Shown here piece after piece: positions 1 through 64,000 of a stretch of 64,000 nt of DNA; positions within the stretch are counted from its first letter, which is position 1; every line of letters begins with the position of its first letter. Position numbers and translations under genes: made by a program. The DNA comes from Colwellia sp. TT2012 (GTDB lineage Bacteria; Pseudomonadota; Gammaproteobacteria; Enterobacterales; Alteromonadaceae), in contig NZ_LJYX01000017.1 of NCBI RefSeq assembly GCF_001440345.1, forward strand, positions 372,001 to 436,000, given 5' to 3'. The notes beneath the pieces are model-generated. The model made no database searches, was not told where the DNA came from, and worked only from the letters and a program-made list of their open reading frames with translations.

Positions 1-278
1 TCTGGAAGTTTAGATGAATTAAAAACTGGTTTTTCACTATTAAGCTGAATTAATTTCCAACATAGGTCGATAAGTAGCTTTTTAAAACAAAATAACAGAC
101 ACCCACTCATAATCATCAACAAAGACTACCATAAATAAAATCAGGGTTACTGACTAACATCAGGCAGAATTTCACTTAAATTAGGATAGCGAAGAGGTAA
201 TTAAAATTAATGTGCAAAAATACTGTTTTCCTAAAATGAAGACGCAATTACCTTTAGGTGACTAATAATTACTAGCGA
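1..278. other. Gene-free left edge with RAYT element end
   Basis: I see no convincing coding sequence in these bases. The only clear structure is the left inverted repeat of the RAYT element, centred on cagacacccactca at 96-109, which is repeated in inverted form at 1321-1334. The remainder is AT-rich DNA between this repeat and the 3' end of the transposase gene. Confidence 0.6.
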
Positions 279-1342
279 TTAAGCCAACAACTTTTGGCAG
301 ATTGATACCGTTGCTCGTTTTTTTAAGTGCTGATGTTCACAAAAGTCCGTAAGTGCTTGCGCTCTACCTACCGCACCATGAAAACATTGTCTAAACTTGG
401 TGGTTAATACTAACCAGTTTTGGGCACTAATACCTAAGCGGGTTAATATTTCAGGTTGAGATTTTTCAATATAACCGCGTTTATCGGCTCGAATACAACG
501 ACCGGTTAAATCTACCAATTGTATATAGTCACTTAATTCAAACGGTAAACCTGTTGGCATGTTCTTTCTTGGGTTACCGATAAAGGGCAGTAGTTGTTGG
601 GCTTGTTGCCCTTTAACTGCGGCTTTTATCCGTCGTTGAATACTGGTGTACTTGGATGTTTCTGGGGTTTTAGCTATTTTAGCTCTAATGGGATTTAAAT
701 CGACATAAGCCATACAGGCTATTAACGCGGCTTCATCAAGCAAGGCTTGAGATTTAAAACGTCCTTCCCAAAACCTGCCGGTACACTTATCTTCTCGATT
801 GGCTTGTTTAGCGATAGTTTCATTTAAAATACGCATAAACCAACTGATATCCATCAATCTCTGACGATAAACCCTGGCTGTTTCGTCTACAACTTGTTGA
901 AGCGTGTCAATGAGTGGCTCACCCCGTAAATATTGTTGCGTTAGCAAGGTTCCTTTAAATAGCTGATGCCAACGGCTAATCACTTCATGCATTGACCATG
1001 ACTTAGCTTGCTGCTCATCAATAAACAACACCAAATGGGTGTGATTACTCATGATCGCATACGCACAAACATCAATCGCAAAAACATCACTTAATGCTTG
1101 TAATTTATCAGCGACCCAAGCACGTCTATGCTCATAACTTTGTCCGGTAAATTTATCTTCTCCACATAGATATGCTCGGCGAACACAACGAGAAACACAA
1201 TGATAATAAGGTGTATCAACTAAGCTTATTTGTTGTTTTCTTGCCGTGGCCATAATAACTCTCAAAGGATATTTATTGATCATTATTTAAGCATAGTAGA
1301 TGCCACTCATTATTACCATTTGAGTGGGTGTCTGCTATTTTG
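89..1342. mobile_element. RAYT element 1 with terminal inverted repeats
   Basis: A tyrosine transposase gene is bracketed by inverted repeats: cagacacccactca (96-109) on the left and tgagtgggtgtctg (1321-1334) on the right. Including flanking bases, about 20 of 22 positions match. A solo hairpin with the same arms lies at 7389-7433, which suggests a short non-autonomous derivative. The RAYT/REP pairing is established family knowledge; that this transposase moves this hairpin is inference. Confidence 0.7.
279..1253 (-). CDS. REP-associated tyrosine transposase (RAYT, Y1_Tnp family)
   Basis: IS200-like HUH-type single-strand transposase of the RAYT branch, expected to nick and join DNA at REP palindromes. 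The HUH histidine pair is seen in the block SNHTHLVLF, and a later block (CTGRFWEGRFKSQ) is typical of the family. I prefer the start at 1253 (MATARKQQ): a GAGAG Shine-Dalgarno sits 6 bases upstream and the copies elsewhere in the window start at the equivalent residue; an upstream ATG at 1283 adds 10 residues. About 325 aa, apparently full length. It is clearly diverged from the two RAYTs at 11.5 and 16.6 kb and has different terminal repeats, so it is a separate lineage. Confidence 0.88.
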   Translation of the reverse strand: MATARKQQISLVDTPYYHCVSRCVRRAYLCGEDKFTGQSYEHRRAWVADKLQALSDVFAIDVCAYAIMSNHTHLVLFIDEQQAKSWSMHEVISRWHQLFKGTLLTQQYLRGEPLIDTLQQVVDETARVYRQRLMDISWFMRILNETIAKQANREDKCTGRFWEGRFKSQALLDEAALIACMAYVDLNPIRAKIAKTPETSKYTSIQRRIKAAVKGQQAQQLLPFIGNPRKNMPTGLPFELSDYIQLVDLTGRCIRADKRGYIEKSQPEILTRLGISAQNWLVLTTKFRQCFHGAVGRAQALTDFCEHQHLKKRATVSICQKLLA

Positions 1343-1789
1343 GCTATTTTGGCTAAAAGTGACCACATCCAGTTATTAGAAAAGCATGGGACTGTTTTAT
1401 AAAAGTGTACTCTTCACAATCAGATAAACCGACAAAATCAAAAATAAAAACAACCACATAATTATTCAGATGAAAAACTGATAAAAATCACCCTAGGAAT
1501 TATTAACATACACAACAAAAAGAAATAGACACCCATACTTTATATTCTATACGACCTAATAATCAATTAACAAAAGTATGGATGTCCCCTTTTTATTACA
1601 AAAACACGGTACTGCCTTTATAACGGTGTACTCTTCACAACCAGATAAACCGACAAAAGAAAAAATAAGAACAACCGCTTAATTATTTAGATGCAAAACT
1701 GATAAAAAATCACCCTATAAATTATTAACCCGTGAGCCAGGTTGTAGCAAAAGACAAGACCTGGCCCTAATATTCACTAACAACTAAGT
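1284..1789. repeat. 130-bp imperfect direct repeat around a small hairpin
   Basis: Gene-free. Bases 1380-1507 and 1600-1729 are imperfect direct repeats (both contain gtgtactcttcacaa and gataaaccgacaaaa). Between them lies an inverted repeat with arms gacacccatacttt (1528-1541) and aaagtatggatgtc (1573-1586), 13 of 14 paired with a loop of about 31 bases. It looks like a small hairpin element inserted into a duplicated intergenic segment. Confidence 0.75.
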
Positions 1790-4700
1790 TTAATCTTTCT
1801 GAGCCTTTTTAGACTCCCTTAAAGCCTTCAATTCAAGATCTATTTGCCTTACATCAAGAAAGTGGCCATGAACAAAACGCCTAAAAAAAGTTAAAGTAAA
1901 CTTGGTCACACTCTCCATAGCTTTAAAAGTCTCCAATACGTGGAAAATTAATAAAGCTAGCCTTTTTTCAGAGGTTGCACCTTTCAGACAAATCATGGAA
2001 GATCTAGAACAAGCATATATAATATGTTCGGTATATTTCCATTCAGATAAATCAAATCTACCTTTTACACCTAAACAAGCTGAGCGGATTGACTTAAGAC
2101 AACTGGTAGTGAGTACATCAAGAGCACTCTCGGAAGAAGAATAATTATTGGGGTACTTTTTAATAACTTCCGCTGCTAAATATTGTCCTTTACTTTCCTG
2201 AGAACAAAGCTCAATAACATCTTGATGGGAAAGAGGGACAGGTAAATTAAATTGAATATGACATTCAGCTAAAGAGGCCTCTATTGACTTAGAAGCTAGC
2301 TTTGCATCAACTGTCAACTTATATACATCAGCTAAAATAACATCCAGTTGACGATAAAGCTGACAGAATGCAGAATCTACGCAAAAAAATGGAATAGAGT
2401 GAGAAATAGAAGCTTTAATAGAGCTATAGTGAGATGTATCAACGACATCTTTCAAATTTGTTAAAATTTCTGGCATATTTATGCTTGAAGGTATCAATAT
2501 TTCGCAACTTTCAATAAGTTCCTTGAGATTGCTAATATTTTTGTCTTTTGCAATATCATTTGCCGTTGTTTTTATAAAGTCATCGCCAACTTTCCCTATA
2601 GACAAAAAGTCTGTTCTGCTAATGTCATCCAACCAAGAGATTACTAAATCATGCGTCTCTTGGGTGACATAAACTTTAACACCTAGTTGTATTAGTCCTT
2701 TACTTAGACCTGTCAAACAAAAATAAGCTATTGAAAGAACGTCAACAATAACAGCCTCATCAACGACTTTTCCTTCTGAAAAAAGATTAAGAGTCTTATT
2801 ACTAGCTTCATCACATAAATAGATGAAAGCTCCTTTTATTAAATCGCTTTCATGGGAATGCTTTAGCCTCATCAGAATTGGAATAGCCTTGCCATCAATT
2901 TCATGCTCGATAGTTTGTTTTTGCTGGGATATTGAATCAATATGCTTCAGCAGCCCTTCCACACCATCGTCTTCGTTTATGGATAGTAAATAAAAGCAAT
3001 CATCTCCAGGGTTTATATCGTCTCTAATATTGGTTGAAATTCTAAATACTCCGACAATCGCAGGTAGCTTTTCAATTAACTTTATAGTCGTCATCCCCTC
3101 CTTAGCTTCCTCTCCAACATCCATATCACTTAACAGTTCACCTAAAGGACTATCTGGATTCAGTAAATACTCACTTGAATTGCAATCATCAACTAATAAC
3201 TTAGTGAACGTTCGTCCCCGTTTTGTATAAACAAAAGCCGTTGAACACCGCTCTGAAGGGTATACATTTTTAGTAAGGTCATTATTTCGTTTCAAGTTAT
3301 TAAAATGTAGGTTAGTTACATGGGTCGCCATACCGACAGGATCATCAATAAACCATTCCATAGCTACATACTCGGCTAAACTCAAATCGCTCTTTGCAAT
3401 AAGGTGGAGTAAATTAAGACCATCAAAACTAAAACTATTAATAATCTCTTTGGGTATTCTAGACACAACAATTTGAATTTTATAAGGCTCTATGTTTTCT
3501 GAATAATTTGCCCTCAATAATTGAGCCCAGTAAAAGCATGAAAGTTCATACTTGCTAATAGCTAATTCTGACAATTCAATTGCTTGTTTATAATCATTAG
3601 AAATATGTGCTCTTTCTACTTTAACAGCCAATAATCGAAAGCTATCTTTACCATTTTTCATGCTCAGTAATAATTCATCCAACTTTTCTAATTGGTCGCA
3701 TGCCAATAAAGACTCAGCATAAATGTCAACAATTGGAGATGCCCAAGGAGCTAAAGGAAGTATAGGTTCAACTAATTTGACCACGTGTAATGGCAAACCT
3801 ATGCGACTAAGGTTTATAGAAAGTTGCTGAACAGCATGAACATTAAATTCACTTATCCCATCTTGGTTGGATTCTATGAATGCCTCTAACCTTTTAGATA
3901 GATTAAACTTTTGTTGGCGATCATCAATACCACAAATCATAGAACTCAAAACTATTTGAATAAATTCTTTAGCTGGATCACTAGTGGAAGCAACAGTACC
4001 ACCACTATCAAGCCATTTCTTAATATGTCGTTCAGTTAAATTTCCTTCAATGAAGGCAGAAGATACTTGGGTAAATTCTTGCTCACTTATATTTAACTCT
4101 TCTTTATTTAACAGTTTCTTTGCTGAACCAGCATTATCAATTTTCTCTTCACCAATACATAAAAAGTCTCGTATTTTAGGAATAACCTTTTCTGCCTCTT
4201 CAAAATTTTCAATGCAAATATCTCTTAATGCTACAGATTGGAACCATGTAGAAGCTAATAAAACTGCCGCGATTTGAACTATTCGAGTATCACTATTATC
4301 TTTTGATAAATTAATGCAGTTATTAATTCTTTCTTCAAGTTCACTCATGAGCTCAAAATTAATAAGCCAATAATGTTTTCCTTCTATATCTTCATGTAGT
4401 CTATATGCCAAAGAAAGAGAGAGTAGTATTTCACTGTTAAAATTTTTGTATTTGTTAAACATGACTTTCGAAAGTTTTATTGCCAATTCAAAGTCTTTAC
4501 ATCTAATAGAACAACGAACGAAAGAGCATAGTTCACACTCAAAAAAATCTAAAGTTCCACTTTTTATTTTTGTGTCTAAATCCTCACTATTAGCAAGAAC
4601 TTCATAAAACACCTCATGGGTAAAAGCATCTTTATAAAGAGATTTAGAAAACCGATCTTTCGCATTACCTTTTGATTCAATTGATAAATAATGAATATAA

Positions 4701-5065
4701 ATAGATTCGACTATGTCTTTTATAACAGGCCCTGAGCGAGGACTACGTAATAACTCTAAAAAAACATCAGGGTTTATCTCTATGTTACTGCCGGTTAAGA
4801 GGCTAAACTTGTATTGGAGTAGCATTAGAAGGGATTTACATTCGTCATCTAAAGAGGTTAAGGACTTAAGACTATTTAAATATGCCTCAGCCGTAACCCA
4901 ATCTCGATGTGTGAATAATTTTAATAATTGCTTTGTATAAGTAACTAAGTCATTAGAGGACAAACTAGTGATATTTAAATCACCTAGGGTTACATTTGCA
5001 TTTTCAGCTGCATTTATATTATGGCCAATACCTGTACCTTGAGTTACTAAAGCACTATCTATCAC
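1790..5065 (-). CDS. Large helical-repeat protein with PIN-like C-terminal domain (GAPS6-like defence protein)
   Basis: 1091 aa, mostly alpha-helical in appearance over residues ~40-700, consistent with degenerate TPR-like repeats. Around residues 755-915 the pattern fits a PIN-type nuclease fold: an Asp after a hydrophobic strand (VIVDVLSIAY, ~775), then VYVTQETHDLV (~800), then a terminal Asp strand (FFCVDSAFCQL, ~897). The N-terminus carries IGHNIN (residues 13-18) followed by a short beta-like stretch ending NVTLGDL. Start is GTG at 5065, two bases after the stop of the upstream gene, with the SD GGAAGGA, so the two genes are almost certainly translationally coupled. The architecture recalls the two-gene GAPS6 anti-phage system (TPR plus PIN); this is from memory and needs a profile search. 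No signal peptide; cytoplasmic. Substrate is unknown, RNA being the usual PIN target. Confidence 0.62.
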   Translation of the reverse strand: MIDSALVTQGTGIGHNINAAENANVTLGDLNITSLSSNDLVTYTKQLLKLFTHRDWVTAEAYLNSLKSLTSLDDECKSLLMLLQYKFSLLTGSNIEINPDVFLELLRSPRSGPVIKDIVESIYIHYLSIESKGNAKDRFSKSLYKDAFTHEVFYEVLANSEDLDTKIKSGTLDFFECELCSFVRCSIRCKDFELAIKLSKVMFNKYKNFNSEILLSLSLAYRLHEDIEGKHYWLINFELMSELEERINNCINLSKDNSDTRIVQIAAVLLASTWFQSVALRDICIENFEEAEKVIPKIRDFLCIGEEKIDNAGSAKKLLNKEELNISEQEFTQVSSAFIEGNLTERHIKKWLDSGGTVASTSDPAKEFIQIVLSSMICGIDDRQQKFNLSKRLEAFIESNQDGISEFNVHAVQQLSINLSRIGLPLHVVKLVEPILPLAPWASPIVDIYAESLLACDQLEKLDELLLSMKNGKDSFRLLAVKVERAHISNDYKQAIELSELAISKYELSCFYWAQLLRANYSENIEPYKIQIVVSRIPKEIINSFSFDGLNLLHLIAKSDLSLAEYVAMEWFIDDPVGMATHVTNLHFNNLKRNNDLTKNVYPSERCSTAFVYTKRGRTFTKLLVDDCNSSEYLLNPDSPLGELLSDMDVGEEAKEGMTTIKLIEKLPAIVGVFRISTNIRDDINPGDDCFYLLSINEDDGVEGLLKHIDSISQQKQTIEHEIDGKAIPILMRLKHSHESDLIKGAFIYLCDEASNKTLNLFSEGKVVDEAVIVDVLSIAYFCLTGLSKGLIQLGVKVYVTQETHDLVISWLDDISRTDFLSIGKVGDDFIKTTANDIAKDKNISNLKELIESCEILIPSSINMPEILTNLKDVVDTSHYSSIKASISHSIPFFCVDSAFCQLYRQLDVILADVYKLTVDAKLASKSIEASLAECHIQFNLPVPLSHQDVIELCSQESKGQYLAAEVIKKYPNNYSSSESALDVLTTSCLKSIRSACLGVKGRFDLSEWKYTEHIIYACSRSSMICLKGATSEKRLALLIFHVLETFKAMESVTKFTLTFFRRFVHGHFLDVRQIDLELKALRESKKAQKD

Positions 5066-5067
5066 AA

Positions 5068-5424
5068 TTATTCATCCTTCCCTGTTACTATATTACCCAC
5101 AGATATATTTCCACTGCCTGTGCTATTAATGTTATGCCCTATATTTGATGTTTGCTCAACAATAATAGTGTCTCCCGATGCTTTAATATTACTAATAAGA
5201 TCAAGTAATCCCTGATGTTCAGTTATTTTTCGTTCTATTGCATGGGGGGCTAGATCTTCATTAACTCCTGTATCTTTAAGGTAATCTGATATTTTTTCTA
5301 TTTGCGAGTCATCGATAAGCCAACCTTGCAATTTCGATTTCAACATGTCAAAACCTATAACAGCACCGCCCTTTACACCATCATAAATAAGTCCCGATAA
5401 AATAGATGCGCTAAGTATATCCAC
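5068..5424 (-). CDS. Small partner protein of the PIN-TPR operon (GapS6b-like)
   Basis: 118 aa, first gene of a two-gene operon. Start is GTG at 5424 with a strong SD (GGAGG) 7-8 bases upstream. The N-terminal part (residues 5-80) looks helical with an alanine/glycine-rich start and may be a small bundle. The C-terminus carries IGHNIN (95-100) followed by STGSGNISVGNI, closely matching the N-terminus of the downstream 1091-aa protein. This shared motif and the 2-base spacing imply that the proteins work together. I recall the name GapS6b for similar small proteins but cannot confirm it here. No catalytic motif is visible; it may be a sensor, adaptor or antitoxin. Confidence 0.6.
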   Translation of the reverse strand: MDILSASILSGLIYDGVKGGAVIGFDMLKSKLQGWLIDDSQIEKISDYLKDTGVNEDLAPHAIERKITEHQGLLDLISNIKASGDTIIVEQTSNIGHNINSTGSGNISVGNIVTGKDE

Positions 5425-5533
5425 ATAAACCTCCTAAGGCTAAATTCTAAAATAACTAGTTAAAAGTTTGATTTCAATATTAATTTATCAGATTCCCCCG
5501 GTATAATGAATAGGGACAGAGTAAAATCAAGCA

Positions 5534-6163
5534 TCACCACTCCCTCAATTGTTGCATTTCTTTCAATCGGCCACGCTGCATCACCAAAGCTTCAAACAAA
5601 TCATCTACTGATGAGTTATCAGAACTTAACCCCGGCAAAGCAATATTCGCCTCAGCGAAAAAGCGCTGGCTTTGCTCATACCTTAAGCCCGTTGAGGGCT
5701 CTGCTTTTGCTCTTAAAAGAGAGGCTGATGGCTCATCAAGCCAAGCAACTTGCCACCAATGCTGAATTCTTTCTTTTGCCTGTTTTAGTTTCTGCTCTGT
5801 TGGCAATCTATCGCTTTTTTGATTGTTCACTTGGCTATCGGTGGGCAGTAAATTCCATAAGTCATTATTCGTCCAACGGGCAAAAGGCATACTGCGAAAG
5901 GTATCTAATAAACGTGCATTGATGATTTCTATAATGGCTGGCAATAGTTGATGCCCGCTTTGATGTACCTGATCAAATGACCTTGATAGGTATTGCTGGG
6001 CTAGTGCTTCTGCATTGTCATTATAAAATTTGGCTGGCAAGCGCGTGGTCCTTTCGCGTTGGTATTTTGAGTCTGCTATTTTCTCTATGCTAACACGAAG
6101 ACAAGCACTTAATTGTTGTTCTTTGTCAATAAGTTGTACTAAAAACCAAACCATAAATACCAT
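5534..6163 (-). pseudogene. HNH endonuclease remnant (C-terminal part)
   Basis: 209 codons. The block NNDLWNLLPTDSQVNNQKSD strongly resembles the second half of an HNH nuclease domain of the type (V)DHxxPF..W.NNDLWNLLP...VN..KSDRLP. Just before it the expected Asp-His is replaced by Arg-Ser (FRSMPFARW), so the catalytic histidine seems lost. The first ~15 codons come from a segment repeated at 7467-7510 (shared with the left flank of a REP unit), so the true N-terminus has been replaced by repeat DNA. Most likely a truncated, inactive nuclease, possibly from a defence locus given the operon next door. An opposing frame at 5506-5922 is a shadow. Confidence 0.5.
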
Positions 6164-6170
6164 TGGAATT

Positions 6171-6225
6171 AAAGTTTAGTGGTTTTAAGAGAATAGATTT
6201 CCGATCAGACACTTCGGCAATGACG
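6171..6225. repeat. REP unit A
   Basis: A degenerate copy of the 55-bp REP family: aaagtttagtgg, then the palindrome tttccga(N8)ttcggcaa. It is preceded by about 45 bases (from ~6127) that are duplicated before REP unit B. Confidence 0.7.
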
Positions 6226-6320
6226 AGGACGAAACTACCAGGATGGATTATGGTTATGACGGCGTATGTAATACGTGGGAAAGGGCGTTTTATCGCTTTA
6301 GATATTGCCCCCTTAATCCC

Positions 6321-7298
6321 TTAGAATTTGTGGTTCATACTTAAAATATCGTCTTTAAACATAGTTTCCGCAACGATAAGCTCTAAATCTGTCGAGTGAT
6401 TTTTATGCCAATACCAAAATTTAGGGGCTGGCTCTCCATGGGGTTTGGAATGATAGCAAACAACTTTATGTTTCCCGTGCTTATCTATGCCATACACTAT
6501 CAGATCAGATAGCAATCCTCCTTTTAGTGATGTCAGGTCTTTCATCGCCTGATACACAGCTTCCTCAACGGATAGGCCAATCTTCATATATTGTACAACA
6601 GCAAAGGCAGTGTTTGCTCTTAAAGCCATTTCCCCTGTATTTGTACATGCGGCAGCACCCCACTGATTATCCGCATAGAAGCCTGCACCACATATAGGGG
6701 AATCCCCCACGCGTCCGGGATATTTAAGTGGCCAACCGGATGTACTCGTTCCAACTGCAATATTTTCTTTGTGGTCTTTTGCCATATATATTGTTGTATC
6801 TTTAAACAGATGTCCATGCGCCCCTAATATCGCCTTTTTACACCACTGAGCTAATGCGACTTTGTCTGATAAAACGGAGGGATCTTCATTAACATAGGAT
6901 TTAAAAAGTTCGCGCCATTGATCTTCTGATTTTCTTAATCGTGGTGAGCGCTGAGGAATATTTTTTTCTCTGGCATATCGCTCGGCTCCTTCAGCAACTA
7001 ACATACAATGTGGTGAATCGTGCAATATAGCAGCCGCAATTTTTATGGCATTAACATGTTTTTTAATGCAAGCAACAGCACCAAAATCAATATTTTCACC
7101 ATCCATAATTGCTGCATCAAGTGTCACATCGCCGCCAATATCCGCTAGGCCTCCCAGTCCGACAATTTTGGAATGAGGGTCTTCCTCAACCATAGATATT
7201 CCTGCAACGATTGAGTTTATAGATGTATTGTTATTGTTTAGCAATTCGACTGCTTGGTCGACTCCCGCCTTTCCATCTTCGTTGGCTAATAAAAACAT
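6321..7298 (-). CDS. N4-(beta-N-acetylglucosaminyl)-L-asparaginase (glycosylasparaginase)
   Basis: Ntn-hydrolase of the asparaginase-2 family, which splits the GlcNAc-Asn bond of glycoprotein remnants. It is made as a precursor that cleaves itself before a threonine. Seen: KDTTIYMAKD with the probable nucleophile Thr168 after Asp167, the GTSTSGW block (~183-189), and the substrate-binding block PGRVGDSPICGAGFYAD (194-210). 325 aa, usual length for the bacterial form. No signal peptide is visible, so it is probably cytoplasmic. ATG at 7298 has an SD GGAGG at good spacing. It stands alone between repeat blocks. The usual HDT is KDT here; the threonine is retained, so activity is likely. Confidence 0.85.
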   Translation of the reverse strand: MFLLANEDGKAGVDQAVELLNNNNTSINSIVAGISMVEEDPHSKIVGLGGLADIGGDVTLDAAIMDGENIDFGAVACIKKHVNAIKIAAAILHDSPHCMLVAEGAERYAREKNIPQRSPRLRKSEDQWRELFKSYVNEDPSVLSDKVALAQWCKKAILGAHGHLFKDTTIYMAKDHKENIAVGTSTSGWPLKYPGRVGDSPICGAGFYADNQWGAAACTNTGEMALRANTAFAVVQYMKIGLSVEEAVYQAMKDLTSLKGGLLSDLIVYGIDKHGKHKVVCYHSKPHGEPAPKFWYWHKNHSTDLELIVAETMFKDDILSMNHKF

Positions 7299-7510
7299 AT
7301 TACCTCCACTTTTATTCTAGAGACTCGTATAAATGTTTATACCTTATTTTATAATTGTATTCATTTATTCAGTAGAATATAGAATATAGCAGACACCCAC
7401 TAAAATTTTATTTCTATTTGAGTGGGTGTCTGCAGTTTTTTCCGTGGAAGTTAGCTGCCGATTGGGCAATAAGTTGTACTAAAAACCAAACCATAAATAC
7501 CCTATAAGTT
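7299..7510. other. Intergenic region with solo hairpin and duplicated REP flank
   Basis: No gene seen. It holds the solo hairpin at 7389-7433 and, from ~7467, the ~45-bp segment also found at 6127-6170 in front of the other REP unit of this type. Confidence 0.6.
7389..7433. repeat. Solo RAYT1-type hairpin
   Basis: Perfect 13-bp inverted repeat, gcagacacccact (7389-7401) and agtgggtgtctgc (7421-7433), around a 19-base AT-rich loop. The arms match the terminal repeats of the RAYT element at 89-1342, so this looks like its stand-alone, gene-less cognate. Confidence 0.75.
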
Positions 7511-7565
7511 AAAGTTTAGTGGTTTTAAGAGAATGGATTCCCGATCAGTAACTTCGGGAATGACG
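7511..7565. repeat. REP unit B
   Basis: 55-bp REP: aaagtttagtgg leader followed by the palindrome attcccga(N8)ttcgggaat. Its right arm continues directly into the tandem array at 7548-7711. Confidence 0.8.
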
Positions 7566-7711
7566 GAAGGTGTAACTTCGGGAATGACGAAGGTGTAACT
7601 TCGGGAATGACGAAGGTGTAACTTCGGGAATGACGGAAGGTGTAAGTTCGGGAATGGCGAGGGGGTAACTTCAGAAATGACAAAGGCGTAACCTCGGGAA
7701 TGACGGAGGGT
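7548..7711. repeat. Seven-unit tandem repeat of a REP half-palindrome
   Basis: Seven consecutive units of 22-24 bp, consensus gtaacttcgggaatgacg plus gaaggt. The first four are nearly perfect and the last three are degenerate. The unit is the right arm of the REP palindrome with its flank, so the array arose by expansion of half a REP. An open frame on the minus strand (7502-7729) only reflects the repeat period and is not a gene. Confidence 0.85.
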
Positions 7712-7719
7712 GTTAAATA

Positions 7720-7905
7720 TCTCGAGCAAAGCGATATGCTAGGAAATTATTGGGTTAATGCCTATATCAGAGCAGCCAGTGATGGCGACGATGGCATGAT
7801 GATGATCAGTCTTGAAGCGACTAATCTAGGTGATAAAACCTATACCCCAGCGTCACAATCACTGATTGCGACAGGTCGCAGTATCCAAATGAAGATTACT
7901 ACTTT
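7720..7905 (+). pseudogene. TonB-dependent receptor C-terminal remnant (possible)
   Basis: The frame reads through a segment ending SLEATNLGDKTYTPASQSL then ATGRSIQMKITTLRW. This resembles the last beta-strands of TonB-dependent receptors (NLFDKxYxP...PGRxxxxxxxYxF). It begins inside the REP tandem array and has no start or RBS of its own, so only the last ~60 codons of a receptor appear to survive. The terminal aromatic residue is displaced, suggesting further decay. Identification rests on a short match. Confidence 0.4.
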
Positions 7906-7945
7906 GCGGTGGTGTTATTTACTTATTACAAAAATTTTAAGGACA

Positions 7946-9436
7946 TTAAGCGGTAACGATTCGATCTAACGCTAAATAACGTCTTAAACGGAGTGAGATG
8001 CTATTGACCAACATATTAAGTGCGGCGGTCACTAAAATTAAGATCAAGGCGACATCAAAAAATAGTGCTTCAAAGGCTGAATCAATATAAAAACCGAGTG
8101 TGGTGACCCCAAGCATCCCTAAAATGGCACTTTCACGCAATATGACTTCAAAGCGATAGAAAATCAGGCTGATAAAGCTTGGATATATCTGTGGCTGGAG
8201 CTCATAAGCCCACAAATTTAAACCGTTAGGTCGATCGACTCGCAGCTGGACTCTATCGGCACGATGTGCCAACAAATAACCAATAATTGCGCCATTATGC
8301 AGGGCCAATGCCAATATTGCAGGGAGCATTGACGGGCCAATGATTAGCATAATCACAAAAGCCAGGATAATTTCTGGCGTCGAGCGCATGACGATTAATA
8401 AACCGTGCCCCAAGATATAACCACGACCAAGAATTGCTCTAGAGGCCAGCGGCCAAGTTAACAGCGCTATCACGCCGCAACACAGCAACGCACTAACACT
8501 AAGTAATAAGCTAGCCCCAATCCCTGGTAGAATTTGACCTGATACTAAATCGCCAAACCACTGACTTAAGTGACTTAGATTAAGCGTAGGCTCAAGCAAT
8601 GGCTGTGGCACAATATCTTGCGTGATAAAACGCACTAGGTATTTAAACTCTAACTGTGACTGCCAAGGTAAATAGACGATGGCCGCAATGAGGTAGACCA
8701 ATACTAGGCGGATATTAAGCCACCATTTTAACGTCGCTATCATGGCAAAGAACAACAATAACAACCCCGCTGCTTGGTTATATTGTCCTTGCGAAAATGC
8801 AGTTTCAAGATAATAACCCAAGGTTGGCAGCCCGATGAATCCTAATATCGCGGCACTGCGCAGTCCACATTCGAAACGGTAGCGAGTATATTGTGCAATC
8901 GCAGCCCAACAGGGAATAATACCGGTATAAAGCCAAACACTGAGGCTAGTGTCATTAATCCAATGGCGACGATCCAGTGGGCTTTGCTCCAGAATATCGC
9001 TATAAACTCGGGCAAATATTCCCGTGTAGGGTATGGCAATCGCCAACACACCGGTAATAGAAGATAATCCGAACATTTGTAAAAATATCAACGCCCAAAA
9101 TAACTCGTGAATTGAGCGAATAAAGGCACAAAAATGGCTAACCAATGGCAGATGATGTAAAGGTGCCAGAAAAATCCCAAGCGTCGCGGCGATGCTAATT
9201 CCGACCACCGCAAAAGAAACCGTGGTTAGTAGTGCTTCGGCTAAATAGTCGATTTGACTAAGATCTGGACTAATAAACCCTGCTAAAATTGCTAACAACT
9301 CATCCATTGGATCCGTTGCACTGATTTCAATGTCCGCCATCAATAACGTGAGAATACCCAAGCTTGCGATAAACAAGCTGATGAGTCGATACTTTCGTGC
9401 AGTGGTGTCAACAGTGATCATAACGTGGTTATTCAC
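7946..9436 (-). CDS. PhnE-like ABC permease, two permease units fused
   Basis: Inner-membrane permease of a phosphonate-type ABC importer. 496 aa is about twice the usual PhnE length. Two copies of the cytoplasmic EAA-like loop are seen, AILGFIGLPTLGYYLETAF (~193-212) and AILGMLGVTTLGFYIDSAF (~435-455), so two permease domains are fused in one chain. Last gene of a three-gene operon and overlaps the ATPase gene by 8 bases. Start ATG at 9436; an internal ATG five codons later is possible. The substrate cannot be read from this subunit. Confidence 0.85.
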   Translation of the reverse strand: MNNHVMITVDTTARKYRLISLFIASLGILTLLMADIEISATDPMDELLAILAGFISPDLSQIDYLAEALLTTVSFAVVGISIAATLGIFLAPLHHLPLVSHFCAFIRSIHELFWALIFLQMFGLSSITGVLAIAIPYTGIFARVYSDILEQSPLDRRHWINDTSLSVWLYTGIIPCWAAIAQYTRYRFECGLRSAAILGFIGLPTLGYYLETAFSQGQYNQAAGLLLLFFAMIATLKWWLNIRLVLVYLIAAIVYLPWQSQLEFKYLVRFITQDIVPQPLLEPTLNLSHLSQWFGDLVSGQILPGIGASLLLSVSALLCCGVIALLTWPLASRAILGRGYILGHGLLIVMRSTPEIILAFVIMLIIGPSMLPAILALALHNGAIIGYLLAHRADRVQLRVDRPNGLNLWAYELQPQIYPSFISLIFYRFEVILRESAILGMLGVTTLGFYIDSAFEALFFDVALILILVTAALNMLVNSISLRLRRYLALDRIVTA

Positions 9437-10115
9437 TGTGTTCTATGCGGTGATATATCAGATCCAATTGCTCGGAACTTACCTCAGTAGCCGGTGTATC
9501 AAAGGCGATAGCCCCGTCCTTTATGCCAATAATCCGATCAAACTGATTGAGGGCCATTTCTTTATTATGCAGCGCAACAACAACTGTTTGATGTTGATCC
9601 TTAATCGCCTTTAATAGTTCAACGCTTTGTTTTGGGTCTAAGCCTGAGAATGGTTCATCACCGATAAATATTGGCAGTCGCTGATAAAGTGCCCTGCCGA
9701 TGGCACATCGTTGCTGCTGGCCTCCCGATAACTTATCAATTGATTTAAAAAGTAATCCAGTGAGTCCTAACCGTCGGGTTAGCTGTTCAACTCGGGTTTT
9801 ATGCACCGGAAATGGTCGGATCAAATTAATGATATTATAAAAAAAGCCATGTTGGTTGAGTATTCCCATGTAAATATTATGGTAAACACTCAGCGTGTCG
9901 ACCAGCATCGATTTTTGCGGGCAATAGGCAACATCGACACTGCGGCACTGATACAGGTAATTTAGTAGGGTTGACTTACCACTGCCACTGGTCCCGACAA
10001 TGGCGACCTTCTCACCCTGTTTAATCATTAAACTGAGATTAGAAAATATTGGCTGATTTTTAAATCCAATGGCTTGATTGGATATATTAAACACTGTCGG
10101 ACAATCTTGTGTCAT
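9429..10115 (-). CDS. PhnC-like ABC transporter ATPase
   Basis: ATP-binding subunit that powers the neighbouring permease. Walker A GTSGSGKSTLL (~36-46), signature LSGGQQQR (~129-136) and Walker B with IFIGDEPFSGLD (~150-161) are intact. 228 aa, normal for a PhnC-type protein. Its start overlaps the end of the binding-protein gene by 4 bases and its end overlaps the permease gene, indicating one coupled operon. Confidence 0.88.
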   Translation of the reverse strand: MTQDCPTVFNISNQAIGFKNQPIFSNLSLMIKQGEKVAIVGTSGSGKSTLLNYLYQCRSVDVAYCPQKSMLVDTLSVYHNIYMGILNQHGFFYNIINLIRPFPVHKTRVEQLTRRLGLTGLLFKSIDKLSGGQQQRCAIGRALYQRLPIFIGDEPFSGLDPKQSVELLKAIKDQHQTVVVALHNKEMALNQFDRIIGIKDGAIAFDTPATEVSSEQLDLIYHRIEHSE

Positions 10116-10954
10116 AGCAACTTAATGGCTTTTGCAACAACCTTAATCGGTTCGTAATCATCATTAGTTGCTGGGACAAATTTTTGGCGTGGAAAACTGG
10201 CTAGTAATGATGGATCCGACATATCGAGTAACGCCTTTTGCACTCGCTGACTAAAATCTGGTGAAAACTGTTGGTCGACATCGCCACGGATAGTCCATTG
10301 ATAATCAAGATAAGTTGGGGTGGTCCAAATTACCTTAATTTTTGAGAGATCGATTTTTCCAGCGTTAAGCTCGTTATGCCAAACCTTGTAATTAACGGCC
10401 CCTATTTGCCATGCACCCGACTGAACTTGCGCAATAGTTCGGCTGTGATCACCACTAAAGCCTACCCGTTTAAACACTTTATTGGGTGATTTTCCAAACG
10501 TTTGTCGGATGAAATGCTCTGGCATTAAGCGACCAGATGTCGAGCCTTTCGATCCAAAGGTAAAAGTAAATTTCGCGATATCTTTATTGAGTTGTGCTTG
10601 CTCGGTCAGCCCCGTTGAATGATGGGCGATAAAATAGCTTTTAAAGAATTGATCTTCATAACCTTGAGCAATAGCTCGAGAACCTTCAACCAGATGTCGC
10701 GCTTTGACTCCTGACAACCCACCAAACCAAGCGAGCTGAACCTGATTATTGCGAAAAGCACTAATCGCAGCACTGTAAGACTTAACGGGGACGTATTTAA
10801 CATCGACTCCTAATTGCTCAGTCAGGTACAACGCCACTTTGTCAAAGCGACTGCGCAGACGGCTTTCATCTTCATCGGGGATCGCAGTAAACGTGAAGGT
10901 TTGAGCATTAATTGAATTAACGAATAACAGACAGCACAGTAATAAATATTTCAT
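10112..10954 (-). CDS. PhnD-family periplasmic binding protein (possibly the putative selenate type)
   Basis: 280 aa with a clear signal peptide (residues 1-17, ending NAQ). The mature start AIPDEDESRLRSRFDKVA, the block YVPVKSYSAAISAFRN and LAWFGGLSGVKAR place it in the PhnD-like family; these blocks are those I remember from proteins annotated as putative selenate ABC transporter binding proteins. First gene of the operon with PhnC- and PhnE-like proteins, so together they form a complete importer. Ligand could be phosphonate, phosphite, selenate or another oxyanion; the sequence alone does not decide. No strong SD precedes the ATG at 10954. Confidence 0.75.
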   Translation of the reverse strand: MKYLLLCCLLFVNSINAQTFTFTAIPDEDESRLRSRFDKVALYLTEQLGVDVKYVPVKSYSAAISAFRNNQVQLAWFGGLSGVKARHLVEGSRAIAQGYEDQFFKSYFIAHHSTGLTEQAQLNKDIAKFTFTFGSKGSTSGRLMPEHFIRQTFGKSPNKVFKRVGFSGDHSRTIAQVQSGAWQIGAVNYKVWHNELNAGKIDLSKIKVIWTTPTYLDYQWTIRGDVDQQFSPDFSQRVQKALLDMSDPSLLASFPRQKFVPATNDDYEPIKVVAKAIKLL

Positions 10955-11010
10955 AATAAACGACGGAGAATACGGGGCTGGTGATTATAGCTGAACTGGT
11001 TAGATATATG

Positions 11011-11226
11011 CTATAAAGTTGAAAGGTATCTCACCAATTCAAAATATTTTTCACCCTGTGACTTGATCACTAAATACTTACCATTAACAATGATCTACGG
11101 AACTCCGTTTAATTTGTTGCTTTGCATTTCTGCAATATTGGTTTCAATGCGTTGCTTGATCTGTTGATTGGCACTGTTCATATTAAAAAACGACGCTGGA
11201 TCTACCTCGATACTGGTCAAGAATAA
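11011..11226 (-). pseudogene. DsbA-like thioredoxin-fold remnant with in-frame stop
   Basis: Reading the minus strand from ~11226 gives a DsbA C-terminal half: EVDPASFFNMNSANQQIK, then MQSNKLNGVP, an in-frame TAG (around 11095), then IIVNGKYLVIKSQGEKYF and a natural stop at 11011-11013. GVPxxxVNGKY is the cis-proline region of DsbA proteins. The N-terminal part with the CXXC site is absent; the sequence runs directly into the RAYT element end at 11249. A gene cut by a mobile element and then mutated. Confidence 0.75.
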
Positions 11227-11248
11227 AGAAAACATCTAGAAAACATCT

Positions 11249-12514
11249 AGGACACTCGCTTATAAAGCAACAAAAAAAAAACAATAACACCAGCTAACTA
11301 TTCACTCAAAATAACCTCAAATTTTTCTAGTGAATATTAATCGGTACTAAACCTCTAAACAAATACGAGAATGAGTGCTTTTTATTGCTTTTTAGACATG
11401 ACAAAAAAATCAGGCTTGATGTGTTGGTATAAAAGAAGGGGGTCTGCTGAGCGTTGAGTTGTTAAGCCAATAGTTTATCACAGCAAGTGACATTGGTTCG
11501 TCGCTTTAACCCTTGGTGTTCACAGTACTCGGTCAATACATCGCTATGTCCCACCGCGCCATGAAAGAGTTTTCTAAAACCTTTGCTTAGTGTCAGCCAG
11601 TTTTCAGGGCTTATATTAAGCCGAGTTAGCAAGGTTGGTTGATTTTCTTCAATGTAACCTGCTTTATCTTCACGAAGACAACGCCCTGTCAGTTCAATTA
11701 GTTCAAGATAGTCTTTTAATTCAAACGGTAAACCTGTTGGCATTTCTTTTCTAGGGTTGCCCACAAAGGGAAGTAGCCTTGTGGGTTGTTTCCCTTTTTT
11801 TGCTGATATTACCCGTTGTTTTACGCTAGTGTACCCTGAGCTTTCAGGGGTTTTAGCTATCTTGGCTCTTACTGGGTTTAAATCAACATACGCCATACAA
11901 GCAGCAAGAGCAGCTTCGTCTAATAAGGCTTGTGATTTAAAGCGCCCTTCCCAAAAATGACCTGTGCAGTTATCTTCAAGGTTGGCTTGTCTAGCAATAC
12001 TTTGGTTTAGTAGGCGCATAAACCAGCTAATATCCATTAAGCGATTCCGATACACGGCAACCGTTTCCAGTAAAGAAGTCATAAGGTAATCGGGGATTTC
12101 TTCTCCACGACAATACTGCTGTGTTATTAATGTGCCTTTGAATAATTGATGCCAACGTTGAAGTACCTCACTTGTTGTCCACGATTTTGCAGTTTCTTCA
12201 TCAACAAAAAGTACTATATGCGTGTGATTACTCATAACAGCGTAAGCGCATACATCAATTGAAAAAATTTGACTTAGGCTGAGTAATTTATCTTCTACCC
12301 ACCCTCGCCTATGGTCAAAATTCTGCCCGGTATTTTTATCTTCACCACATAAAAAGGCGCGGCGAACACAACGAGAAATACAATGATAATAAGGTGTATC
12401 AGCTAAGCTAATTAATTGCTTTCTTGCAGTAGTCATAAAAAACCTCTCGAAAAATGCTTATTTACTAACTCTAGTTGAGAGGTTTATATTATTCAAATTT
12501 GAGCGACTGTCCTT
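11249..12514. mobile_element. RAYT element 2
   Basis: RAYT gene between aggacactcgctta (11249-11262) and gagcgactgtcctt (12501-12514), which are imperfect inverted repeats of each other. An aacctct/agaggtt inverted pair lies just upstream of the gene (about 12434-12484). Inserted at the broken DsbA gene. Confidence 0.7.
11462..12436 (-). CDS. REP-associated tyrosine transposase (RAYT), copy 2
   Basis: 324 aa HUH-type transposase with the pair of histidines in SNHTHIVLF and the CTGHFWEGRFKSQ block. Nearly identical to the copy at 16643-17617 (a handful of substitutions, e.g. Glu/Ala near residue 90 and Ser/Tyr near 130), which indicates recent duplication. It differs clearly from the RAYT at 279-1253. 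Full length with intact motifs, so it could be active. Confidence 0.9.
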   Translation of the reverse strand: MTTARKQLISLADTPYYHCISRCVRRAFLCGEDKNTGQNFDHRRGWVEDKLLSLSQIFSIDVCAYAVMSNHTHIVLFVDEETAKSWTTSEVLQRWHQLFKGTLITQQYCRGEEIPDYLMTSLLETVAVYRNRLMDISWFMRLLNQSIARQANLEDNCTGHFWEGRFKSQALLDEAALAACMAYVDLNPVRAKIAKTPESSGYTSVKQRVISAKKGKQPTRLLPFVGNPRKEMPTGLPFELKDYLELIELTGRCLREDKAGYIEENQPTLLTRLNISPENWLTLSKGFRKLFHGAVGHSDVLTEYCEHQGLKRRTNVTCCDKLLA

Positions 12515-12528
12515 GTTAATTTTTTTAC

Positions 12529-14052
12529 TTATTTAACGCCATGCATGAGTTTATTAATGAAAGGGGCAATAATAAATAAGAAGATGCCACTGGCCATAAG
12601 TAACCAGAAACTAAAAGTAAACCCTGTCAGTGCTGAATCGACTGTAATACCGGTTTTACCGCTCATGCTACCGGCTAAAATACCTGAAAAATTACTGCCA
12701 ATAGCGGTACTTAAAAACCAGCCACCAAAGGCAAAACCAGCCATAGATGCGGGGACTAATTTACTAACCATAGATAAACCAATAGGTGCTAAACATAACT
12801 CTCCTACTGTATGTAATACATAACAGGCAGCCAGAGGCCAAAGCGGAATCATGTTATTAGCATCTAATAAGTTTTCCAGAGCATAAACCAAAACTAAAAA
12901 CCCTAGGCCGGTACCAAGCAAACCTAAGGCGAATTTACGAGGAATACTTGGCTCTATTTTACATTTTGCCATAGCCAACCAGATCATAGTAACAACAGGG
13001 GCTAAAACTAAAATCGAAACAGCATTCACTGATTGAAACCAGGCTAATTTGAACTCAACGACCTCGGTAATGTTTCTGTTAACAATGTTTTGGGCCAGAA
13101 AAGTAAAAGAACTGCCTGCTTGCTCGAAGAACATCACAAAGATCACATTAAAAATACACATGATCAAACAAGCAATAATTTTATCCAAGGCCATTCGCCC
13201 TTCTTTTTGCGCTCCTTTGAGTAAGATTATGGCCAAGCCAATAAATAATGCAAACAGTAACCAACCTAAAACTTGCGCGCCAGCATATGCCATTAACAGG
13301 TATACTGGGATAATAGATAACATTGAACCGGCAATAACATAGAGTAAGTTTTTAGTTCTGGTAGGCGTTTTTTCTATGCTTCCTATGCCTTTTAATTGTC
13401 GGCGGCCAATGTAAAACCAAACATAACTTATCAGCATACCAATACCCGCAGCAGCAAAAACAGCTTTGTAGTTATCCATCATAGGGGTATCAGTTAATGT
13501 GCTTGCCAACCATTGAGTCGCAATGGGCGAGACCATAGCGCCGGCATTGATGCCCATATAAAAAATACTGAAACCACGATCTCGTCGGCTATCATTTTTC
13601 TGATAAATCTTGCCAACTAAGTTTGAAATATTAGGCTTAAATAAACCGTTACCGACGATAATCGTTGCTAAACCTATCATGAAAAAACTCTGGCTGGGCA
13701 ACATAATTAAAAAGAAGCCAGCACTCATGATAAGTGCGCCTACTAATATGGAGTGTTGGGCACCAATGATCTTATCCGCAACATATCCGCCAAAAATAGC
13801 ACTACCATAGACTAAAGCTAAATAGGCGCCATAGGTATTTGATGCAAAGTTTTGACCCGAAGCATCACCATTAAAAAACTGTGCCACTATATAAAGGGTT
13901 AAGGCCCAACGAATACCATAAAAAGCAAAGCGCTCCCAAAATTCGGCCATAAATAACATCCATAAAGGTTTTGGATGTCCCCATAATTCATCATATTCTA
14001 AAATACTTTTGTTTATTTCAACGTCATCTGCTGTCGAGCTTAGTGTTGTCAT
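12529..14052 (-). CDS. POT-family proton:oligopeptide symporter
   Basis: 507 aa major-facilitator protein with about 12-14 membrane segments that imports di- and tripeptides with protons. The family signature FWERFAFYG lies at residues ~38-46 and the second signature FYMGINAGAMVSP near 165-177. Divergently arranged from a CadC/ToxR-like regulator across a 390-bp gap, which suggests that the regulator controls it. A second, more distant POT gene lies at 21729-23363. Confidence 0.92.
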   Translation of the reverse strand: MTTLSSTADDVEINKSILEYDELWGHPKPLWMLFMAEFWERFAFYGIRWALTLYIVAQFFNGDASGQNFASNTYGAYLALVYGSAIFGGYVADKIIGAQHSILVGALIMSAGFFLIMLPSQSFFMIGLATIIVGNGLFKPNISNLVGKIYQKNDSRRDRGFSIFYMGINAGAMVSPIATQWLASTLTDTPMMDNYKAVFAAAGIGMLISYVWFYIGRRQLKGIGSIEKTPTRTKNLLYVIAGSMLSIIPVYLLMAYAGAQVLGWLLFALFIGLAIILLKGAQKEGRMALDKIIACLIMCIFNVIFVMFFEQAGSSFTFLAQNIVNRNITEVVEFKLAWFQSVNAVSILVLAPVVTMIWLAMAKCKIEPSIPRKFALGLLGTGLGFLVLVYALENLLDANNMIPLWPLAACYVLHTVGELCLAPIGLSMVSKLVPASMAGFAFGGWFLSTAIGSNFSGILAGSMSGKTGITVDSALTGFTFSFWLLMASGIFLFIIAPFINKLMHGVK

Positions 14053-14442
14053 ATTGTGCTCCTGTGTATAAATAAAACGGCTATGCCCACAAACAGGTAA
14101 AGTTATTCACTTTTGTCTGCAGCAGAAAACCTGTGCTGTTTTATTAATCGCCACTTCGTGACTTTTTTGGTTATTTTAATGTCCCTGAGTTGCCCCTAGG
14201 GTTCATTTAGTGTTGTTTGAATTTTTGTCAGATCCAAAAGTCTAGAGTCAACAGATCCAATTTATTGTAATTTGCTATTTAATAATAAAGCCTTATTAAA
14301 TAAGTGCTTGAAGTTACGGTGAAGCAGGCACAAAGATTTGGTGAAGGTTTGGTGAATACATAGTGCAAGGTTGCAGTTTGGTGAAAAAGCAGTAATGATG
14401 TCGATAAAGCAACAAAATATATAATATTGAGTCATTAAAATA
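14053..14442. other. Divergent intergenic region between POT gene and CadC-like regulator
   Basis: 390 bp without a gene. It must contain both divergent promoters; a repeated gtgaa motif (ggtgaagcagg, ggtgaaggtttggtgaatac, ggtgaaaaagc around 14320-14385) lies just upstream of the regulator and could be an operator, but this is only suggestive. Confidence 0.4.
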
Positions 14443-16191
14443 GTGCTAGATAATAAACAGAAAGTGACTCGTTATTTATTCGATGATCTTATTTTAGATG
14501 TACAAATCGGCATAGTGTATCGCGGCAATGAAACACTTTCATTACCAAAATTAAGCTATGATTTACTGGTTGCCCTTGTAGAGCATTCTCCTGCGTTATT
14601 GAGTCAGCAGGATCTGATGGAAAAAGTATGGCCTGATCGGGTTATAGGAGATGAAACATTAAAACAAAGAGTTAAATTATTACGCCGATCTTTAGGTGAT
14701 AATGCCAGTGCACCAAATTATATAGAAGCGGTACGGGGTCGTGGTTATCGGCTTTTGCCTCAAGTTAAGCGCGAATGTATTATCACCAAAGCTCCCTCAG
14801 TTGTGATTGACCTCTCCGTGGATTTATCGGCTAATGATAGGTTTCCTGCAATTGAATATATGCATTTTACTGCGCTGTGGAAAAACTTCTCTAAAATTAG
14901 CCTAAGTATTTTGTTGAGTCTTAGTTTACTCTTCGCTCTGTATGCCTATTTTTATCCGCCCATAACGTCTAATGTTTTATTGGCCGATATTACAGCGGAT
15001 AAATCAGACAATCCGCTAAGTACTGTTAATGCCTCACCTGTAAAAAAACATTTAGCGCAGACGCTGACAAGCAATGAAGTTGCCTTTGACTATTATGCTA
15101 AAGGCAAAGAGTATTATAAACGTTATCGTAAAATTGATAATGTCATTGCAATTGAATTTTTTACCAAAGCAATCAATGAGAATCCAGAATTTTCACTAGC
15201 TTATGCCGGATTGAGTCAGGCTCATAGCCAGCAATCATTTCAATTTGATGGCGAAGAAATTGAGCAGATTAAGGCAGTGGATTATGCGTATCAGGCGATC
15301 ACCCATGATAATACCTCGGTGGAATCTTACAAAGCTCTGGGTGCTGCTTATTATGTGTCTGGCTGGTTATCTAAAAGCATAGATGCACATTTAAAAGCAC
15401 TGTACCTTACCCCCTCTAATACTGAAACAGTAACAAACTTAGGTTTTATTTATAGTGAGCAAGGTAAGCTGGCTAAAGCCATGCGCTGGCACAAAAAGGC
15501 TTTATTACTCAATCCAAACCATGTGGTAAGTATGGTTCATACCGGTCAGACTCTGGCAGCACTTGGCCATTACAAACTAGCCGAAAGCTGGTATCGAAAA
15601 GCAATAGACCAACAACCTGATTATCTATTGGCAACTTTTTATTTAGGCCAGCTACAGATCGCGTTAAAACAATATCAACGGGCCGAAAATACCTTTAAGG
15701 CTGCACTTAAATTATATCAACAACATCCATTATTATCGGAAGGTTTAGCCGATAATTATTTTTATTCTGGACAGACAACGAAAGCAAACCTGCTCTACAG
15801 GCAGATAGCGCTAGATACTAAAAACAAATTCTCGAGACGAGTGGAAATCATGTTTTTAGTTTCGGTAACACCAGACTCAATAAATACAGCAAAGACAGAC
15901 TTGTTGGCATTGATCTCGCAATTAAAAAATGCGTTGAATACCGGCTCAGATAAAGCGTCTCACAGTTATAACTTAGCATTGCTTTATGCTTATGATAAAC
16001 AAGAGCAACTGGCAATTCGCTATCTGGTTCAGGCCGTAGAGCAAGGTTTCATGCTAATACATAAAATAGAGCAACACCCCGTATTTTTTCAATTAAAACG
16101 TTTTAAAAATTATAATCAAATTATTTCCAGCATGAAACAAAAGCAAAGTGTAGAAAATGAAGCTATTGGGGATGTTTCATTCTTCAAGTAA
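14443..16191 (+). CDS. CadC/ToxR-like membrane regulator with TPR periplasmic domain
   Basis: 582 aa. Residues ~8-105 form an OmpR-type winged helix DNA-binding domain (YLFDDLILD..., LMEKVWPDRVIGDETLKQRV, IEAVRGRGYRLLP). A single membrane helix follows at ~150-170. Residues ~210-560 are TPR repeats (e.g. YAGLSQAHSQQ, NLGFIYSEQGKLAKAMRWHK). Such proteins bind DNA from the inner membrane while the periplasmic part senses a signal or partner. Start is GTG at 14443. Divergent from a peptide transporter, so regulation of peptide uptake is a reasonable inference. Confidence 0.88.
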   Translation: MLDNKQKVTRYLFDDLILDVQIGIVYRGNETLSLPKLSYDLLVALVEHSPALLSQQDLMEKVWPDRVIGDETLKQRVKLLRRSLGDNASAPNYIEAVRGRGYRLLPQVKRECIITKAPSVVIDLSVDLSANDRFPAIEYMHFTALWKNFSKISLSILLSLSLLFALYAYFYPPITSNVLLADITADKSDNPLSTVNASPVKKHLAQTLTSNEVAFDYYAKGKEYYKRYRKIDNVIAIEFFTKAINENPEFSLAYAGLSQAHSQQSFQFDGEEIEQIKAVDYAYQAITHDNTSVESYKALGAAYYVSGWLSKSIDAHLKALYLTPSNTETVTNLGFIYSEQGKLAKAMRWHKKALLLNPNHVVSMVHTGQTLAALGHYKLAESWYRKAIDQQPDYLLATFYLGQLQIALKQYQRAENTFKAALKLYQQHPLLSEGLADNYFYSGQTTKANLLYRQIALDTKNKFSRRVEIMFLVSVTPDSINTAKTDLLALISQLKNALNTGSDKASHSYNLALLYAYDKQEQLAIRYLVQAVEQGFMLIHKIEQHPVFFQLKRFKNYNQIISSMKQKQSVENEAIGDVSFFK

Positions 16192-16642
16192 CAAACCATA
16201 ATCAATTATAAAAATAACTCTATAATGCTGCTACAAAAAGTGACCATGTATGCCTGAAGTTATTGGTAGAATTAATCCGTTCAGCCACTGTGCATGAAAA
16301 AGTTAACTAAGAAGTTATCAAAGTTAACTAGGACACTCGCTTATACCCCCCTAAAAAAAAACAATAACATAAGTAAAATAGCAAGTTAACTAGGACACTC
16401 GCTTATACCCCCCTAAATAAGTCAAAGTTAACTAGGACACTCGCTTATACCCCCCTAAAACAAAACAATAACATAAGTAAAATAGCCACTCAAAATAAGC
16501 TCAATTATTGCGAATAAAACCTGAGTTCGAACAGTATTTACCAAATTTTCAAATAAATAGCAGAAATGCTATTTTTTAGACATGACAAAAATATCAGGCT
16601 TGATGTGGTTTTATTAAATAAGAGGTGATTGGTGCTGAATCG
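16192..16642. repeat. Array of RAYT left ends (three copies)
   Basis: Three direct copies of gttaactaggacactcgctt followed by atacccccctaa, beginning near 16322, 16384 and 16426. Each carries the left terminal repeat of the RAYT element. A fourth, altered copy lies near 20260, and the single-copy equivalent of RAYT element 2 is at 11249. No gene in this stretch. Confidence 0.85.
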
Positions 16643-17617
16643 TTACGCCAATAGTTTATCACAGAAAGTGACATTGGTTCGTCGCTTTAACCCTTGGTGT
16701 TCACAGTACTCGGTCAATACATCGCTATGTCCCACCGCGCCATGAAAGAGTTTTCTAAAACCTTTGCTTAGTGTCAGCCAGTTTTCAGGGCTTATATTAA
16801 GCCGAGTTAGCAAGGTTGGTTGATTTTCTTCAATGTAACCTGCTTTATCTTCACGAAGACAACGCCCTGTCAGTTCAATTAGTTCAAGATAGTCTTTTAA
16901 TTCAAACGGTAAACCTGTTGGCATTTCTTTTCTAGGGTTGCCCACAAAGGGAAGTAGCCTTGTGGGTTGTTTCCCTTTTTTTGCTGATATTACCCGTTGT
17001 TTTACGCTAGTGTACCCTGAGCTTTCAGGGGTTTTAGCTATCTTGGCTCTTACTGGGTTTAAATCAACATACGCCATACAAGCAGCAAGAGCAGCCTCGT
17101 CTAATAAGGCTTGTGATTTAAAGCGCCCCTCCCAAAAATGACCTGTGCAGTTATCTTCAAGGTTGGCTTGTCTAGCAATACTTTGGTTTAGTAGGCGCAT
17201 AAACCAGCTAATATCCATTAAGCGATTCCGATACACGGCAACCGTTTCCAGTAAATAAGTCATAAGGTAATCGGGGATTTCTTCTCCACGACAATACTGC
17301 TGTGTTATTAATGTGCCTTTGAATAATTGATGCCAACGTTGAAGTACCTCACTTGTTGTCCACGATTTTGCAGTTGCTTCATCAACAAAAAGTACTATAT
17401 GCGTGTGATTACTCATAACAGCGTAAGCGCATACATCAATTGAAAAAATTTGACTTAGGCTGAGTAATTTATCTTCTACCCACCCTCGCCTATGGTCAAA
17501 ATTCTGCCCGGTATTTTTATCTTCACCACATAAAAAGGCGCGGCGAACACAACGAGAAATACAATGATAATAAGGTGTATCAGCTAAGCTAATTAATTGC
17601 TTTCTTGCAGTAGTCAT
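16643..17617 (-). CDS. REP-associated tyrosine transposase (RAYT), copy 3
   Basis: 324 aa, nearly identical to the copy at 11462-12436 over its whole length, with the HUH motif SNHTHIVLF. It lies between an array of its left ends (16322-16457) and an array of its right ends (17683-18113), an arrangement that copy 2 does not have. Intact and possibly active. Confidence 0.9.
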   Translation of the reverse strand: MTTARKQLISLADTPYYHCISRCVRRAFLCGEDKNTGQNFDHRRGWVEDKLLSLSQIFSIDVCAYAVMSNHTHIVLFVDEATAKSWTTSEVLQRWHQLFKGTLITQQYCRGEEIPDYLMTYLLETVAVYRNRLMDISWFMRLLNQSIARQANLEDNCTGHFWEGRFKSQALLDEAALAACMAYVDLNPVRAKIAKTPESSGYTSVKQRVISAKKGKQPTRLLPFVGNPRKEMPTGLPFELKDYLELIELTGRCLREDKAGYIEENQPTLLTRLNISPENWLTLSKGFRKLFHGAVGHSDVLTEYCEHQGLKRRTNVTFCDKLLA

Positions 17618-18123
17618 AACAAAACCTCTCGAAAAATGCTTATTTACTAACCCTAGTTGAGAGGTTTATATTATTCAAATTTGAGCGACTGTCCTTATTA
17701 ATTCTTTTAATAACAAAACCTCTAGAAAAATGCTTATTTACTAACCCTAGTTGAGAGGTTTATATTATTCAAATTTGAGCGACTGTCCTTGTTAATTCTT
17801 TGTTAATTCTTTTCAAATTTGAGCGACTGTCCTTTTTAATTCATTGAGAGGTTTATATTATTCAAATTTGAGCGACTGTCCTTATTAATTCTTGTTATTC
17901 AAATTTGAGCGACTGTCCTTATTAATTCCTTTCTTGCATGAGCGACTGTCCTTATTAATTCTACTTTCTTGCAGTAGTCATAACAAAACCTCTAGAAAAA
18001 TGCTTATTTACTAACCCTAGTTGAGAGGTTTATATTATTCAAATTTGAGCGACTGTCCTTTTTAATTCACTTTGAGCGACTGTCCTTGTAAATTCTTTTG
18101 AGCGACTGTCCTTATTAATTCTA
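17618..18123. repeat. Array of RAYT right ends (nine copies)
   Basis: Nine direct copies of gagcgactgtcctt, mostly followed by attaattc, at 17683, 17777, 17821, 17870, 17907, 17940, 18047, 18074 and 18100. Some units are long and include the aacctct...agaggtt upstream region, and one (from about 17963) even includes the first codons of the transposase gene. Spacing is irregular (26-107 bases), so this is not a CRISPR and not a simple tandem repeat. Confidence 0.88.
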
Positions 18124-18156
18124 ATAAATGGGGGTCAGACTCTGACCCCCATTTAT
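18124..18156. terminator. 15-bp perfect palindrome after the GGDEF gene (terminator or REP)
   Basis: Perfect inverted repeat ataaatgggggtcag / ctgacccccatttat with a 3-base loop, immediately downstream of the minus-strand diguanylate cyclase stop. There is no clear U-tract. The ggggtcag...ctgacccc core also occurs beside IS200-like genes in other bacteria, so it may be another REP type that serves as terminator. Confidence 0.6.
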
Positions 18157-18158
18157 CT

Positions 18159-20093
18159 CTAACCCGCCAGGATAATACAGTTTCTACCGTTATTTTTAGC
18201 TTGGTATAAAGCCATATCTGCTTCATGAAAAATCTGATTAAAGTTGGGTTGATTTTGTGCTAGCTGTGAAATGCCAAAACTTGCAGAGGTATTAACTATC
18301 TCATCACCTAAGGTAATATCTGCTTTCTCAATGCCTTGGCGTATGCGCTCAGCGATATCGTAGGCTTGTTTTGAAGAGGTACTAGGTAGTATGACTAAGA
18401 ACTCTTCACCGCCAATACGGCCTAAAATATCATTACTCCTCACATATTCGTTAGCAATGTTGGCAATACTCTTTAAGGCAATGTCCCCACCGGTATGGCC
18501 GTAGGCATCATTAATCTTTTTAAAATGATCAATGTCGAAAATTATAATGGCAAAGTTTTGTTGGTATTTCTTCGCTTGCGCCAACATGTTTTCAGCATAA
18601 ATAAAAGTGTAACGACGGTTAGCAAGCTCAGTTAAAACATCGGTATTGGCTAACTTATGCAATATCTTGCTATTTTTACGTTGACGATAGATAAAAAACA
18701 TCAAACTAAGGGCAAAAATCGACACCGCAGAAATGAGTAAGGTTTGCAGTTTCTGCTGTTGTGCAGCACTTTCTAATTCGGCTTTATCAAGTTGCATGTC
18801 ACGCTCAAGTAATTGATTTTTTAACAATGCTTGGTCAGTATCAAACATGACTTTGTATCTAGAGCGGACTTTTTCTCGCTCGCTATTTTGATAGGACTTA
18901 AATAATTTTCGTGTCTCTTTTTGAAAGAAGTAAGCATTTTTAAAGTCTTCTTTATATACGGCAATATCAGCTTTGAAGTCGAGTAGTTGGATATGCCAAG
19001 AGATGACTTTTTCCTTATCTAGGTTAGCTAAAACCGCCTCGGCTTGTTTTATATTATCTTCGGCAAAGCTGATTTCTTTGTCGGCAAATGCTATTTGGGC
19101 GCTTAGTATTAAATCACTAAGTTGCGTGAAAGGGGTTATGCTACCTTGATGGTTTTTTTCATATAACTCAAAATAATGGCGTGCTTTATCGTTTTGTTTT
19201 TTCTTAAGGTAGGCGTTTGCTAAACCTAGATACGCCACATCAGCGAGGTTTTCTTTTTCAACCCGTTTGGATAAATCCAGTACTCTTTGATAGGTTGATA
19301 TTGCCTTGTCAAATTCTTTCATCGGCATGTAAATGTTAGCTAAGGTATTTTGCGCAAACAATTCGTCAAAATAATATTCATTAGCATGGAAATAGCGGAT
19401 CGCCTCATTTGCTAGCTGGACGGCTTTTTCATCATCATAAATATAGGAATAAGAGCGTGACATCTGAATATTTAAATAGGCTATATCTAATTCATCACCG
19501 AGTTCGTGGGTAAGCAGATAAGCTTGGTGATAATTTTTTAGCGCTTCAGTATCATTATGGTTGGCTGAATACGCACTGGCAATAGCGCTATAGCTCTCAG
19601 CTAACAGTTTTTTATCTTCTATATCTTCAGCATATTTTTTAGCTTGCCGATATAGTGTCATGGCTTGTTTGGATGTACCTTGAGCGTCGAGTACATCGGC
19701 ATGTGTTATCAGCAGTGTTATGCCATCCTTAGTCGATAAATTGGTTTTTAAACCATAAAACATATTAATATAATGTTGGCTTTCATCAAGCAAGCCTAAA
19801 TAATAATTGTATTCAGCAACTCTGGCATACAGTGCTGCTTTGCCGATGTTATCTAGTGGCTGTGTTGGCTTGTTAAGTAATGTCTTAGTGAATTCAAGCG
19901 CCAATCTAGGGTTTTTATCGTTGAGTTGGTCTAGCTTTTTCAGTGATTCTTGTAACCAAACAGGGTGTGGAGATAAAGCATAACTAACCGGGCTAAAGGC
20001 CATGATACAAATCAGTATAATCTTTTGCAGGTTAATTGACTGAAGCAAGTGATTTTTTTTAATCATATTGACTATAAAAATAATGCTGGTCAC
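18159..20093 (-). CDS. TPR-GGDEF diguanylate cyclase
   Basis: 644 aa. An N-terminal hydrophobic segment (~20-40) acts as signal sequence or anchor, TPR-like helices fill ~45-400, a charged helix precedes a membrane segment at ~450-472, and a GGDEF domain occupies ~485-640. The active site reads GGEEF (~563), a functional variant, and RSND lies exactly five residues upstream, matching the RxxD inhibitory I-site. It therefore should make cyclic di-GMP from GTP with product inhibition, under control of a periplasmic sensor. Start is GTG at 20093 with a modest SD; an ATG at 20066 is an alternative that begins nearer the hydrophobic segment. Stands alone. Confidence 0.88.
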   Translation of the reverse strand: MTSIIFIVNMIKKNHLLQSINLQKIILICIMAFSPVSYALSPHPVWLQESLKKLDQLNDKNPRLALEFTKTLLNKPTQPLDNIGKAALYARVAEYNYYLGLLDESQHYINMFYGLKTNLSTKDGITLLITHADVLDAQGTSKQAMTLYRQAKKYAEDIEDKKLLAESYSAIASAYSANHNDTEALKNYHQAYLLTHELGDELDIAYLNIQMSRSYSYIYDDEKAVQLANEAIRYFHANEYYFDELFAQNTLANIYMPMKEFDKAISTYQRVLDLSKRVEKENLADVAYLGLANAYLKKKQNDKARHYFELYEKNHQGSITPFTQLSDLILSAQIAFADKEISFAEDNIKQAEAVLANLDKEKVISWHIQLLDFKADIAVYKEDFKNAYFFQKETRKLFKSYQNSEREKVRSRYKVMFDTDQALLKNQLLERDMQLDKAELESAAQQQKLQTLLISAVSIFALSLMFFIYRQRKNSKILHKLANTDVLTELANRRYTFIYAENMLAQAKKYQQNFAIIIFDIDHFKKINDAYGHTGGDIALKSIANIANEYVRSNDILGRIGGEEFLVILPSTSSKQAYDIAERIRQGIEKADITLGDEIVNTSASFGISQLAQNQPNFNQIFHEADMALYQAKNNGRNCIILAG

Positions 20094-20466
20094 TGCTTAC
20101 CGCCTTTTTTATTAATACTTTGTTTTTATTATTTTACACTATTAACTATTGTAGTTGATTGTCGGTCAATCTCGTTGGAATTAGTTACTTTTAGTTAAGG
20201 TTTTTTATTACTCAGCGTTGAAAAAAGTAAAGAAGTTAACAAGTTAACAAGTTAACAAGTTAACTCGCTTATACCCCCCTAAAACAAAATAATAACATAA
20301 GTAAAATAGCCACTCAAAATAAGCTCAATTATTGCGAATAAAACCTGAGTTCGAACAGTGTTTACCAAATTTTCAAATAAATAGCAGAAATGCTATTTTT
20401 TAGACATGACAAAAATATCAGGCTTGATGTGGTTTTATTAAATAAGAGGTGATTGGTGCTGAATCG
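20094..20466. repeat. Duplicated RAYT 3' flank
   Basis: No gene. From about 20225 there is a short tandem of gttaacaa, followed at ~20265 by the same left-end segment found before RAYT copy 3 (from 16441), which then runs without obvious interruption into the RAYT fragment. Confidence 0.75.
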
Positions 20467-20686
20467 TTACGCCAATAGTTTATCACAGAAAGTGACATTG
20501 GTTCGTCGCTTTAACCCTTGGTGTTCACAGTACTCGGTCAATACATCGCTATGTCCCACCGCGCCATGAAAGAGTTTTCTAAAACCTTTGCTTAGTGTCA
20601 GCCAGTTTTCAGGGCTTATATTAAGCCGAGTTAGCAAGGTTGGTTGATTTTCTTCAATGTAACCTGCTTTATCTTCACGAAGACAA
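20467..20686 (-). pseudogene. RAYT fragment (last ~73 codons)
   Basis: Matches the 3' end of RAYT copy 3 (16643-16862) essentially base for base, including the stop codon. It breaks off at cacgaagacaa (20676-20686), after which the sequence switches to a segment identical to 6106-6130. No start codon or catalytic region remains. Confidence 0.9.
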
Positions 20687-20897
20687 TCACTTAATTGTTG
20701 TTCTTTGTCAATGAATGGTTAATTAAATCCCATATAAATCAAAGTTTAATAGCTTTTAGACAATGGATTCCCGATCAGTAACTTCGGGAATGACGAATAT
20801 ATTAAGAGGGCTGTCTGCTATTTTACTAATCAAAAAAACATTCTAATCAAAAAACTAAATTAATGATGAGATTAGCATTGTTATTCTCATCATTTTT
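20687..20897. repeat. HNH-fragment scrap plus REP unit C
   Basis: 20688-20712 is identical to 6106-6130 inside the HNH remnant. REP unit C follows at 20741-20795 (leader aaagtttaatag, palindrome attcccga(N8)ttcgggaat). No gene is seen up to the hydrolase stop at 20898. Confidence 0.75.
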
Positions 20898-21650
20898 TCA
20901 CTGCATAAACTCTGCAAGCGCCTGCTGGTAAGCTGAAAACTCGGCGATGTTATTATGACCTGCGCCAACAATAACCTTCAATTGAGGCTTTTTGGCAAAG
21001 TAATTAGCTAAGTTATGCCCGTATTTAGGCGCAATCACCTCATCTTGCTCAGCAATAATAAGTAGACTATCGGCGTTAATATCTTCTACCTTACGCCATG
21101 ATTCAAATTTGTCTTTGAGCAAAAAGGATAAGGGAAACATCCAGTAAATGTCTTGGGCAACATTGAGAATACTGTCAAAAGGGGTGACTAAAATCATCTT
21201 TTTAATCGTTCTAACTGCACTTAGATTAACCGCAACACCAGAGCCTAAACTGCGCCCCATAACACTGATTGTTTGATAATCACTGGCTAGTTGGTCGTAT
21301 ATTGCTAGCGCATCTTGAGTCAGTGCTTGCTCACTCGGTGCTCCGGTACTGGCGCCATAGCCGCGATAATTAATCAGATAAACCGTGTGATGAGGAAATA
21401 GCTGACGAAATGACTCAATATTCGCGCTAACGTCTTCAGCATTACCGCCAAAATATAATAAGGCATGGCTTGTCTCTGGGTTTATCTGCCATGCTTGTAT
21501 GGTTTGTCCATTCACCTTAAAAGCAATATCGTCTTGCTGTGCTGTCGGACTATTTACCGGTGGAAAGTACAACATCTTGCGCTGAGCAAAATATAACAGC
21601 GTTACTGTTACCAAATAAGCGACCAGTAAAAACTTGCCAAAATCTAACAT
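20898..21650 (-). CDS. Alpha/beta hydrolase, membrane-anchored (BEM46/YfhR-like)
   Basis: 250 aa serine hydrolase. An N-terminal membrane helix (~5-22) precedes the fold. The oxyanion region LLYFGGNAEDV (~64-74), nucleophile elbow GRSLGSG with Ser134, an acidic residue in AEQDEVIAPKYG (~207) and the histidine in GAGHNNIAEF (~232) complete a catalytic triad. The family contains esterases and lipases of uncertain substrate; physiological role is unknown. SD AGAGAGGCG lies before the ATG. Confidence 0.85.
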   Translation of the reverse strand: MLDFGKFLLVAYLVTVTLLYFAQRKMLYFPPVNSPTAQQDDIAFKVNGQTIQAWQINPETSHALLYFGGNAEDVSANIESFRQLFPHHTVYLINYRGYGASTGAPSEQALTQDALAIYDQLASDYQTISVMGRSLGSGVAVNLSAVRTIKKMILVTPFDSILNVAQDIYWMFPLSFLLKDKFESWRKVEDINADSLLIIAEQDEVIAPKYGHNLANYFAKKPQLKVIVGAGHNNIAEFSAYQQALAEFMQ

Positions 21651-21728
21651 TAACGCCTCTCTATATTTAAAGTAAAATAGTGCAGATAAAGCTAGCAGCT
21701 TAACTTGAGTGCTAACGCTAAAAGAAGT

Positions 21729-23363
21729 TTAGCGCACGCCATGCATACCACGCTTTAACAGTGGCGATATCAATAAAACCACAACGCCGCTACCAAGACC
21801 AACCCACATTAAAAATTCAAACAGCTGGCTATAGATAACAACAGCATCACTCACACTAGCAACCTCTCCGCCTTGGGTATCAATGGCAGCCATTTTTCCT
21901 AAGCGCATCGCAAGGGTTTCAGACAGCGCCGTTGCTAAAAACCACACGCCCATGGAGAGCCCTACTACCCTATGTATGGCCAGCTTAGTTACCGCTGAAA
22001 GCCCTACCGGCGAAATACACAGTTCACCGGTAGTATGAATGAGATACGCCAGCACTAACCACCATAAGCTGATTTTTCCTGCCTCATTAGGAAATTGCGC
22101 GCCTAACACTAAGACAGCAAAACCTATGCCTGCCAGCATAATGCCAAGACCAAATTTAACAGCAATATTGGGGTTTAGCTGAAACTTTTCTAACCATACC
22201 CATAAGGCCGCAAAAGGTAAGGCTAACACAATGATAAAACCTGCATTGAGCGAGCCAAACTGTCCGGCTGATATTTCAATGCCAGCAATAGTTCTATCAA
22301 CTACCCTATCGGCATATAAGGTCATCGAGCCAGCGGCTTGCTCAAACAGCGCCCAAAAAACAATGGTAGAAGCAATTAAAACCATGAGTACCAGCATTTG
22401 TTGAAACTCTGCTCTGCTGCCTTTTAACAGCGCAAAAACGATTAGCCCGCCCCCGGCAACAATCAGTAAAATCTGCTGGGCAGCAAACACCACAGGCTCA
22501 TGTTGGATCATTAACCAAAACACCGACAAACTTAATATCGCTGTTAAATATATTAGGTATTCACGGCTGATCAAGCCCCACACTTTCTCGGCTAAAAGTT
22601 CAGCGTGTGGCGGCTCAGCCAAGCCACGTAAATATTTCAGTCCCTTAGTGAAAGTAACTAAGCCAAACAGCATGCCAATGCCAGCGGCGCCAAAGCCATA
22701 GTTCCAGCCGAACGTTTCTCCTAAGTAAACACAGATAATTGTCGCGGCAAAAGCGCCAAGGTTGATGCCCATATAAAAAATAGTAAAACCAGAGTCACGA
22801 CGGGGATCATCCTTACTGTATAATCGACCCACGATAGTGGAGATATTGGGTTTTAAAAAACCAACGCCAACCACAATAAACGATAGCGCCAGATAAAAAA
22901 CATTCAGCGCCGCTAGGTCTTGTACTTTAATCGTTTGAGTTAATTGCGTACCTGCACTGAGGACAGCGCCCGTATTAAGGGTAAGATCAGCCGTTAAAAT
23001 AGTTCCTGCCACATATTGCACCGCTTGGTGACCTTCTACTGCCATAAGGATATGGCCAATACTGAGTAAAATACCACCGAAGATCACCGACTTTTTCATA
23101 CCTAGGTAGCGATCGGCTAACATGCCACCGATAACAGGTAAGGTATAAACTAAACCCGCATAGGCGCCTAATACTGCCAATCCTTCTCCGTCTGAAAACA
23201 AATGGTATTTGGTCAAATATAACAGCAGCAAATACTTCATACCATAGAATGAAAATCGCTCCCATAATTCAGTGGCAAAACAAACATACAAGCCTTTGGG
23301 GTGACCAAATAATTCATCAGCACTTATCTGTTTATCCGTATCAGCGATGTCTGTTTTATTCAT
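21729..23363 (-). CDS. POT-family proton:oligopeptide symporter (second)
   Basis: 544 aa, about 14 membrane segments. Signatures LWERFSFYGMKY (~33-44) and FYMGINLGAF (~196-205) are seen. Longer than the carrier at 12529-14052 and only distantly similar, so the two are unlikely to be recent duplicates. Probably takes up di- or tripeptides with protons. Separated from the hydrolase by 78 bases in the same direction; co-transcription is possible. Confidence 0.92.
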   Translation of the reverse strand: MNKTDIADTDKQISADELFGHPKGLYVCFATELWERFSFYGMKYLLLLYLTKYHLFSDGEGLAVLGAYAGLVYTLPVIGGMLADRYLGMKKSVIFGGILLSIGHILMAVEGHQAVQYVAGTILTADLTLNTGAVLSAGTQLTQTIKVQDLAALNVFYLALSFIVVGVGFLKPNISTIVGRLYSKDDPRRDSGFTIFYMGINLGAFAATIICVYLGETFGWNYGFGAAGIGMLFGLVTFTKGLKYLRGLAEPPHAELLAEKVWGLISREYLIYLTAILSLSVFWLMIQHEPVVFAAQQILLIVAGGGLIVFALLKGSRAEFQQMLVLMVLIASTIVFWALFEQAAGSMTLYADRVVDRTIAGIEISAGQFGSLNAGFIIVLALPFAALWVWLEKFQLNPNIAVKFGLGIMLAGIGFAVLVLGAQFPNEAGKISLWWLVLAYLIHTTGELCISPVGLSAVTKLAIHRVVGLSMGVWFLATALSETLAMRLGKMAAIDTQGGEVASVSDAVVIYSQLFEFLMWVGLGSGVVVLLISPLLKRGMHGVR

Positions 23364-23890
23364 ATATAGCCTGTAATTCGACCAAGAAAACCATAGAAGA
23401 AGTATAGGGTGAGTATTACCGTTACGCTAAGCAGGCTTGTTATTTGTTTAATTCATTGACGGAAGTACGAGGAATAACCGATAGGTGGATGGTGGAATAT
23501 AATCAAAGTTTAATGGCTATTAGACCATGGATTTCCGACCAGTAACTTCGGAAATGACAGAGGGTCTAACTTCGGAATTGATGAGGACGGAACTCCGGAA
23601 ATGACTGCGGCTAAACCAAGGGGGTGAAGAGGATGGGAATTTGTGGGTGACAAGTTTGGGGTGAAATAGTGAACATCAATACTTTAACAACAAAACTAGA
23701 GCCAAGGTATGGATAAGTATTATTAGAGCCGACTAAACTGCCTTATGATGGTTGGTAAACCATGGTAAGTGATTGTTAATTATTTAAATATAACTTAAGA
23801 TACGATGATTTTTTATTTGGCCTAAGTTATAGAATATTACTTTATCCAAAGATGACTGAAATGGATTCATATTAAAAGGGAATAGTGTAA
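23364..23890. repeat. Intergenic region with REP unit D and hairpin relict
   Basis: No gene. REP unit D is at 23505-23559 (tttccga(N8)ttcggaaa) followed by two decayed half-units to ~23605. A hairpin relict at 23672-23719 shares aacaaaactagagccaag with the element at 31914-31959. Confidence 0.65.
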
Positions 23891-25606
23891 ATGACAGTTG
23901 TTATTGACAAAAGTGAACAAAATACCATAAGTAAAAAAAATATAAAACCGCTATTATTGTTAACCATAGCACTGCCGTTAGTTATGCTCACTGGCTGTGG
24001 TGGCTCTGGCGGAACAGTGCCCGTGACTAAAACAGTCACTGAGCCTACTTGGCAGCAAGATCAATTTCAACCATCAAGTAACTTTGTAGCTCAATGTAAA
24101 GATCCCCGCGTTGGCAGCAGCCCTATTACTCATATCACTTATCCAGATAAATCAGGCAGTGAGCTACTGGAAAAACAGTGGCAACGTGCCTTTACTCATG
24201 AGACTTACCTTTGGTACAAAGACGTTATTGATAAAGATCCAAAAAACTTTAATTTAATCGATTATTTCGACCAACTTAAAACAACAGCAGTAACAGATTC
24301 TGGCGCTCCGAAAGATAAGTTTCATTGGATGGAGCCGACAAGTAATTTTGAAGAGCACACTCAATTAGGCGTCAGCTATGGTTACGGTATTGACTATGAT
24401 CAACAAAGCAGTATTGCTCCACCGAGAAGTTGGCAGGTAAAAAATGTCACGCCAAATACGCAAGCAATGATGGCGGGCGTTTCTCGTGGTTCGAAGCTGC
24501 TGGAAATTGATGGTGTTGATTTTGTTAATAGCACGGCGCAAAGTGACATTAATATTATGGATAATGCCATATATAGTAGCAACGAAGGCGAAAGTCATAC
24601 CTTTAAGTTTATTGATATTAATAATGAAGAATATCAAGTAACGTTGCAAACTGCCGCCATTACAGCAGTACCGTTACAGTTAGCTAAAACAATAGCTACT
24701 CCACAGGGAAAAGTCGGCTATCTATTATTAAATTCTTTTAGTATTTCTACGGTTGAAAAAGATCTCTTTGATCAATTTACGCTTTTTTCGGCAAATCAAA
24801 TTACTGATTTAGTGGTTGATTTACGTTATAACGGTGGTGGTTTTTTAGCGCTGTCGTCGCAATTGGCTTATATGGTTGCCGGTAAAGATGTTACCGAAGG
24901 TAAGCTATACGAAAAAATTGTTTACAACGATAAAACAGCCAGTACCGAAACACCGTTTCTTGATGTGACCATTGATTTAGGACGTTTAATTGGTGGCGAC
25001 TCAATTATTCAAGCGGATCAACCACTACCAACCTTAGATTTAGCTCGAGTTTATGTGCTTACTACCGGCTCTTCCTGCTCAGCGAGTGAATCATTTATCA
25101 ATTCGTTAATTGGTGTAGGCATAGAAGTTATTCAAATTGGTGAAACAACCTGCGGAAAACCATACGGATTTTTTATTCAAGATAATTGTGGTTCTACGTA
25201 TTTCACGGTGCAGTTTAAAGGAGAAAATGATGCAGGTTTTGGTGATTATGCCGATGGTTTAGTACCCGCTAAGTTGCCGGAAGCAGGTAAGTTAGATCAA
25301 GTACAAGGTTGTCCTATTAAGGAGGATTATTTGCACTCTTTGGGTGACGAACAAGAATTATTACTCGCTAGTGCGCTTTATTATCAAACACATAATACTT
25401 GTCCTGTGATGGTCGAACAACCTGTTAAGTTAAGCGGTAAATTGATTAGTAGTTTTAGTTCGCCGAAATCAGTGTTATCTCAACCAAGCAATTCGGTTGA
25501 ATATTTTGGCGCTAAGCTTAATACTCGCACGCCACTACAAGATGCTATTATTGATGATATTTATTTTGATAAATTCCGCCATGTCAGAGCAGGTAAAACT
25601 CAATGA
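23891..25606 (+). CDS. S41-family (C-terminal processing type) peptidase, lipoprotein
   Basis: 571 aa. The signal peptide ends in a lipobox (MLTGC, Cys36), so it is probably a membrane-anchored lipoprotein. A PDZ-like domain lies around 155-255 (NTQAMMAGVSRGSKLLEIDG). The S41 core includes VDLRYNGGG (~309-317), the serine block GSSCSASE (393-400) and the lysine in TCGKPYGF (Lys423), matching the Ser-Lys dyad. Several cysteines in the mature part suggest an oxidising compartment. Its stop overlaps the start of a small lipoprotein gene by 4 bases (ATGA). Target proteins unknown. Confidence 0.87.
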   Translation: MTVVIDKSEQNTISKKNIKPLLLLTIALPLVMLTGCGGSGGTVPVTKTVTEPTWQQDQFQPSSNFVAQCKDPRVGSSPITHITYPDKSGSELLEKQWQRAFTHETYLWYKDVIDKDPKNFNLIDYFDQLKTTAVTDSGAPKDKFHWMEPTSNFEEHTQLGVSYGYGIDYDQQSSIAPPRSWQVKNVTPNTQAMMAGVSRGSKLLEIDGVDFVNSTAQSDINIMDNAIYSSNEGESHTFKFIDINNEEYQVTLQTAAITAVPLQLAKTIATPQGKVGYLLLNSFSISTVEKDLFDQFTLFSANQITDLVVDLRYNGGGFLALSSQLAYMVAGKDVTEGKLYEKIVYNDKTASTETPFLDVTIDLGRLIGGDSIIQADQPLPTLDLARVYVLTTGSSCSASESFINSLIGVGIEVIQIGETTCGKPYGFFIQDNCGSTYFTVQFKGENDAGFGDYADGLVPAKLPEAGKLDQVQGCPIKEDYLHSLGDEQELLLASALYYQTHNTCPVMVEQPVKLSGKLISSFSSPKSVLSQPSNSVEYFGAKLNTRTPLQDAIIDDIYFDKFRHVRAGKTQ

Positions 25607-25977
25607 TAATTAAACATCTTACTTTTGTCGCGCTGTCTTTAAGTCTTCTGTCAGCTTGTGCTCTGCAGGCTGATGAATCAGTTGCGGCATTACTGCCTGA
25701 TAACAGTAGTGAAGCCCGTGCTGAAATTGTTGCTGTCGTTAGTAATGCTTTGGCAGGCAATAAGGTACCAATAGCACAGGATGTCTTTCAACAGTCGAGT
25801 CGATTATTATTGACGACTCCGCCGGTGACATCACCACAGGGTGTAAAAGTTTATAGTAAGGAAATAAAACCGGCTTTAGTGTTTGAATTAAGAAAAAAAT
25901 CCGATACTTGTTTGCTTAAACGACTTGATACAGGTCAAGAGTGGCCATTAAAGACAAGGTCTTGCTTTAAACGATAA
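25603..25977 (+). CDS. Small putative lipoprotein, partner of the S41 peptidase
   Basis: 124 aa with signal peptide and lipobox LLSAC (Cys19). The rest has no motif that I recognise; two cysteines near the C-terminus (CLLKRLD...RSCFKR) could form a disulfide. It is translationally coupled to the upstream peptidase (4-base overlap) and followed by a terminator, so the two are likely to act together at the membrane. Confidence 0.75.
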   Translation: MIIKHLTFVALSLSLLSACALQADESVAALLPDNSSEARAEIVAVVSNALAGNKVPIAQDVFQQSSRLLLTTPPVTSPQGVKVYSKEIKPALVFELRKKSDTCLLKRLDTGQEWPLKTRSCFKR

Positions 25978-26004
25978 CGTTTAATAGCCGAATTTACATA
26001 GAGA

Positions 26005-26147
26005 GAAAAAGGTCGATTATTTCGACCTTTTTTAATTGTTCGGCTGAAGTCGGGAACAAACATACTTTCGGTGGCCAATTTAAGTTAAAGCCTTGTCGCT
26101 TTATAGCTTTGTTATTTTATTTAAAGCTTCCGCTATTTATTCACTGA
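26005..26147. repeat. Direct repeat, left copy (flanks EamA gene)
   Basis: About 143 bp, starting with the terminator hairpin and running to the last codons of the EamA gene. An imperfect copy in the same orientation lies at 27145-27290; both contain ggccaatttaagttaaagcc and cttgtcgctttatagctttg. Confidence 0.85.
26006..26033 (+). terminator. Rho-independent terminator of the S41 operon
   Basis: Stem aaaaaggtcga / ttcgacctttttt with a 4-base loop and a T-tract, 30 bases after the small lipoprotein gene. Confidence 0.85.
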
Positions 26148-27018
26148 CTTTAGACGCGTTTCTGCGCTTTTCTAACCATTGGTTCAGTAATAACGACAGC
26201 ACAATGAGTGAGCCACCAAAGAGTAATCGAGCAATATCTGCATCACGATTCCAAATCACTAAATTAACGATAATGCCCGCAGGGATCAGCAAGTTATTCA
26301 TAATAGCCAGTGCACCGACATTAACCAAGGTAGCGCCTTTGTTCCACGCAAAATAACCCACACCTGAGGCGATAATGCCCAAATAAACTAATATGCCCCA
26401 TTGCAACTCAGTGGTCGGTAGTTTAGTGGCATCACCAAAAATTAAATAACAAATGGCCGCCACACAAAACGCACCGATGAAAAACCAGGCAAATATTGCT
26501 TTTTGATTGATAGACTGTTTTAGCTGCTGAGTAGCCATTAAGCGTTTATAACAGACCTGCCCGGTAGCAAAACATAAATTAGCCGCTTGCACCAAGAGCA
26601 AACCCATAATGAAGTTAGCGTCTACGGTGTTAAAACGAATGGCAATAGCACCCGAGGTGGCCAGTAATGCGGTTAACATAAAATTGAGGTGAAATTTTCG
26701 CTCAAAAGCATCATTTAATAAGGTGATATAAATAGGGGTCATCACGGTAAATAATAAAACTTCAGGCACAGACAAATACAAAAATGACTGATAATAAAAA
26801 ACGTACATTAAGCCTAATTGAATTGCCCCTATGGCCATTAATTTAACGGCCGTTTGCCAGCTGATTTCATTTAATCGTAAAAAGGGTAAAAAGAGTAACA
26901 TAGCCAAACCAATACGCATTAATACCGAGAACCAAGCATCAACCTGCCCTGCTAAATACACGCCAATTAAACTAAATGAAAAAGCCCACAAGAGGGTAAC
27001 CGAAATAAGATATGACAT
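26137..27018 (-). CDS. EamA-family (DMT) transporter
   Basis: 293 aa, about ten membrane helices in two homologous halves, as usual for EamA drug/metabolite exporters (e.g. LMYVFYYQSFLYLSVPEVLLF in the first half and GVGYFAWNKGATLVN in the second). Substrate unknown. The gene lies between two ~143-bp direct repeats, and its 3' end reaches into one of them, which suggests arrival or retention through repeat recombination. Confidence 0.85.
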   Translation of the reverse strand: MSYLISVTLLWAFSFSLIGVYLAGQVDAWFSVLMRIGLAMLLFLPFLRLNEISWQTAVKLMAIGAIQLGLMYVFYYQSFLYLSVPEVLLFTVMTPIYITLLNDAFERKFHLNFMLTALLATSGAIAIRFNTVDANFIMGLLLVQAANLCFATGQVCYKRLMATQQLKQSINQKAIFAWFFIGAFCVAAICYLIFGDATKLPTTELQWGILVYLGIIASGVGYFAWNKGATLVNVGALAIMNNLLIPAGIIVNLVIWNRDADIARLLFGGSLIVLSLLLNQWLEKRRNASKVSE

Positions 27019-27144
27019 TAAAACCTAACTAGATTATTTTTTTACCATTGTAAACAACAATCAATCTCAAACGTAGTTATTTAACATTAACAATTATCAT
27101 CATCTACCTAGATAGGATGGCAAAATAGCAGAATTTAAATAGCA

Positions 27145-27290
27145 AGAAAAAGGTCCATGATTTCGACATTTTTTAATTGATAGGGTGAAATTGGGGACAA
27201 GCATGCTTTCTGTGGCCAATTTAAGTTAAAGCCTTGTCGCTTTATAGCTTTGTCGCTTTATTTAAGGCTTCAGCTATTTATTCATTGGAT
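27145..27290. repeat. Direct repeat, right copy (flanks EamA gene)
   Basis: Imperfect copy of 26005-26147. Its terminator part is degenerate (aaggtccatgatttcgacatt), so it would terminate poorly. The remaining gap 27019-27460 holds no gene that I can see. Confidence 0.85.
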
Positions 27291-27460
27291 TCATTGATAT
27301 CCTCAATCGAAGCAACAGCTAAATACTAGGTTGAGCATAAACAAAGCGACTATTTTTAATCATTAACTAAACACATCATTGAGTACGTCTGAAAAGTATG
27401 CTACTTTTTCAATAGGCAAACAATATACAATATATCAAAATACAAATAATAGAGGCGTCT

Positions 27461-27871
27461 ATGATAAACAATAAAGTGGTTATATCTGCTTTAGCAGTAA
27501 CCGTCGTTGTAGTTTTGGGCTACATACAGTTTTCCAACAACGATAATGACCAACAAGCAAGCGACCCAAGCAATAAGGCTGTTAAGTCTGTTGCTGAAAA
27601 GCAGCTCGCAGAAGTTGCCCTATTAGATAAGCAACAAAGACCACCGGTTGAGCATGGTATAGCCGAGGAAAATGCTGAAAAAATCAATGCTTATGTTCAT
27701 ACTTCAACAGTAGCAACTGCACCACCTCTGTCAGCACCACCTCTGCCAGCACCTCCAGCACCTGACTCTCGTTATCAAGATGCCCATTCAAGTGCTCAAC
27801 AACATGGCCATGAAAAAGTACTGAAAACAACTGATAATAGACCACCGCCGCCTACCGGCGTTTCACGTTAA
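27461..27871 (+). CDS. Hypothetical membrane-anchored, proline-rich protein
   Basis: 136 aa. One hydrophobic segment (~7-23, VVISALAVTVVVVLGYI) is followed by a polar, lysine/glutamate-rich region and a proline-rich stretch (PPLSAPPLPAPPAPDSR, ~90-106), ending RPPPPTGVSR. It looks like a single-pass protein with a flexible periplasmic tail. I do not recognise the family. It is followed by a good terminator and is probably monocistronic. SD-like AGAGGCGTC precedes the ATG. Confidence 0.65.
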   Translation: MINNKVVISALAVTVVVVLGYIQFSNNDNDQQASDPSNKAVKSVAEKQLAEVALLDKQQRPPVEHGIAEENAEKINAYVHTSTVATAPPLSAPPLPAPPAPDSRYQDAHSSAQQHGHEKVLKTTDNRPPPPTGVSR

Positions 27872-27896
27872 TTTTTTTACTAACTAACAAACTCAC

Positions 27897-27928
27897 TAAC
27901 CACTTCAATCTTTTTAGTGGTTTTTTTT
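27897..27928 (+). terminator. Rho-independent terminator
   Basis: Stem aaccact / agtggtt with a T8 tract just after the proline-rich protein gene. Confidence 0.8.
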
Positions 27929-28422
27929 CTTCAATACTCTTCTTTCAAAAAATCACCTTTAGTCTCCCTTGCTCGAATATTCACACAGTGATCTTAAAAT
28001 ATTGATTGAGTATAAATAATCCAGAATTTTATAAAATTAATATATTAAAAACACAGATAAAAAATCCATTTATTAACAATAAGTTAAATTATTAATTTAA
28101 TAAAACGGTAACCTTATGGCTATTGATAGCTTGTTTTTTACACTCGTACATAATATATTGCATACAACATTTCATATACAATCATGATTATTAAAATTAT
28201 TGCTCTGTAGCTAATTCATTCATCGTTCCCATTAAAAATTTGAATTAGCAGAAATAACAACATTACTTATTAGATTTTTTACTAGATAACAAATGCAAAA
28301 CCAGCGCTTTTCTGGTGAGTTAAGTAGTTCAATTATTGAGTTATTTAACTAAGAGGTCACTCAAAAAAGCACAAAAAATAATAATTATAAATAGTTAGTA
28401 CTTGCATAGCTAACTCCTTACA
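27929..28422. other. Long AT-rich upstream region of the collagenase gene
   Basis: About 490 bp without a gene. Very AT-rich; likely to hold the regulatory sites of the secreted collagenase. I see no unambiguous promoter or operator. Confidence 0.45.
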
Positions 28423-31400
28423 ATGGGATTTTATATGACAAACTCTGTCAGCAAAAAAATACTTACCGTAGCGGCTCTTCTCGGAGCATTTGCATCAAGC
28501 GGAGCAAACGCACTTGAATGTGGCACTGCTACGACTGCCGGTAATGAACTCATAGTAGGCCAAACTGAATGTATTTCAGGCAACGGCTTATATTTCTATA
28601 TTGATATTGAAGCAAATAATACCGCTCTAGAAATTCAGACGTCTGGTGGTACCGGTGAAGCAGATATAATAGTTAATGCTTCTGGTTGGGCTACCGACAC
28701 AAGTTATACGCAGCGCACCAATAATGCCGGTACAGAAGAAAAAATAACGGTTATAGCTCATGCTGGTCGTTTATACGTAAGTGTTTTTGGTCAACACCAA
28801 CAAGTCACGTTAAATGTTAGAGATAAAAAGGATACCGGCGGTGGTACTGCCCCACTATTATGTGGTGCCGATACTACATCAGGTTACGTCTTAACGTTAG
28901 AGCAACAAGAATGTATTTCTGGTAACGGTAAATATTTCTATCTTGACGTTGAAGCAGACAATACGCCACTTGTCATCACGACGAAAAACGGGACTGGCGA
29001 AGCAGACATTTTTGTCAATACTAACGGCTGGGCAACACGCTCAAGTTATACCGCCTCTTCTACTAATGCTGGTACTGAGGAATCGTTGAGTCTGACCGCT
29101 AATGCCGGTAGATTATACATTAGTGTTTTTGGTGCTAACGACCAAGTAAGCTTTAAAGTAAGTGCACAAGCTGATCCCACAGTGCCAACAAATCCAGATA
29201 TACCGACACTACCAGCTAACCCTGGAATGTGTGGTGCAGATACCATTGTCGCAAATGAGTTAACGTTTAATCAAATTGAATGTGTAACTATTGCAAGCTC
29301 TTCATCATATTATATATATGTTCCTGCCGACAACATGAATGTAACCGTATCTACTGGTGGTGGTTCAGGTGAATTAACCATATATGCTAAAAAAGATATC
29401 TGGGCTAGTAGCACTAATTATGACCATGTTTCAAGTAAAACAGCTAATGGTCAATCGGTTACTCTCACCGCAAACAAAGGTTGGTTATATGTAGAATTAG
29501 ATGCTGGCACTACTGGAGCTTCACAAGTTAGCTTTTTAGTTGCTGTGGATCTCTCTACATTACCTACTACAGGTGGTGGTTCAACTATTCCTGATGATGG
29601 TTTCCCTACAGATAAAACTCGCTTTATCGGCTTAAATGGTCAAGCACTTGTTGAACGTATTGCTTTAACACACCCACAAAATGTTAGCCCGATCTTTAAC
29701 ATCAGTGGTAGTGAAGCTACGCAGATATACTCTGAAGCGAACATGCTTGCTATTGCTAATGCAATTATTACCCGTGCACCGAGTTATACTGGTGAAGATA
29801 CTAGCGGTTTAGAATCGTTATTTTATTTCTTCCGTGGCGCATTTTATGTTCAATTTTCATACCCTAACGACATACCTGATTATAGTGTCGCGGTAAAATC
29901 AACAATCAAAACAGCATTACGTGCGTTCTTCAATAACAGTAATGCTTGGGTTGCAAGTGAAGCAAATGGTAGTGTATTAAAAGAAGCCTTAATCACAGTT
30001 GATTCATCTTCATTAGGTGCTGCGTTTAACGACATCACGGTACGTGTATTAAACCAGTACAATACTCAATGGGAAACTAGCTTTAATATGAATGCCGCTG
30101 CAAACTCGGTATTTACTACTATTTGGCGTTCATTGTGGGATGTTGAATTACGTGCATTATATGCAACGGATCACACCATATTAACAGCGCTAAATAACTT
30201 TCAAGCCAGTAAACGTCATTTAATTGGAACCGATGAAGAGTACATTGTTACTAACGCCGCTCGTGAATTATCACGTCTTTATCATATTCCAGAAATGAAA
30301 TCACAAGTTAAAGTGATAGTTAAAAGCATCATTGATAGCACCAGTAAAAATGACCAAACAATCGGTTTATGGCTTGCTGCAGCAGGTATGGCTGACTTTT
30401 ACGATAGAGCAGATTGTGGTTACTATAATATTTGTGGCTTCGCTTTTAAGCTAGAACAAGAGACTTTAACATTTAACTACAAGTGTCCATCTGGTTCATT
30501 AAAAATTCGTGCTCAAAGTGTTTTCAATGACCAAGGCGCATGGATGTGTGACATATTAAGTCAACAAGAAACTAACTTTCATCAAACATTAGCAACATTA
30601 AATATTCCAGTTCTGGAAGATAATAATACCGATTTAGAACTTGTTGTCTTTAACTCTTCAGCTGAATATAAAACGTATGCTGGTCAATTCTTCAATATGG
30701 ACACCAACAATGGTGGCATGTATTTAGAAGGCTCTCCTGCAGAAGAGAAAAACCAAGCACGTTTCATTGCTTATGAAGCTGAATGGAAACAACCTAAATT
30801 CCACGTATGGAACTTACAACATGAGTATGTGCATTACCTAGATGGTCGTTATAATTTATTTGGTGACTTTGGTCGTGCTATTTCTCAAAATACTATCTGG
30901 TGGATTGAAGGTTTAGCTGAGTATATTTCATACAGAGAAGGTTACGTACATGCGATTGAAGTAGGTAAAACACAAGAGTTTGCCTTGTCTGAAATATTCA
31001 AAAATGATTATAATTCAGGTCAAGCACGTATCTATCGTTGGGGATATTTAGCGGTAAGATTTATGTTTGAAAACCATCGTGCAGATGTTGATCAAATATT
31101 ATATTTATTACGTAACAACAAATATGTTGAATATCAAACCTTTATGAACAATATTGGCACACGTTATGATACAGAGTGGAATACCTGGTTAATCAGTGAT
31201 ATTTCTACCGTAGACAACGGTATTGTTGAATTTGGACCATCTGATGAAACTGCTGCCAATTCAGGTACTGCGGGTAACTGGGCTGGTGAACCAATCACAA
31301 TCAGCACTGACTTTTCACCATGTACGCCAAACGATCCAGCCAATGCGCATGATCCAGCAAACAATACCATTGTACCTAATGTATTAATTGAATGTGTAAA

Positions 31401-31668
31401 TTCAAATAATGGTGGCGCTAGCTTTATCTTCGCTAATCATAATGGCGAAAGCGGCACAATCGAAATTAACACCAGTGGCGGTTGGGGAAATGCCGATATC
31501 ATGTTTAGTTCACAGTCTTGGGCTACAGCGCAAAACAATGAAGGCATAGCCAACGCTAACGGTAACTATGATAGCTTACGTGTGCAATTAAATCCTGCAA
31601 AATTATGGCACTACATCACCTTAAAAGGTGAGTTTGGTGGCGTTAGAGTAACGATTAATAAACTGTAA
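28423..31668 (+). CDS. Secreted M9 collagenase with four PPC-like domains
   Basis: 1081 aa zinc metalloprotease expected to degrade collagen outside the cell. The signal peptide ends near ANA (~residue 30). Three repeats of ~100 residues (roughly 32-128, 145-246, 270-370), each starting with a Cys and containing GEADI or a similar motif and G(R/W)LYVS, resemble pre-peptidase C-terminal (PPC) domains; a fourth lies at ~978-1081. Between them are the M9 N-terminal domain and the catalytic domain. The zinc site reads HEYVH (800-804) and the third ligand is Glu829 in WWIEGLAEY. PPC domains before the catalytic part are unusual, as they normally follow it. ATG at 28435 is a possible alternative start. 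Followed by a strong terminator. Confidence 0.9.
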   Translation: MGFYMTNSVSKKILTVAALLGAFASSGANALECGTATTAGNELIVGQTECISGNGLYFYIDIEANNTALEIQTSGGTGEADIIVNASGWATDTSYTQRTNNAGTEEKITVIAHAGRLYVSVFGQHQQVTLNVRDKKDTGGGTAPLLCGADTTSGYVLTLEQQECISGNGKYFYLDVEADNTPLVITTKNGTGEADIFVNTNGWATRSSYTASSTNAGTEESLSLTANAGRLYISVFGANDQVSFKVSAQADPTVPTNPDIPTLPANPGMCGADTIVANELTFNQIECVTIASSSSYYIYVPADNMNVTVSTGGGSGELTIYAKKDIWASSTNYDHVSSKTANGQSVTLTANKGWLYVELDAGTTGASQVSFLVAVDLSTLPTTGGGSTIPDDGFPTDKTRFIGLNGQALVERIALTHPQNVSPIFNISGSEATQIYSEANMLAIANAIITRAPSYTGEDTSGLESLFYFFRGAFYVQFSYPNDIPDYSVAVKSTIKTALRAFFNNSNAWVASEANGSVLKEALITVDSSSLGAAFNDITVRVLNQYNTQWETSFNMNAAANSVFTTIWRSLWDVELRALYATDHTILTALNNFQASKRHLIGTDEEYIVTNAARELSRLYHIPEMKSQVKVIVKSIIDSTSKNDQTIGLWLAAAGMADFYDRADCGYYNICGFAFKLEQETLTFNYKCPSGSLKIRAQSVFNDQGAWMCDILSQQETNFHQTLATLNIPVLEDNNTDLELVVFNSSAEYKTYAGQFFNMDTNNGGMYLEGSPAEEKNQARFIAYEAEWKQPKFHVWNLQHEYVHYLDGRYNLFGDFGRAISQNTIWWIEGLAEYISYREGYVHAIEVGKTQEFALSEIFKNDYNSGQARIYRWGYLAVRFMFENHRADVDQILYLLRNNKYVEYQTFMNNIGTRYDTEWNTWLISDISTVDNGIVEFGPSDETAANSGTAGNWAGEPITISTDFSPCTPNDPANAHDPANNTIVPNVLIECVNSNNGGASFIFANHNGESGTIEINTSGGWGNADIMFSSQSWATAQNNEGIANANGNYDSLRVQLNPAKLWHYITLKGEFGGVRVTINKL

Positions 31669-31704
31669 AAAATTGAGATAACCTTTTTAGGTTAAGTCAT
31701 AACT

Positions 31705-31741
31705 AAAAACCTCAAATCACAGTTGATTTGAGGTTTTTTAC
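31705..31741 (+). terminator. Rho-independent terminator of the collagenase gene
   Basis: Stem aaaacctcaaatca / tgatttgaggtttt with a 4-base loop and T7. Confidence 0.9.
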
Positions 31742-32084
31742 TTTTCTGCTCTTGCTTTATTTTTTCCTTAACGAGATGTTCATCTTATACCAATCCCATT
31801 AAGTTCTTACCCACTTGTGGGGGGTAAAATACGCCAAGGCGTTGCTCTCAATTCCAATAACCCGCTATTGGTCAATAAAGTGCCTACCGTTGAATTATTT
31901 TTCCTGAAACCGGGACATCCATACTTTAAAAACAAAACTAGAGCCAAGCTCTGGATGTCACATTTTCCTTCTAAATCCATATAAATCAAAGTTTAATGGC
32001 TATTAGATATTGGATTTCCGATCAGGTACTTCGGGAATGACGGGAACTGGAAAGAACTGGGTTGAAAACCCTGTTTTTGTATAT
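31742..32084. repeat. Repeat cluster: 115-bp element, hairpin element, REP unit E
   Basis: No gene. 31800-31912 is a ~113-bp element with an imperfect copy at 34110-34222 (shared ccaaggcgttgct and caattccaata). 31914-31959 is a hairpin element with arms gacatcca / tggatgtc. REP unit E is at 31988-32042 with palindrome tttccga(N8)ttcgggaa. Confidence 0.8.
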
Positions 32085-33080
32085 CTACGCAATTATCTTT
32101 CTTTCAATTGCATCACACCTATTGGTAATACGGCTCATAATGATACTTTGCATGTCATTGCTTAAACTTGAAAGATGCAATACCTTTGCGGATACTTTGC
32201 TAACATTTGCGACAAGCGCTAAAATTATTTTTTCGCCAATGCTGGGTTTTACCCCTAGAGAGTAGAGCAATAATATAAAGTCATGTTTAGTATAATAACC
32301 ATAAGCCTCATAACTTGCGCTAAAGTCGCCATCGGTTTCAGCTTGTAATAACGATAATGACAGGTATTCTTGGTCGTAGTCAGGGTAAGGCGCTATGCTC
32401 AATAGGTCGTACAAGGGAGCAAAGCCATCCATTAAATTAGATTTGCTCGTTGGCGCTCTTTTTAGTGAGAAGTTTTTAAGGTGTAAATCATTATTGCCCA
32501 CCAGATAGGAAAATAGTACATGCCTTACTGCGTAGACAGAGTGCGCAATTGCCCCACCACACGCTTTTACCATTTTTTTTATTGAGTCTTCATAAGAAAG
32601 TGCATCGCTACCTTTGTGCATAGGATGAACATCACAAATACTGGCACCATCTTCGACAAAAATTTTTACTTTTTTATTATCGGTTAAATCAAAACGCTTG
32701 GTAACATAGGCAAGTTCACCGTCGGCAAAGGCTGCTATTGAACATTTAGCGACATGAAAACCAACCCGATCGGCAATGTTCATGATGGCATGTTCATTTT
32801 CAGACAATTGCGGCAATCCTTTGGGCGTAGGTTTTACCATATACTCACCTTGGTTGCTCGGTACTAATATACCTTGCTCAAGTGTCATAAACATTTTTCG
32901 TTGCACTCCCGATATAGAGGTGCCAACCGTATGGTCAATCACCATATCAGTGAAGCTGTCAGACGTACCTTTAATGGTTACCGGCTTAGTTATACCGTAC
33001 ATAGATTTAAGGTGAGCTTTTGAATAGCCATTTTGAAGGTTTTTATCACTTGTCTCTTTTAAACTGCCCTTACATGCCAT
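32085..33080 (-). CDS. hipT: HipT-like serine/threonine kinase toxin (HipA core domain)
   Basis: 331 aa, HipA-type kinase lacking the N-terminal subdomain, which is encoded separately upstream. The glycine-rich loop reads GTSISGVQRK, with Ser55-Ile56-Ser57 forming the SIS motif known from HipT of the HipBST systems; the ATP-binding Lys is in YMVKP (Lys83), the catalytic loop is GNNDLHLKNF (Asp198), and the metal-binding Asp is in LYDLLS (Asp225). All kinase residues are present, so it should be active. Known HipT toxin phosphorylates tryptophanyl-tRNA synthetase; the target here is an inference. Overlaps hipS by 11 bases. Confidence 0.88.
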   Translation of the reverse strand: MACKGSLKETSDKNLQNGYSKAHLKSMYGITKPVTIKGTSDSFTDMVIDHTVGTSISGVQRKMFMTLEQGILVPSNQGEYMVKPTPKGLPQLSENEHAIMNIADRVGFHVAKCSIAAFADGELAYVTKRFDLTDNKKVKIFVEDGASICDVHPMHKGSDALSYEDSIKKMVKACGGAIAHSVYAVRHVLFSYLVGNNDLHLKNFSLKRAPTSKSNLMDGFAPLYDLLSIAPYPDYDQEYLSLSLLQAETDGDFSASYEAYGYYTKHDFILLLYSLGVKPSIGEKIILALVANVSKVSAKVLHLSSLSNDMQSIIMSRITNRCDAIERKIIA

Positions 33081-33459
33081 GATTATTCCTATATTTTTCC
33101 TGCGTACCAGCCGATAACAAACTTAATGGCACTGGTATCACTGAAATTGCACCAATTAATTCTTTACCATTTGCTAAGAGTAAACCAAATGAATCGGCTT
33201 TATCGAGTCTGGCTCTTTTTGCTTGATGAGTGCGTAACCATCCTTCAGATATGAGGTTGGCAAAAAACGTGGGAAAGGTGTCAAACTCAAAGGGGGTTTC
33301 GGTCAAAGGGAAGCTATAGCCTATTGGTACACCTTTGATAAGATAGCTAGTATCATAGGTAAAACGGTAACGCTCTGCTTTAAGATCGGTGAATTCTTGC
33401 AACAATCCAGCAAGCGTTCCGTTGCAGTAGATATGCCCTTGCCGGTTTGGTTTAATCAT
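33070..33459 (-). CDS. hipS: HipS-like protein (HipA N-terminal subdomain as a separate gene)
   Basis: 129 aa, matching the HipA N-terminal domain 1: GHIYCNGTLAGLLQEF, FTYDTSYL, IGYSFPLTETPF, PTFFANLISEGWLR. In canonical HipA this part is fused to the kinase. In the described HipBST systems the separate HipS acts as antitoxin. It sits between hipB (8-base overlap) and hipT (11-base overlap), so all three are co-translated. The last residues beyond ~115 are not obviously conserved. Confidence 0.86.
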   Translation of the reverse strand: MIKPNRQGHIYCNGTLAGLLQEFTDLKAERYRFTYDTSYLIKGVPIGYSFPLTETPFEFDTFPTFFANLISEGWLRTHQAKRARLDKADSFGLLLANGKELIGAISVIPVPLSLLSAGTQEKYRNNHGM

Positions 33460-33754
33460 TTTTACGACCTATAAGTAATTCAAAGCCAACGATTTCACCA
33501 ATGGATAACACCGTGGACATTGATGCTTTTTCAGGGTTTTTGAGGGTGTTGGTCAGCGTTGTTGATGAAATATCAGCAAGCAGGCAAAGATCTCTTTTTT
33601 GTAAGACGTTATCCGCACAAAATCGCTCAACATAAGTCCCTAACTCGGCAAGTTTAAATAAACTTTTTGATTTATTCATGTCAGCTGAAAAATCTTTTAG
33701 CATGTTTTGAACTTTACTCAGCGCCTCAACAGCGACATCTATATCGTTACTCAT
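33452..33754 (-). CDS. hipB: HipB-like helix-turn-helix protein
   Basis: About 100 aa. A helix-turn-helix segment is seen in the middle (VLQKRDLCLLADISSTTLTN), consistent with an XRE/HipB-type DNA-binding protein that represses its own operon. I place the start at 33754 (MSNDIDVAVEAL) because GGAG lies 6 bases upstream; ATGs at 33757 and 33775 are alternatives. First gene of the three-gene operon. It is more divergent than HipS and HipT, so the name rests partly on position. Confidence 0.75.
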   Translation of the reverse strand: MSNDIDVAVEALSKVQNMLKDFSADMNKSKSLFKLAELGTYVERFCADNVLQKRDLCLLADISSTTLTNTLKNPEKASMSTVLSIGEIVGFELLIGRKND

Positions 33755-33775
33755 CATACACTCCAATAAAAACAT

Positions 33776-34254
33776 CTTTATAACAACATAAAATAGTATA
33801 ATCTAAATATTCTTTGAAATACAAAATACATTCACAAATAAATGTGATTAAATATAATTTTAAACGTTAAATCTAATATAAATGACAAATGCACACTAAA
33901 ATCAAGTTAAAGGTTGAACGGTAATTTAAAATTACGTTAATCAAAGTATTATGGCTTTTAAACATTGGCTTCCCGATCAGGTACTTCGGGAATGACGGGG
34001 GTGGAAATATGAGGATGACAGGCATGGGTTACGCATATTACCGAGACTGTGATACCTGAGCGATGGTGTTTGATCGCTTTAGATACTGGCCCACCTATGA
34101 TAGCAATTTCATTAAATTATTGCCCACTTGTGCTGGTTAACATACACCAAGGCGTTGCTATCAATTCCAATAGCCAGCTATTGCTCAATCGAGCGCCTTG
34201 CTTTAATTTATTTTTCCTGGGCACAACAAGATCATAAACTTAATAAAACTGGTA
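33776..34254. repeat. Repeat cluster: REP unit F and 115-bp element
   Basis: REP unit F is at 33943-33998 (ttcccga(N8)ttcgggaa) and the second copy of the ~113-bp element at 34110-34222. The first ~110 bases upstream of hipB are very AT-rich and probably contain its promoter. No supported gene. Confidence 0.75.
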
Positions 34255-34443
34255 TTAGCCTTTATTCATTTTTTTATATTCACATAAGCTAATAACATTA
34301 TTGGCTAAAGGTTTTGTTTGCTCAGCCACTTTTTTGTTTGTTTGCTCGCTAGTTTGTTGGTTAACTATGTCTAGTGTAATGGTATTAGTTGCCATCAAAT
34401 AGGGTAATCGGCCAGAAGTTACTAACAAAATATTGCTGTCCAC
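34255..34443 (-). CDS. Hypothetical small protein (doubtful)
   Basis: 62 aa from GTG at 34443. The end, NVISLCEYKKMNKG, resembles the C-termini of small uncharacterised proteins in marine gammaproteobacteria. There is only a weak ribosome-binding site. It may be a real short gene or chance. Confidence 0.35.
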   Translation of the reverse strand: MDSNILLVTSGRLPYLMATNTITLDIVNQQTSEQTNKKVAEQTKPLANNVISLCEYKKMNKG

Positions 34444-34629
34444 CTTATGAAAAATAAGCGGTTATGGTATTATTTGGCTAGAATAATACCTGACTCGCTA
34501 TTTGGATTACCCCCTGAGGTATCCTTAGCTATCATTAGGGCTATGATATTTATCATGCGGTTAAGAGCAGATAACTGTCTAAGCTACTTAACCCATGCAA
34601 CCTATTTAAATACTAATAATTAAAGACTT

Positions 34630-37600
34630 ATGGCCAAAAACACTTTCACTCCGGCATTACTTGAACAACACTTTACCAAAAACGAATGGAAAAAAGGCGC
34701 GAGAATTTATCAAGCGGATGGTATTAAAACCTGTGCCCTTGATGAAGACATAATTCGCGGTGTCGTTTTTAGTGAGCGATCTAAACAATCGAGTTACTTA
34801 ACGCGTTTAGTGTTAAATATTAAGCATGATGGTATTGCCAGTTATTGTGATTGTTATGTCGGCCGTGACTGTAAACATGGTGCCGCCTTGGCGCAGTGTT
34901 TTATTCATGAACATTTTGATAGAAATAGTATTGCCACCTCTGAAAGAGTCATTGATAAATGGCTTAGCCATTTTCAAGCTCAGCCCAGTAGATACCAACC
35001 AAATCCTCAAAAAAAATCGTTATTGTACTTTTTAACCCCCAACAGTTATAACGAAGACGATTATTTTAATTTGGCGATAAAATCAACGCGCGCAAAAAAA
35101 AGTGGCGGCTGGAGTAGTTCTCTGGGCAGTGAATATTCAACCAGTACCTTAATTAATAGTGCCTATGCGACTAACGAGGATGTGGCGGTAATTACCGAGC
35201 TTATGCGTACTAACCAATTTGGCGATAACGTTAAGTATTTTGATTTATTTGCACAGATTATAAAAACAAATCGCTGTTTTTGGCATACACACTTCGACTT
35301 AGACCAAGCCATTACCTTAAGTGAGCCCATAGAAGCAGAGTGGCAGTGGTTAGCACTGGGTAACAATTTACATACTTTACAGCTGGTATTGAATGAGCCC
35401 TCCAGCAGTATTCAAATTATTAAAGCACAACCGCTTTGTTTTTATGATGAAGATAAAAATTGCTTCGGTAAGATTAATACCAATACTCGATGTGATTTTG
35501 AAGCCGACTTACTCAATTCACCCATTTTTGAAGAAGATAAATTACCCTGGGTAATAAATAAGCTGTCGATGTCGTTAGGTGATGCGGTGCAACGCTTGCC
35601 TAAACCCAAAACTCAGTTCTCACAAGACTTAAGCAAACCCGAGGTGCATTTATACTTTTCTACGCCGCTAGAAAAAAAACCACAAACGGGTAATGTGAAG
35701 GTTAATTTTTCTTATCAAGGCAATTTAGTTAATCCGCATAATGAGAGTGCGACGATTACCGTAGCAAGGCTAACGGATAGTGATAGTGATAGTGAGGTTG
35801 AGGGTGAAAACGAAAGCTCAAGCGAGATAAAGCTTTATCGTGATTTAGCCTTTGAGCAAACGGTTATTAACAAATTGACCACCTTAAAATTTAGCCCAGT
35901 GCCTATACCTAAACGTTATGCCTTTATTAATGCCGAGTATTTAAATAAAGACGCGTCACTTACCGATAAAACGCCTAAATATTCCATGATATTGCAAGGC
36001 CGCTATGCTTGGCATCAGTTTTTAGATCAAGAATTACCCTTACTTAAAGACTTGGGCTGGCATATTAGCTTTGCCGATGCTTTTTATTATAAATCACTGG
36101 CCACCGATAGCATATTTGATGCCGAAGTGATTGAAACCGATGATCATGATTTTTTCTCCTTAGGGTTAAACTTAACCATTGATGGGAAAAAAATGCCCGC
36201 GTTTCCTATTTTGCTGGGCGCTATTGAACAATTACCACGTTCGGTACTTTTTGGTCGAGAAAATGTTGATGATGATGATGAAAGTGTTGATAGTGAACAA
36301 GGTGCTAGCGAAGAAGGTGTTGACAAAAAAGCAGCGTTTATTGCGCCCGATACCCCTATTTATGTTGATCTAGACAATGGTGATTTTGTTGCCTTGCGTT
36401 ATAAAAGTGTCCAACCCATTTTAAAACAGTTTATTGAACTGTTTATGCCTAATCCCTTAAATAAAGATGGCACCATGAAGCTATCACGCTTTCAAGGTCA
36501 TCAAACCTTATCGATGTTAGATGACCAAGGCATGATAGCCACAGGCACAAGTAAGTTAAGAGCGCTGGCTACTAAACTACAGAACTTTCAACAAGTCACC
36601 ACAGTGGCGGTGCCGAAAGGTTTAAACGCGACCTTAAGAACGTATCAGCATCAAGGTCTTAACTGGTTACAGTTTTTACGGGAGTATCAATTAAACGGTA
36701 TTTTGGCTGATGACATGGGTTTAGGTAAAACCATTCAAACCTTGGCGCACTTATTAATTGAAAAACAACAAGGCCGACTGACAAAACCGGTTTTAATTGT
36801 TGCCCCCACCAGTGTTATTTTTAACTGGGCAAATGAAATTGACAAATTCACCCCACAACTTTCTTATCAAGTATTACACGGTAGTAAACGTCATCAGCAC
36901 TTCGGCTGCCTGAAAAGAAGTGAAGGTGATGCAAGCGACGAAAATAAGGTTGATCTAATTATTACCAGTTATGCCTTGATCACGAAAGATTTAGATCTTT
37001 ATTGTCGGCAAAAATTTTATTACCTTATTCTTGATGAAGCCCACTATATAAAAAATCCAAAAACCAAATTATACCAAGCGTTTATGTCACTTAATGCACA
37101 GCATAAATTGTGCTTAACCGGCACGCCGATGGAGAATCATTTAGGCGAATTCTGGGCGCAATTTAATTTTTTACTGCCCGGATTTTTAGGCGGTCAAAGG
37201 CAATTTACCAAACTCTTTAGAACGCCGATAGAAAAACATGGTGAGCTAGAACGTAAGCAGATATTAAATCAGCGTATTAAACCGTTTATTTTACGTAGAA
37301 CCAAAGACAAAATAGCCACTGAGCTACCGTCGAAAACGATAATAATTCAAACCCTGCGTATTGAAGGTAAACAAGCTGAGCTGTATGAGTCAGTGCGTTT
37401 AGCCATGGATAGTCGTTTAAAAGATATCATTGCTGAAAAAGGTTTAAAACGTAGTCAAATAGAAGTGTTGGATGCGTTATTAAAGTTGCGACAGGTCTGT
37501 AATCACCCTAAGCTATTATCACTTAAAGGCGCTAAAAAAATAAACAAATCCGCTAAGCTTGATTACTTAATGGAAACCCTGCCTGAGCAAATTGATGAAG

Positions 37601-38064
37601 GCCGTAGAATATTAATCTTTTCACAGTTTACCAGCATGCTTGCTTTAATTGAGATTGAGCTGGTGGCTGCAAATATTGGTTTTGTTAAATTAACCGGCGC
37701 TACCACTAAGCGCCAAGAAGTGGTTGATAAGTTTCAACGCGGTGACGTGCCGGTATTTTTAATTAGCTTGCGCGCAGGTGGTGTCGGTTTGAACTTAACG
37801 GCAGCCGACACCGTTATTCATTTTGACCCTTGGTGGAACCCTGCGGTAGAAAACCAAGCGACAGATAGAGCTTATCGCATTGGCCAAGACAAACCTGTTT
37901 TTGTGTACAAATATATTATTGAAAATTCAATAGAAGAAAAAATTCTTAAAATACAGCAAAATAAAGCCGACCTAGCCAATGCCTTGTTATCTGAAGAAGT
38001 GAGTGATACAAAACTGAGTTTAACCGATGATATTTTAGACTCGCTCTTGGCACCATTAAGTTAG
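34630..38064 (+). CDS. SWIM zinc finger / SNF2-family helicase-like ATPase
   Basis: 1144 aa DNA-dependent ATPase of the Swi2/Snf2 group, cytoplasmic. A SWIM zinc finger is at the N-terminus (Cys73-X-Cys75-X5-Cys81-X-His83). The ATPase core is C-terminal: Walker A DDMGLGKTIQT (~694-704), DEAH box LILDEAHYIKNP (~800), and helicase domain 2 with LRAGGVGLNLTAADTV and QATDRAYRIGQ. The middle (~380-560) has acidic stretches. Such proteins remodel protein-DNA complexes; the specific role of this bacterial group is not established. Stands alone and converges with the RhlE-like gene. Confidence 0.9.
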   Translation: MAKNTFTPALLEQHFTKNEWKKGARIYQADGIKTCALDEDIIRGVVFSERSKQSSYLTRLVLNIKHDGIASYCDCYVGRDCKHGAALAQCFIHEHFDRNSIATSERVIDKWLSHFQAQPSRYQPNPQKKSLLYFLTPNSYNEDDYFNLAIKSTRAKKSGGWSSSLGSEYSTSTLINSAYATNEDVAVITELMRTNQFGDNVKYFDLFAQIIKTNRCFWHTHFDLDQAITLSEPIEAEWQWLALGNNLHTLQLVLNEPSSSIQIIKAQPLCFYDEDKNCFGKINTNTRCDFEADLLNSPIFEEDKLPWVINKLSMSLGDAVQRLPKPKTQFSQDLSKPEVHLYFSTPLEKKPQTGNVKVNFSYQGNLVNPHNESATITVARLTDSDSDSEVEGENESSSEIKLYRDLAFEQTVINKLTTLKFSPVPIPKRYAFINAEYLNKDASLTDKTPKYSMILQGRYAWHQFLDQELPLLKDLGWHISFADAFYYKSLATDSIFDAEVIETDDHDFFSLGLNLTIDGKKMPAFPILLGAIEQLPRSVLFGRENVDDDDESVDSEQGASEEGVDKKAAFIAPDTPIYVDLDNGDFVALRYKSVQPILKQFIELFMPNPLNKDGTMKLSRFQGHQTLSMLDDQGMIATGTSKLRALATKLQNFQQVTTVAVPKGLNATLRTYQHQGLNWLQFLREYQLNGILADDMGLGKTIQTLAHLLIEKQQGRLTKPVLIVAPTSVIFNWANEIDKFTPQLSYQVLHGSKRHQHFGCLKRSEGDASDENKVDLIITSYALITKDLDLYCRQKFYYLILDEAHYIKNPKTKLYQAFMSLNAQHKLCLTGTPMENHLGEFWAQFNFLLPGFLGGQRQFTKLFRTPIEKHGELERKQILNQRIKPFILRRTKDKIATELPSKTIIIQTLRIEGKQAELYESVRLAMDSRLKDIIAEKGLKRSQIEVLDALLKLRQVCNHPKLLSLKGAKKINKSAKLDYLMETLPEQIDEGRRILIFSQFTSMLALIEIELVAANIGFVKLTGATTKRQEVVDKFQRGDVPVFLISLRAGGVGLNLTAADTVIHFDPWWNPAVENQATDRAYRIGQDKPVFVYKYIIENSIEEKILKIQQNKADLANALLSEEVSDTKLSLTDDILDSLLAPLS

Positions 38065-38119
38065 TATCAAAAGGGTATATAGGGCCACTTAGGCCCGTTA
38101 TACCGGGATTAGCGACTAC

Positions 38120-39454
38120 TTACTCTGGTTTAGAATATCCAGCCCAGATATCGGCATTCACTGACGTTTGGTTTTTGCGTTTTTTCTTAGCCTTTTTCTT
38201 GCCAGAGCCTTCAGGTGCTGCCATCGGTTTAATCGCCTGTAACAGCTCTGCGGTGATCTCTTCATCGACTTCAAAACCTGCTACTTGTTCACGTTCAAGG
38301 CGAATCTTGTTCTTCTTTTCGATGACGTTGAAATGATGATAATCTTCATAATCAATAAGCGATATTGCTAAGCCCACTTCACCAGCACGGCCACTTCGAC
38401 CAATTCGATGCATGTAGTCGGCTGGACTTCTGGGTAAGTTAAAATTGATGACCACAGGTAGTTTTTCAATATCTAGACCACGGGCAGCAATATCCGTGGC
38501 AATTAACACCTCAATATCGCCGGCTTTAAACCCTTCAAGCACACGAGTACGTTCGGCCTGACCTTTATCACCATGAAACACTTCGGCGCTAATACCACGC
38601 TTAGCGAGCTTTTCAGCTAGGTGCTCACAGTGGTTTCTGGCATTAACAAAAACCAGCGTTTGTCGCCATTTATGTTGTTTGATTAAATGCTCTAACAGAG
38701 CTGTCTTTTCGCCTTTATTGACGGTGAAAACGCGCTGTACTAAGGTACTAGCATCGGCACTTTGTAATTGTATTTCAACCGGGTTGTTGAGTAACTCTTT
38801 GGTTAAGGTCTGTACTTGCTCAGGAAAGGTAGCTGAAAAGAGTAAGGTTTGTTTTTTCTTTGGCAGTAATGCTAACAGCGCCGCTAGCTCTTCAGTAAAG
38901 CCTAGGCTTAACATTCTGTCAGCTTCATCAAGCACTAAGGTTGCCACCCTGTCGAGCTTAATGGCATTAGATGAAATCAAGTCGAGTAATCGACCTGGGG
39001 TTGCCACCAAAATATCAGTACCGCCGCGCAATGCCAGCATTTGTGTATTCGCTGATACACCACCAAAAACAGCAAGTATTTTGATCTCGCCGTTAAAGTG
39101 CACCGCGTAAGATTTAATGCTATCAGCCACTTGCTTGGCCAATTCACGGGTAGGCACCAAAATCAGTCCAGATACATAGTTACCTTTGCGGCCTTTACTA
39201 GCCGATGGTTTTACCGCATGTAGCTGTTGCAACATGGGCAAGGCAAAGGCGGCTGTTTTACCCGAGCCGGTATTTGCCCCACCAATTAAGTCACGTCCCG
39301 CTAAGACACTTGGGATAGCCTGCGCTTGAATAGGCGTTGGCTGCTTATATTCCAGCTCAGTCAATCGAGCTAATAAGGGTGGAATAAGGCCAAGTTCTTT
39401 AAAATTGCTTGGTATTGTGGCTGTAGTATTGGCAGCGTTTTTGGCAGAGGTCAT
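38120..39454 (-). CDS. DEAD-box ATP-dependent RNA helicase (RhlE-like)
   Basis: 444 aa. Q-motif PTPIQAQAIP (~39-48), Walker A ANTGSGKT (Lys66), PTRELA (~101), DEAD (176-179), SAT, and HRIGRSGRAG in domain 2 are all present. The tail is short and basic (GSGKKKAKKKRKN), typical of RhlE/SrmB-like helicases acting on RNA structure or ribosome assembly. Full length and probably active. Convergent with the upstream SNF2 gene. Confidence 0.9.
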   Translation of the reverse strand: MTSAKNAANTTATIPSNFKELGLIPPLLARLTELEYKQPTPIQAQAIPSVLAGRDLIGGANTGSGKTAAFALPMLQQLHAVKPSASKGRKGNYVSGLILVPTRELAKQVADSIKSYAVHFNGEIKILAVFGGVSANTQMLALRGGTDILVATPGRLLDLISSNAIKLDRVATLVLDEADRMLSLGFTEELAALLALLPKKKQTLLFSATFPEQVQTLTKELLNNPVEIQLQSADASTLVQRVFTVNKGEKTALLEHLIKQHKWRQTLVFVNARNHCEHLAEKLAKRGISAEVFHGDKGQAERTRVLEGFKAGDIEVLIATDIAARGLDIEKLPVVINFNLPRSPADYMHRIGRSGRAGEVGLAISLIDYEDYHHFNVIEKKNKIRLEREQVAGFEVDEEITAELLQAIKPMAAPEGSGKKKAKKKRKNQTSVNADIWAGYSKPE

Positions 39455-39529
39455 TAATATAGAGGCTCAAAGCTAAGGTAATAACCCTTATTTTAGCGTA
39501 TTTATGCCTGGTTAAGTTAGTGAATTCGA

Positions 39530-40357
39530 TCAGACCTGCGACTTTAACTCGAGTGTATTGATAAATAACCTTGGGTACTCAATTTTATCTAGCATTGAAC
39601 TGTCCGGTAAACAATCATCATCAACATAGTCAGCAAAATCACCGGTGGTATCAAACACTAAAATATCTAACGCTAACCGGTCCATGCCATATAAACCCCG
39701 GTGGATCATGTCCGCCGAAAAAACTAACAAGTCGCCTGCGGCTAACTTAATTTGCTTACCGGTAGACAGGCTTTCGTTACTCAACCTGCCCTGCTCTTCT
39801 TGGCGGATATTAAACTCTTCTTCATTATCCCAGCGTTTATGTGTACCTGGGACTAGCTCCATACCAAGTTCATCAAATAAAGGCACACGCAGATGTAATA
39901 CCTGGGTCTCATGAATAACAATTTTTTGTACGTCAACGTCGTGATCATATTGACAGTCTCGATGCCAGAAATCTTTAAGCTCTGGGTTAATGGGGTTGAA
40001 AAATAATTGCGTATTCATAAACGCGGCCTTATCGGCTATAACCGAATCGACCACAGCCATCATTTTTTTAGAGCTGATAAAATTAAAAAGCTTTATTCTA
40101 TCATCGCTCCCTAAGTACTGACTGCCGGTAATTAAAGAAGAATTAAAGGCGGTTTCTTTATAGAATTCTGCGTTGTCTTGTATCCATAACTGGTGAAATT
40201 TTAACACCACTTCTCTCAATGCTGCAATTTCCGCAGTATTAAAATAAGCTCTAATGACGAAGTAACCCTGTTCTTGGTAATCACTATTTAATTGGCTTGA
40301 ATTTAACTGACGGCTATTTGCTTCGCTGTTATTTACTTTGCTTGGATTATCTACCAT
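39530..40357 (-). CDS. Phytanoyl-CoA dioxygenase (PhyH) family protein
   Basis: 275 aa Fe(II)/2-oxoglutarate-dependent oxygenase. The iron-binding triad is visible: His132-X-Asp134 in FWHRDCQYD and the distal His219 in DMIHRGLYGMDR, with Arg227 likely binding 2-oxoglutarate. The first ~25 residues are asparagine/serine-rich and poorly conserved, so the real start may be downstream. Substrate unknown. Confidence 0.82.
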   Translation of the reverse strand: MVDNPSKVNNSEANSRQLNSSQLNSDYQEQGYFVIRAYFNTAEIAALREVVLKFHQLWIQDNAEFYKETAFNSSLITGSQYLGSDDRIKLFNFISSKKMMAVVDSVIADKAAFMNTQLFFNPINPELKDFWHRDCQYDHDVDVQKIVIHETQVLHLRVPLFDELGMELVPGTHKRWDNEEEFNIRQEEQGRLSNESLSTGKQIKLAAGDLLVFSADMIHRGLYGMDRLALDILVFDTTGDFADYVDDDCLPDSSMLDKIEYPRLFINTLELKSQV

Positions 40358-40457
40358 TTACACCTATTTCCTTCATGTTAACTTTCACCTTGTTATAGTA
40401 AAAAAAAACATGAAAAAAAACAATATTTACTCACTATCAATAATGAGCAAGTAAACG

Positions 40458-40491
40458 CAAAAAGGCCGATATATTACATATCGGCCTTTTA
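40458..40491 (-). terminator. Hairpin terminator beside the tRNA-Leu remnant
   Basis: Stem aaaaggccgatat / atatcggcctttt. It lies just beyond the 3' end of the tRNA remnant and was probably the terminator of the original tRNA-Leu locus. Bidirectional sequence. Confidence 0.8.
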
Positions 40492-40510
40492 ACTATTAAT
40501 TTAAATCTAG

Positions 40511-40561
40511 TGGTGCGGGGGGGACTTGCCCCCCCCCGACCTAAGTCACCAGCCCCTCAAG
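40511..40561 (-). pseudogene. tRNA-Leu 3' remnant (attachment-site-like)
   Basis: Matches the 3' part of the intact tRNA-Leu at 42575-42659 from the CCA end to the anticodon loop (shared aaatctagtggtgcgg, caccagcccctcaag). The TPsiC arm has degenerated into runs of G and C. The match stops after the anticodon. Same orientation as the intact tRNA, as expected for the far end of an island integrated at the tRNA 3' end. Confidence 0.75.
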
Positions 40562-41020
40562 AATGCTCACCTAAACAACATAAAATACATATATACAATC
40601 ACTTACGAGTAAAACCTTGTTCTATTAATTTAAAAATAATAGCAGTGCCAGTCATTTAAGATCAATAGCTTACATCTGAATTATCAACCAAAATAGTCAA
40701 TGGTTTTTCTCACTATTAAATTATTTTCATTTGTTTATTTTATGAAGTCGCACCCTTTAGAATAAAAACCCTAAGGCATTTCGCCCCTTAACGAGATAGT
40801 CATCACAGCCACTATTACCACTAACCAGTTCGTTTGCAAGGTCAGCTTTCTTATCCCAAAAATTATTTATTACTGGTTAATCAAAATACAATTAAATAAT
40901 CAGATAGGATGTTATTTATTAGAGTTTGACTGAAATCAGTTAGAACAGTATTTTCACTAATTGGTACGTGGAAAATGGTATAATCTGTTAAATTATTCAA
41001 CACAATAGCGAACAGTAATA
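40562..41020. other. Gene-free stretch inside the tRNA-Leu insert
   Basis: No gene or integrase relic that I can recognise in these ~460 bases. AT-rich. Confidence 0.5.
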
Positions 41021-41203
41021 ATGATAATAAAATTAACCCAAGACCTAGTATGTGGTAATGAAACTTGTTTAACTGGTGAGGAGTATGAAGCAGTATTAAT
41101 ATTACCTCGTTCAACAACTGTAGAGTTTGTTGCTGATTCAGGTAAAAAAATCAGAGCATTTAACTATGAATACGTGACTGTTTCCTCGGCAACTGACACC
41201 TAA
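41021..41203 (+). CDS. Hypothetical 60-aa protein upstream of the Fic gene
   Basis: 60 aa. Reads as a compact acidic protein with two cysteines (LVCGNETCLTGEEYEA) and alternating beta-like stretches. It precedes the Fic gene by ~110 bases on the same strand, in a 2-kb insert of otherwise little coding content. No family recognised; a partner of Fic is possible but unproven. No strong SD. Confidence 0.4.
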   Translation: MIIKLTQDLVCGNETCLTGEEYEAVLILPRSTTVEFVADSGKKIRAFNYEYVTVSSATDT

Positions 41204-41310
41204 CCAAATTATTTAGATTCAAAGGACTGTAGTTGCTACAGTCATTATAACTAAACACTCTAGTGCTAGTGTTGTTTTATAATCAAATATGAAAGCCAAG
41301 GAAGCATCTA

Positions 41311-42327
41311 ATGTCATAGCAACCACCCTTTCAAATCACTAATGACATTTTAAATATTGTTGCTGATATTAGCCGGTTACTTGGGCATTGGTCAGCAAAT
41401 GATAAAAATCTGCTTTCTCCTGTGCTTAGACGCGGTAATCGAATTAAAACTATTCAAGCTTCGCTCGCAATAGAAAATAACACTTTATCTATAGAGCAAG
41501 TTACTGCTGTGATATCAGGTAAAAAAGTATTAGGTTTACCTCATGAAATTCAAGAAGTGAGAAATGCCTTTAAAACTTATGAAAACCTTACTTCGTGGCA
41601 GGCAAAAAATTCGAGTGATTTATTATCAGCACATCAATCATTTATGTATGGCTTAGTTGATGATGCTGGCAAATACCGTGATGCAGGCGTTGGCGTTTAT
41701 CGAGAAAAACAGTTAATCCACATGGCACCACCAGCCAATAGAGTTTCGTTATTGATAGATGATTTACTTAACTGGTTGAAAAATACGGATTGTCATCCCT
41801 TGATTGCAAGTTGTATTTTTCATTATGAATTTGAATTCATCCATCCATTCTCAGATGGTAATGGCAAAATGGGTCGATTATGGCAAACATTATACCTTAG
41901 CCAATGGCAACCAATATTTGCATACCTGCCAGTAGAAACTGTCATTAAAGATCAACAAAATGAATATTACCGAGCGTTGTCAGCTTCAGATAAAGCAAGC
42001 GATTCAACCGCATTTATATTTTTTATGCTCAAAGCATTATATTCAGCAATGATTGAAGTTACCTCAGATCAAAGCGATCAAGTAACAGTGCAAGTAAGCG
42101 ATCAAGTAAAATCTCTATTGAGTTGGCTCAATAATAAAGAACCGCAAAAACTTGCAATTATAATGGAAGCGTTAGCGTTAAAGCATCGACCTACATTTAA
42201 GAATAACTATATCGCACCGGCTCTAGACGCTGGATTAATAGCAATGACAGAACCTGATTCGCCAAGAAGTCCAAGGCAAAAATATTATATAACCAAGGTT
42301 GGTAACAATCTATTTCATTCACTTTAG
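41311..42327 (+). pseudogene. Fic-family AMP-transferase gene with amber stop at codon 3
   Basis: Fic enzymes transfer AMP (or similar) to protein hydroxyls. The active-site motif HPFSDGNGKMGR (41842-41877) is intact, and the N-terminal inhibitory motif S-x-x-x-E-N (SLAIEN) is present, so it is a self-inhibited class. The natural start appears to be ATG at 41311 with SD AAGGAAG. Codons then run ATG TCA TAG CAA CCA CCC TTT, where related proteins commonly have a Trp; TGG to TAG would explain it. After the stop the frame continues uninterrupted (PFQITNDILNIVADISRLLG) to 42327. Without readthrough, translation could only restart internally, e.g. at GTG 41422. A winged-helix-like segment closes the protein. 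Confidence 0.78.
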
Positions 42328-42521
42328 CTAACTTTATAAATTATTAGATAACGAGTGTTTTAGAATATATACCCTAACTCGTTTTCGCCCCCATACTGCC
42401 ATAGAATTCAAAATATAAAGCACCTTTACAGCCCTTTCTTATGCTTTAAATATACTACCTATTGAACTACCCTTTGAAGAATAATTAGCAACCAATGACA
42501 TACCAATTAGCAACCAAACAA

Positions 42522-42556
42522 AAAAAGACTTAACGCGTAATGCATTAAGCCTTTTA
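42522..42556 (-). terminator. Terminator downstream of tRNA-Leu
   Basis: On the minus strand aaggcttaa pairs with ttaagtctt and is followed by a T-tract, about 20 bases beyond the tRNA 3' end. Confidence 0.75.
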
Positions 42557-42574
42557 TATCATATATAAATCTAG

Positions 42575-42659
42575 TGGTGCGGTTGGGGGGACTTGAACCC
42601 CCACGACCTAAATCACCAGCCCCTCAAGCTGGCGCGTCTACCAATTCCGCCACAACCGC
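42575..42659 (-). tRNA. tRNA-Leu (anticodon GAG)
   Basis: Full class II cloverleaf: acceptor GCGGTTG pairs with CAACCGC, D-arm GCGGAATTGGTAGACGC, anticodon stem CCAGC/GCTGG with loop TTGAGGG (anticodon GAG), a long variable arm, T-arm GGGGGTTCAAGTCCCCC and encoded CCA. It follows secG, the conserved position in gammaproteobacteria, and is probably co-transcribed with it. Confidence 0.96.
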
Positions 42660-42716
42660 GCAATACTAGATTTTTAAACTTTTTTACTTTTAACTAAGTT
42701 GAGGTTTAGCTATAAG

Positions 42717-43121
42717 TTAATCTGGGACGTTGCTACTGTCTTCTTTATTAACTACTAGGTCAGAAGCTGGGACATCACTATTTTGTGCAGCTGGCAATGT
42801 AGTAGCTTCAAGGCTTTCAGTTGGAATCGCATCAATAGCTTGCTCAGTTGGCACGCTTAGGTTATTCCATTCATCAACCGATTTCGTTTGGTTAGCCGTT
42901 ATGTTACCTAAGATTAAGCTGATAGCAAAGAATGCAACGGCTAGATAAGTCGTTGACTTCGTTAAGAAGTTACCAGAGCCGCCTGAACCAAATACAGTGG
43001 CAGACGAGCCAGCACCAAAAGATGCGCCCATGTCTGCGCCTTTACCTTGTTGAATTAATACTAATCCAATAAGAGCTAAAGCAATAAGTACGTAAACGAT
43101 AATTAAGACTTGATACAACAT
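42717..43121 (-). CDS. secG: Protein translocase subunit SecG
   Basis: About 134 aa from the ATG at 43121 (MLYQVLIIVYVLIALALIGL), which follows the tpiA stop by 2 bases and has an AAGGAAA SD; a longer start inside tpiA is unlikely. Two membrane helices (~5-23 and ~52-72) flank the conserved LIQQGKGADMGASFGAG loop. Auxiliary subunit of the SecYEG channel in the inner membrane. The C-terminal tail is acidic and longer than in E. coli. Operon with tpiA upstream and tRNA-Leu downstream. Confidence 0.93.
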   Translation of the reverse strand: MLYQVLIIVYVLIALALIGLVLIQQGKGADMGASFGAGSSATVFGSGGSGNFLTKSTTYLAVAFFAISLILGNITANQTKSVDEWNNLSVPTEQAIDAIPTESLEATTLPAAQNSDVPASDLVVNKEDSSNVPD

Positions 43122-43123
43122 TT

Positions 43124-43894
43124 CTATTTTCCTTTCGCTGCGGAACAAATAATTTTAAATTGTTCTGCTTTTAAACTAGCACCACCAATAAGACCACCGT
43201 CTATATCCGCTTGTGCAAATAATTCTTCACAGTTAGCTGCATTAACGCTGCCACCGTAGAGTAAAGGTATTTTAGCCGCCACTTGCTCGTTTTGCTGAGC
43301 TAAAAATTGACGAATAAACTGATGTGTTTCTTGTGCCATGGCACTTGATGCTGTTTTACCTGTTCCTATGGCCCAAACTGGCTCATACGCGATAACAACA
43401 TCATTAAATTTCTCTATACCAATTTCATCGATAACTGGCTGAAGCTGTGCTGATAATACAGTTTCTGTTGCTCCACTTGCTCGTTCTGCTTCGCTTTCAC
43501 CAATACATAAAATGGGTGTTAAGCCGCCATTTAATGCCGCATGAACTTTTTTTGCAATCTGGGTAGACGTTTCTTTATAAATACTTCTACGCTCAGAGTG
43601 ACCAACTATTACATAGTTAATCGCTAAGTTTTTCAACATAGCTATGGATATTTCACCTGTGTAAGCACCACTTTCATGTTCACTAACATTTTGCGAGCCA
43701 ACATGGATTGCTTCATTTAAGTTAGCTGCTTTTATTTTCTGAGCAAGCTCAGATAAATAGGGGAAGCTAGGACAGATAACTACATCAACGTGTGAAGAAA
43801 GTTTAACATCTGCTAACTCTGAAACCATAGTATCAACTAGGGCTGAGTCACCGTTCATTTTCCAATTTGCGGCTACAATTGCTTGTCTAGTCAT
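43124..43894 (-). CDS. tpiA: Triosephosphate isomerase
   Basis: 256 aa glycolytic enzyme interconverting dihydroxyacetone phosphate and glyceraldehyde 3-phosphate. Active-site residues: Asn10 and Lys12 in ANWKMNG, His99 in VGHSERR, Glu171 in AYEPVWAIGTGK, with the phosphate loop LYGGSV. Normal length. Precedes secG, as in related genomes. Confidence 0.97.
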   Translation of the reverse strand: MTRQAIVAANWKMNGDSALVDTMVSELADVKLSSHVDVVICPSFPYLSELAQKIKAANLNEAIHVGSQNVSEHESGAYTGEISIAMLKNLAINYVIVGHSERRSIYKETSTQIAKKVHAALNGGLTPILCIGESEAERASGATETVLSAQLQPVIDEIGIEKFNDVVIAYEPVWAIGTGKTASSAMAQETHQFIRQFLAQQNEQVAAKIPLLYGGSVNAANCEELFAQADIDGGLIGGASLKAEQFKIICSAAKGK

Positions 43895-44213
43895 TTATAC
43901 CTCTTAGCCTAGGTTATTATCTTATCACTCCAACAACGTTCAAATGAAGTGATTGCTAAAATGAAGCCGCGAGATAGTAACTAACCTGCGCAAAAGATAC
44001 AAGTATTTCACACAATATCTTTTACTGGTTGCAGGTTTTTTATACTTATTTACCCCTATGCACAAGAAATTACTCATTTCTGTATGCATATTGGTATAAC
44101 ACGCTTTTAGCATAATAGTGTTTGAAATCACCCTTTACTCGCTCAACGCTAGCTTTAGACGTGATTCAATCGAGATTTATCCGTCTTTTGAGAGTAATCG
44201 TTTATGGGTAAAA
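43895..44213. other. Spacer between tpiA and glmM
   Basis: About 320 bases without a gene. A long imperfect inverted repeat (aacctgc at ~43983 to gcaggtt at ~44037) is present with T-tract on the plus strand; its purpose is unclear. A tpiA promoter is presumably here. Confidence 0.4.
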
Positions 44214-45551
44214 CTATTTAACCAATTTGACAAAATCGGCAATTTTATTGGCTAATAAGGTGACTTCATCCATATCAGGACCTTCAACCATAACGCGAAT
44301 TAAGGGTTCAGTACCTGATTTACGCAATAGCACCCGACCACGACCCATTAGTATTTCATTGACTTCATCTACCGCAGCAAGCACTTTGACATCTTCTAAT
44401 GGGTTGTTTTCACCAGCAAAGCGCACGTTAACCAGCAATTGTGGCAACATGGTAATACCTTGGCGTAATTCATGTAGTGATTTTTTCTGTTTCATTACCG
44501 CGGTGAGTACATTCAGCGCAGCAATAATGCCATCACCAGTAGAGGTATGATTAAGGTTGATAACATGGCCTGAATTTTCCGCGCCGAGTTGCCAGCCTTT
44601 CTCTTTTAACATTGCCATGACATAACGATCGCCAACCTTACTGCGGGCAAATTCGATATCTAATTCTTTTAAGGCTAATTCTAAGCCCATGTTGCTCATT
44701 AAGGTGCCAACAACACCACCGCCTTTACGGCCCGTTTTTATATCATTACAGGCGATGATATAGATAATCACATCACCATCAAGAACATAACCGGTATGAT
44801 CAACCATCATCAAACGGTCGCCATCACCATCAAGGGCAATACCAAGGTCAGCTTTATGCTCAACAACCGCTTTGCTAATGGCAGCCATTGATGTTGCACC
44901 ACAACCATCATTAATATTAGTACCATTAGGCGCTGTGCCTATTTCGATAACGTTAGCGCCTAATTCACGAAATACATTGGGCGCTATGTGATAAGTTGCG
45001 CCGTGAGCACAATCAACCACTATGGTTAAACCTTGCAATGACATTCGCGTTGGGAAATTACTTTTACAAAATTCAATGTAACGCCCTGCCGCATCATTAA
45101 TGCGGGTAGCTTTACCTAACTTAGCTGATTCAACACAGCCCATGGGTTTATCGAGCTCTGCTTCAATGGCTAATTCAATATCATCAGGCAATTTTTCGCC
45201 TGATTGTGAAAAGAATTTAATGCCATTATCATAAAAAGGGTTGTGCGAGGCACTAATAACAATGCCGGCTTCGGCTCTAAATGTTTTAGTTAAATAAGCA
45301 ATAGCAGGCGTTGGCATAGGACCAAGCAAACCGATATCGACACCAGCAGCAGAAAAGCCAGCTTCGAGGGCTGATTCCAGCATATATCCCGAAATACGAG
45401 TATCTTTACCGATTAAAACTTTTTTCGTTCCCTGCGCCGCTAAAACCTTGCCGGCGGCGTAACCTAATTTCATCACAAATTCAGGCGTTATTGGGGCTTT
45501 GCCAACTAAACCACGAATACCATCGGTGCCAAAATATTTACGATCAGACAT
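44214..45551 (-). CDS. glmM: Phosphoglucosamine mutase
   Basis: 445 aa. Converts glucosamine 6-phosphate to the 1-phosphate for cell-wall precursor synthesis. The phosphoserine loop [12 protein letters not shown] carries Ser102, the metal loop is DGDGDR (~240-245), and the sugar-binding region is GAENSGH. Usual length. Same-strand neighbour of folP, the conserved arrangement. Confidence 0.97.
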
Positions 45552-45648
45552 AGTTTTTCCTTATATATTTTACGCTATAGCAGCATCGTTTCGCTGCTAA
45601 GTTTGTTAGTTTTGCTAACATAAATTATGATTATACTGACAGTGCCAC

Positions 45649-46494
45649 TTACTGGTATTTCACTGTCATGGCTAATACTTTTAGGGCATCTACTGTTTCT
45701 TTAACATCATGCACCCGAATAATACTCGCATTTTGCTGTGCGGCTATTATAGCGGTAGTTAAACTACCTGCAAGACGTTCATCAACATTACGCGCTAATA
45801 AATCACCTATCATTGATTTCCTCGATGTGCCTGAGAGCAAAGGTAGGCCTAAGTCATTAAATTGGTGCAGTTGTGCCAGTAACTGATAATTTTGCTCTAG
45901 GGTTTTACCAAAGCCAAAACCGGGGTCTAAAATCAACCGTTCTCGCTTAATACCCGCCTGCTCACAGACGCTGATACGGTCGATAAAAAACTGTTTGATA
46001 TCACCAATAACATCGTTATAGTGCGGATTTTCTTGCATTGAGCGCGGCAAACCCTGCATATGCATTAAACACACCGGCACATTACTTGCTGCCAATACCG
46101 CTAAACAGCCGTCGTTTTGCAATGCCCGCACATCATTAATAATATCAGCGCCATGAATGATTGCTTGTGCCATCACTGCGGCTTTGCTGGTATCGATTGA
46201 TACCTTGATAGTAAACTTTGCTTTAATCGCTTTAAGTAAGGGGATAACGCGAGCTAACTCATTCACTTCACTGACCTCAACTGCGCCTGGGCGAGTTGAT
46301 TCACCGCCAATATCGATAATATCGACGCCATCAGCAATCATTTGTGCAACGTGTGCTAATGCGTTATCAAAACTAGCAAATTTTCCGCCATCGGAGAATG
46401 AGTCAGGGGTAACATTTAAAATACCCATCACTTGTGGCTGGGCTTTCTCATGCTGCTGAGGGACTTTTTTGGCTAAAAAACAATCTACTGTCAT
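45649..46494 (-). CDS. folP: Dihydropteroate synthase
   Basis: 281 aa folate-pathway enzyme joining p-aminobenzoate to the pterin diphosphate, and the sulfonamide target. Diagnostic blocks: GILNVTPDSFSDGG (~24-37), DIGGESTRPGA (~61-71), DIINDV, and the C-terminal RVHDV. Lies between ftsH and glmM as in most gammaproteobacteria. Confidence 0.96.
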   Translation of the reverse strand: MTVDCFLAKKVPQQHEKAQPQVMGILNVTPDSFSDGGKFASFDNALAHVAQMIADGVDIIDIGGESTRPGAVEVSEVNELARVIPLLKAIKAKFTIKVSIDTSKAAVMAQAIIHGADIINDVRALQNDGCLAVLAASNVPVCLMHMQGLPRSMQENPHYNDVIGDIKQFFIDRISVCEQAGIKRERLILDPGFGFGKTLEQNYQLLAQLHQFNDLGLPLLSGTSRKSMIGDLLARNVDERLAGSLTTAIIAAQQNASIIRVHDVKETVDALKVLAMTVKYQ

Positions 46495-46545
46495 AGTATT
46501 CTAATCATTTATTGCATCTTCAAGTGGAACGGATATACCTATGAA

Positions 46546-46582
46546 AAAGCCTCGGTATTTAAAGTAAATATCGAGGCTTTCT
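46546..46582 (-). terminator. Hairpin between ftsH and folP
   Basis: Stem aaagcctcgatattta / taaataccgaggcttt followed by a T-tract on the minus strand, about 17 bases after the ftsH stop. It may separate or attenuate transcription into folP. Confidence 0.8.
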
Positions 46583-46598
46583 TAATTACTATGAAGTG

Positions 46599-48590
46599 CT
46601 AACTTGCAGGCGTATCATCACTTGCTTTGCTAGTATCCGCTTTAACTGGGCTAGCTTTTTCATCCTCTTTAACTTGCTCTGGTTCGTCACTACTTGCTTC
46701 TTGCTCGGTAGTAGAATCACCTTTGTCTTTATTTGATTTTGAATTATCGCTATCTTTATCATCCCAGTCTGCTGGTGGGCGGACGGTAGTTCTCGCCATC
46801 AAATCATCAATTTGTAAAGCATCAATAGTTTCATACTTCATCAAACAATCTTTCATGGCATGAAGAATATCAATGTTCTCTTTCATTAAGTCTTCCGCAC
46901 GTTGATAGTTACGATTAATCACCGCTTTAATTTCTTCATCAATTAATTTAGCGGTTTCTGCTGACAAATGGAACGATTTAGACGAAGAACCACCTAAGAA
47001 AATTTCACCTTCTTCTTGAACAAACAACATTGGCCCTAACTTTTCAGATAAGCCCCATTGTGTCACCATTTTACGGGCAATGTCCGTCGCACGTTCGATA
47101 TCATTTGATGCACCCGTAGACACTTTATCACTACCGTAAATCAATTGTTCCGCAATACGACCACCGTACAATGAAGAAATATTACTTTCTAAGTGCTGTT
47201 TAGAATGACTAAATCTGTCTTGCTCTGGTAAGTACATAGTCACACCAAGAGCACGGCCACGAGGAATAATACTCACTTTATAAACCGGGTCATGATCAGG
47301 TACTAAACGACCAATTAAGGCATGTCCGGCTTCATGGTAGGCGGTCATTTCTTTTTCTGACTCACTCATTACCATAGACTTACGTTCTGAGCCCATCATG
47401 ATTTTGTCTTTGGCTGCATCAAATTCTTTCATACCAACAACACGGAGTGCTTTACGTGCGGCACCTAAAGCGGCTTCATTGACAAGGTTTGCCAAATCCG
47501 CACCCGAGAAACCAGGGGTGCCACGGGCGATTACTGAGGCTTTCACATCATCATTTAACGGCACTTTACGCATATGTACTTTAAGGATTTGTGCACGACC
47601 ACGAATATCAGGTAAACCAACCGTTACTTGACGGTCAAAACGACCTGGACGAAGTAATGCAGGGTCCAATATGTCTGGACGGTTAGTCGCGGCAATAACA
47701 ATAACGCCTTCGTTACCTTCAAAGCCATCCATTTCAACTAGCATTTGGTTTAATGTTTGTTCACGTTCATCATGACCACCACCTATACCAGAACCACGTT
47801 TTCTACCTACTGCATCAATTTCATCAATGAAAATAATACAAGGCGCTGCTTTTTTGGCCTGTTCAAACATGTCACGGACACGAGAGGCACCAACACCCAC
47901 AAACATTTCAACAAAATCAGAGCCTGAAATAGTAAAGAATGGCACTTTAGCTTCACCGGCAATGGCTTTTGCCAGTAAGGTTTTACCCGTACCCGGCTGA
48001 CCGACTAATAAGATACCAGAAGGAATACGGCCACCTAATTTTTGGAACCGCTCAGGCTCTCTTAAGTAATCAACCAATTCTTCAACTTCTGCTTTCGCTT
48101 CATCACAACCAGCAACATCAGCGAAAGTGGTTTTGATTTGCTCTTCACTTAATTGACGCGCTTTAGATTTACCAAATGACATAGCGCCTTTGCCACCGCC
48201 ACCTTGCATTTGACGCATAAAGAAAATCCACACACCTATAAGTAGGATCATGGGGAACCAAGAAACAAAAATAGTCGTTAGAAAACTTGTTTCTTCAGGT
48301 AATTTACCTTGGGCACGTACACCCTGTTTAACTAAGTCGTTAATTAAATCACGGTCATAGCCACCTGGTATAACGGTTTTATACTCTTCACCGCTACGTT
48401 TTTCACCCGTAATTACGCCATTTCGGTCAACATTCGCATCACGAATTTGTCCTTGACGTACATCCTGAATAAATCGAGTGTAATCCATTTGTTGCTCTTC
48501 TGTGGTACTCGGAGAAAAACTCTGAAATACACTCATCAAAACAACTGCAATAACTAACCATAAAATTAGATTTTTCGCCATATCGCTCAA
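46599..48590 (-). CDS. ftsH: ATP-dependent zinc metalloprotease FtsH
   Basis: 663 aa inner-membrane protease of the AAA family, responsible for membrane protein quality control. Two membrane helices (~8-25 and ~108-128), Walker A GQPGTGKT (~197), SRH region and the zinc site HEAGH (~420) are visible. The C-terminal tail from ~605 is long, acidic and serine-rich. Start: TTG at 48590 has GAGG upstream, while ATG three codons later (MAKNLILW) is the classic start; either is possible. Confidence 0.96.
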
Positions 48591-48870
48591 CTTAATGACC
48601 TCTTGTGGTATTTAATATATTTATTAAAATAAAACTATACTAGTTTATTGTGCCTAATTTACTACAATTCAAGGCTTGTCGCTATTTACTTTAGTAGTAG
48701 GTAACAACTGGTTACATTAAACAGATAAAACATTTAATTTGCTAAGGGCTAGCTTAAAGCCTAATCGGTAAAAATGAAGGGCTTAGCCTGAGTAATAACA
48801 CTCAAGATGTTATTCTCCCTTATATTTCACCCTACGGCAATAAATAGCCTGCTAACCTTATATCAGCGCG

Positions 48871-49500
48871 TTAGCCCTTGTAACCTGTGCCAACAAGGTA
48901 CACTTCCCTTGAACGTGCTCGTGATGAATGCGGCTTACGGGCTTTAACCGTTTTAAAAACTGCCCTTATCGCTTTCATGTAATCTTCAAAACCTGCACCT
49001 TGGAAAACTTTCACCACGAAGGCACCATTGGTTTTTAATACCTGACTACACATATCTAACGCCAATTCGACTAAGTACATACTACGAGCAGAATCAGCAC
49101 TTTCATTGCCAGTCATATTAGCGGCCATGTCAGACATAACCACATCAATATTCTTGCCATTGATACGTGCTAATAAGGTTTCAAGAACATCCTCTTCTCT
49201 AAAGTCACCTTCGAGAAAATCAACACCGGCGATGGCATCCATAGGCAAAATATCACAGGCAATAACCTGGCCCTTATCACCAACCGCCTTGACTGCATAT
49301 TCTGACCAGCTACCTGGAGCCGCACCCAGGTCAACTACTTTCATACCGGGTTTAATCAATCTATCTTTGATATTGATTTCTTCCAATTTAAAAACAGCCC
49401 GTGAGCGTAAGCCTAAACGTTGCGCCTTTTTTACATATTCATCATCAAAGTGCTCATCTAACCAACGTTGACTGCTCGCTTTGTGTTTTTTATTTGCCAT
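48871..49500 (-). CDS. rlmE: 23S rRNA 2'-O-methyltransferase RlmE (FtsJ/RrmJ)
   Basis: 209 aa SAM-dependent enzyme methylating U2552 of 23S rRNA. The SAM site is [15 protein letters not shown] (~55-69) and the catalytic tetrad is Lys38, Asp124, Lys164, Glu199. Normal length. Upstream of ftsH on the same strand and divergent from yhbY, the conserved gene order. Confidence 0.96.
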
Positions 49501-49812
49501 GTTTTTCTTGCTTCCAATACATTTAAACGCGTTAAGTTATATCACTATGAGTATTATATCATTCTGATAAGGCCGCTGCATGGATACAGCCGATTTAAAA
49601 AACACCGAGGGTATAGCAAGTGTCTCATTCAATATATCTTGAGCTATTATCCCGACCCTATCCGGCTAACCTAAGCATTCACTTCAAGCAATGCCTTGCC
49701 TTTAAGCCTTTTAATTCTTCCTCAGTAGGAAATAACTTAATAGACTTGGTATTACTCAGTAGATAAGGGTAAAATGGCGATAATTCAAGGCAACAGATAA
49801 CGAAATTTAGTA
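49501..49812. other. Divergent promoter region rlmE / yhbY
   Basis: About 310 bases with no gene. It must contain both promoters. A stretch ttggta (about 49747) followed at ~49769 by taaaat is a plausible but weak promoter for yhbY. Confidence 0.4.
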
Positions 49813-50109
49813 ATGAGCTTAAACAAAAAACAAATCCAACACCTTAAAGGAGTAGCACACTCTTTAAAACCAGTAGTATTATTGGGTAATAATGGCTTAA
49901 CAGAAGCGGTTGTCGCTGAAATAGATTATGCACTTAATCACCATGAATTGATTAAAGTAAAAATCCCGACCGAGGATAAAGAAAATAAGGCCTTAATCGT
50001 CGATGCTATTTGTCGTGAAACAAACTCGACACAAGTTCAAGTGATCGGTAAGACCCTAGTTATTTATCGCCAGAGTGCTGAGCAAAAAATTAGAATCCCT
50101 AAAATTTAA
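49813..50109 (+). CDS. yhbY: Ribosome assembly RNA-binding protein YhbY (CRM domain)
   Basis: 98 aa single CRM domain that binds pre-50S rRNA. The hallmark VLLGNNGLTEAVVAEIDYALNHHELIKVKI (positions ~28-57) contains the GxxG loop variant GNNG. Full length. Divergent from rlmE, as usual. Confidence 0.95.
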   Translation: MSLNKKQIQHLKGVAHSLKPVVLLGNNGLTEAVVAEIDYALNHHELIKVKIPTEDKENKALIVDAICRETNSTQVQVIGKTLVIYRQSAEQKIRIPKI

Positions 50110-50135
50110 TTTTACTCTTACTCAGCAATAGATAC

Positions 50136-50168
50136 ATAAAAAATGACAGCAATTGCTGTCATTTTTAT
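50136..50168 (+). terminator. Terminator of yhbY
   Basis: Stem aaatgacagcaattgctgtc (continuing attt) is a near-perfect palindrome followed by T5. Also usable for the convergent small gene. Confidence 0.85.
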
Positions 50169-50203
50169 TTATAGCAAGTAACTTAGCTTGCCTATAGATA
50201 ATT

Positions 50204-50416
50204 TTATTTTGACCCACCTTCCCCCTCATCAAGGCTATTTTCAAGAGAGGTTACCACTTTCTGAATGAGTTTGACTCGACCGGAATCAACCAAAGCTTTT
50301 CTTAATACATATTCAATTTGAGCATTAACGCTGCGCAACTCATCATCCGACCAACGTTGCATTGCGGCTAAAACCTCCGGATTAATCCTAAGTGGGAAGC
50401 TTTTTTTAGCGACCAT
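50204..50416 (-). CDS. Small Arc-like (ribbon-helix-helix) protein
   Basis: 70 aa. The start KKSFPLRINPEVLAAMQRWS and the helix LRSVNAQIEYVLRKAL fit the ribbon-helix-helix fold of Arc/MetJ-like DNA-binding proteins. SD AGGAAAG precedes the ATG. It is 24 bases downstream of the SPFH gene on the same strand, a pairing I believe is common in related bacteria; it may regulate that gene. Confidence 0.72.
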   Translation of the reverse strand: MVAKKSFPLRINPEVLAAMQRWSDDELRSVNAQIEYVLRKALVDSGRVKLIQKVVTSLENSLDEGEGGSK

Positions 50417-50440
50417 TATCTTTCCTATTTTGCCTAAGGT

Positions 50441-51284
50441 TTAATACAAACTACCCGTATTCACCACTGGCTGCGTGCTTTTATCACTACATAAGACCAC
50501 CAGTAAATTACTGACCATAGCAGCTTTTCGTTCTTCATCGAGCTCTACTATTTTCTTTTCTGATAATTGTGTCAGCGCCATCTCAACCATGCCTACAGCA
50601 CCATCAACGATCAAACGTCTAGCGGCAATAATGGCCGAGGCTTGTTGTCTTTGTAACATGGCATTGGCCATTTCTGGGGCATAGGCTAAATGGGTTATAC
50701 GGGCTTCATGAACCTAACACCCGCTTTACCTAAGCGCTGCTGTATTTCTATTTTTAAGGCTTCTGAAACTTCTTGTGGATGGCTACGTAGGGCAACGTCA
50801 TCACCTTCGTGTTGCTCATAAGGATAACTCGTCGCCATATTACGCAGTGCTGATTCACTTTGAATATTTACAAAGCTGATGTAATCATCCACTTCAAATA
50901 CCGCTTCAGCTGTATCATCTACCGACCAAACCACCACAGTTGCTATTTCAATCGGGTTACCATGACTATCATTAACCTTCATTTGGTTTGATTCGAAGTT
51001 ACGTATACGTAAGGAGATATTTGCCCGTTTAAAGAGAGGTATCGTCCAACGTAAACCATTGCTTTTAACCGAGCCAACATAACTACCAAAAAAAGTCACC
51101 ACTTTCGCTTGATTTGGTTGCACCATAAAAAACCTGGGCTTGCTGCCACCATAAGTATAAAGACGACTACGGTCAGCATTTCTATATTACCTGCTGCGGC
51201 TTGGCTAACAATAAAAGCGGCTGCTGCTAATAAAATAACAAAAACGCCATAGCCACTGATCGAAAAACCTATTTTCTCGTTCAT
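50441..51284 (-). pseudogene. SPFH/band-7 family protein, disrupted by two frameshifts
   Basis: Three consecutive frames together encode one protein of ~280 aa: a membrane N-terminus (51096-51284), an SPFH domain (50695-51126: QPNQAKVVTFFGSYVGSVK, TVVVWSVDDTAEAVFEV) and a helical C-terminus ([19 protein letters not shown], 50441-~50710). The first break is in a run of six T at 51127-51132 (a seventh T would restore GFFMVQPNQ). The second is near 50712-50716, where one missing G would restore [15 protein letters not shown]. Both are single-base losses, so the gene is either freshly inactivated or affected by sequence errors. SPFH proteins act as membrane scaffolds. Confidence 0.85.
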
Positions 51285-51403
51285 ACAAACTCCTGTTGAT
51301 ATGTAAAAATGATATCATTTTGATATCATTTTGATACCAAAATAACTACACCTATACTAAAAGTTTTGCAAGGTAATCGCTCAATAATCAAATAACGCAG
51401 ACA

Positions 51404-51437
51404 AAAAAGCCGCAAACATTACGTTTACGGCTTTTTA
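51404..51437 (-). terminator. Terminator downstream of greA
   Basis: Inverted repeat aaaaagccg ... cggctttttt with internal aaac/gttt pairing. Lies beyond the greA stop; sequence works on both strands. Confidence 0.85.
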
Positions 51438-51504
51438 TCTCAATCACTATGGCAGCAACACTGCGACAATAGTCATTTGTCATTGCATTTACCAGAGCGC
51501 GTTG

Positions 51505-51981
51505 CTAGATATGTTCAACCGAAATAATTTCATATTCAACCACACCGCCAGGTATCTTAATCTCAATTTCACTATCCACTTCTTTGCCAATTAAACCACG
51601 AGCAATCGGTGAGTTTAATGAAATACGGCCAGTTTTAAAGTCCGCCTCATCATCACCAACAATTTGGTAAGTCACTTCAACTTCCGTCTCAATATTCAAT
51701 AAGGTCACTGTCGTACCAAAAATAACCTTGCCATGGTTAGGTATTGACGTTACATCAATCACTTGGGCATTACACAAACGGCCTTCAATATCTTGTATAC
51801 GGCCTTCACAAAAACCCTGCTCTTCTTTAGCTGCATGGTATTCTGCATTTTCTTTTAAGTCGCCATGTTCACGGGCAGTAGCAATGTCTTTGACAATACG
51901 TGGGCGTTTTTCTGTTTTTAAAATTTTAAGCTCTGTTTGTAATTGCTCAGCACCACGAAGGGTCATTGGATATTTAATCAT
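51505..51981 (-). CDS. greA: Transcription elongation factor GreA
   Basis: 158 aa. Rescues backtracked RNA polymerase by stimulating transcript cleavage. N-terminal coiled coil begins [19 protein letters not shown] and carries the acidic tip region ([17 protein letters not shown], ~38-54); the C-terminal FKBP-like domain includes [19 protein letters not shown]. Normal length, downstream of carB as in relatives. Confidence 0.97.
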
Positions 51982-52003
51982 TATTATCTTCTCATTCTAA
52001 TAA

Positions 52004-52043
52004 TAAAGGTGGTTAACCCAATAAATAGGAGATAACCACCTTT
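52004..52043 (-). terminator. Hairpin between carB and greA
   Basis: Stem aaaggtggtta / taaccaccttt around an 18-base loop, between the carB stop and the greA start. The T-tract on the minus strand is weak, so it may only attenuate. Confidence 0.6.
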
Positions 52044-52087
52044 AAAAAAGTTTTAGATAAGCGTTAGCTTATTTCGGGAAAAACTAT

Positions 52088-55000
52088 TTAGAGCCTTTTG
52101 TGTAACTCTTGAATAGAGGTAACTTTATTTCTGTCATCAGCCGAATGTGACATACAGGTAGCAAAAGCCGCGTTTAAGGTGGTGGTATAAGCCACCTTAT
52201 AACGTAAGGCGCCACGACGCAATACTTTGGAATCTTCAATGGCTTTACGACCTTCCGTAGTATTGATGATGTAACTGTATTCGCTGTTTTTAATTCTATC
52301 TAGAATATGCGGACGCCCTTCATGCACTTTATTAACACGACGAACAGGAATACCTGCCTCACGTATAATAATTTCAGTGCCATGAGTTGCATCGATATCA
52401 TAACCTAAATCGACCATAATTCTAGCTAATTCTACTACGCGTTTCTTATCACTATCACGGACAGAAATTAACGCACGACCTGACTTAGGTACACTAACAC
52501 CCGCGCCTAAACTTGCTTTAGCGTAGGCTTCTTCAAACGTATCACCAACACCCATCACTTCACCGGTTGAGCGCATTTCTGGGCCAACGAGAGGATCGCT
52601 GCCATGGAACTTATCAAAAGGAATAACCACTTCTTTAACCGAGAAATACGGTGGAATAACTTCTTTGGTAATCCCTAGCTCTTTTAAGGTTTTACCCGCC
52701 ATTACCCGTGCGCCAATTTTAGCGAGTGGTACAGCCGTTGCTTTAGAAACAAAAGGTACGGTACGAGCCGCACGTGGGTTAACTTCAATTAAGTAAACCT
52801 TACCGTCTTTAACCGCCATTTGCGTATTCATTAAACCAACCACGCCTAATTCAAAGGCTAAAGCCGTTACTTGCTCACGCATAACATCTTGAATTTCTTG
52901 GCTTAAACTGTACGCTGGTAATGAACAAGCACTATCACCTGAGTGTACACCCGCTTGTTCAATATGTTGCATGATACCGCCAATGACTACGTCAGTGCCG
53001 TCACAAATCAGGTCAATATCAACTTCAATCGCATCATCAAGGAAGCGATCAAGTAATATTGGTGCATCATTAGAAACACTTACCGCTTCGGTCATATAAC
53101 GACGTAAATCTTCTAGGTCATAGACGATTTCCATGGCGCGACCACCCAGTACATACGATGGACGTACCACTAATGGGAAGCCTATACCTTCAGCTTTTGC
53201 CATGGCTTCCTCTACTGAGGTCACCGTGGCATTATCAGGTTGTAATAAACCTAAACGTTCAACCGCTTGTTGGAAACGTTCTCTGTCTTCTGCTCGGTCA
53301 ATAGCATCAGGTGAAGTACCGATAATAGGTACACCTGCCTCTTCAAGTGCTCGTGCCAATTTAAGCGGTGTTTGACCACCGTATTGCACGATAACACCTA
53401 TCGGTTTTTCAATACGGACAATTTCAAGGACATCTTCAAAGGTAATTGACTCGAAATATAGTCTATCTGAGGTATCGTAATCGGTAGAGACAGTTTCAGG
53501 GTTACAGTTAACCATAATGGTTTCATAACCGTCTTCACGAAGTGCTAATGCCGCGTGAACACAACAATAATCAAACTCAATACCTTGGCCAATACGGTTA
53601 GGACCGCCACCTAAAATCATGATTTTTTTATTATTCGTTGGCCTGGCTTCACATTCTTCATCATAAGTTGAATACATGTAAGCGGTATCAGAGCTAAACT
53701 CAGCCGCACAAGTATCCACACGTTTGTATACTGGGTAAATATTCGCCGCGTGACGTTTTTTACGCACTTCGGCTTCAGAGACACCAATCAAGTCAGCTAA
53801 ACGAGAATCGGCAAAACCTTTACGCTTAAGTTTACGTAAGTATTCTGGGGTTAAATTAGTTAAACCACCATCAGCGACTTTGGCTTCATCAATAATAATG
53901 TCTTCAATTTGAACGAGGAACCAACGGTCAACCTTGGTCAAATTATAAACTTCATCAACCGTTAAACCTAAACGGAAAGCATCTCCTATATACCAAATTC
54001 GGTCAGCGCCCGCTTCTTGCAATTCATGCATAATTTTGGTTTTGGCGCCTGGCTGAGTCACATCGACAATCGAATCAAAGCCATTAACACCAACTTCTAA
54101 ACCGCGTAATGCTTTTTGCATTGATTCTTGCATGTTACGGCCAATCGCCATCACTTCACCAACCGATTTCATTTGTGTGGTTAGACGGTCTTCACAACCG
54201 GCAAATTTTTCAAAGTTAAAACGTGGGATCTTAGTAACGACATAATCAATGGTGGGTTCAAATGATGCAGGGGTTTTACCACCGGTGATATCATTGGTTA
54301 GTTCATCTAGGGTATAACCTATCGCTAATTTGGCGGCAATTTTAGCTATCGGGAAGCCCGTTGCTTTTGATGCTAATGCCGACGAGCGTGAGACACGTGG
54401 GTTCATCTCAATGATTACCATACGGCCAGTATCAGGACAAATACCAAATTGTACGTTTGAGCCACCTGTTTCCACGCCAATTTCACGCAGTACTGCCAGT
54501 GAGGCATTACGCATGATTTGGTATTCTTTATCGGTTAACGTTTGCGCAGGCGCAACTGTGATTGAATCGCCAGTATGAATGCCCATAGGATCGAAGTTTT
54601 CAATCGAACAAACAATGATACAATTATCATTTTTGTCACGAACCACTTCCATTTCATATTCTTTCCAACCAATCAAAGATTCATCAATCAATAATTCAGT
54701 GGTGGGTGATAAGTCTAAACCTCGGGTACAGATTTCCTCAAATTCTTCGGTGTTATACGCGATACCACCACCTGAACCACCCATAGTGAATGACGGGCGA
54801 ATAATACAAGGAAAGCCTAAATGCTTAACCGCTTCATGCGCTTCTTCAATGGTATGAACAATTTCAGCACGCGGTGTATCTAAACCAATGGCTTTCATTG
54901 CTTTATCAAAACGACTTCTGTTCTCTGCTTTATCAATAGCATCGGCTGTTGCGCCGATCATTTCAACATTAAACTCTTTTAATACACCCTTGGCTTCAAG

Positions 55001-55303
55001 TTCTAAAGCACAGTTTAATGCGGTTTGGCCACCCATAGTCGGTAATAGTGCACAAGGACGTTCTTTTTCAATGATTTTACGTACTACTTCCCAATGAATA
55101 GGCTCGATGTAAGTGGCATCGGCCATTTCTGGATCAGTCATAATTGTTGCAGGGTTAGAGTTAACTAAAATAACTCGGTAACCTTCTTCACGTAATGCTT
55201 TACATGCTTGCGCGCCAGAGTAATCGAACTCACAGGCTTGACCAATAACAATTGGTCCAGCACCTAAGATCAAGATACTTTTTATATCGGTACGTTTTCC
55301 CAT
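52088..55303 (-). CDS. carB: Carbamoyl-phosphate synthase large subunit
   Basis: 1071 aa. Makes carbamoyl phosphate for arginine and pyrimidines from bicarbonate, ATP and ammonia channelled from CarA. Two homologous ATP-grasp halves are seen ([20 protein letters not shown] at ~11 and [20 protein letters not shown] at ~559), plus the C-terminal MGS-like allosteric domain (~940-1071). Complete. Separated from carA by 32 bases. Confidence 0.98.
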
Positions 55304-55335
55304 TTTTTTTCTCTCTTATCTTTCTCTAGGCTGAA

Positions 55336-56502
55336 TTATTTAGCGTTTTTATAAATTTTGATCAAGTCAATAAAGTGATCAAATAACGGCGCGGCATCTG
55401 TTGGCCCTGGGCTAGCTTCTGGATGACCTTGGAAGCTAAACGCTGGTTTATCGGTGCGATGAATGCCTTGTAAAGAACCATCAAATAAAGACTTATGAGT
55501 GATTTTTAAATTACTAGGTAAACTGTCTTCATCAACGGCAAAGCCATGATTTTGTGAAGTGATCATGACCACGTCTCGAGCGAAGTCTTTCACTGGATGG
55601 TTCGCACCATGATGACCGAACTTCATTTTAATTGTTTTAGCGCCACTGGCTAAACCAAGCAATTGATGACCTAAACAAATACCAAACACGGGAATTTCTG
55701 TTTCAAGGAAAGCTTTAATTGCCTTGATAGCATAGTCACATGGCTCTGGATCACCTGGACCATTAGATAAGAAGATACCATCGGGCTTCATGGCAAGTAC
55801 TTCGCTGGCCGGTGTTTGTGCGGGTACCACAGTTAATTTACAACCACGGTCAACTAACATGCGTAAGATATTTCTTTTCGCGCCAAAATCGTAAGCGACA
55901 ACATGAAACTCAACTTTTTCTGGTTTAGTAAAACCAGTACCGCCGTCTTTACCACCGGTAAGTGACCAACTACCTTCCGTCCACTCATATTGTTCTTTCG
56001 TTGAAACCACTTTGGCTAAATCCATACCTTTAAGACCTGGAAATGCTTTTGCTTGGGAAAGTGCCGCCGCTTGTTGGCTATCGTCGTTAACATCATCAAG
56101 TGTTAAGATACAGCCATTTTGAGCGCCTTTCTCTCGTAAAATACGCGTTAATTTACGGGTATCAATCTCAGCGATGCCTAAGATGTTGTTAGCAATTAAA
56201 TAATCACTTAAATTCTGTTCATTTCGAAAGTTACTAGCCATTAAAGGCAAGTCGCGAATAACCAGACCTTTAGCAACAATGCTATCAGACTCTTTATCTT
56301 CGCTATTAGTACCGGTATTACCTATATGTGGGTAAGTCAGGGTAATAATTTGCTCTGCATAGGATGGATCGGTAAGAATTTCCTGATAACCTGTCATTGC
56401 GGTGTTAAAAACCACCTCACCAACAGCCGACCCTTGTGCACCAATTGCGATGCCTTTAAAAACAGTGCCGTCTTCAAGCACTAAAATAGCAGATGTAGCC
56501 AA
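55336..56502 (-). CDS. carA: Carbamoyl-phosphate synthase small subunit
   Basis: 388 aa glutamine amidotransferase subunit. The nucleophile Cys lies in [11 protein letters not shown] and the His/Glu pair in [10 protein letters not shown] place the start at TTG 56502 because a perfect GGAGG lies 5 bases upstream and the protein then begins [15 protein letters not shown], as in the family; the open frame extends 20 codons further but those residues look non-coding. Operon carA-carB. Confidence 0.95.
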
Positions 56503-56582
56503 TGTAACCTCCAAAGAAGAAATAAACGTAAACGCGCATGTAACAGCAAGAGCTCCGTGCAATTGCCCAATACTTCCTGTAC

Positions 56583-56625
56583 AAAAAAAGATGTCAAAAG
56601 CAGACTTTTCGCTAAACTTTTGACA
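56583..56625 (-). promoter_or_regulatory. Terminator-like hairpin in the carA leader
   Basis: On the minus strand tgtcaaaag pairs with cttttgaca (stem 9 bp, loop 16) and is followed by atctttttttg. It starts only a few bases after the predicted transcription start and lies ~80 bases before the carA start codon. Could be a leader attenuator or a 5' stabilising hairpin. Confidence 0.45.
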
Positions 56626-56635
56626 AAATCCACTT

Positions 56636-56664
56636 ATTTTACGCTTGTGTTCTAGTTTCGTCTA
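56636..56664 (-). promoter_or_regulatory. Predicted sigma-70 promoter of carAB
   Basis: -35 tagacg (56664-56659) and -10 taaaat (56641-56636) with a 17-base spacer, 4/6 and 5/6 matches. Correctly placed upstream of carA. Confidence 0.45.
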
Positions 56665-56777
56665 GTAATAAATCGTAAAAACTCAGTCTTTTCTAGGTTT
56701 TCCTAGCATTTAATAGTCAAAGGGCTAAAAAGACACCTTATCTCTGATAAAGTAGGGCTAATGCCTAGATATTAATA

Positions 56778-57584
56778 TTAATCTTTTAAACCCAGTACGT
56801 CTTGCATATCATAAAAACCTGCCTCGGCATCTTGTAACCAAAACGCTGCACGCATAGCCCCTAGCGCAAATGTCATACGAGAACTTGCTTTATGGGTAAT
56901 TTCAAGACGTTCACCAAGATCGGCAAAAATGACGGTATGTTCACCAACAATATCACCGGCTCTAATGGTGGCAAAACCAATGGTTTCTCTATCCCTTTCA
57001 CCGGTAATACCTTCACGGCCATAAACAGCTACTTTATTTAAATCACGTCCAAGGGTCTCAGCTATCACTTGCCCCATTTTCACCGCAGTGCCCGATGGTG
57101 CATCTTTCTTGAATCTATGATGTGCCTCAAAAATTTCAATATCAGTATAGTCGCCAATTGCTTTCGCGGTGATTTGTAACAACTTAAACATTAAATTAAC
57201 ACCAACACTGGTATTAGGCGCTAAAATTACTGGCATGGTTTTACCCGCTTGTTCAATAACTTGAACTTGCTCAGCAGAAAACCCCGTAGTACCGATAACT
57301 AAAGATTTTTTATTTTTATTACACCAAATAATATTTTCTAAACTGGTTGCTATCGAAGTGAAATCAATAAAAACATCGGCATCAACCAGTTGTGATAATT
57401 GTGTTGAGGTTTTAATACCGATTGCGCCAATTCCCGCCAACTCGCCTAAATCAAAATCGACAAAAGATGAACTAGTACGGACGCTGCCACCAACCAATTC
57501 AATACTTGCATGTTCATGAGCTGCCTGAATTAAATCACGGCCCATACGACCACTGCACCCTAAAATAGCTACTTTTACTTTCAT
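56778..57584 (-). CDS. dapB: 4-hydroxy-tetrahydrodipicolinate reductase
   Basis: 268 aa lysine/diaminopimelate pathway enzyme. NAD(P)-binding loop [10 protein letters not shown] (~8-17) and the catalytic block [15 protein letters not shown] with the His/Lys pair are visible. I use ATG 57584 (MKVKVAILG), the family start; the frame extends 10 codons upstream to a GTG. Upstream of carA, as in many gammaproteobacteria. Confidence 0.96.
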
Positions 57585-57689
57585 ATTTTTCTCTATTATT
57601 TTGGAGGAAATCACGGAAAACCGCCAATAAATGTTAATTGAATGGTGACTAGCTACTTAGTTAAACGCGCTATTCACTGCTTAGCGATA

Positions 57690-58109
57690 TCACCAAGAAA
57701 GTGGCTCCGCTAAGGTTAACGAGCTGTCAAGTTCATGAGAAACAACATTCACTATTTTCAAGGTACCCTCATGGTCTAACACATGATAAATAGCAGCAAA
57801 GTCGGCAAATACTTGCCCCTGCCCATCGATAAAGTCCCAATCTATACACACTAAATATAACTGTTTACTCACTTGCATAAAAGAAGCTTGCTTGGCAATA
57901 ATATTACTGGTACTGGCATCTTTGAGTTGAGTAAAAATAGTAGCGAATTCTTGCTGGCAATCTGCTTGACTGGCGAGCAGTACTATTTTATCAGGTGTAT
58001 TTAGTGTGCATGGTAAGTGATAACAACGGCTCACCCCTTCAATATCATATTGAAGAAAGGCACTTTGATAGTTTTTAAAGAGCTGCTGTAATCTGATATC
58101 AATCTGCAT
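57690..58109 (-). CDS. SnoaL/NTF2-like hypothetical protein
   Basis: 139 aa. The opening helix LQQLFKNYQSAFLQYDIEGV followed by CYHLPCTLNTPD and later strands (QLYLVCIDWDFIDGQGQVFADFAA) resembles the NTF2/SnoaL cone fold. No catalytic residues can be assigned. A GGGAGAG SD precedes the ATG. Lies between fklB and dapB on the same strand. Confidence 0.65.
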   Translation of the reverse strand: MQIDIRLQQLFKNYQSAFLQYDIEGVSRCYHLPCTLNTPDKIVLLASQADCQQEFATIFTQLKDASTSNIIAKQASFMQVSKQLYLVCIDWDFIDGQGQVFADFAAIYHVLDHEGTLKIVNVVSHELDSSLTLAEPLSW

Positions 58110-58174
58110 AAAAACTTACTCTCCCTTACTGGTTAAAATTAACGAAATCGTGTTGCTGCAACTTGTTTTAGCTT

Positions 58175-58200
58175 AAAAAAAAGCCCTCAATAGAGGGCTT
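58175..58200 (-). terminator. Terminator of fklB
   Basis: Stem aagccctc / gagggctt with a 4-base loop and T8 on the minus strand, ~20 bases after the fklB stop. Confidence 0.92.
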
Positions 58201-58218
58201 AATCATTATTGTTGTTAA

Positions 58219-58830
58219 TTACTTGATGCTTAATAATTCAACTTCAAATACTAAAGTGGCATAGGCAGGAATACTACCTTGAGAGCCACGTTCACCATAG
58301 GCTAAATCGTAAGGGATAGTTAATTTCCACTTACTACCTTCAGTCATTAACTGTAAGGCTTCAGTCCAACCAGCAATAACGCCTTTTACCGGGAACTCAG
58401 CCGGTTGGCCACGGTCAACTGAACTATCAAAGACATCACCGTTAGTAAATGTACCGTGATAATGCACAGATACAGTGCTATCTGCTGATGGCTTTTCGCC
58501 TTCACCTGTTACTAATACTTCGTATTGTAAACCAGACTCAGTAACCGTCACTTCATCACGTTTAGCATTTTCGGCTAAGAATTTTTCGCCTTCAGCTGAA
58601 GCTTCTTTAGCAACTGCTTGTTCTTGCTCTTGTATTTTTTTAGAAACCACAGAAAAAGCTTCGTTTAGGTCTTCATCTGAAACTTGGCTAGTAGCATCAG
58701 CTAATGCATCAGAGATACCCGCTTGTACAGCAGTGATATCAAAATCTTTAAAAGGGTTGTTGCGAAGTTGGTCACCTAATTGACGACCTACGCCATAGCT
58801 AACACGTTGTTCAGTAGTATCAAAATTCAT
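58219..58830 (-). CDS. fklB: FKBP-type peptidyl-prolyl isomerase FklB (FKBP22)
   Basis: 203 aa. N-terminal dimerisation domain (RVSYGVGRQLGDQLRNNPF, ~9-27) and C-terminal FKBP domain (VSVHYHGTFTNGDVFDSS..., IPYDLAYGERGSQGSIPAYATLVFEVELL). Accelerates proline isomerisation during folding; no signal peptide, so cytoplasmic. Monocistronic with its own promoter and terminator. Confidence 0.94.
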   Translation of the reverse strand: MNFDTTEQRVSYGVGRQLGDQLRNNPFKDFDITAVQAGISDALADATSQVSDEDLNEAFSVVSKKIQEQEQAVAKEASAEGEKFLAENAKRDEVTVTESGLQYEVLVTGEGEKPSADSTVSVHYHGTFTNGDVFDSSVDRGQPAEFPVKGVIAGWTEALQLMTEGSKWKLTIPYDLAYGERGSQGSIPAYATLVFEVELLSIK

Positions 58831-58947
58831 CGGTATATAAACTCCAGACTATCAGTAGTCTTTTAAATGATTAATTTATTTTAAACGCTTAATTAAAACT
58901 TATGTTTAAAGTAAGCAAAATTAATCGAAGGTTTAAAAATTATCGCG

Positions 58948-58977
58948 ATTCTAGCATAAAAGCTCTAATACGAACAA
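58948..58977 (-). promoter_or_regulatory. Predicted promoter of fklB
   Basis: Extended -10 tgctagaat (tagaat at 58953-58948) with a weak -35 ttgttc (58977-58972), spacer 18. Confidence 0.4.
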
Positions 58978-59055
58978 CTTGAAATTAGTCAATATCAAGA
59001 GTAACGCCCTCTATTATTGAGCTTGAGCAAGGCCCTAATTGTCGGGGGTGAGAAT

Positions 59056-59088
59056 AAAAAAGCCAGTGACTTGATGTCACTAGCTTTT
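59056..59088 (-). terminator. Terminator of putP
   Basis: Stem aaaagctagtgac / gtcactggctttt with a T-tract on the minus strand, 30 bases after the putP stop. Confidence 0.9.
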
Positions 59089-59118
59089 CAATTAACATGG
59101 ATTTAAGGAAGCGTTAGA

Positions 59119-60606
59119 TTATTTATGGTGCGTTAACATTTCATCAAAAGTAATCGTTATTTGCTCTGCCACTTTAGGGGATAGTTTACTTACCCCATAA
59201 ATAGCCAATGAACAAACGACAAAACCTGGCACTATTTCATACATAATGGCACTAAGTGTTTGGCCATTAATGGTAATAGGGGCATAAATCCAGATAAGCA
59301 CGGTTACCGCGCCACTGACTATGCCAGCTAATGCGCCATTACGTGTCATATCCTTCCAATACAAACAGCCAATAACAACAGGGCCAAATGCGGCACCAAA
59401 CCCTGCCCAAGCATTACTGACTAAACTTAAAATACTGCTATTACGATCATAAGCTAAATAAATGGCCACTAATGCCACCAGAAAAACTGAAATCCTACCC
59501 ACTAACACCAGTTGTTTTTCACTGGCATCTTGATGTAAAAACGCTTGATAAAAATCACCGGTAAGCGAGCTAGAAGTCACCAATAACTGTGAAGATATCG
59601 TACTCATTATTGCCGCAAGTATTGCTGCCAATAAAAAACCTGCAATGAGTGGGCTAAAGAGTAACTGTGATAAAACAATAAAAATGGTTTCGGCATCATC
59701 TAGCTGTAACCCTGTTTTAGCCACGTAAGCAATACCAGCAAGACCTGTTGCCATAGCACCAACAATAGTAACTATCATCCAGGTCATCCCTATACGGCGA
59801 GCGGTTGGCATATCTTTAACACTACGAATAGCCATAAAACGAACAATAATATGCGGCTGGCCAAAGTAACCTAAGCCCCAAGCCATAGCGGAAATAATAC
59901 CAAGAGCACTGACGCCACTAAAAACATTTAATAGCTCAGGGTTTATCGCTGTAATTGTGTTTTGCATTTCGGCTATGCCACCTACTTCATTTATCGCAAC
60001 AATAGGGACTAAAACTAAAGCGACAAACATAATACAGCCCTGGACAAAGTCGGTTAAACTTACCGCTAAAAAACCGCCAAATAAGGTATAAGCAACCACC
60101 ACACCGGCGGTAACATATAAACCGACTTCATAATTTAAACCAAAAGAGCTTTCAAACAATTTTCCGCCAGCAACAAGACCGCTTGAGGTATATAAGGTAA
60201 AAAACACTACAATGACCAAAGAGGATACTATGCGTAATAGGCGGGATTTGTCATTAAAACGATTTTCAAAAAAATCAGGTAAAGTAATTGAGTCATTCGC
60301 TATTTCGGTATAGGTTCTAAGGCGTGGCGCAACCACTAAGTAATTAAGAAACGCACCAATAACTAAGCCAATAGCAATCCAAATACTACTCAGGCCACTA
60401 ATATACATAGCACCGGGTAAGCCCATCAACATCCAGCCACTCATATCAGAAGCGCCCGCCGACAATGCCGCAACACTTGGCGATAAACTGCGACCACCTA
60501 ACATATAGCCAGCGACATCACTGGTGGATTTTTTATAAGCGTATAACCCAATTAAGAGCATAACGACAAAATAAAGTGCTAACGAAATTAAAGTACCTAT
60601 AGCCAA
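59119..60606 (-). CDS. putP: Sodium/proline symporter PutP
   Basis: 495 aa sodium:solute symporter with ~13 membrane helices. Seen: SAGASDMSGWMLMGLPGA (~49-66), LRTYTEIANDSITLPDFFENRF (~96-117), GYFGQPHIIVRFMA. Imports proline with sodium. Complete. Divergent from an EAL-HDOD gene. Confidence 0.94.
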   Translation of the reverse strand: MAIGTLISLALYFVVMLLIGLYAYKKSTSDVAGYMLGGRSLSPSVAALSAGASDMSGWMLMGLPGAMYISGLSSIWIAIGLVIGAFLNYLVVAPRLRTYTEIANDSITLPDFFENRFNDKSRLLRIVSSLVIVVFFTLYTSSGLVAGGKLFESSFGLNYEVGLYVTAGVVVAYTLFGGFLAVSLTDFVQGCIMFVALVLVPIVAINEVGGIAEMQNTITAINPELLNVFSGVSALGIISAMAWGLGYFGQPHIIVRFMAIRSVKDMPTARRIGMTWMIVTIVGAMATGLAGIAYVAKTGLQLDDAETIFIVLSQLLFSPLIAGFLLAAILAAIMSTISSQLLVTSSSLTGDFYQAFLHQDASEKQLVLVGRISVFLVALVAIYLAYDRNSSILSLVSNAWAGFGAAFGPVVIGCLYWKDMTRNGALAGIVSGAVTVLIWIYAPITINGQTLSAIMYEIVPGFVVCSLAIYGVSKLSPKVAEQITITFDEMLTHHK

Positions 60607-60868
60607 AGTAATTACCTGTAAAATGTAAAGTTGTTAATTATTAAGGTCGCTAACCTAGCAAAAATAGCTGAATAAATAAACCTTAGCCAAGTAAGTGAAT
60701 GTAGTCCTAAACTATTGCGAATGTAAACACTCGCGTTAATGACAGGTAAATAAGAATAAAAATACCGCTAAAACGAAAACAAATTAAAAAAACTAATGCA
60801 AAAAAAACCGCTATACCATATATTTAAGAGTAATAAACCTATAGAGCCTGAGCTAGTTAACGACATTT

Positions 60869-62101
60869 ATGATTTTTTACGCTGCAAGACAACCAATTTT
60901 AGATAAAAGTAAAAAACTTTTTGCTTATGAGTTACTTTTTCGTGACAGCATCGACAATGTGTTTCCAGATATAGATGGGGATGAAGCGACCAGTAAAATA
61001 ATTGAAGCTAGTCAATTTAACATGGGCATCAGTGGGTTTACCGGTAATAAGCTTGCTTTTATCAATTTCACCTTAGAAACCTTAATAAAAGGTTATCCTG
61101 AAATGCTATCGCCTGATGAGATAGTGGTTGAAATTCTGGAAACAATAAAACCAGGTAAAAAATTACTGGCGTTATGTAAAGATTTGCATAAAAAAGGTTA
61201 CACCCTAGCGTTAGATGATTATGAGCACCAAAATGTTTGGGCGCATTTCTATCCTTTCATTAAAATTATTAAAATTGATATCCAGCAAAGCAGCATTGAT
61301 GACATAAAACAGGTGCTGAGTGCGATTAAAGATCATCCCCATATTAAGATGTTAGCTGAAAAAGTAGAAACCTATGAAGAGTATGAACAAATGCTGCAAC
61401 TAGGTTTTGATTATTTTCAAGGCTATTTCTTTGCCAAACCTGAAATGGTAAAAACTAAAAACCTGTCTCCCTCTCAAATAGCCATGGCAGAGTTACTCTA
61501 TGAAACGTCTAAAACTGAGCTTGATTTAAATAGTATCACTAGCGTATTTGAACGCGATGTCTCACTGTCTTATAAATTATTGCGCTACGCTAATTCAGCA
61601 ATATTTAAACGTTGCAATGAAATATCCACGATAAAACAGGCCTTAGTGATATTAGGATCAGCTGAGCTAAAACGTTTTATCGGCTTGATGTTTGCAGTAA
61701 CGGCAAACCCAGACAAACCATCAGAGTTGATTAACATGGCCATGAGCAGAGCAAAATTCTGTGAATTAGTGGCTCAGGACATCCGTTCACAACTCAATAC
61801 TTCCATTGCTTTTTTAACAGGTTTGTTATCTATGATTGATGCCATCTTAGATGAAGATATGGCCACTGTATTAGAAAAACTGCCATTATCTCCAGAAATT
61901 AAAGAGCCGCTATTAACGAAGAAAGGCGTTATGGCAGCAATCATTAAGTTGGTTGGATTCATAGAACAGGCTGAGTGGGATAAAACCACCTTGGTGATGA
62001 AAAAGTTAAAACTCGATAAAGATAAAGTGGTTGAACATTACAATCAAGCAGTCGCTTGGGCCGATGAACAAACACAAGCAGTTTCATCTAAGCTTAACTA
62101 A
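60869..62101 (+). CDS. EAL-HDOD signalling protein (YuxH family)
   Basis: 410 aa. N-terminal EAL-type domain (1-~200) with key motifs altered: YELLFRDS instead of an EAL signature, so it probably does not hydrolyse c-di-GMP. A C-terminal HDOD domain (~205-390: VFERDVSLSYKLLRYANSAIF, IKQALVILGSAELKRFIGLMF) lacks a full HD metal site. Such proteins act as signalling or protein-interaction hubs, e.g. in motility and attachment. Divergent from putP, ends in a strong terminator. Confidence 0.88.
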   Translation: MIFYAARQPILDKSKKLFAYELLFRDSIDNVFPDIDGDEATSKIIEASQFNMGISGFTGNKLAFINFTLETLIKGYPEMLSPDEIVVEILETIKPGKKLLALCKDLHKKGYTLALDDYEHQNVWAHFYPFIKIIKIDIQQSSIDDIKQVLSAIKDHPHIKMLAEKVETYEEYEQMLQLGFDYFQGYFFAKPEMVKTKNLSPSQIAMAELLYETSKTELDLNSITSVFERDVSLSYKLLRYANSAIFKRCNEISTIKQALVILGSAELKRFIGLMFAVTANPDKPSELINMAMSRAKFCELVAQDIRSQLNTSIAFLTGLLSMIDAILDEDMATVLEKLPLSPEIKEPLLTKKGVMAAIIKLVGFIEQAEWDKTTLVMKKLKLDKDKVVEHYNQAVAWADEQTQAVSSKLN

Positions 62102-62131
62102 TACATAACATTTTTTGTTTCTGCATATTAT

Positions 62132-62165
62132 AAAAGGTCAGTAACCGCCGTTACTGACCTTTTTC
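62132..62165 (+). terminator. Terminator of the EAL-HDOD gene
   Basis: Stem aaaaggtcagtaac / gttactgaccttttt with a 4-base loop. Confidence 0.93.
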
Positions 62166-62208
62166 ATAGATTAAGTACAAAAAACATTTAGCCATCTAAA
62201 CATCTACA

Positions 62209-62237
62209 TTGACAGAAGCTATTTTACTTTTATAATG
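62209..62237 (+). promoter_or_regulatory. Consensus sigma-70 promoter of the NhaC-type gene
   Basis: ttgaca (62209-62214) and tataat (62232-62237) with exactly 17 bases between: perfect consensus. The start codon at 62269 is ~32 bases downstream, implying a short leader. Confidence 0.85.
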
Positions 62238-62268
62238 CTACAACAACATTATTTTATGTAGCTCTGTT

Positions 62269-64000
<1,732 letters not shown>

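Follow-up and report, generated by a model that had tools for sequence, protein, structure and literature searches.

The GAPS6 operon and its neighbourhood

The window, a stretch of 64,000 nucleotides from Colwellia sp. TT2012, carries two genes on one strand, gapS6a and, directly after it, gapS6b, with an intergenic gap of 2 bases (5066-5067). The genes, their ribosome-binding sites and the features of their products are the following.

5068..5424, minus strand: gapS6a, 118 aa, GTG start, HetE-N domain protein
5430..5435, minus strand: ribosome-binding site of gapS6a, AGGAGG, 5 nt before the GTG, strong (from the sequence)
1790..5065, minus strand: gapS6b, 1091 aa, GTG start, motif-TPR-(GreAB-C-like)-PIN protein
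5075..5079, minus strand: ribosome-binding site of gapS6b, AAGGA, 9 nt before the GTG, moderate (from the sequence)
5086..5154, minus strand: GapS6a tail motif, residues 91-113, QTSNIGHNINSTGSGNISVGNIV (alignment to the GapS6b head)
4970..5041, minus strand: GapS6b head motif, residues 9-32, QGTGIGHNINAAENANVTLGDLNI (alignment to the GapS6a tail)
3473..3613, approximate, minus strand: best TPR match in the helical-repeat body (profile A3, positions 485-531)
2981..3247, minus strand: GreA/B-C-like region, weak, at about residues 607-695 (in fused relatives the Pfam region GreA_GreB is collinear with it)
2351..2749, minus strand: PIN nuclease domain, residues 773-905, with D775 and D897 (Pfam PF20698, PIN-TPR-GreABC, E 5.6e-16)

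Both reading frames had been proposed in a preliminary description of this DNA, and their lengths, GTG starts, spacing and coordinates all hold. The strong Shine-Dalgarno sequence claimed for each gene is present before gapS6a, but that of gapS6b, which falls within the 3' end of gapS6a, is moderate only. Chance is not the explanation: at least 21 relatives were found among the 8000 best candidates scored (20 with 44-92% identity and one with 28%), each aligned over at least 97% of the length.

The family had been guessed correctly. GapS6b reaches 1076.3 bits over residues 9-1076 against NCBIfam NF047936 (cut-off 850), and GapS6a 103.6 bits against its own model, NF047935 (curated cut-off 90). 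Judged by sequence, the operon is thus GAPS6, a named anti-phage family to which the locus adds a member. The named relatives that were compared have the same gene order and PIN domain, and no difference in domain layout was seen between the operon and the family. Some of the distant relatives included in the tests described below score under the GapS6b cut-off of 850, namely L047 (842.8) and L051 (249.3). The original GAPS6 paper, reportedly that of Mahata et al. 2024, is said to tie GAPS6 in its title to the gamma-mobile-trio element. Carriage on that element is not part of the family models. GmtX, the sole gamma-mobile-trio model tried, had no match in the whole genome, in a search whose control matched nowhere either; GmtX does adjoin the Photobacterium relative L051. 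The literature searched, which did not include the original GAPS6 paper, yielded nothing on GapS6a/GapS6b or on a GAPS6 mechanism.

The position of the operon between a RAYT element and a broken HNH nuclease had been taken as support for a mobile defence context. A RAYT-like gene is present at 279-1283, but at 42.1 bits it stays below the NCBIfam cut-off of 80; likewise, an ORF lies at 5534-6163, but its match to Pfam HNH_4 is sub-threshold only (E 0.0022, 18.4 bits against a cut-off of 22). Moreover, the RAYT-like element is highly repeated in the genome (at least 37 matches, 40 of 80 candidates having been scored), so its adjacency says little. These flanks are a weak argument for a mobile defence context. 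A better one for defence comes from the window's left end, which encodes a Tmn/YobI NTPase (237 bits in PADLOC) and, at 710 bits, an mREase_IV restriction enzyme.

Domain architecture of the two proteins

PIN-TPR-GreABC is the only domain matched by Pfam in GapS6b, which has neither an NLR STAND NTPase nor a GreA/B-C domain by the same search. The PIN-like acidic pattern first noticed near residues 775-897 is real, as it lies within this match, and its two aspartates are conserved: of 31 aligned proteins, all have aspartate at D775 and 30 at D897, with only L052, the gene of which is split, showing a gap there. The helical-repeat body also stood up to analysis. It is TPR-like by a profile of 31 proteins, the window's included, compared with PDB consensus TPRs (6.1e-9), while GapS6b of the window taken alone has no TPR match in Pfam or PDB. 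Between body and nuclease, the GreA/B-C-like region is collinear within a 528-column profile match at 98.3%; the slice by itself is weak, with 8.6% probability.

GapS6a consists of a helical domain, assigned to HetE-N by Pfam, that extends to about residue 80 and is followed by a flexible tail of low model confidence (pLDDT about 41-53). No catalytic family was found in it by Pfam or NCBIfam. Its highest 19-residue hydropathy is 1.15, and values among 26 GapS6a proteins do not exceed 1.44, so that, with no clear membrane segment, a pore is not indicated. PDB entry 9h9v ("BabyBass soluble domain") belongs to the same family as GapS6a residues 1-78 (9.8e-14) and shares its fold over residues 1-84; its match to GapS6a from L066, which is paired with a GapS6b of 1212.5 bits, is at 1.4e-32. 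The chains of 9h9v comprise 82-85 residues, i.e. the helical domain only, whereas GapS6a here also has the tail. No paper on 9h9v or BabyBass was found in the literature searched. As a relative of GapS6a has been solved, others may know part of the relationship between the two proteins that is described next.

A motif in the GapS6a tail and the GapS6b head

One and the same motif forms the GapS6a tail (QTSNIGHNINSTGSGNISVG) and the GapS6b head (QGTGIGHNINAAENANVTLG). In the pair of the window their alignment scores 69, against 61 for the best of 20,000 shuffles. The tail pattern occurs in 36 of 37 GapS6a proteins and the head pattern in 20 of 22 GapS6b proteins. In all 26 pairs scored, the tail reaches 45-80 on the N-terminal windows of its partner and 20-39 beyond residue 60 (windows of the large protein starting at residues 21-60 were omitted), and adjacent mechanical ORFs, of which 46 pairs served as control, score at most 35. 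In five of the 26 pairs, the two proteins were put together solely on the equal length of their longest contigs; for L052, whose large gene is split into two ORFs, the first piece alone was used. Omitted were L034 and L035, which repeat L033 within one genome, and two plasmid hits, H10 and H11, that give the same match as H9. Neither the literature searched, again without the original GAPS6 paper, nor the accessible family descriptions mention the paired motif.

The type of motif varies jointly in both genes: IGHNI is found in close GAPS6, GSGDNVxxxK in pairs from Pantoea, Rahnella and Rouxiella, and GDAxYGDKV in those from Photobacterium and Vibrio. Own pairs score 59.8 overall and re-paired ones 38.0, the own value being reached in 0 of 20,000 permutations, and the same holds when the 16 distant pairs are taken by themselves (61.2 and 45.1; 0 of 20,000). 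With the 10 closest GAPS6 pairs it makes hardly any difference to the score whether the partner is the own one or a foreign one (57.5 and 56.6; 6,788 of 20,000 permutations reach the former), and matching is therefore not operon-specific within this group. The own head is the top-scoring one for only 7 of 26 tails. Furthermore, the 59.8 observed for self pairs stays below the 66 expected from a regression on HetE-N similarity, so common descent alone would give a parallel difference of this size. Recent duplication was considered as the source of the likeness and rejected: across 19 operons, 119 of 225 identical motif residues use the same codon, only slightly above the 103 expected from codon usage, which indicates that the residues were kept while silent sites drifted. 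As a side observation, the motifs of L047 and L072 contain ARD, which recalls BASS2, whose C-terminus carries ARD according to the accessible part of PMC9815663.

HetE-N proteins also precede two unrelated partners, a protein of 922 aa (L077) and one of 312 aa (L074), both with heads matching the tails of the HetE-N proteins. No PIN domain was found in these two partners by Pfam, and no nuclease by Pfam or NCBIfam. The partner in L078, of which a 246-aa piece was read, resembles that of L077. Conversely, eight PIN-TPR-GreABC proteins of 1288-1459 aa are single chains. No HetE-N gene was detected by HMM near them in the eight loci fetched (control loci score in 8 of 8), nor was the paired motif found in their sequences, with a top score of 39. 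At the place of the motif and the small gene, seven of the eight carry a nuclease-like block, G..G[QH]...[GA].D..QCK; in the eighth, L064, residues 1-300 showed no such block. Pfam Mrr matches, none above cut-off, occur in four of the seven single chains scanned (L064 omitted). As this block occupies the place of GapS6a, it points to an effector slot.

Models for communication within the GAPS6 pair

Two groups of described systems are close to this arrangement. According to the part of Kaur et al. 2021 that is accessible (PMC8195603), TPR-GreA/B-C-PIN conflict systems, which have the same core as GapS6b, are mostly standalone genes with a fused effector, and their variable N-terminal domains include one of HetE type, listed among effectors. 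In GAPS6, by comparison, HetE-N is a separate gene and the paired motif stands where the fusion would be. In amyloid-signalling pairs encoded by adjacent genes, the C-terminus of the effector matches the N-terminus of the receptor, as far as the accessible parts of PMC12261475 and PMC8086366 go. BASS and Bell/NLR pairs as presented there are alike in their adjacent genes, small effector and effector-C-terminal/receptor-N-terminal motif. They differ in that GapS6b is a TPR-PIN receptor without an NLR; moreover, amyloid behaviour is here presumed from the arrangement, and GapS6a is HetE-N by Pfam assignment.

The same tag thus sits at the two ends that would meet, which suggests a prion-like templating switch. 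We consider it fairly probable that GapS6b is a receptor that templates the tails of GapS6a into an active assembly. GapS6b would be both receptor and nuclease: its TPR body would detect infection, presumably by phage and perhaps at RNA polymerase through the GreA/B-C-like region, and its PIN domain would cut RNA. GapS6a, a small helical protein supplied in trans, may be an effector or adaptor. Once GapS6b is triggered, its heads would gather and template the GapS6a tails into a shared, putatively cross-beta assembly in the style of amyloid signalling, and the HetE-N domains clustered in this way would switch on a growth-stopping or killing activity. The abortive type of defence proposed in the preliminary description is a plausible outcome.

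Alternatively, GapS6a could be an adaptor whose docking, tail to head, gathers the PIN domains, leaving the PIN RNase as sole effector. Conservation of D775 and D897 is consistent with this, as are the lack of a catalytic family or clear membrane segment in GapS6a and the description of its sole PDB relative, 9h9v, as a soluble domain. However, HetE-N also pairs with the 922-aa and 312-aa proteins, the nuclease-like block of the single chains fills the slot of GapS6a as in an effector position, and Kaur et al. (PMC8195603), in the accessible part, list the HetE-type domain among effectors; we therefore regard the adaptor role as rather unlikely.

The small gapS6a directly precedes a PIN gene at a distance of 2 bases, as is frequent in toxin-antitoxin operons. 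GapS6a might accordingly keep the nuclease inactive until it is lost upon infection, but this is quite improbable, as both proteins carry one motif instead of a binder and its target, HetE-N proteins retain the motif with partners where no PIN was found, and the family models designate the two proteins as anti-phage. The chance that the paired motif merely remains, without a role, from a gene fission in which a linker was duplicated appears very slight indeed. Related proteins are single chains, and the parallel difference is within the expectation of common descent, but identical residues have been kept with codons near expectation, and the motif is present on unrelated partners and absent from the single chains.

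Templating by GapS6b being the preferred reading, we lean slightly towards a broader view in which GAPS6 is a prion-like immune system without an NLR. A portable HetE-N effector would be recruited by TPR-PIN, 922-aa and 312-aa receptors through matching heads, and sister systems would achieve the coupling by nuclease-like fusion.

The paired motif is a concrete and cheap handle, a tag of 20 residues, on how the two GAPS6 proteins communicate. If amyloid templating is true, bacterial prion-like signalling would not be limited to NLRs but would include TPR-PIN receptors; the tag would then offer a way to find receptor/effector pairs that domain searches leave unlinked.

Gene content and surroundings of the operon

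The genes discussed here are listed below, window base 1 corresponding to position 8001 of L075, the stretch of DNA which overlaps the left edge of the window.

Features of the window and its left edge
L075:1172-4393, further left: PLD-helicase-DUF3427 enzyme; PADLOC mREase_IV, 710 bits
L075:4454-8122, reaching window base 122: YobI-ATPase protein (Tmn/YobI NTPase), 1222 aa; PADLOC Tmn, 237 bits
Window 279-1283, 11462-12436 and 16643-17617: RAYT-like transposase genes
Window 1790-5065, minus strand: gapS6b, 1091 aa, GTG start
Window 5068-5424, minus strand: gapS6a, 118 aa, GTG start

The two gapS6 genes are 2 bases apart, with AGGAGG 5 nt upstream of the gapS6a start and AAGGA 9 nt upstream of that of gapS6b. 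The preliminary description had tentatively assigned them to the anti-phage family GAPS6, correctly, as both proteins exceed the NCBIfam cut-offs of the corresponding models (GapS6a, 103.6 bits against 90; GapS6b, 1076.3 bits against 850). Pfam recognises HetE-N in GapS6a (1.7e-30) and PIN-TPR-GreABC in residues 773-905 of GapS6b (5.6e-16), and a search of the whole genome returned a single match each to the GapS6b and HetE-N models. The operon is a new member of GAPS6.

Since the Tmn/YobI NTPase gene crosses into the window on the left and the mREase_IV gene is found further out, the operon borders a defence cluster, of which it occupies the edge. To its right, metabolic-type genes start (an asparaginase-family gene and a selenate/phosphonate-type ABC transporter). 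The RAYT-like element is strongly repeated, window 1-1789 having at least 37 matches in the genome and only 6 and 7 in two genomes of the same genus. Short direct repeats beside the RAYT genes (window 12418-12522 and 17600-18121; 16318-16493; GAGCGACTGTCC; ACTCGCTTATACCCCCCTAAA) are perhaps REP-like targets of RAYT. Between the first RAYT gene and the gapS6b end lies a 92-base direct repeat (89%, window 1396-1487 and 1617-1708). Window 7525-7710 consists of tandem copies of a sequence of about 23 bases (GTAACTTCGGGAATGACGAAGGT) and falls inside a dispersed block with copies at 6167, 20737 and 23501.

Distribution of GAPS6 relatives

Searches among 5.8 billion proteins recovered 36 relatives of GapS6a and, from the best 8000 candidates scored, at least 21 of GapS6b (identity 28-92%). 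In whole genomes the GapS6b-type protein is rare: it was found in 4/394 genomes of the order, own genome included (3 of the 4 over the cut-off), and, counted by the PIN domain of the large protein, in 10/398 of the phylum, again including its own. Within the class, with E 0.001 as threshold, 30/369 genomes have a match to the GapS6b model, the own genome alone being over the cut-off and nearly all the others matching the TPR part only. Eleven plasmid records match, nine of which were examined, and no relatives were found in the phage records searched. In Alkalimonas amylolytica, GAPS6 is present on three contigs (L033, L034, L035), which share one and the same GapS6a, GapS6b start and upstream 319-aa gene.

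A motif shared by the two protein ends

In GapS6a, QTSNIGHNINSTGSGNISVGNI stands a few residues before the C-terminus (the tail), and GapS6b begins with eight residues followed by QGTGIGHNINAAENANVTLGDLNI (the head). This likeness is hidden by the family models, because the Pfam match to GapS6a stops at residue 101 and the GapS6b match begins at residue 9. The tail pattern is present in 36/37 GapS6a proteins, P0057 having a different C-terminus, and the head pattern in 20/22 GapS6b proteins, the exceptions being a near form in P0015 (GHAI) and a distant form in P0021 (GSGDIV).

The 38 C-terminal residues of the small protein were aligned to the large protein in 26 operons: 18 represented by DNA in which the partner is of GapS6b type, 3 whose partner is a different protein, and 5 whose two proteins were joined through contigs of equal length. 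In all 26, N-terminal windows of the large protein outscored every window beyond residue 60. Own pairs averaged 59.8 versus 38.0 after re-pairing, and none of 20,000 permutations reached the own-pair mean. The window pair scored 69, higher than any of 20,000 shuffles, the best of which gave 61. Adjacent mechanical ORFs, taken as 46 control pairs, scored at most 35. As for the counter-tests, the own head scored highest for only 7/26 tails, and scores with own and with foreign partners did not differ among the 10 close pairs of GAPS6 (57.5 versus 56.6; 6,788/20,000 permutations). Moreover, from regression on HetE-N similarity a self pair is expected to score 66; the parallel difference in motif is thus no greater than common descent yields. 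Pairing tests and counter-tests together show a motif which is paired and conserved, with matching specific between motif types only. The same codon is used at 119 of 225 identical residues (19 operons) versus 103 expected from codon usage; silent sites are thus close to expectation, and the likeness does not stem from a recent duplication.

Eight distant plasmid loci (L046-L053), and likewise further genomes, have a 104-120 aa gene directly upstream of the large one, from overlapping to about 100 bases apart. Tail and head are again alike, with a motif differing from that of close GAPS6.

Tail and head motifs of distant operons
Pantoea L047: tail FGTGDNVARDKIV, head QGSGDNVARDKNI
Photobacterium L051: tail GSGDAVYGDKVM, head GDAVYGDKVMRDK
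Vibrio L053: tail GGGDAFYGDKV, head GSGDAFNGDKL
Genome G560 (L038): tail NGEGNNIG, head NGDGYNIG

Among the distant partners scanned against the GapS6b cut-off (850), that of L066 passes (1212.5), that of L047 is narrowly under (842.8) and that of L051 far under (249.3). The Photobacterium plasmid pair (L051:3481-8007) adjoins gmtX of a gamma-mobile-trio, and the Vibrio plasmid pair (L053:2732-8157) is near a gene annotated DndB.

Partner exchange and proposed mechanism

At locus L077, a GapS6a-type HetE-N protein, which at 139.3 bits scores higher against the GapS6a model than that of the window, precedes a 922-aa protein with a matching head, for which no Pfam or NCBIfam family was found; the partner at L078 resembles it within the piece compared. 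At L074, a HetE-N protein precedes a 312-aa protein, also with a matching head. These loci (L077:5001-8095, L078:5001-6065, L074:620-1922) hold candidate new defence pairs. Neither paired motif nor partner exchange was found for GAPS6 in the literature searched, whose reach excluded the original GAPS6 paper and any paper on 9h9v, the PDB "BabyBass soluble domain" related to GapS6a.

According to three papers (PMC8086366, PMC9815663, PMC12261475), amyloid-signalling pairs have adjacent genes and carry matching motifs at the effector C-terminus and the NLR N-terminus. Kaur et al. (PMC8195603) describe TPR-GreA/B-C-PIN conflict systems, mostly single genes to which the effector is fused, and count a HetE-type domain among the variable N-terminal effector domains. 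The mechanism proposed for GAPS6 comes from combining the two: GapS6b would act as sensor and RNA cutter, and its head would template GapS6a. A clear membrane segment was looked for in GapS6a and not found. A serious rival, though less likely than this reading, is that GapS6a does no more than gather PIN domains.

Eight PIN-TPR-GreABC proteins of 1288-1459 aa are single-chain relatives. The HMM of the HetE-N alignment (A4) found no HetE-N gene in the loci retrieved for them (0/8; control loci scored in 8/8), and the tail/head motif was not found in the proteins themselves (best score 39). An N-terminal G..G[QH]...[GA].D..QCK block is present in 7/8; of the seven scanned with Pfam, four have Mrr matches, all of them below the cut-off. 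By profile comparison, seven are collinear with GapS6b over the TPR, GreA/B-C and PIN regions (98.3%, 528 columns). Hence the slot which GapS6a occupies via the motif is taken in these single-chain relatives by a fused domain, probably a nuclease.
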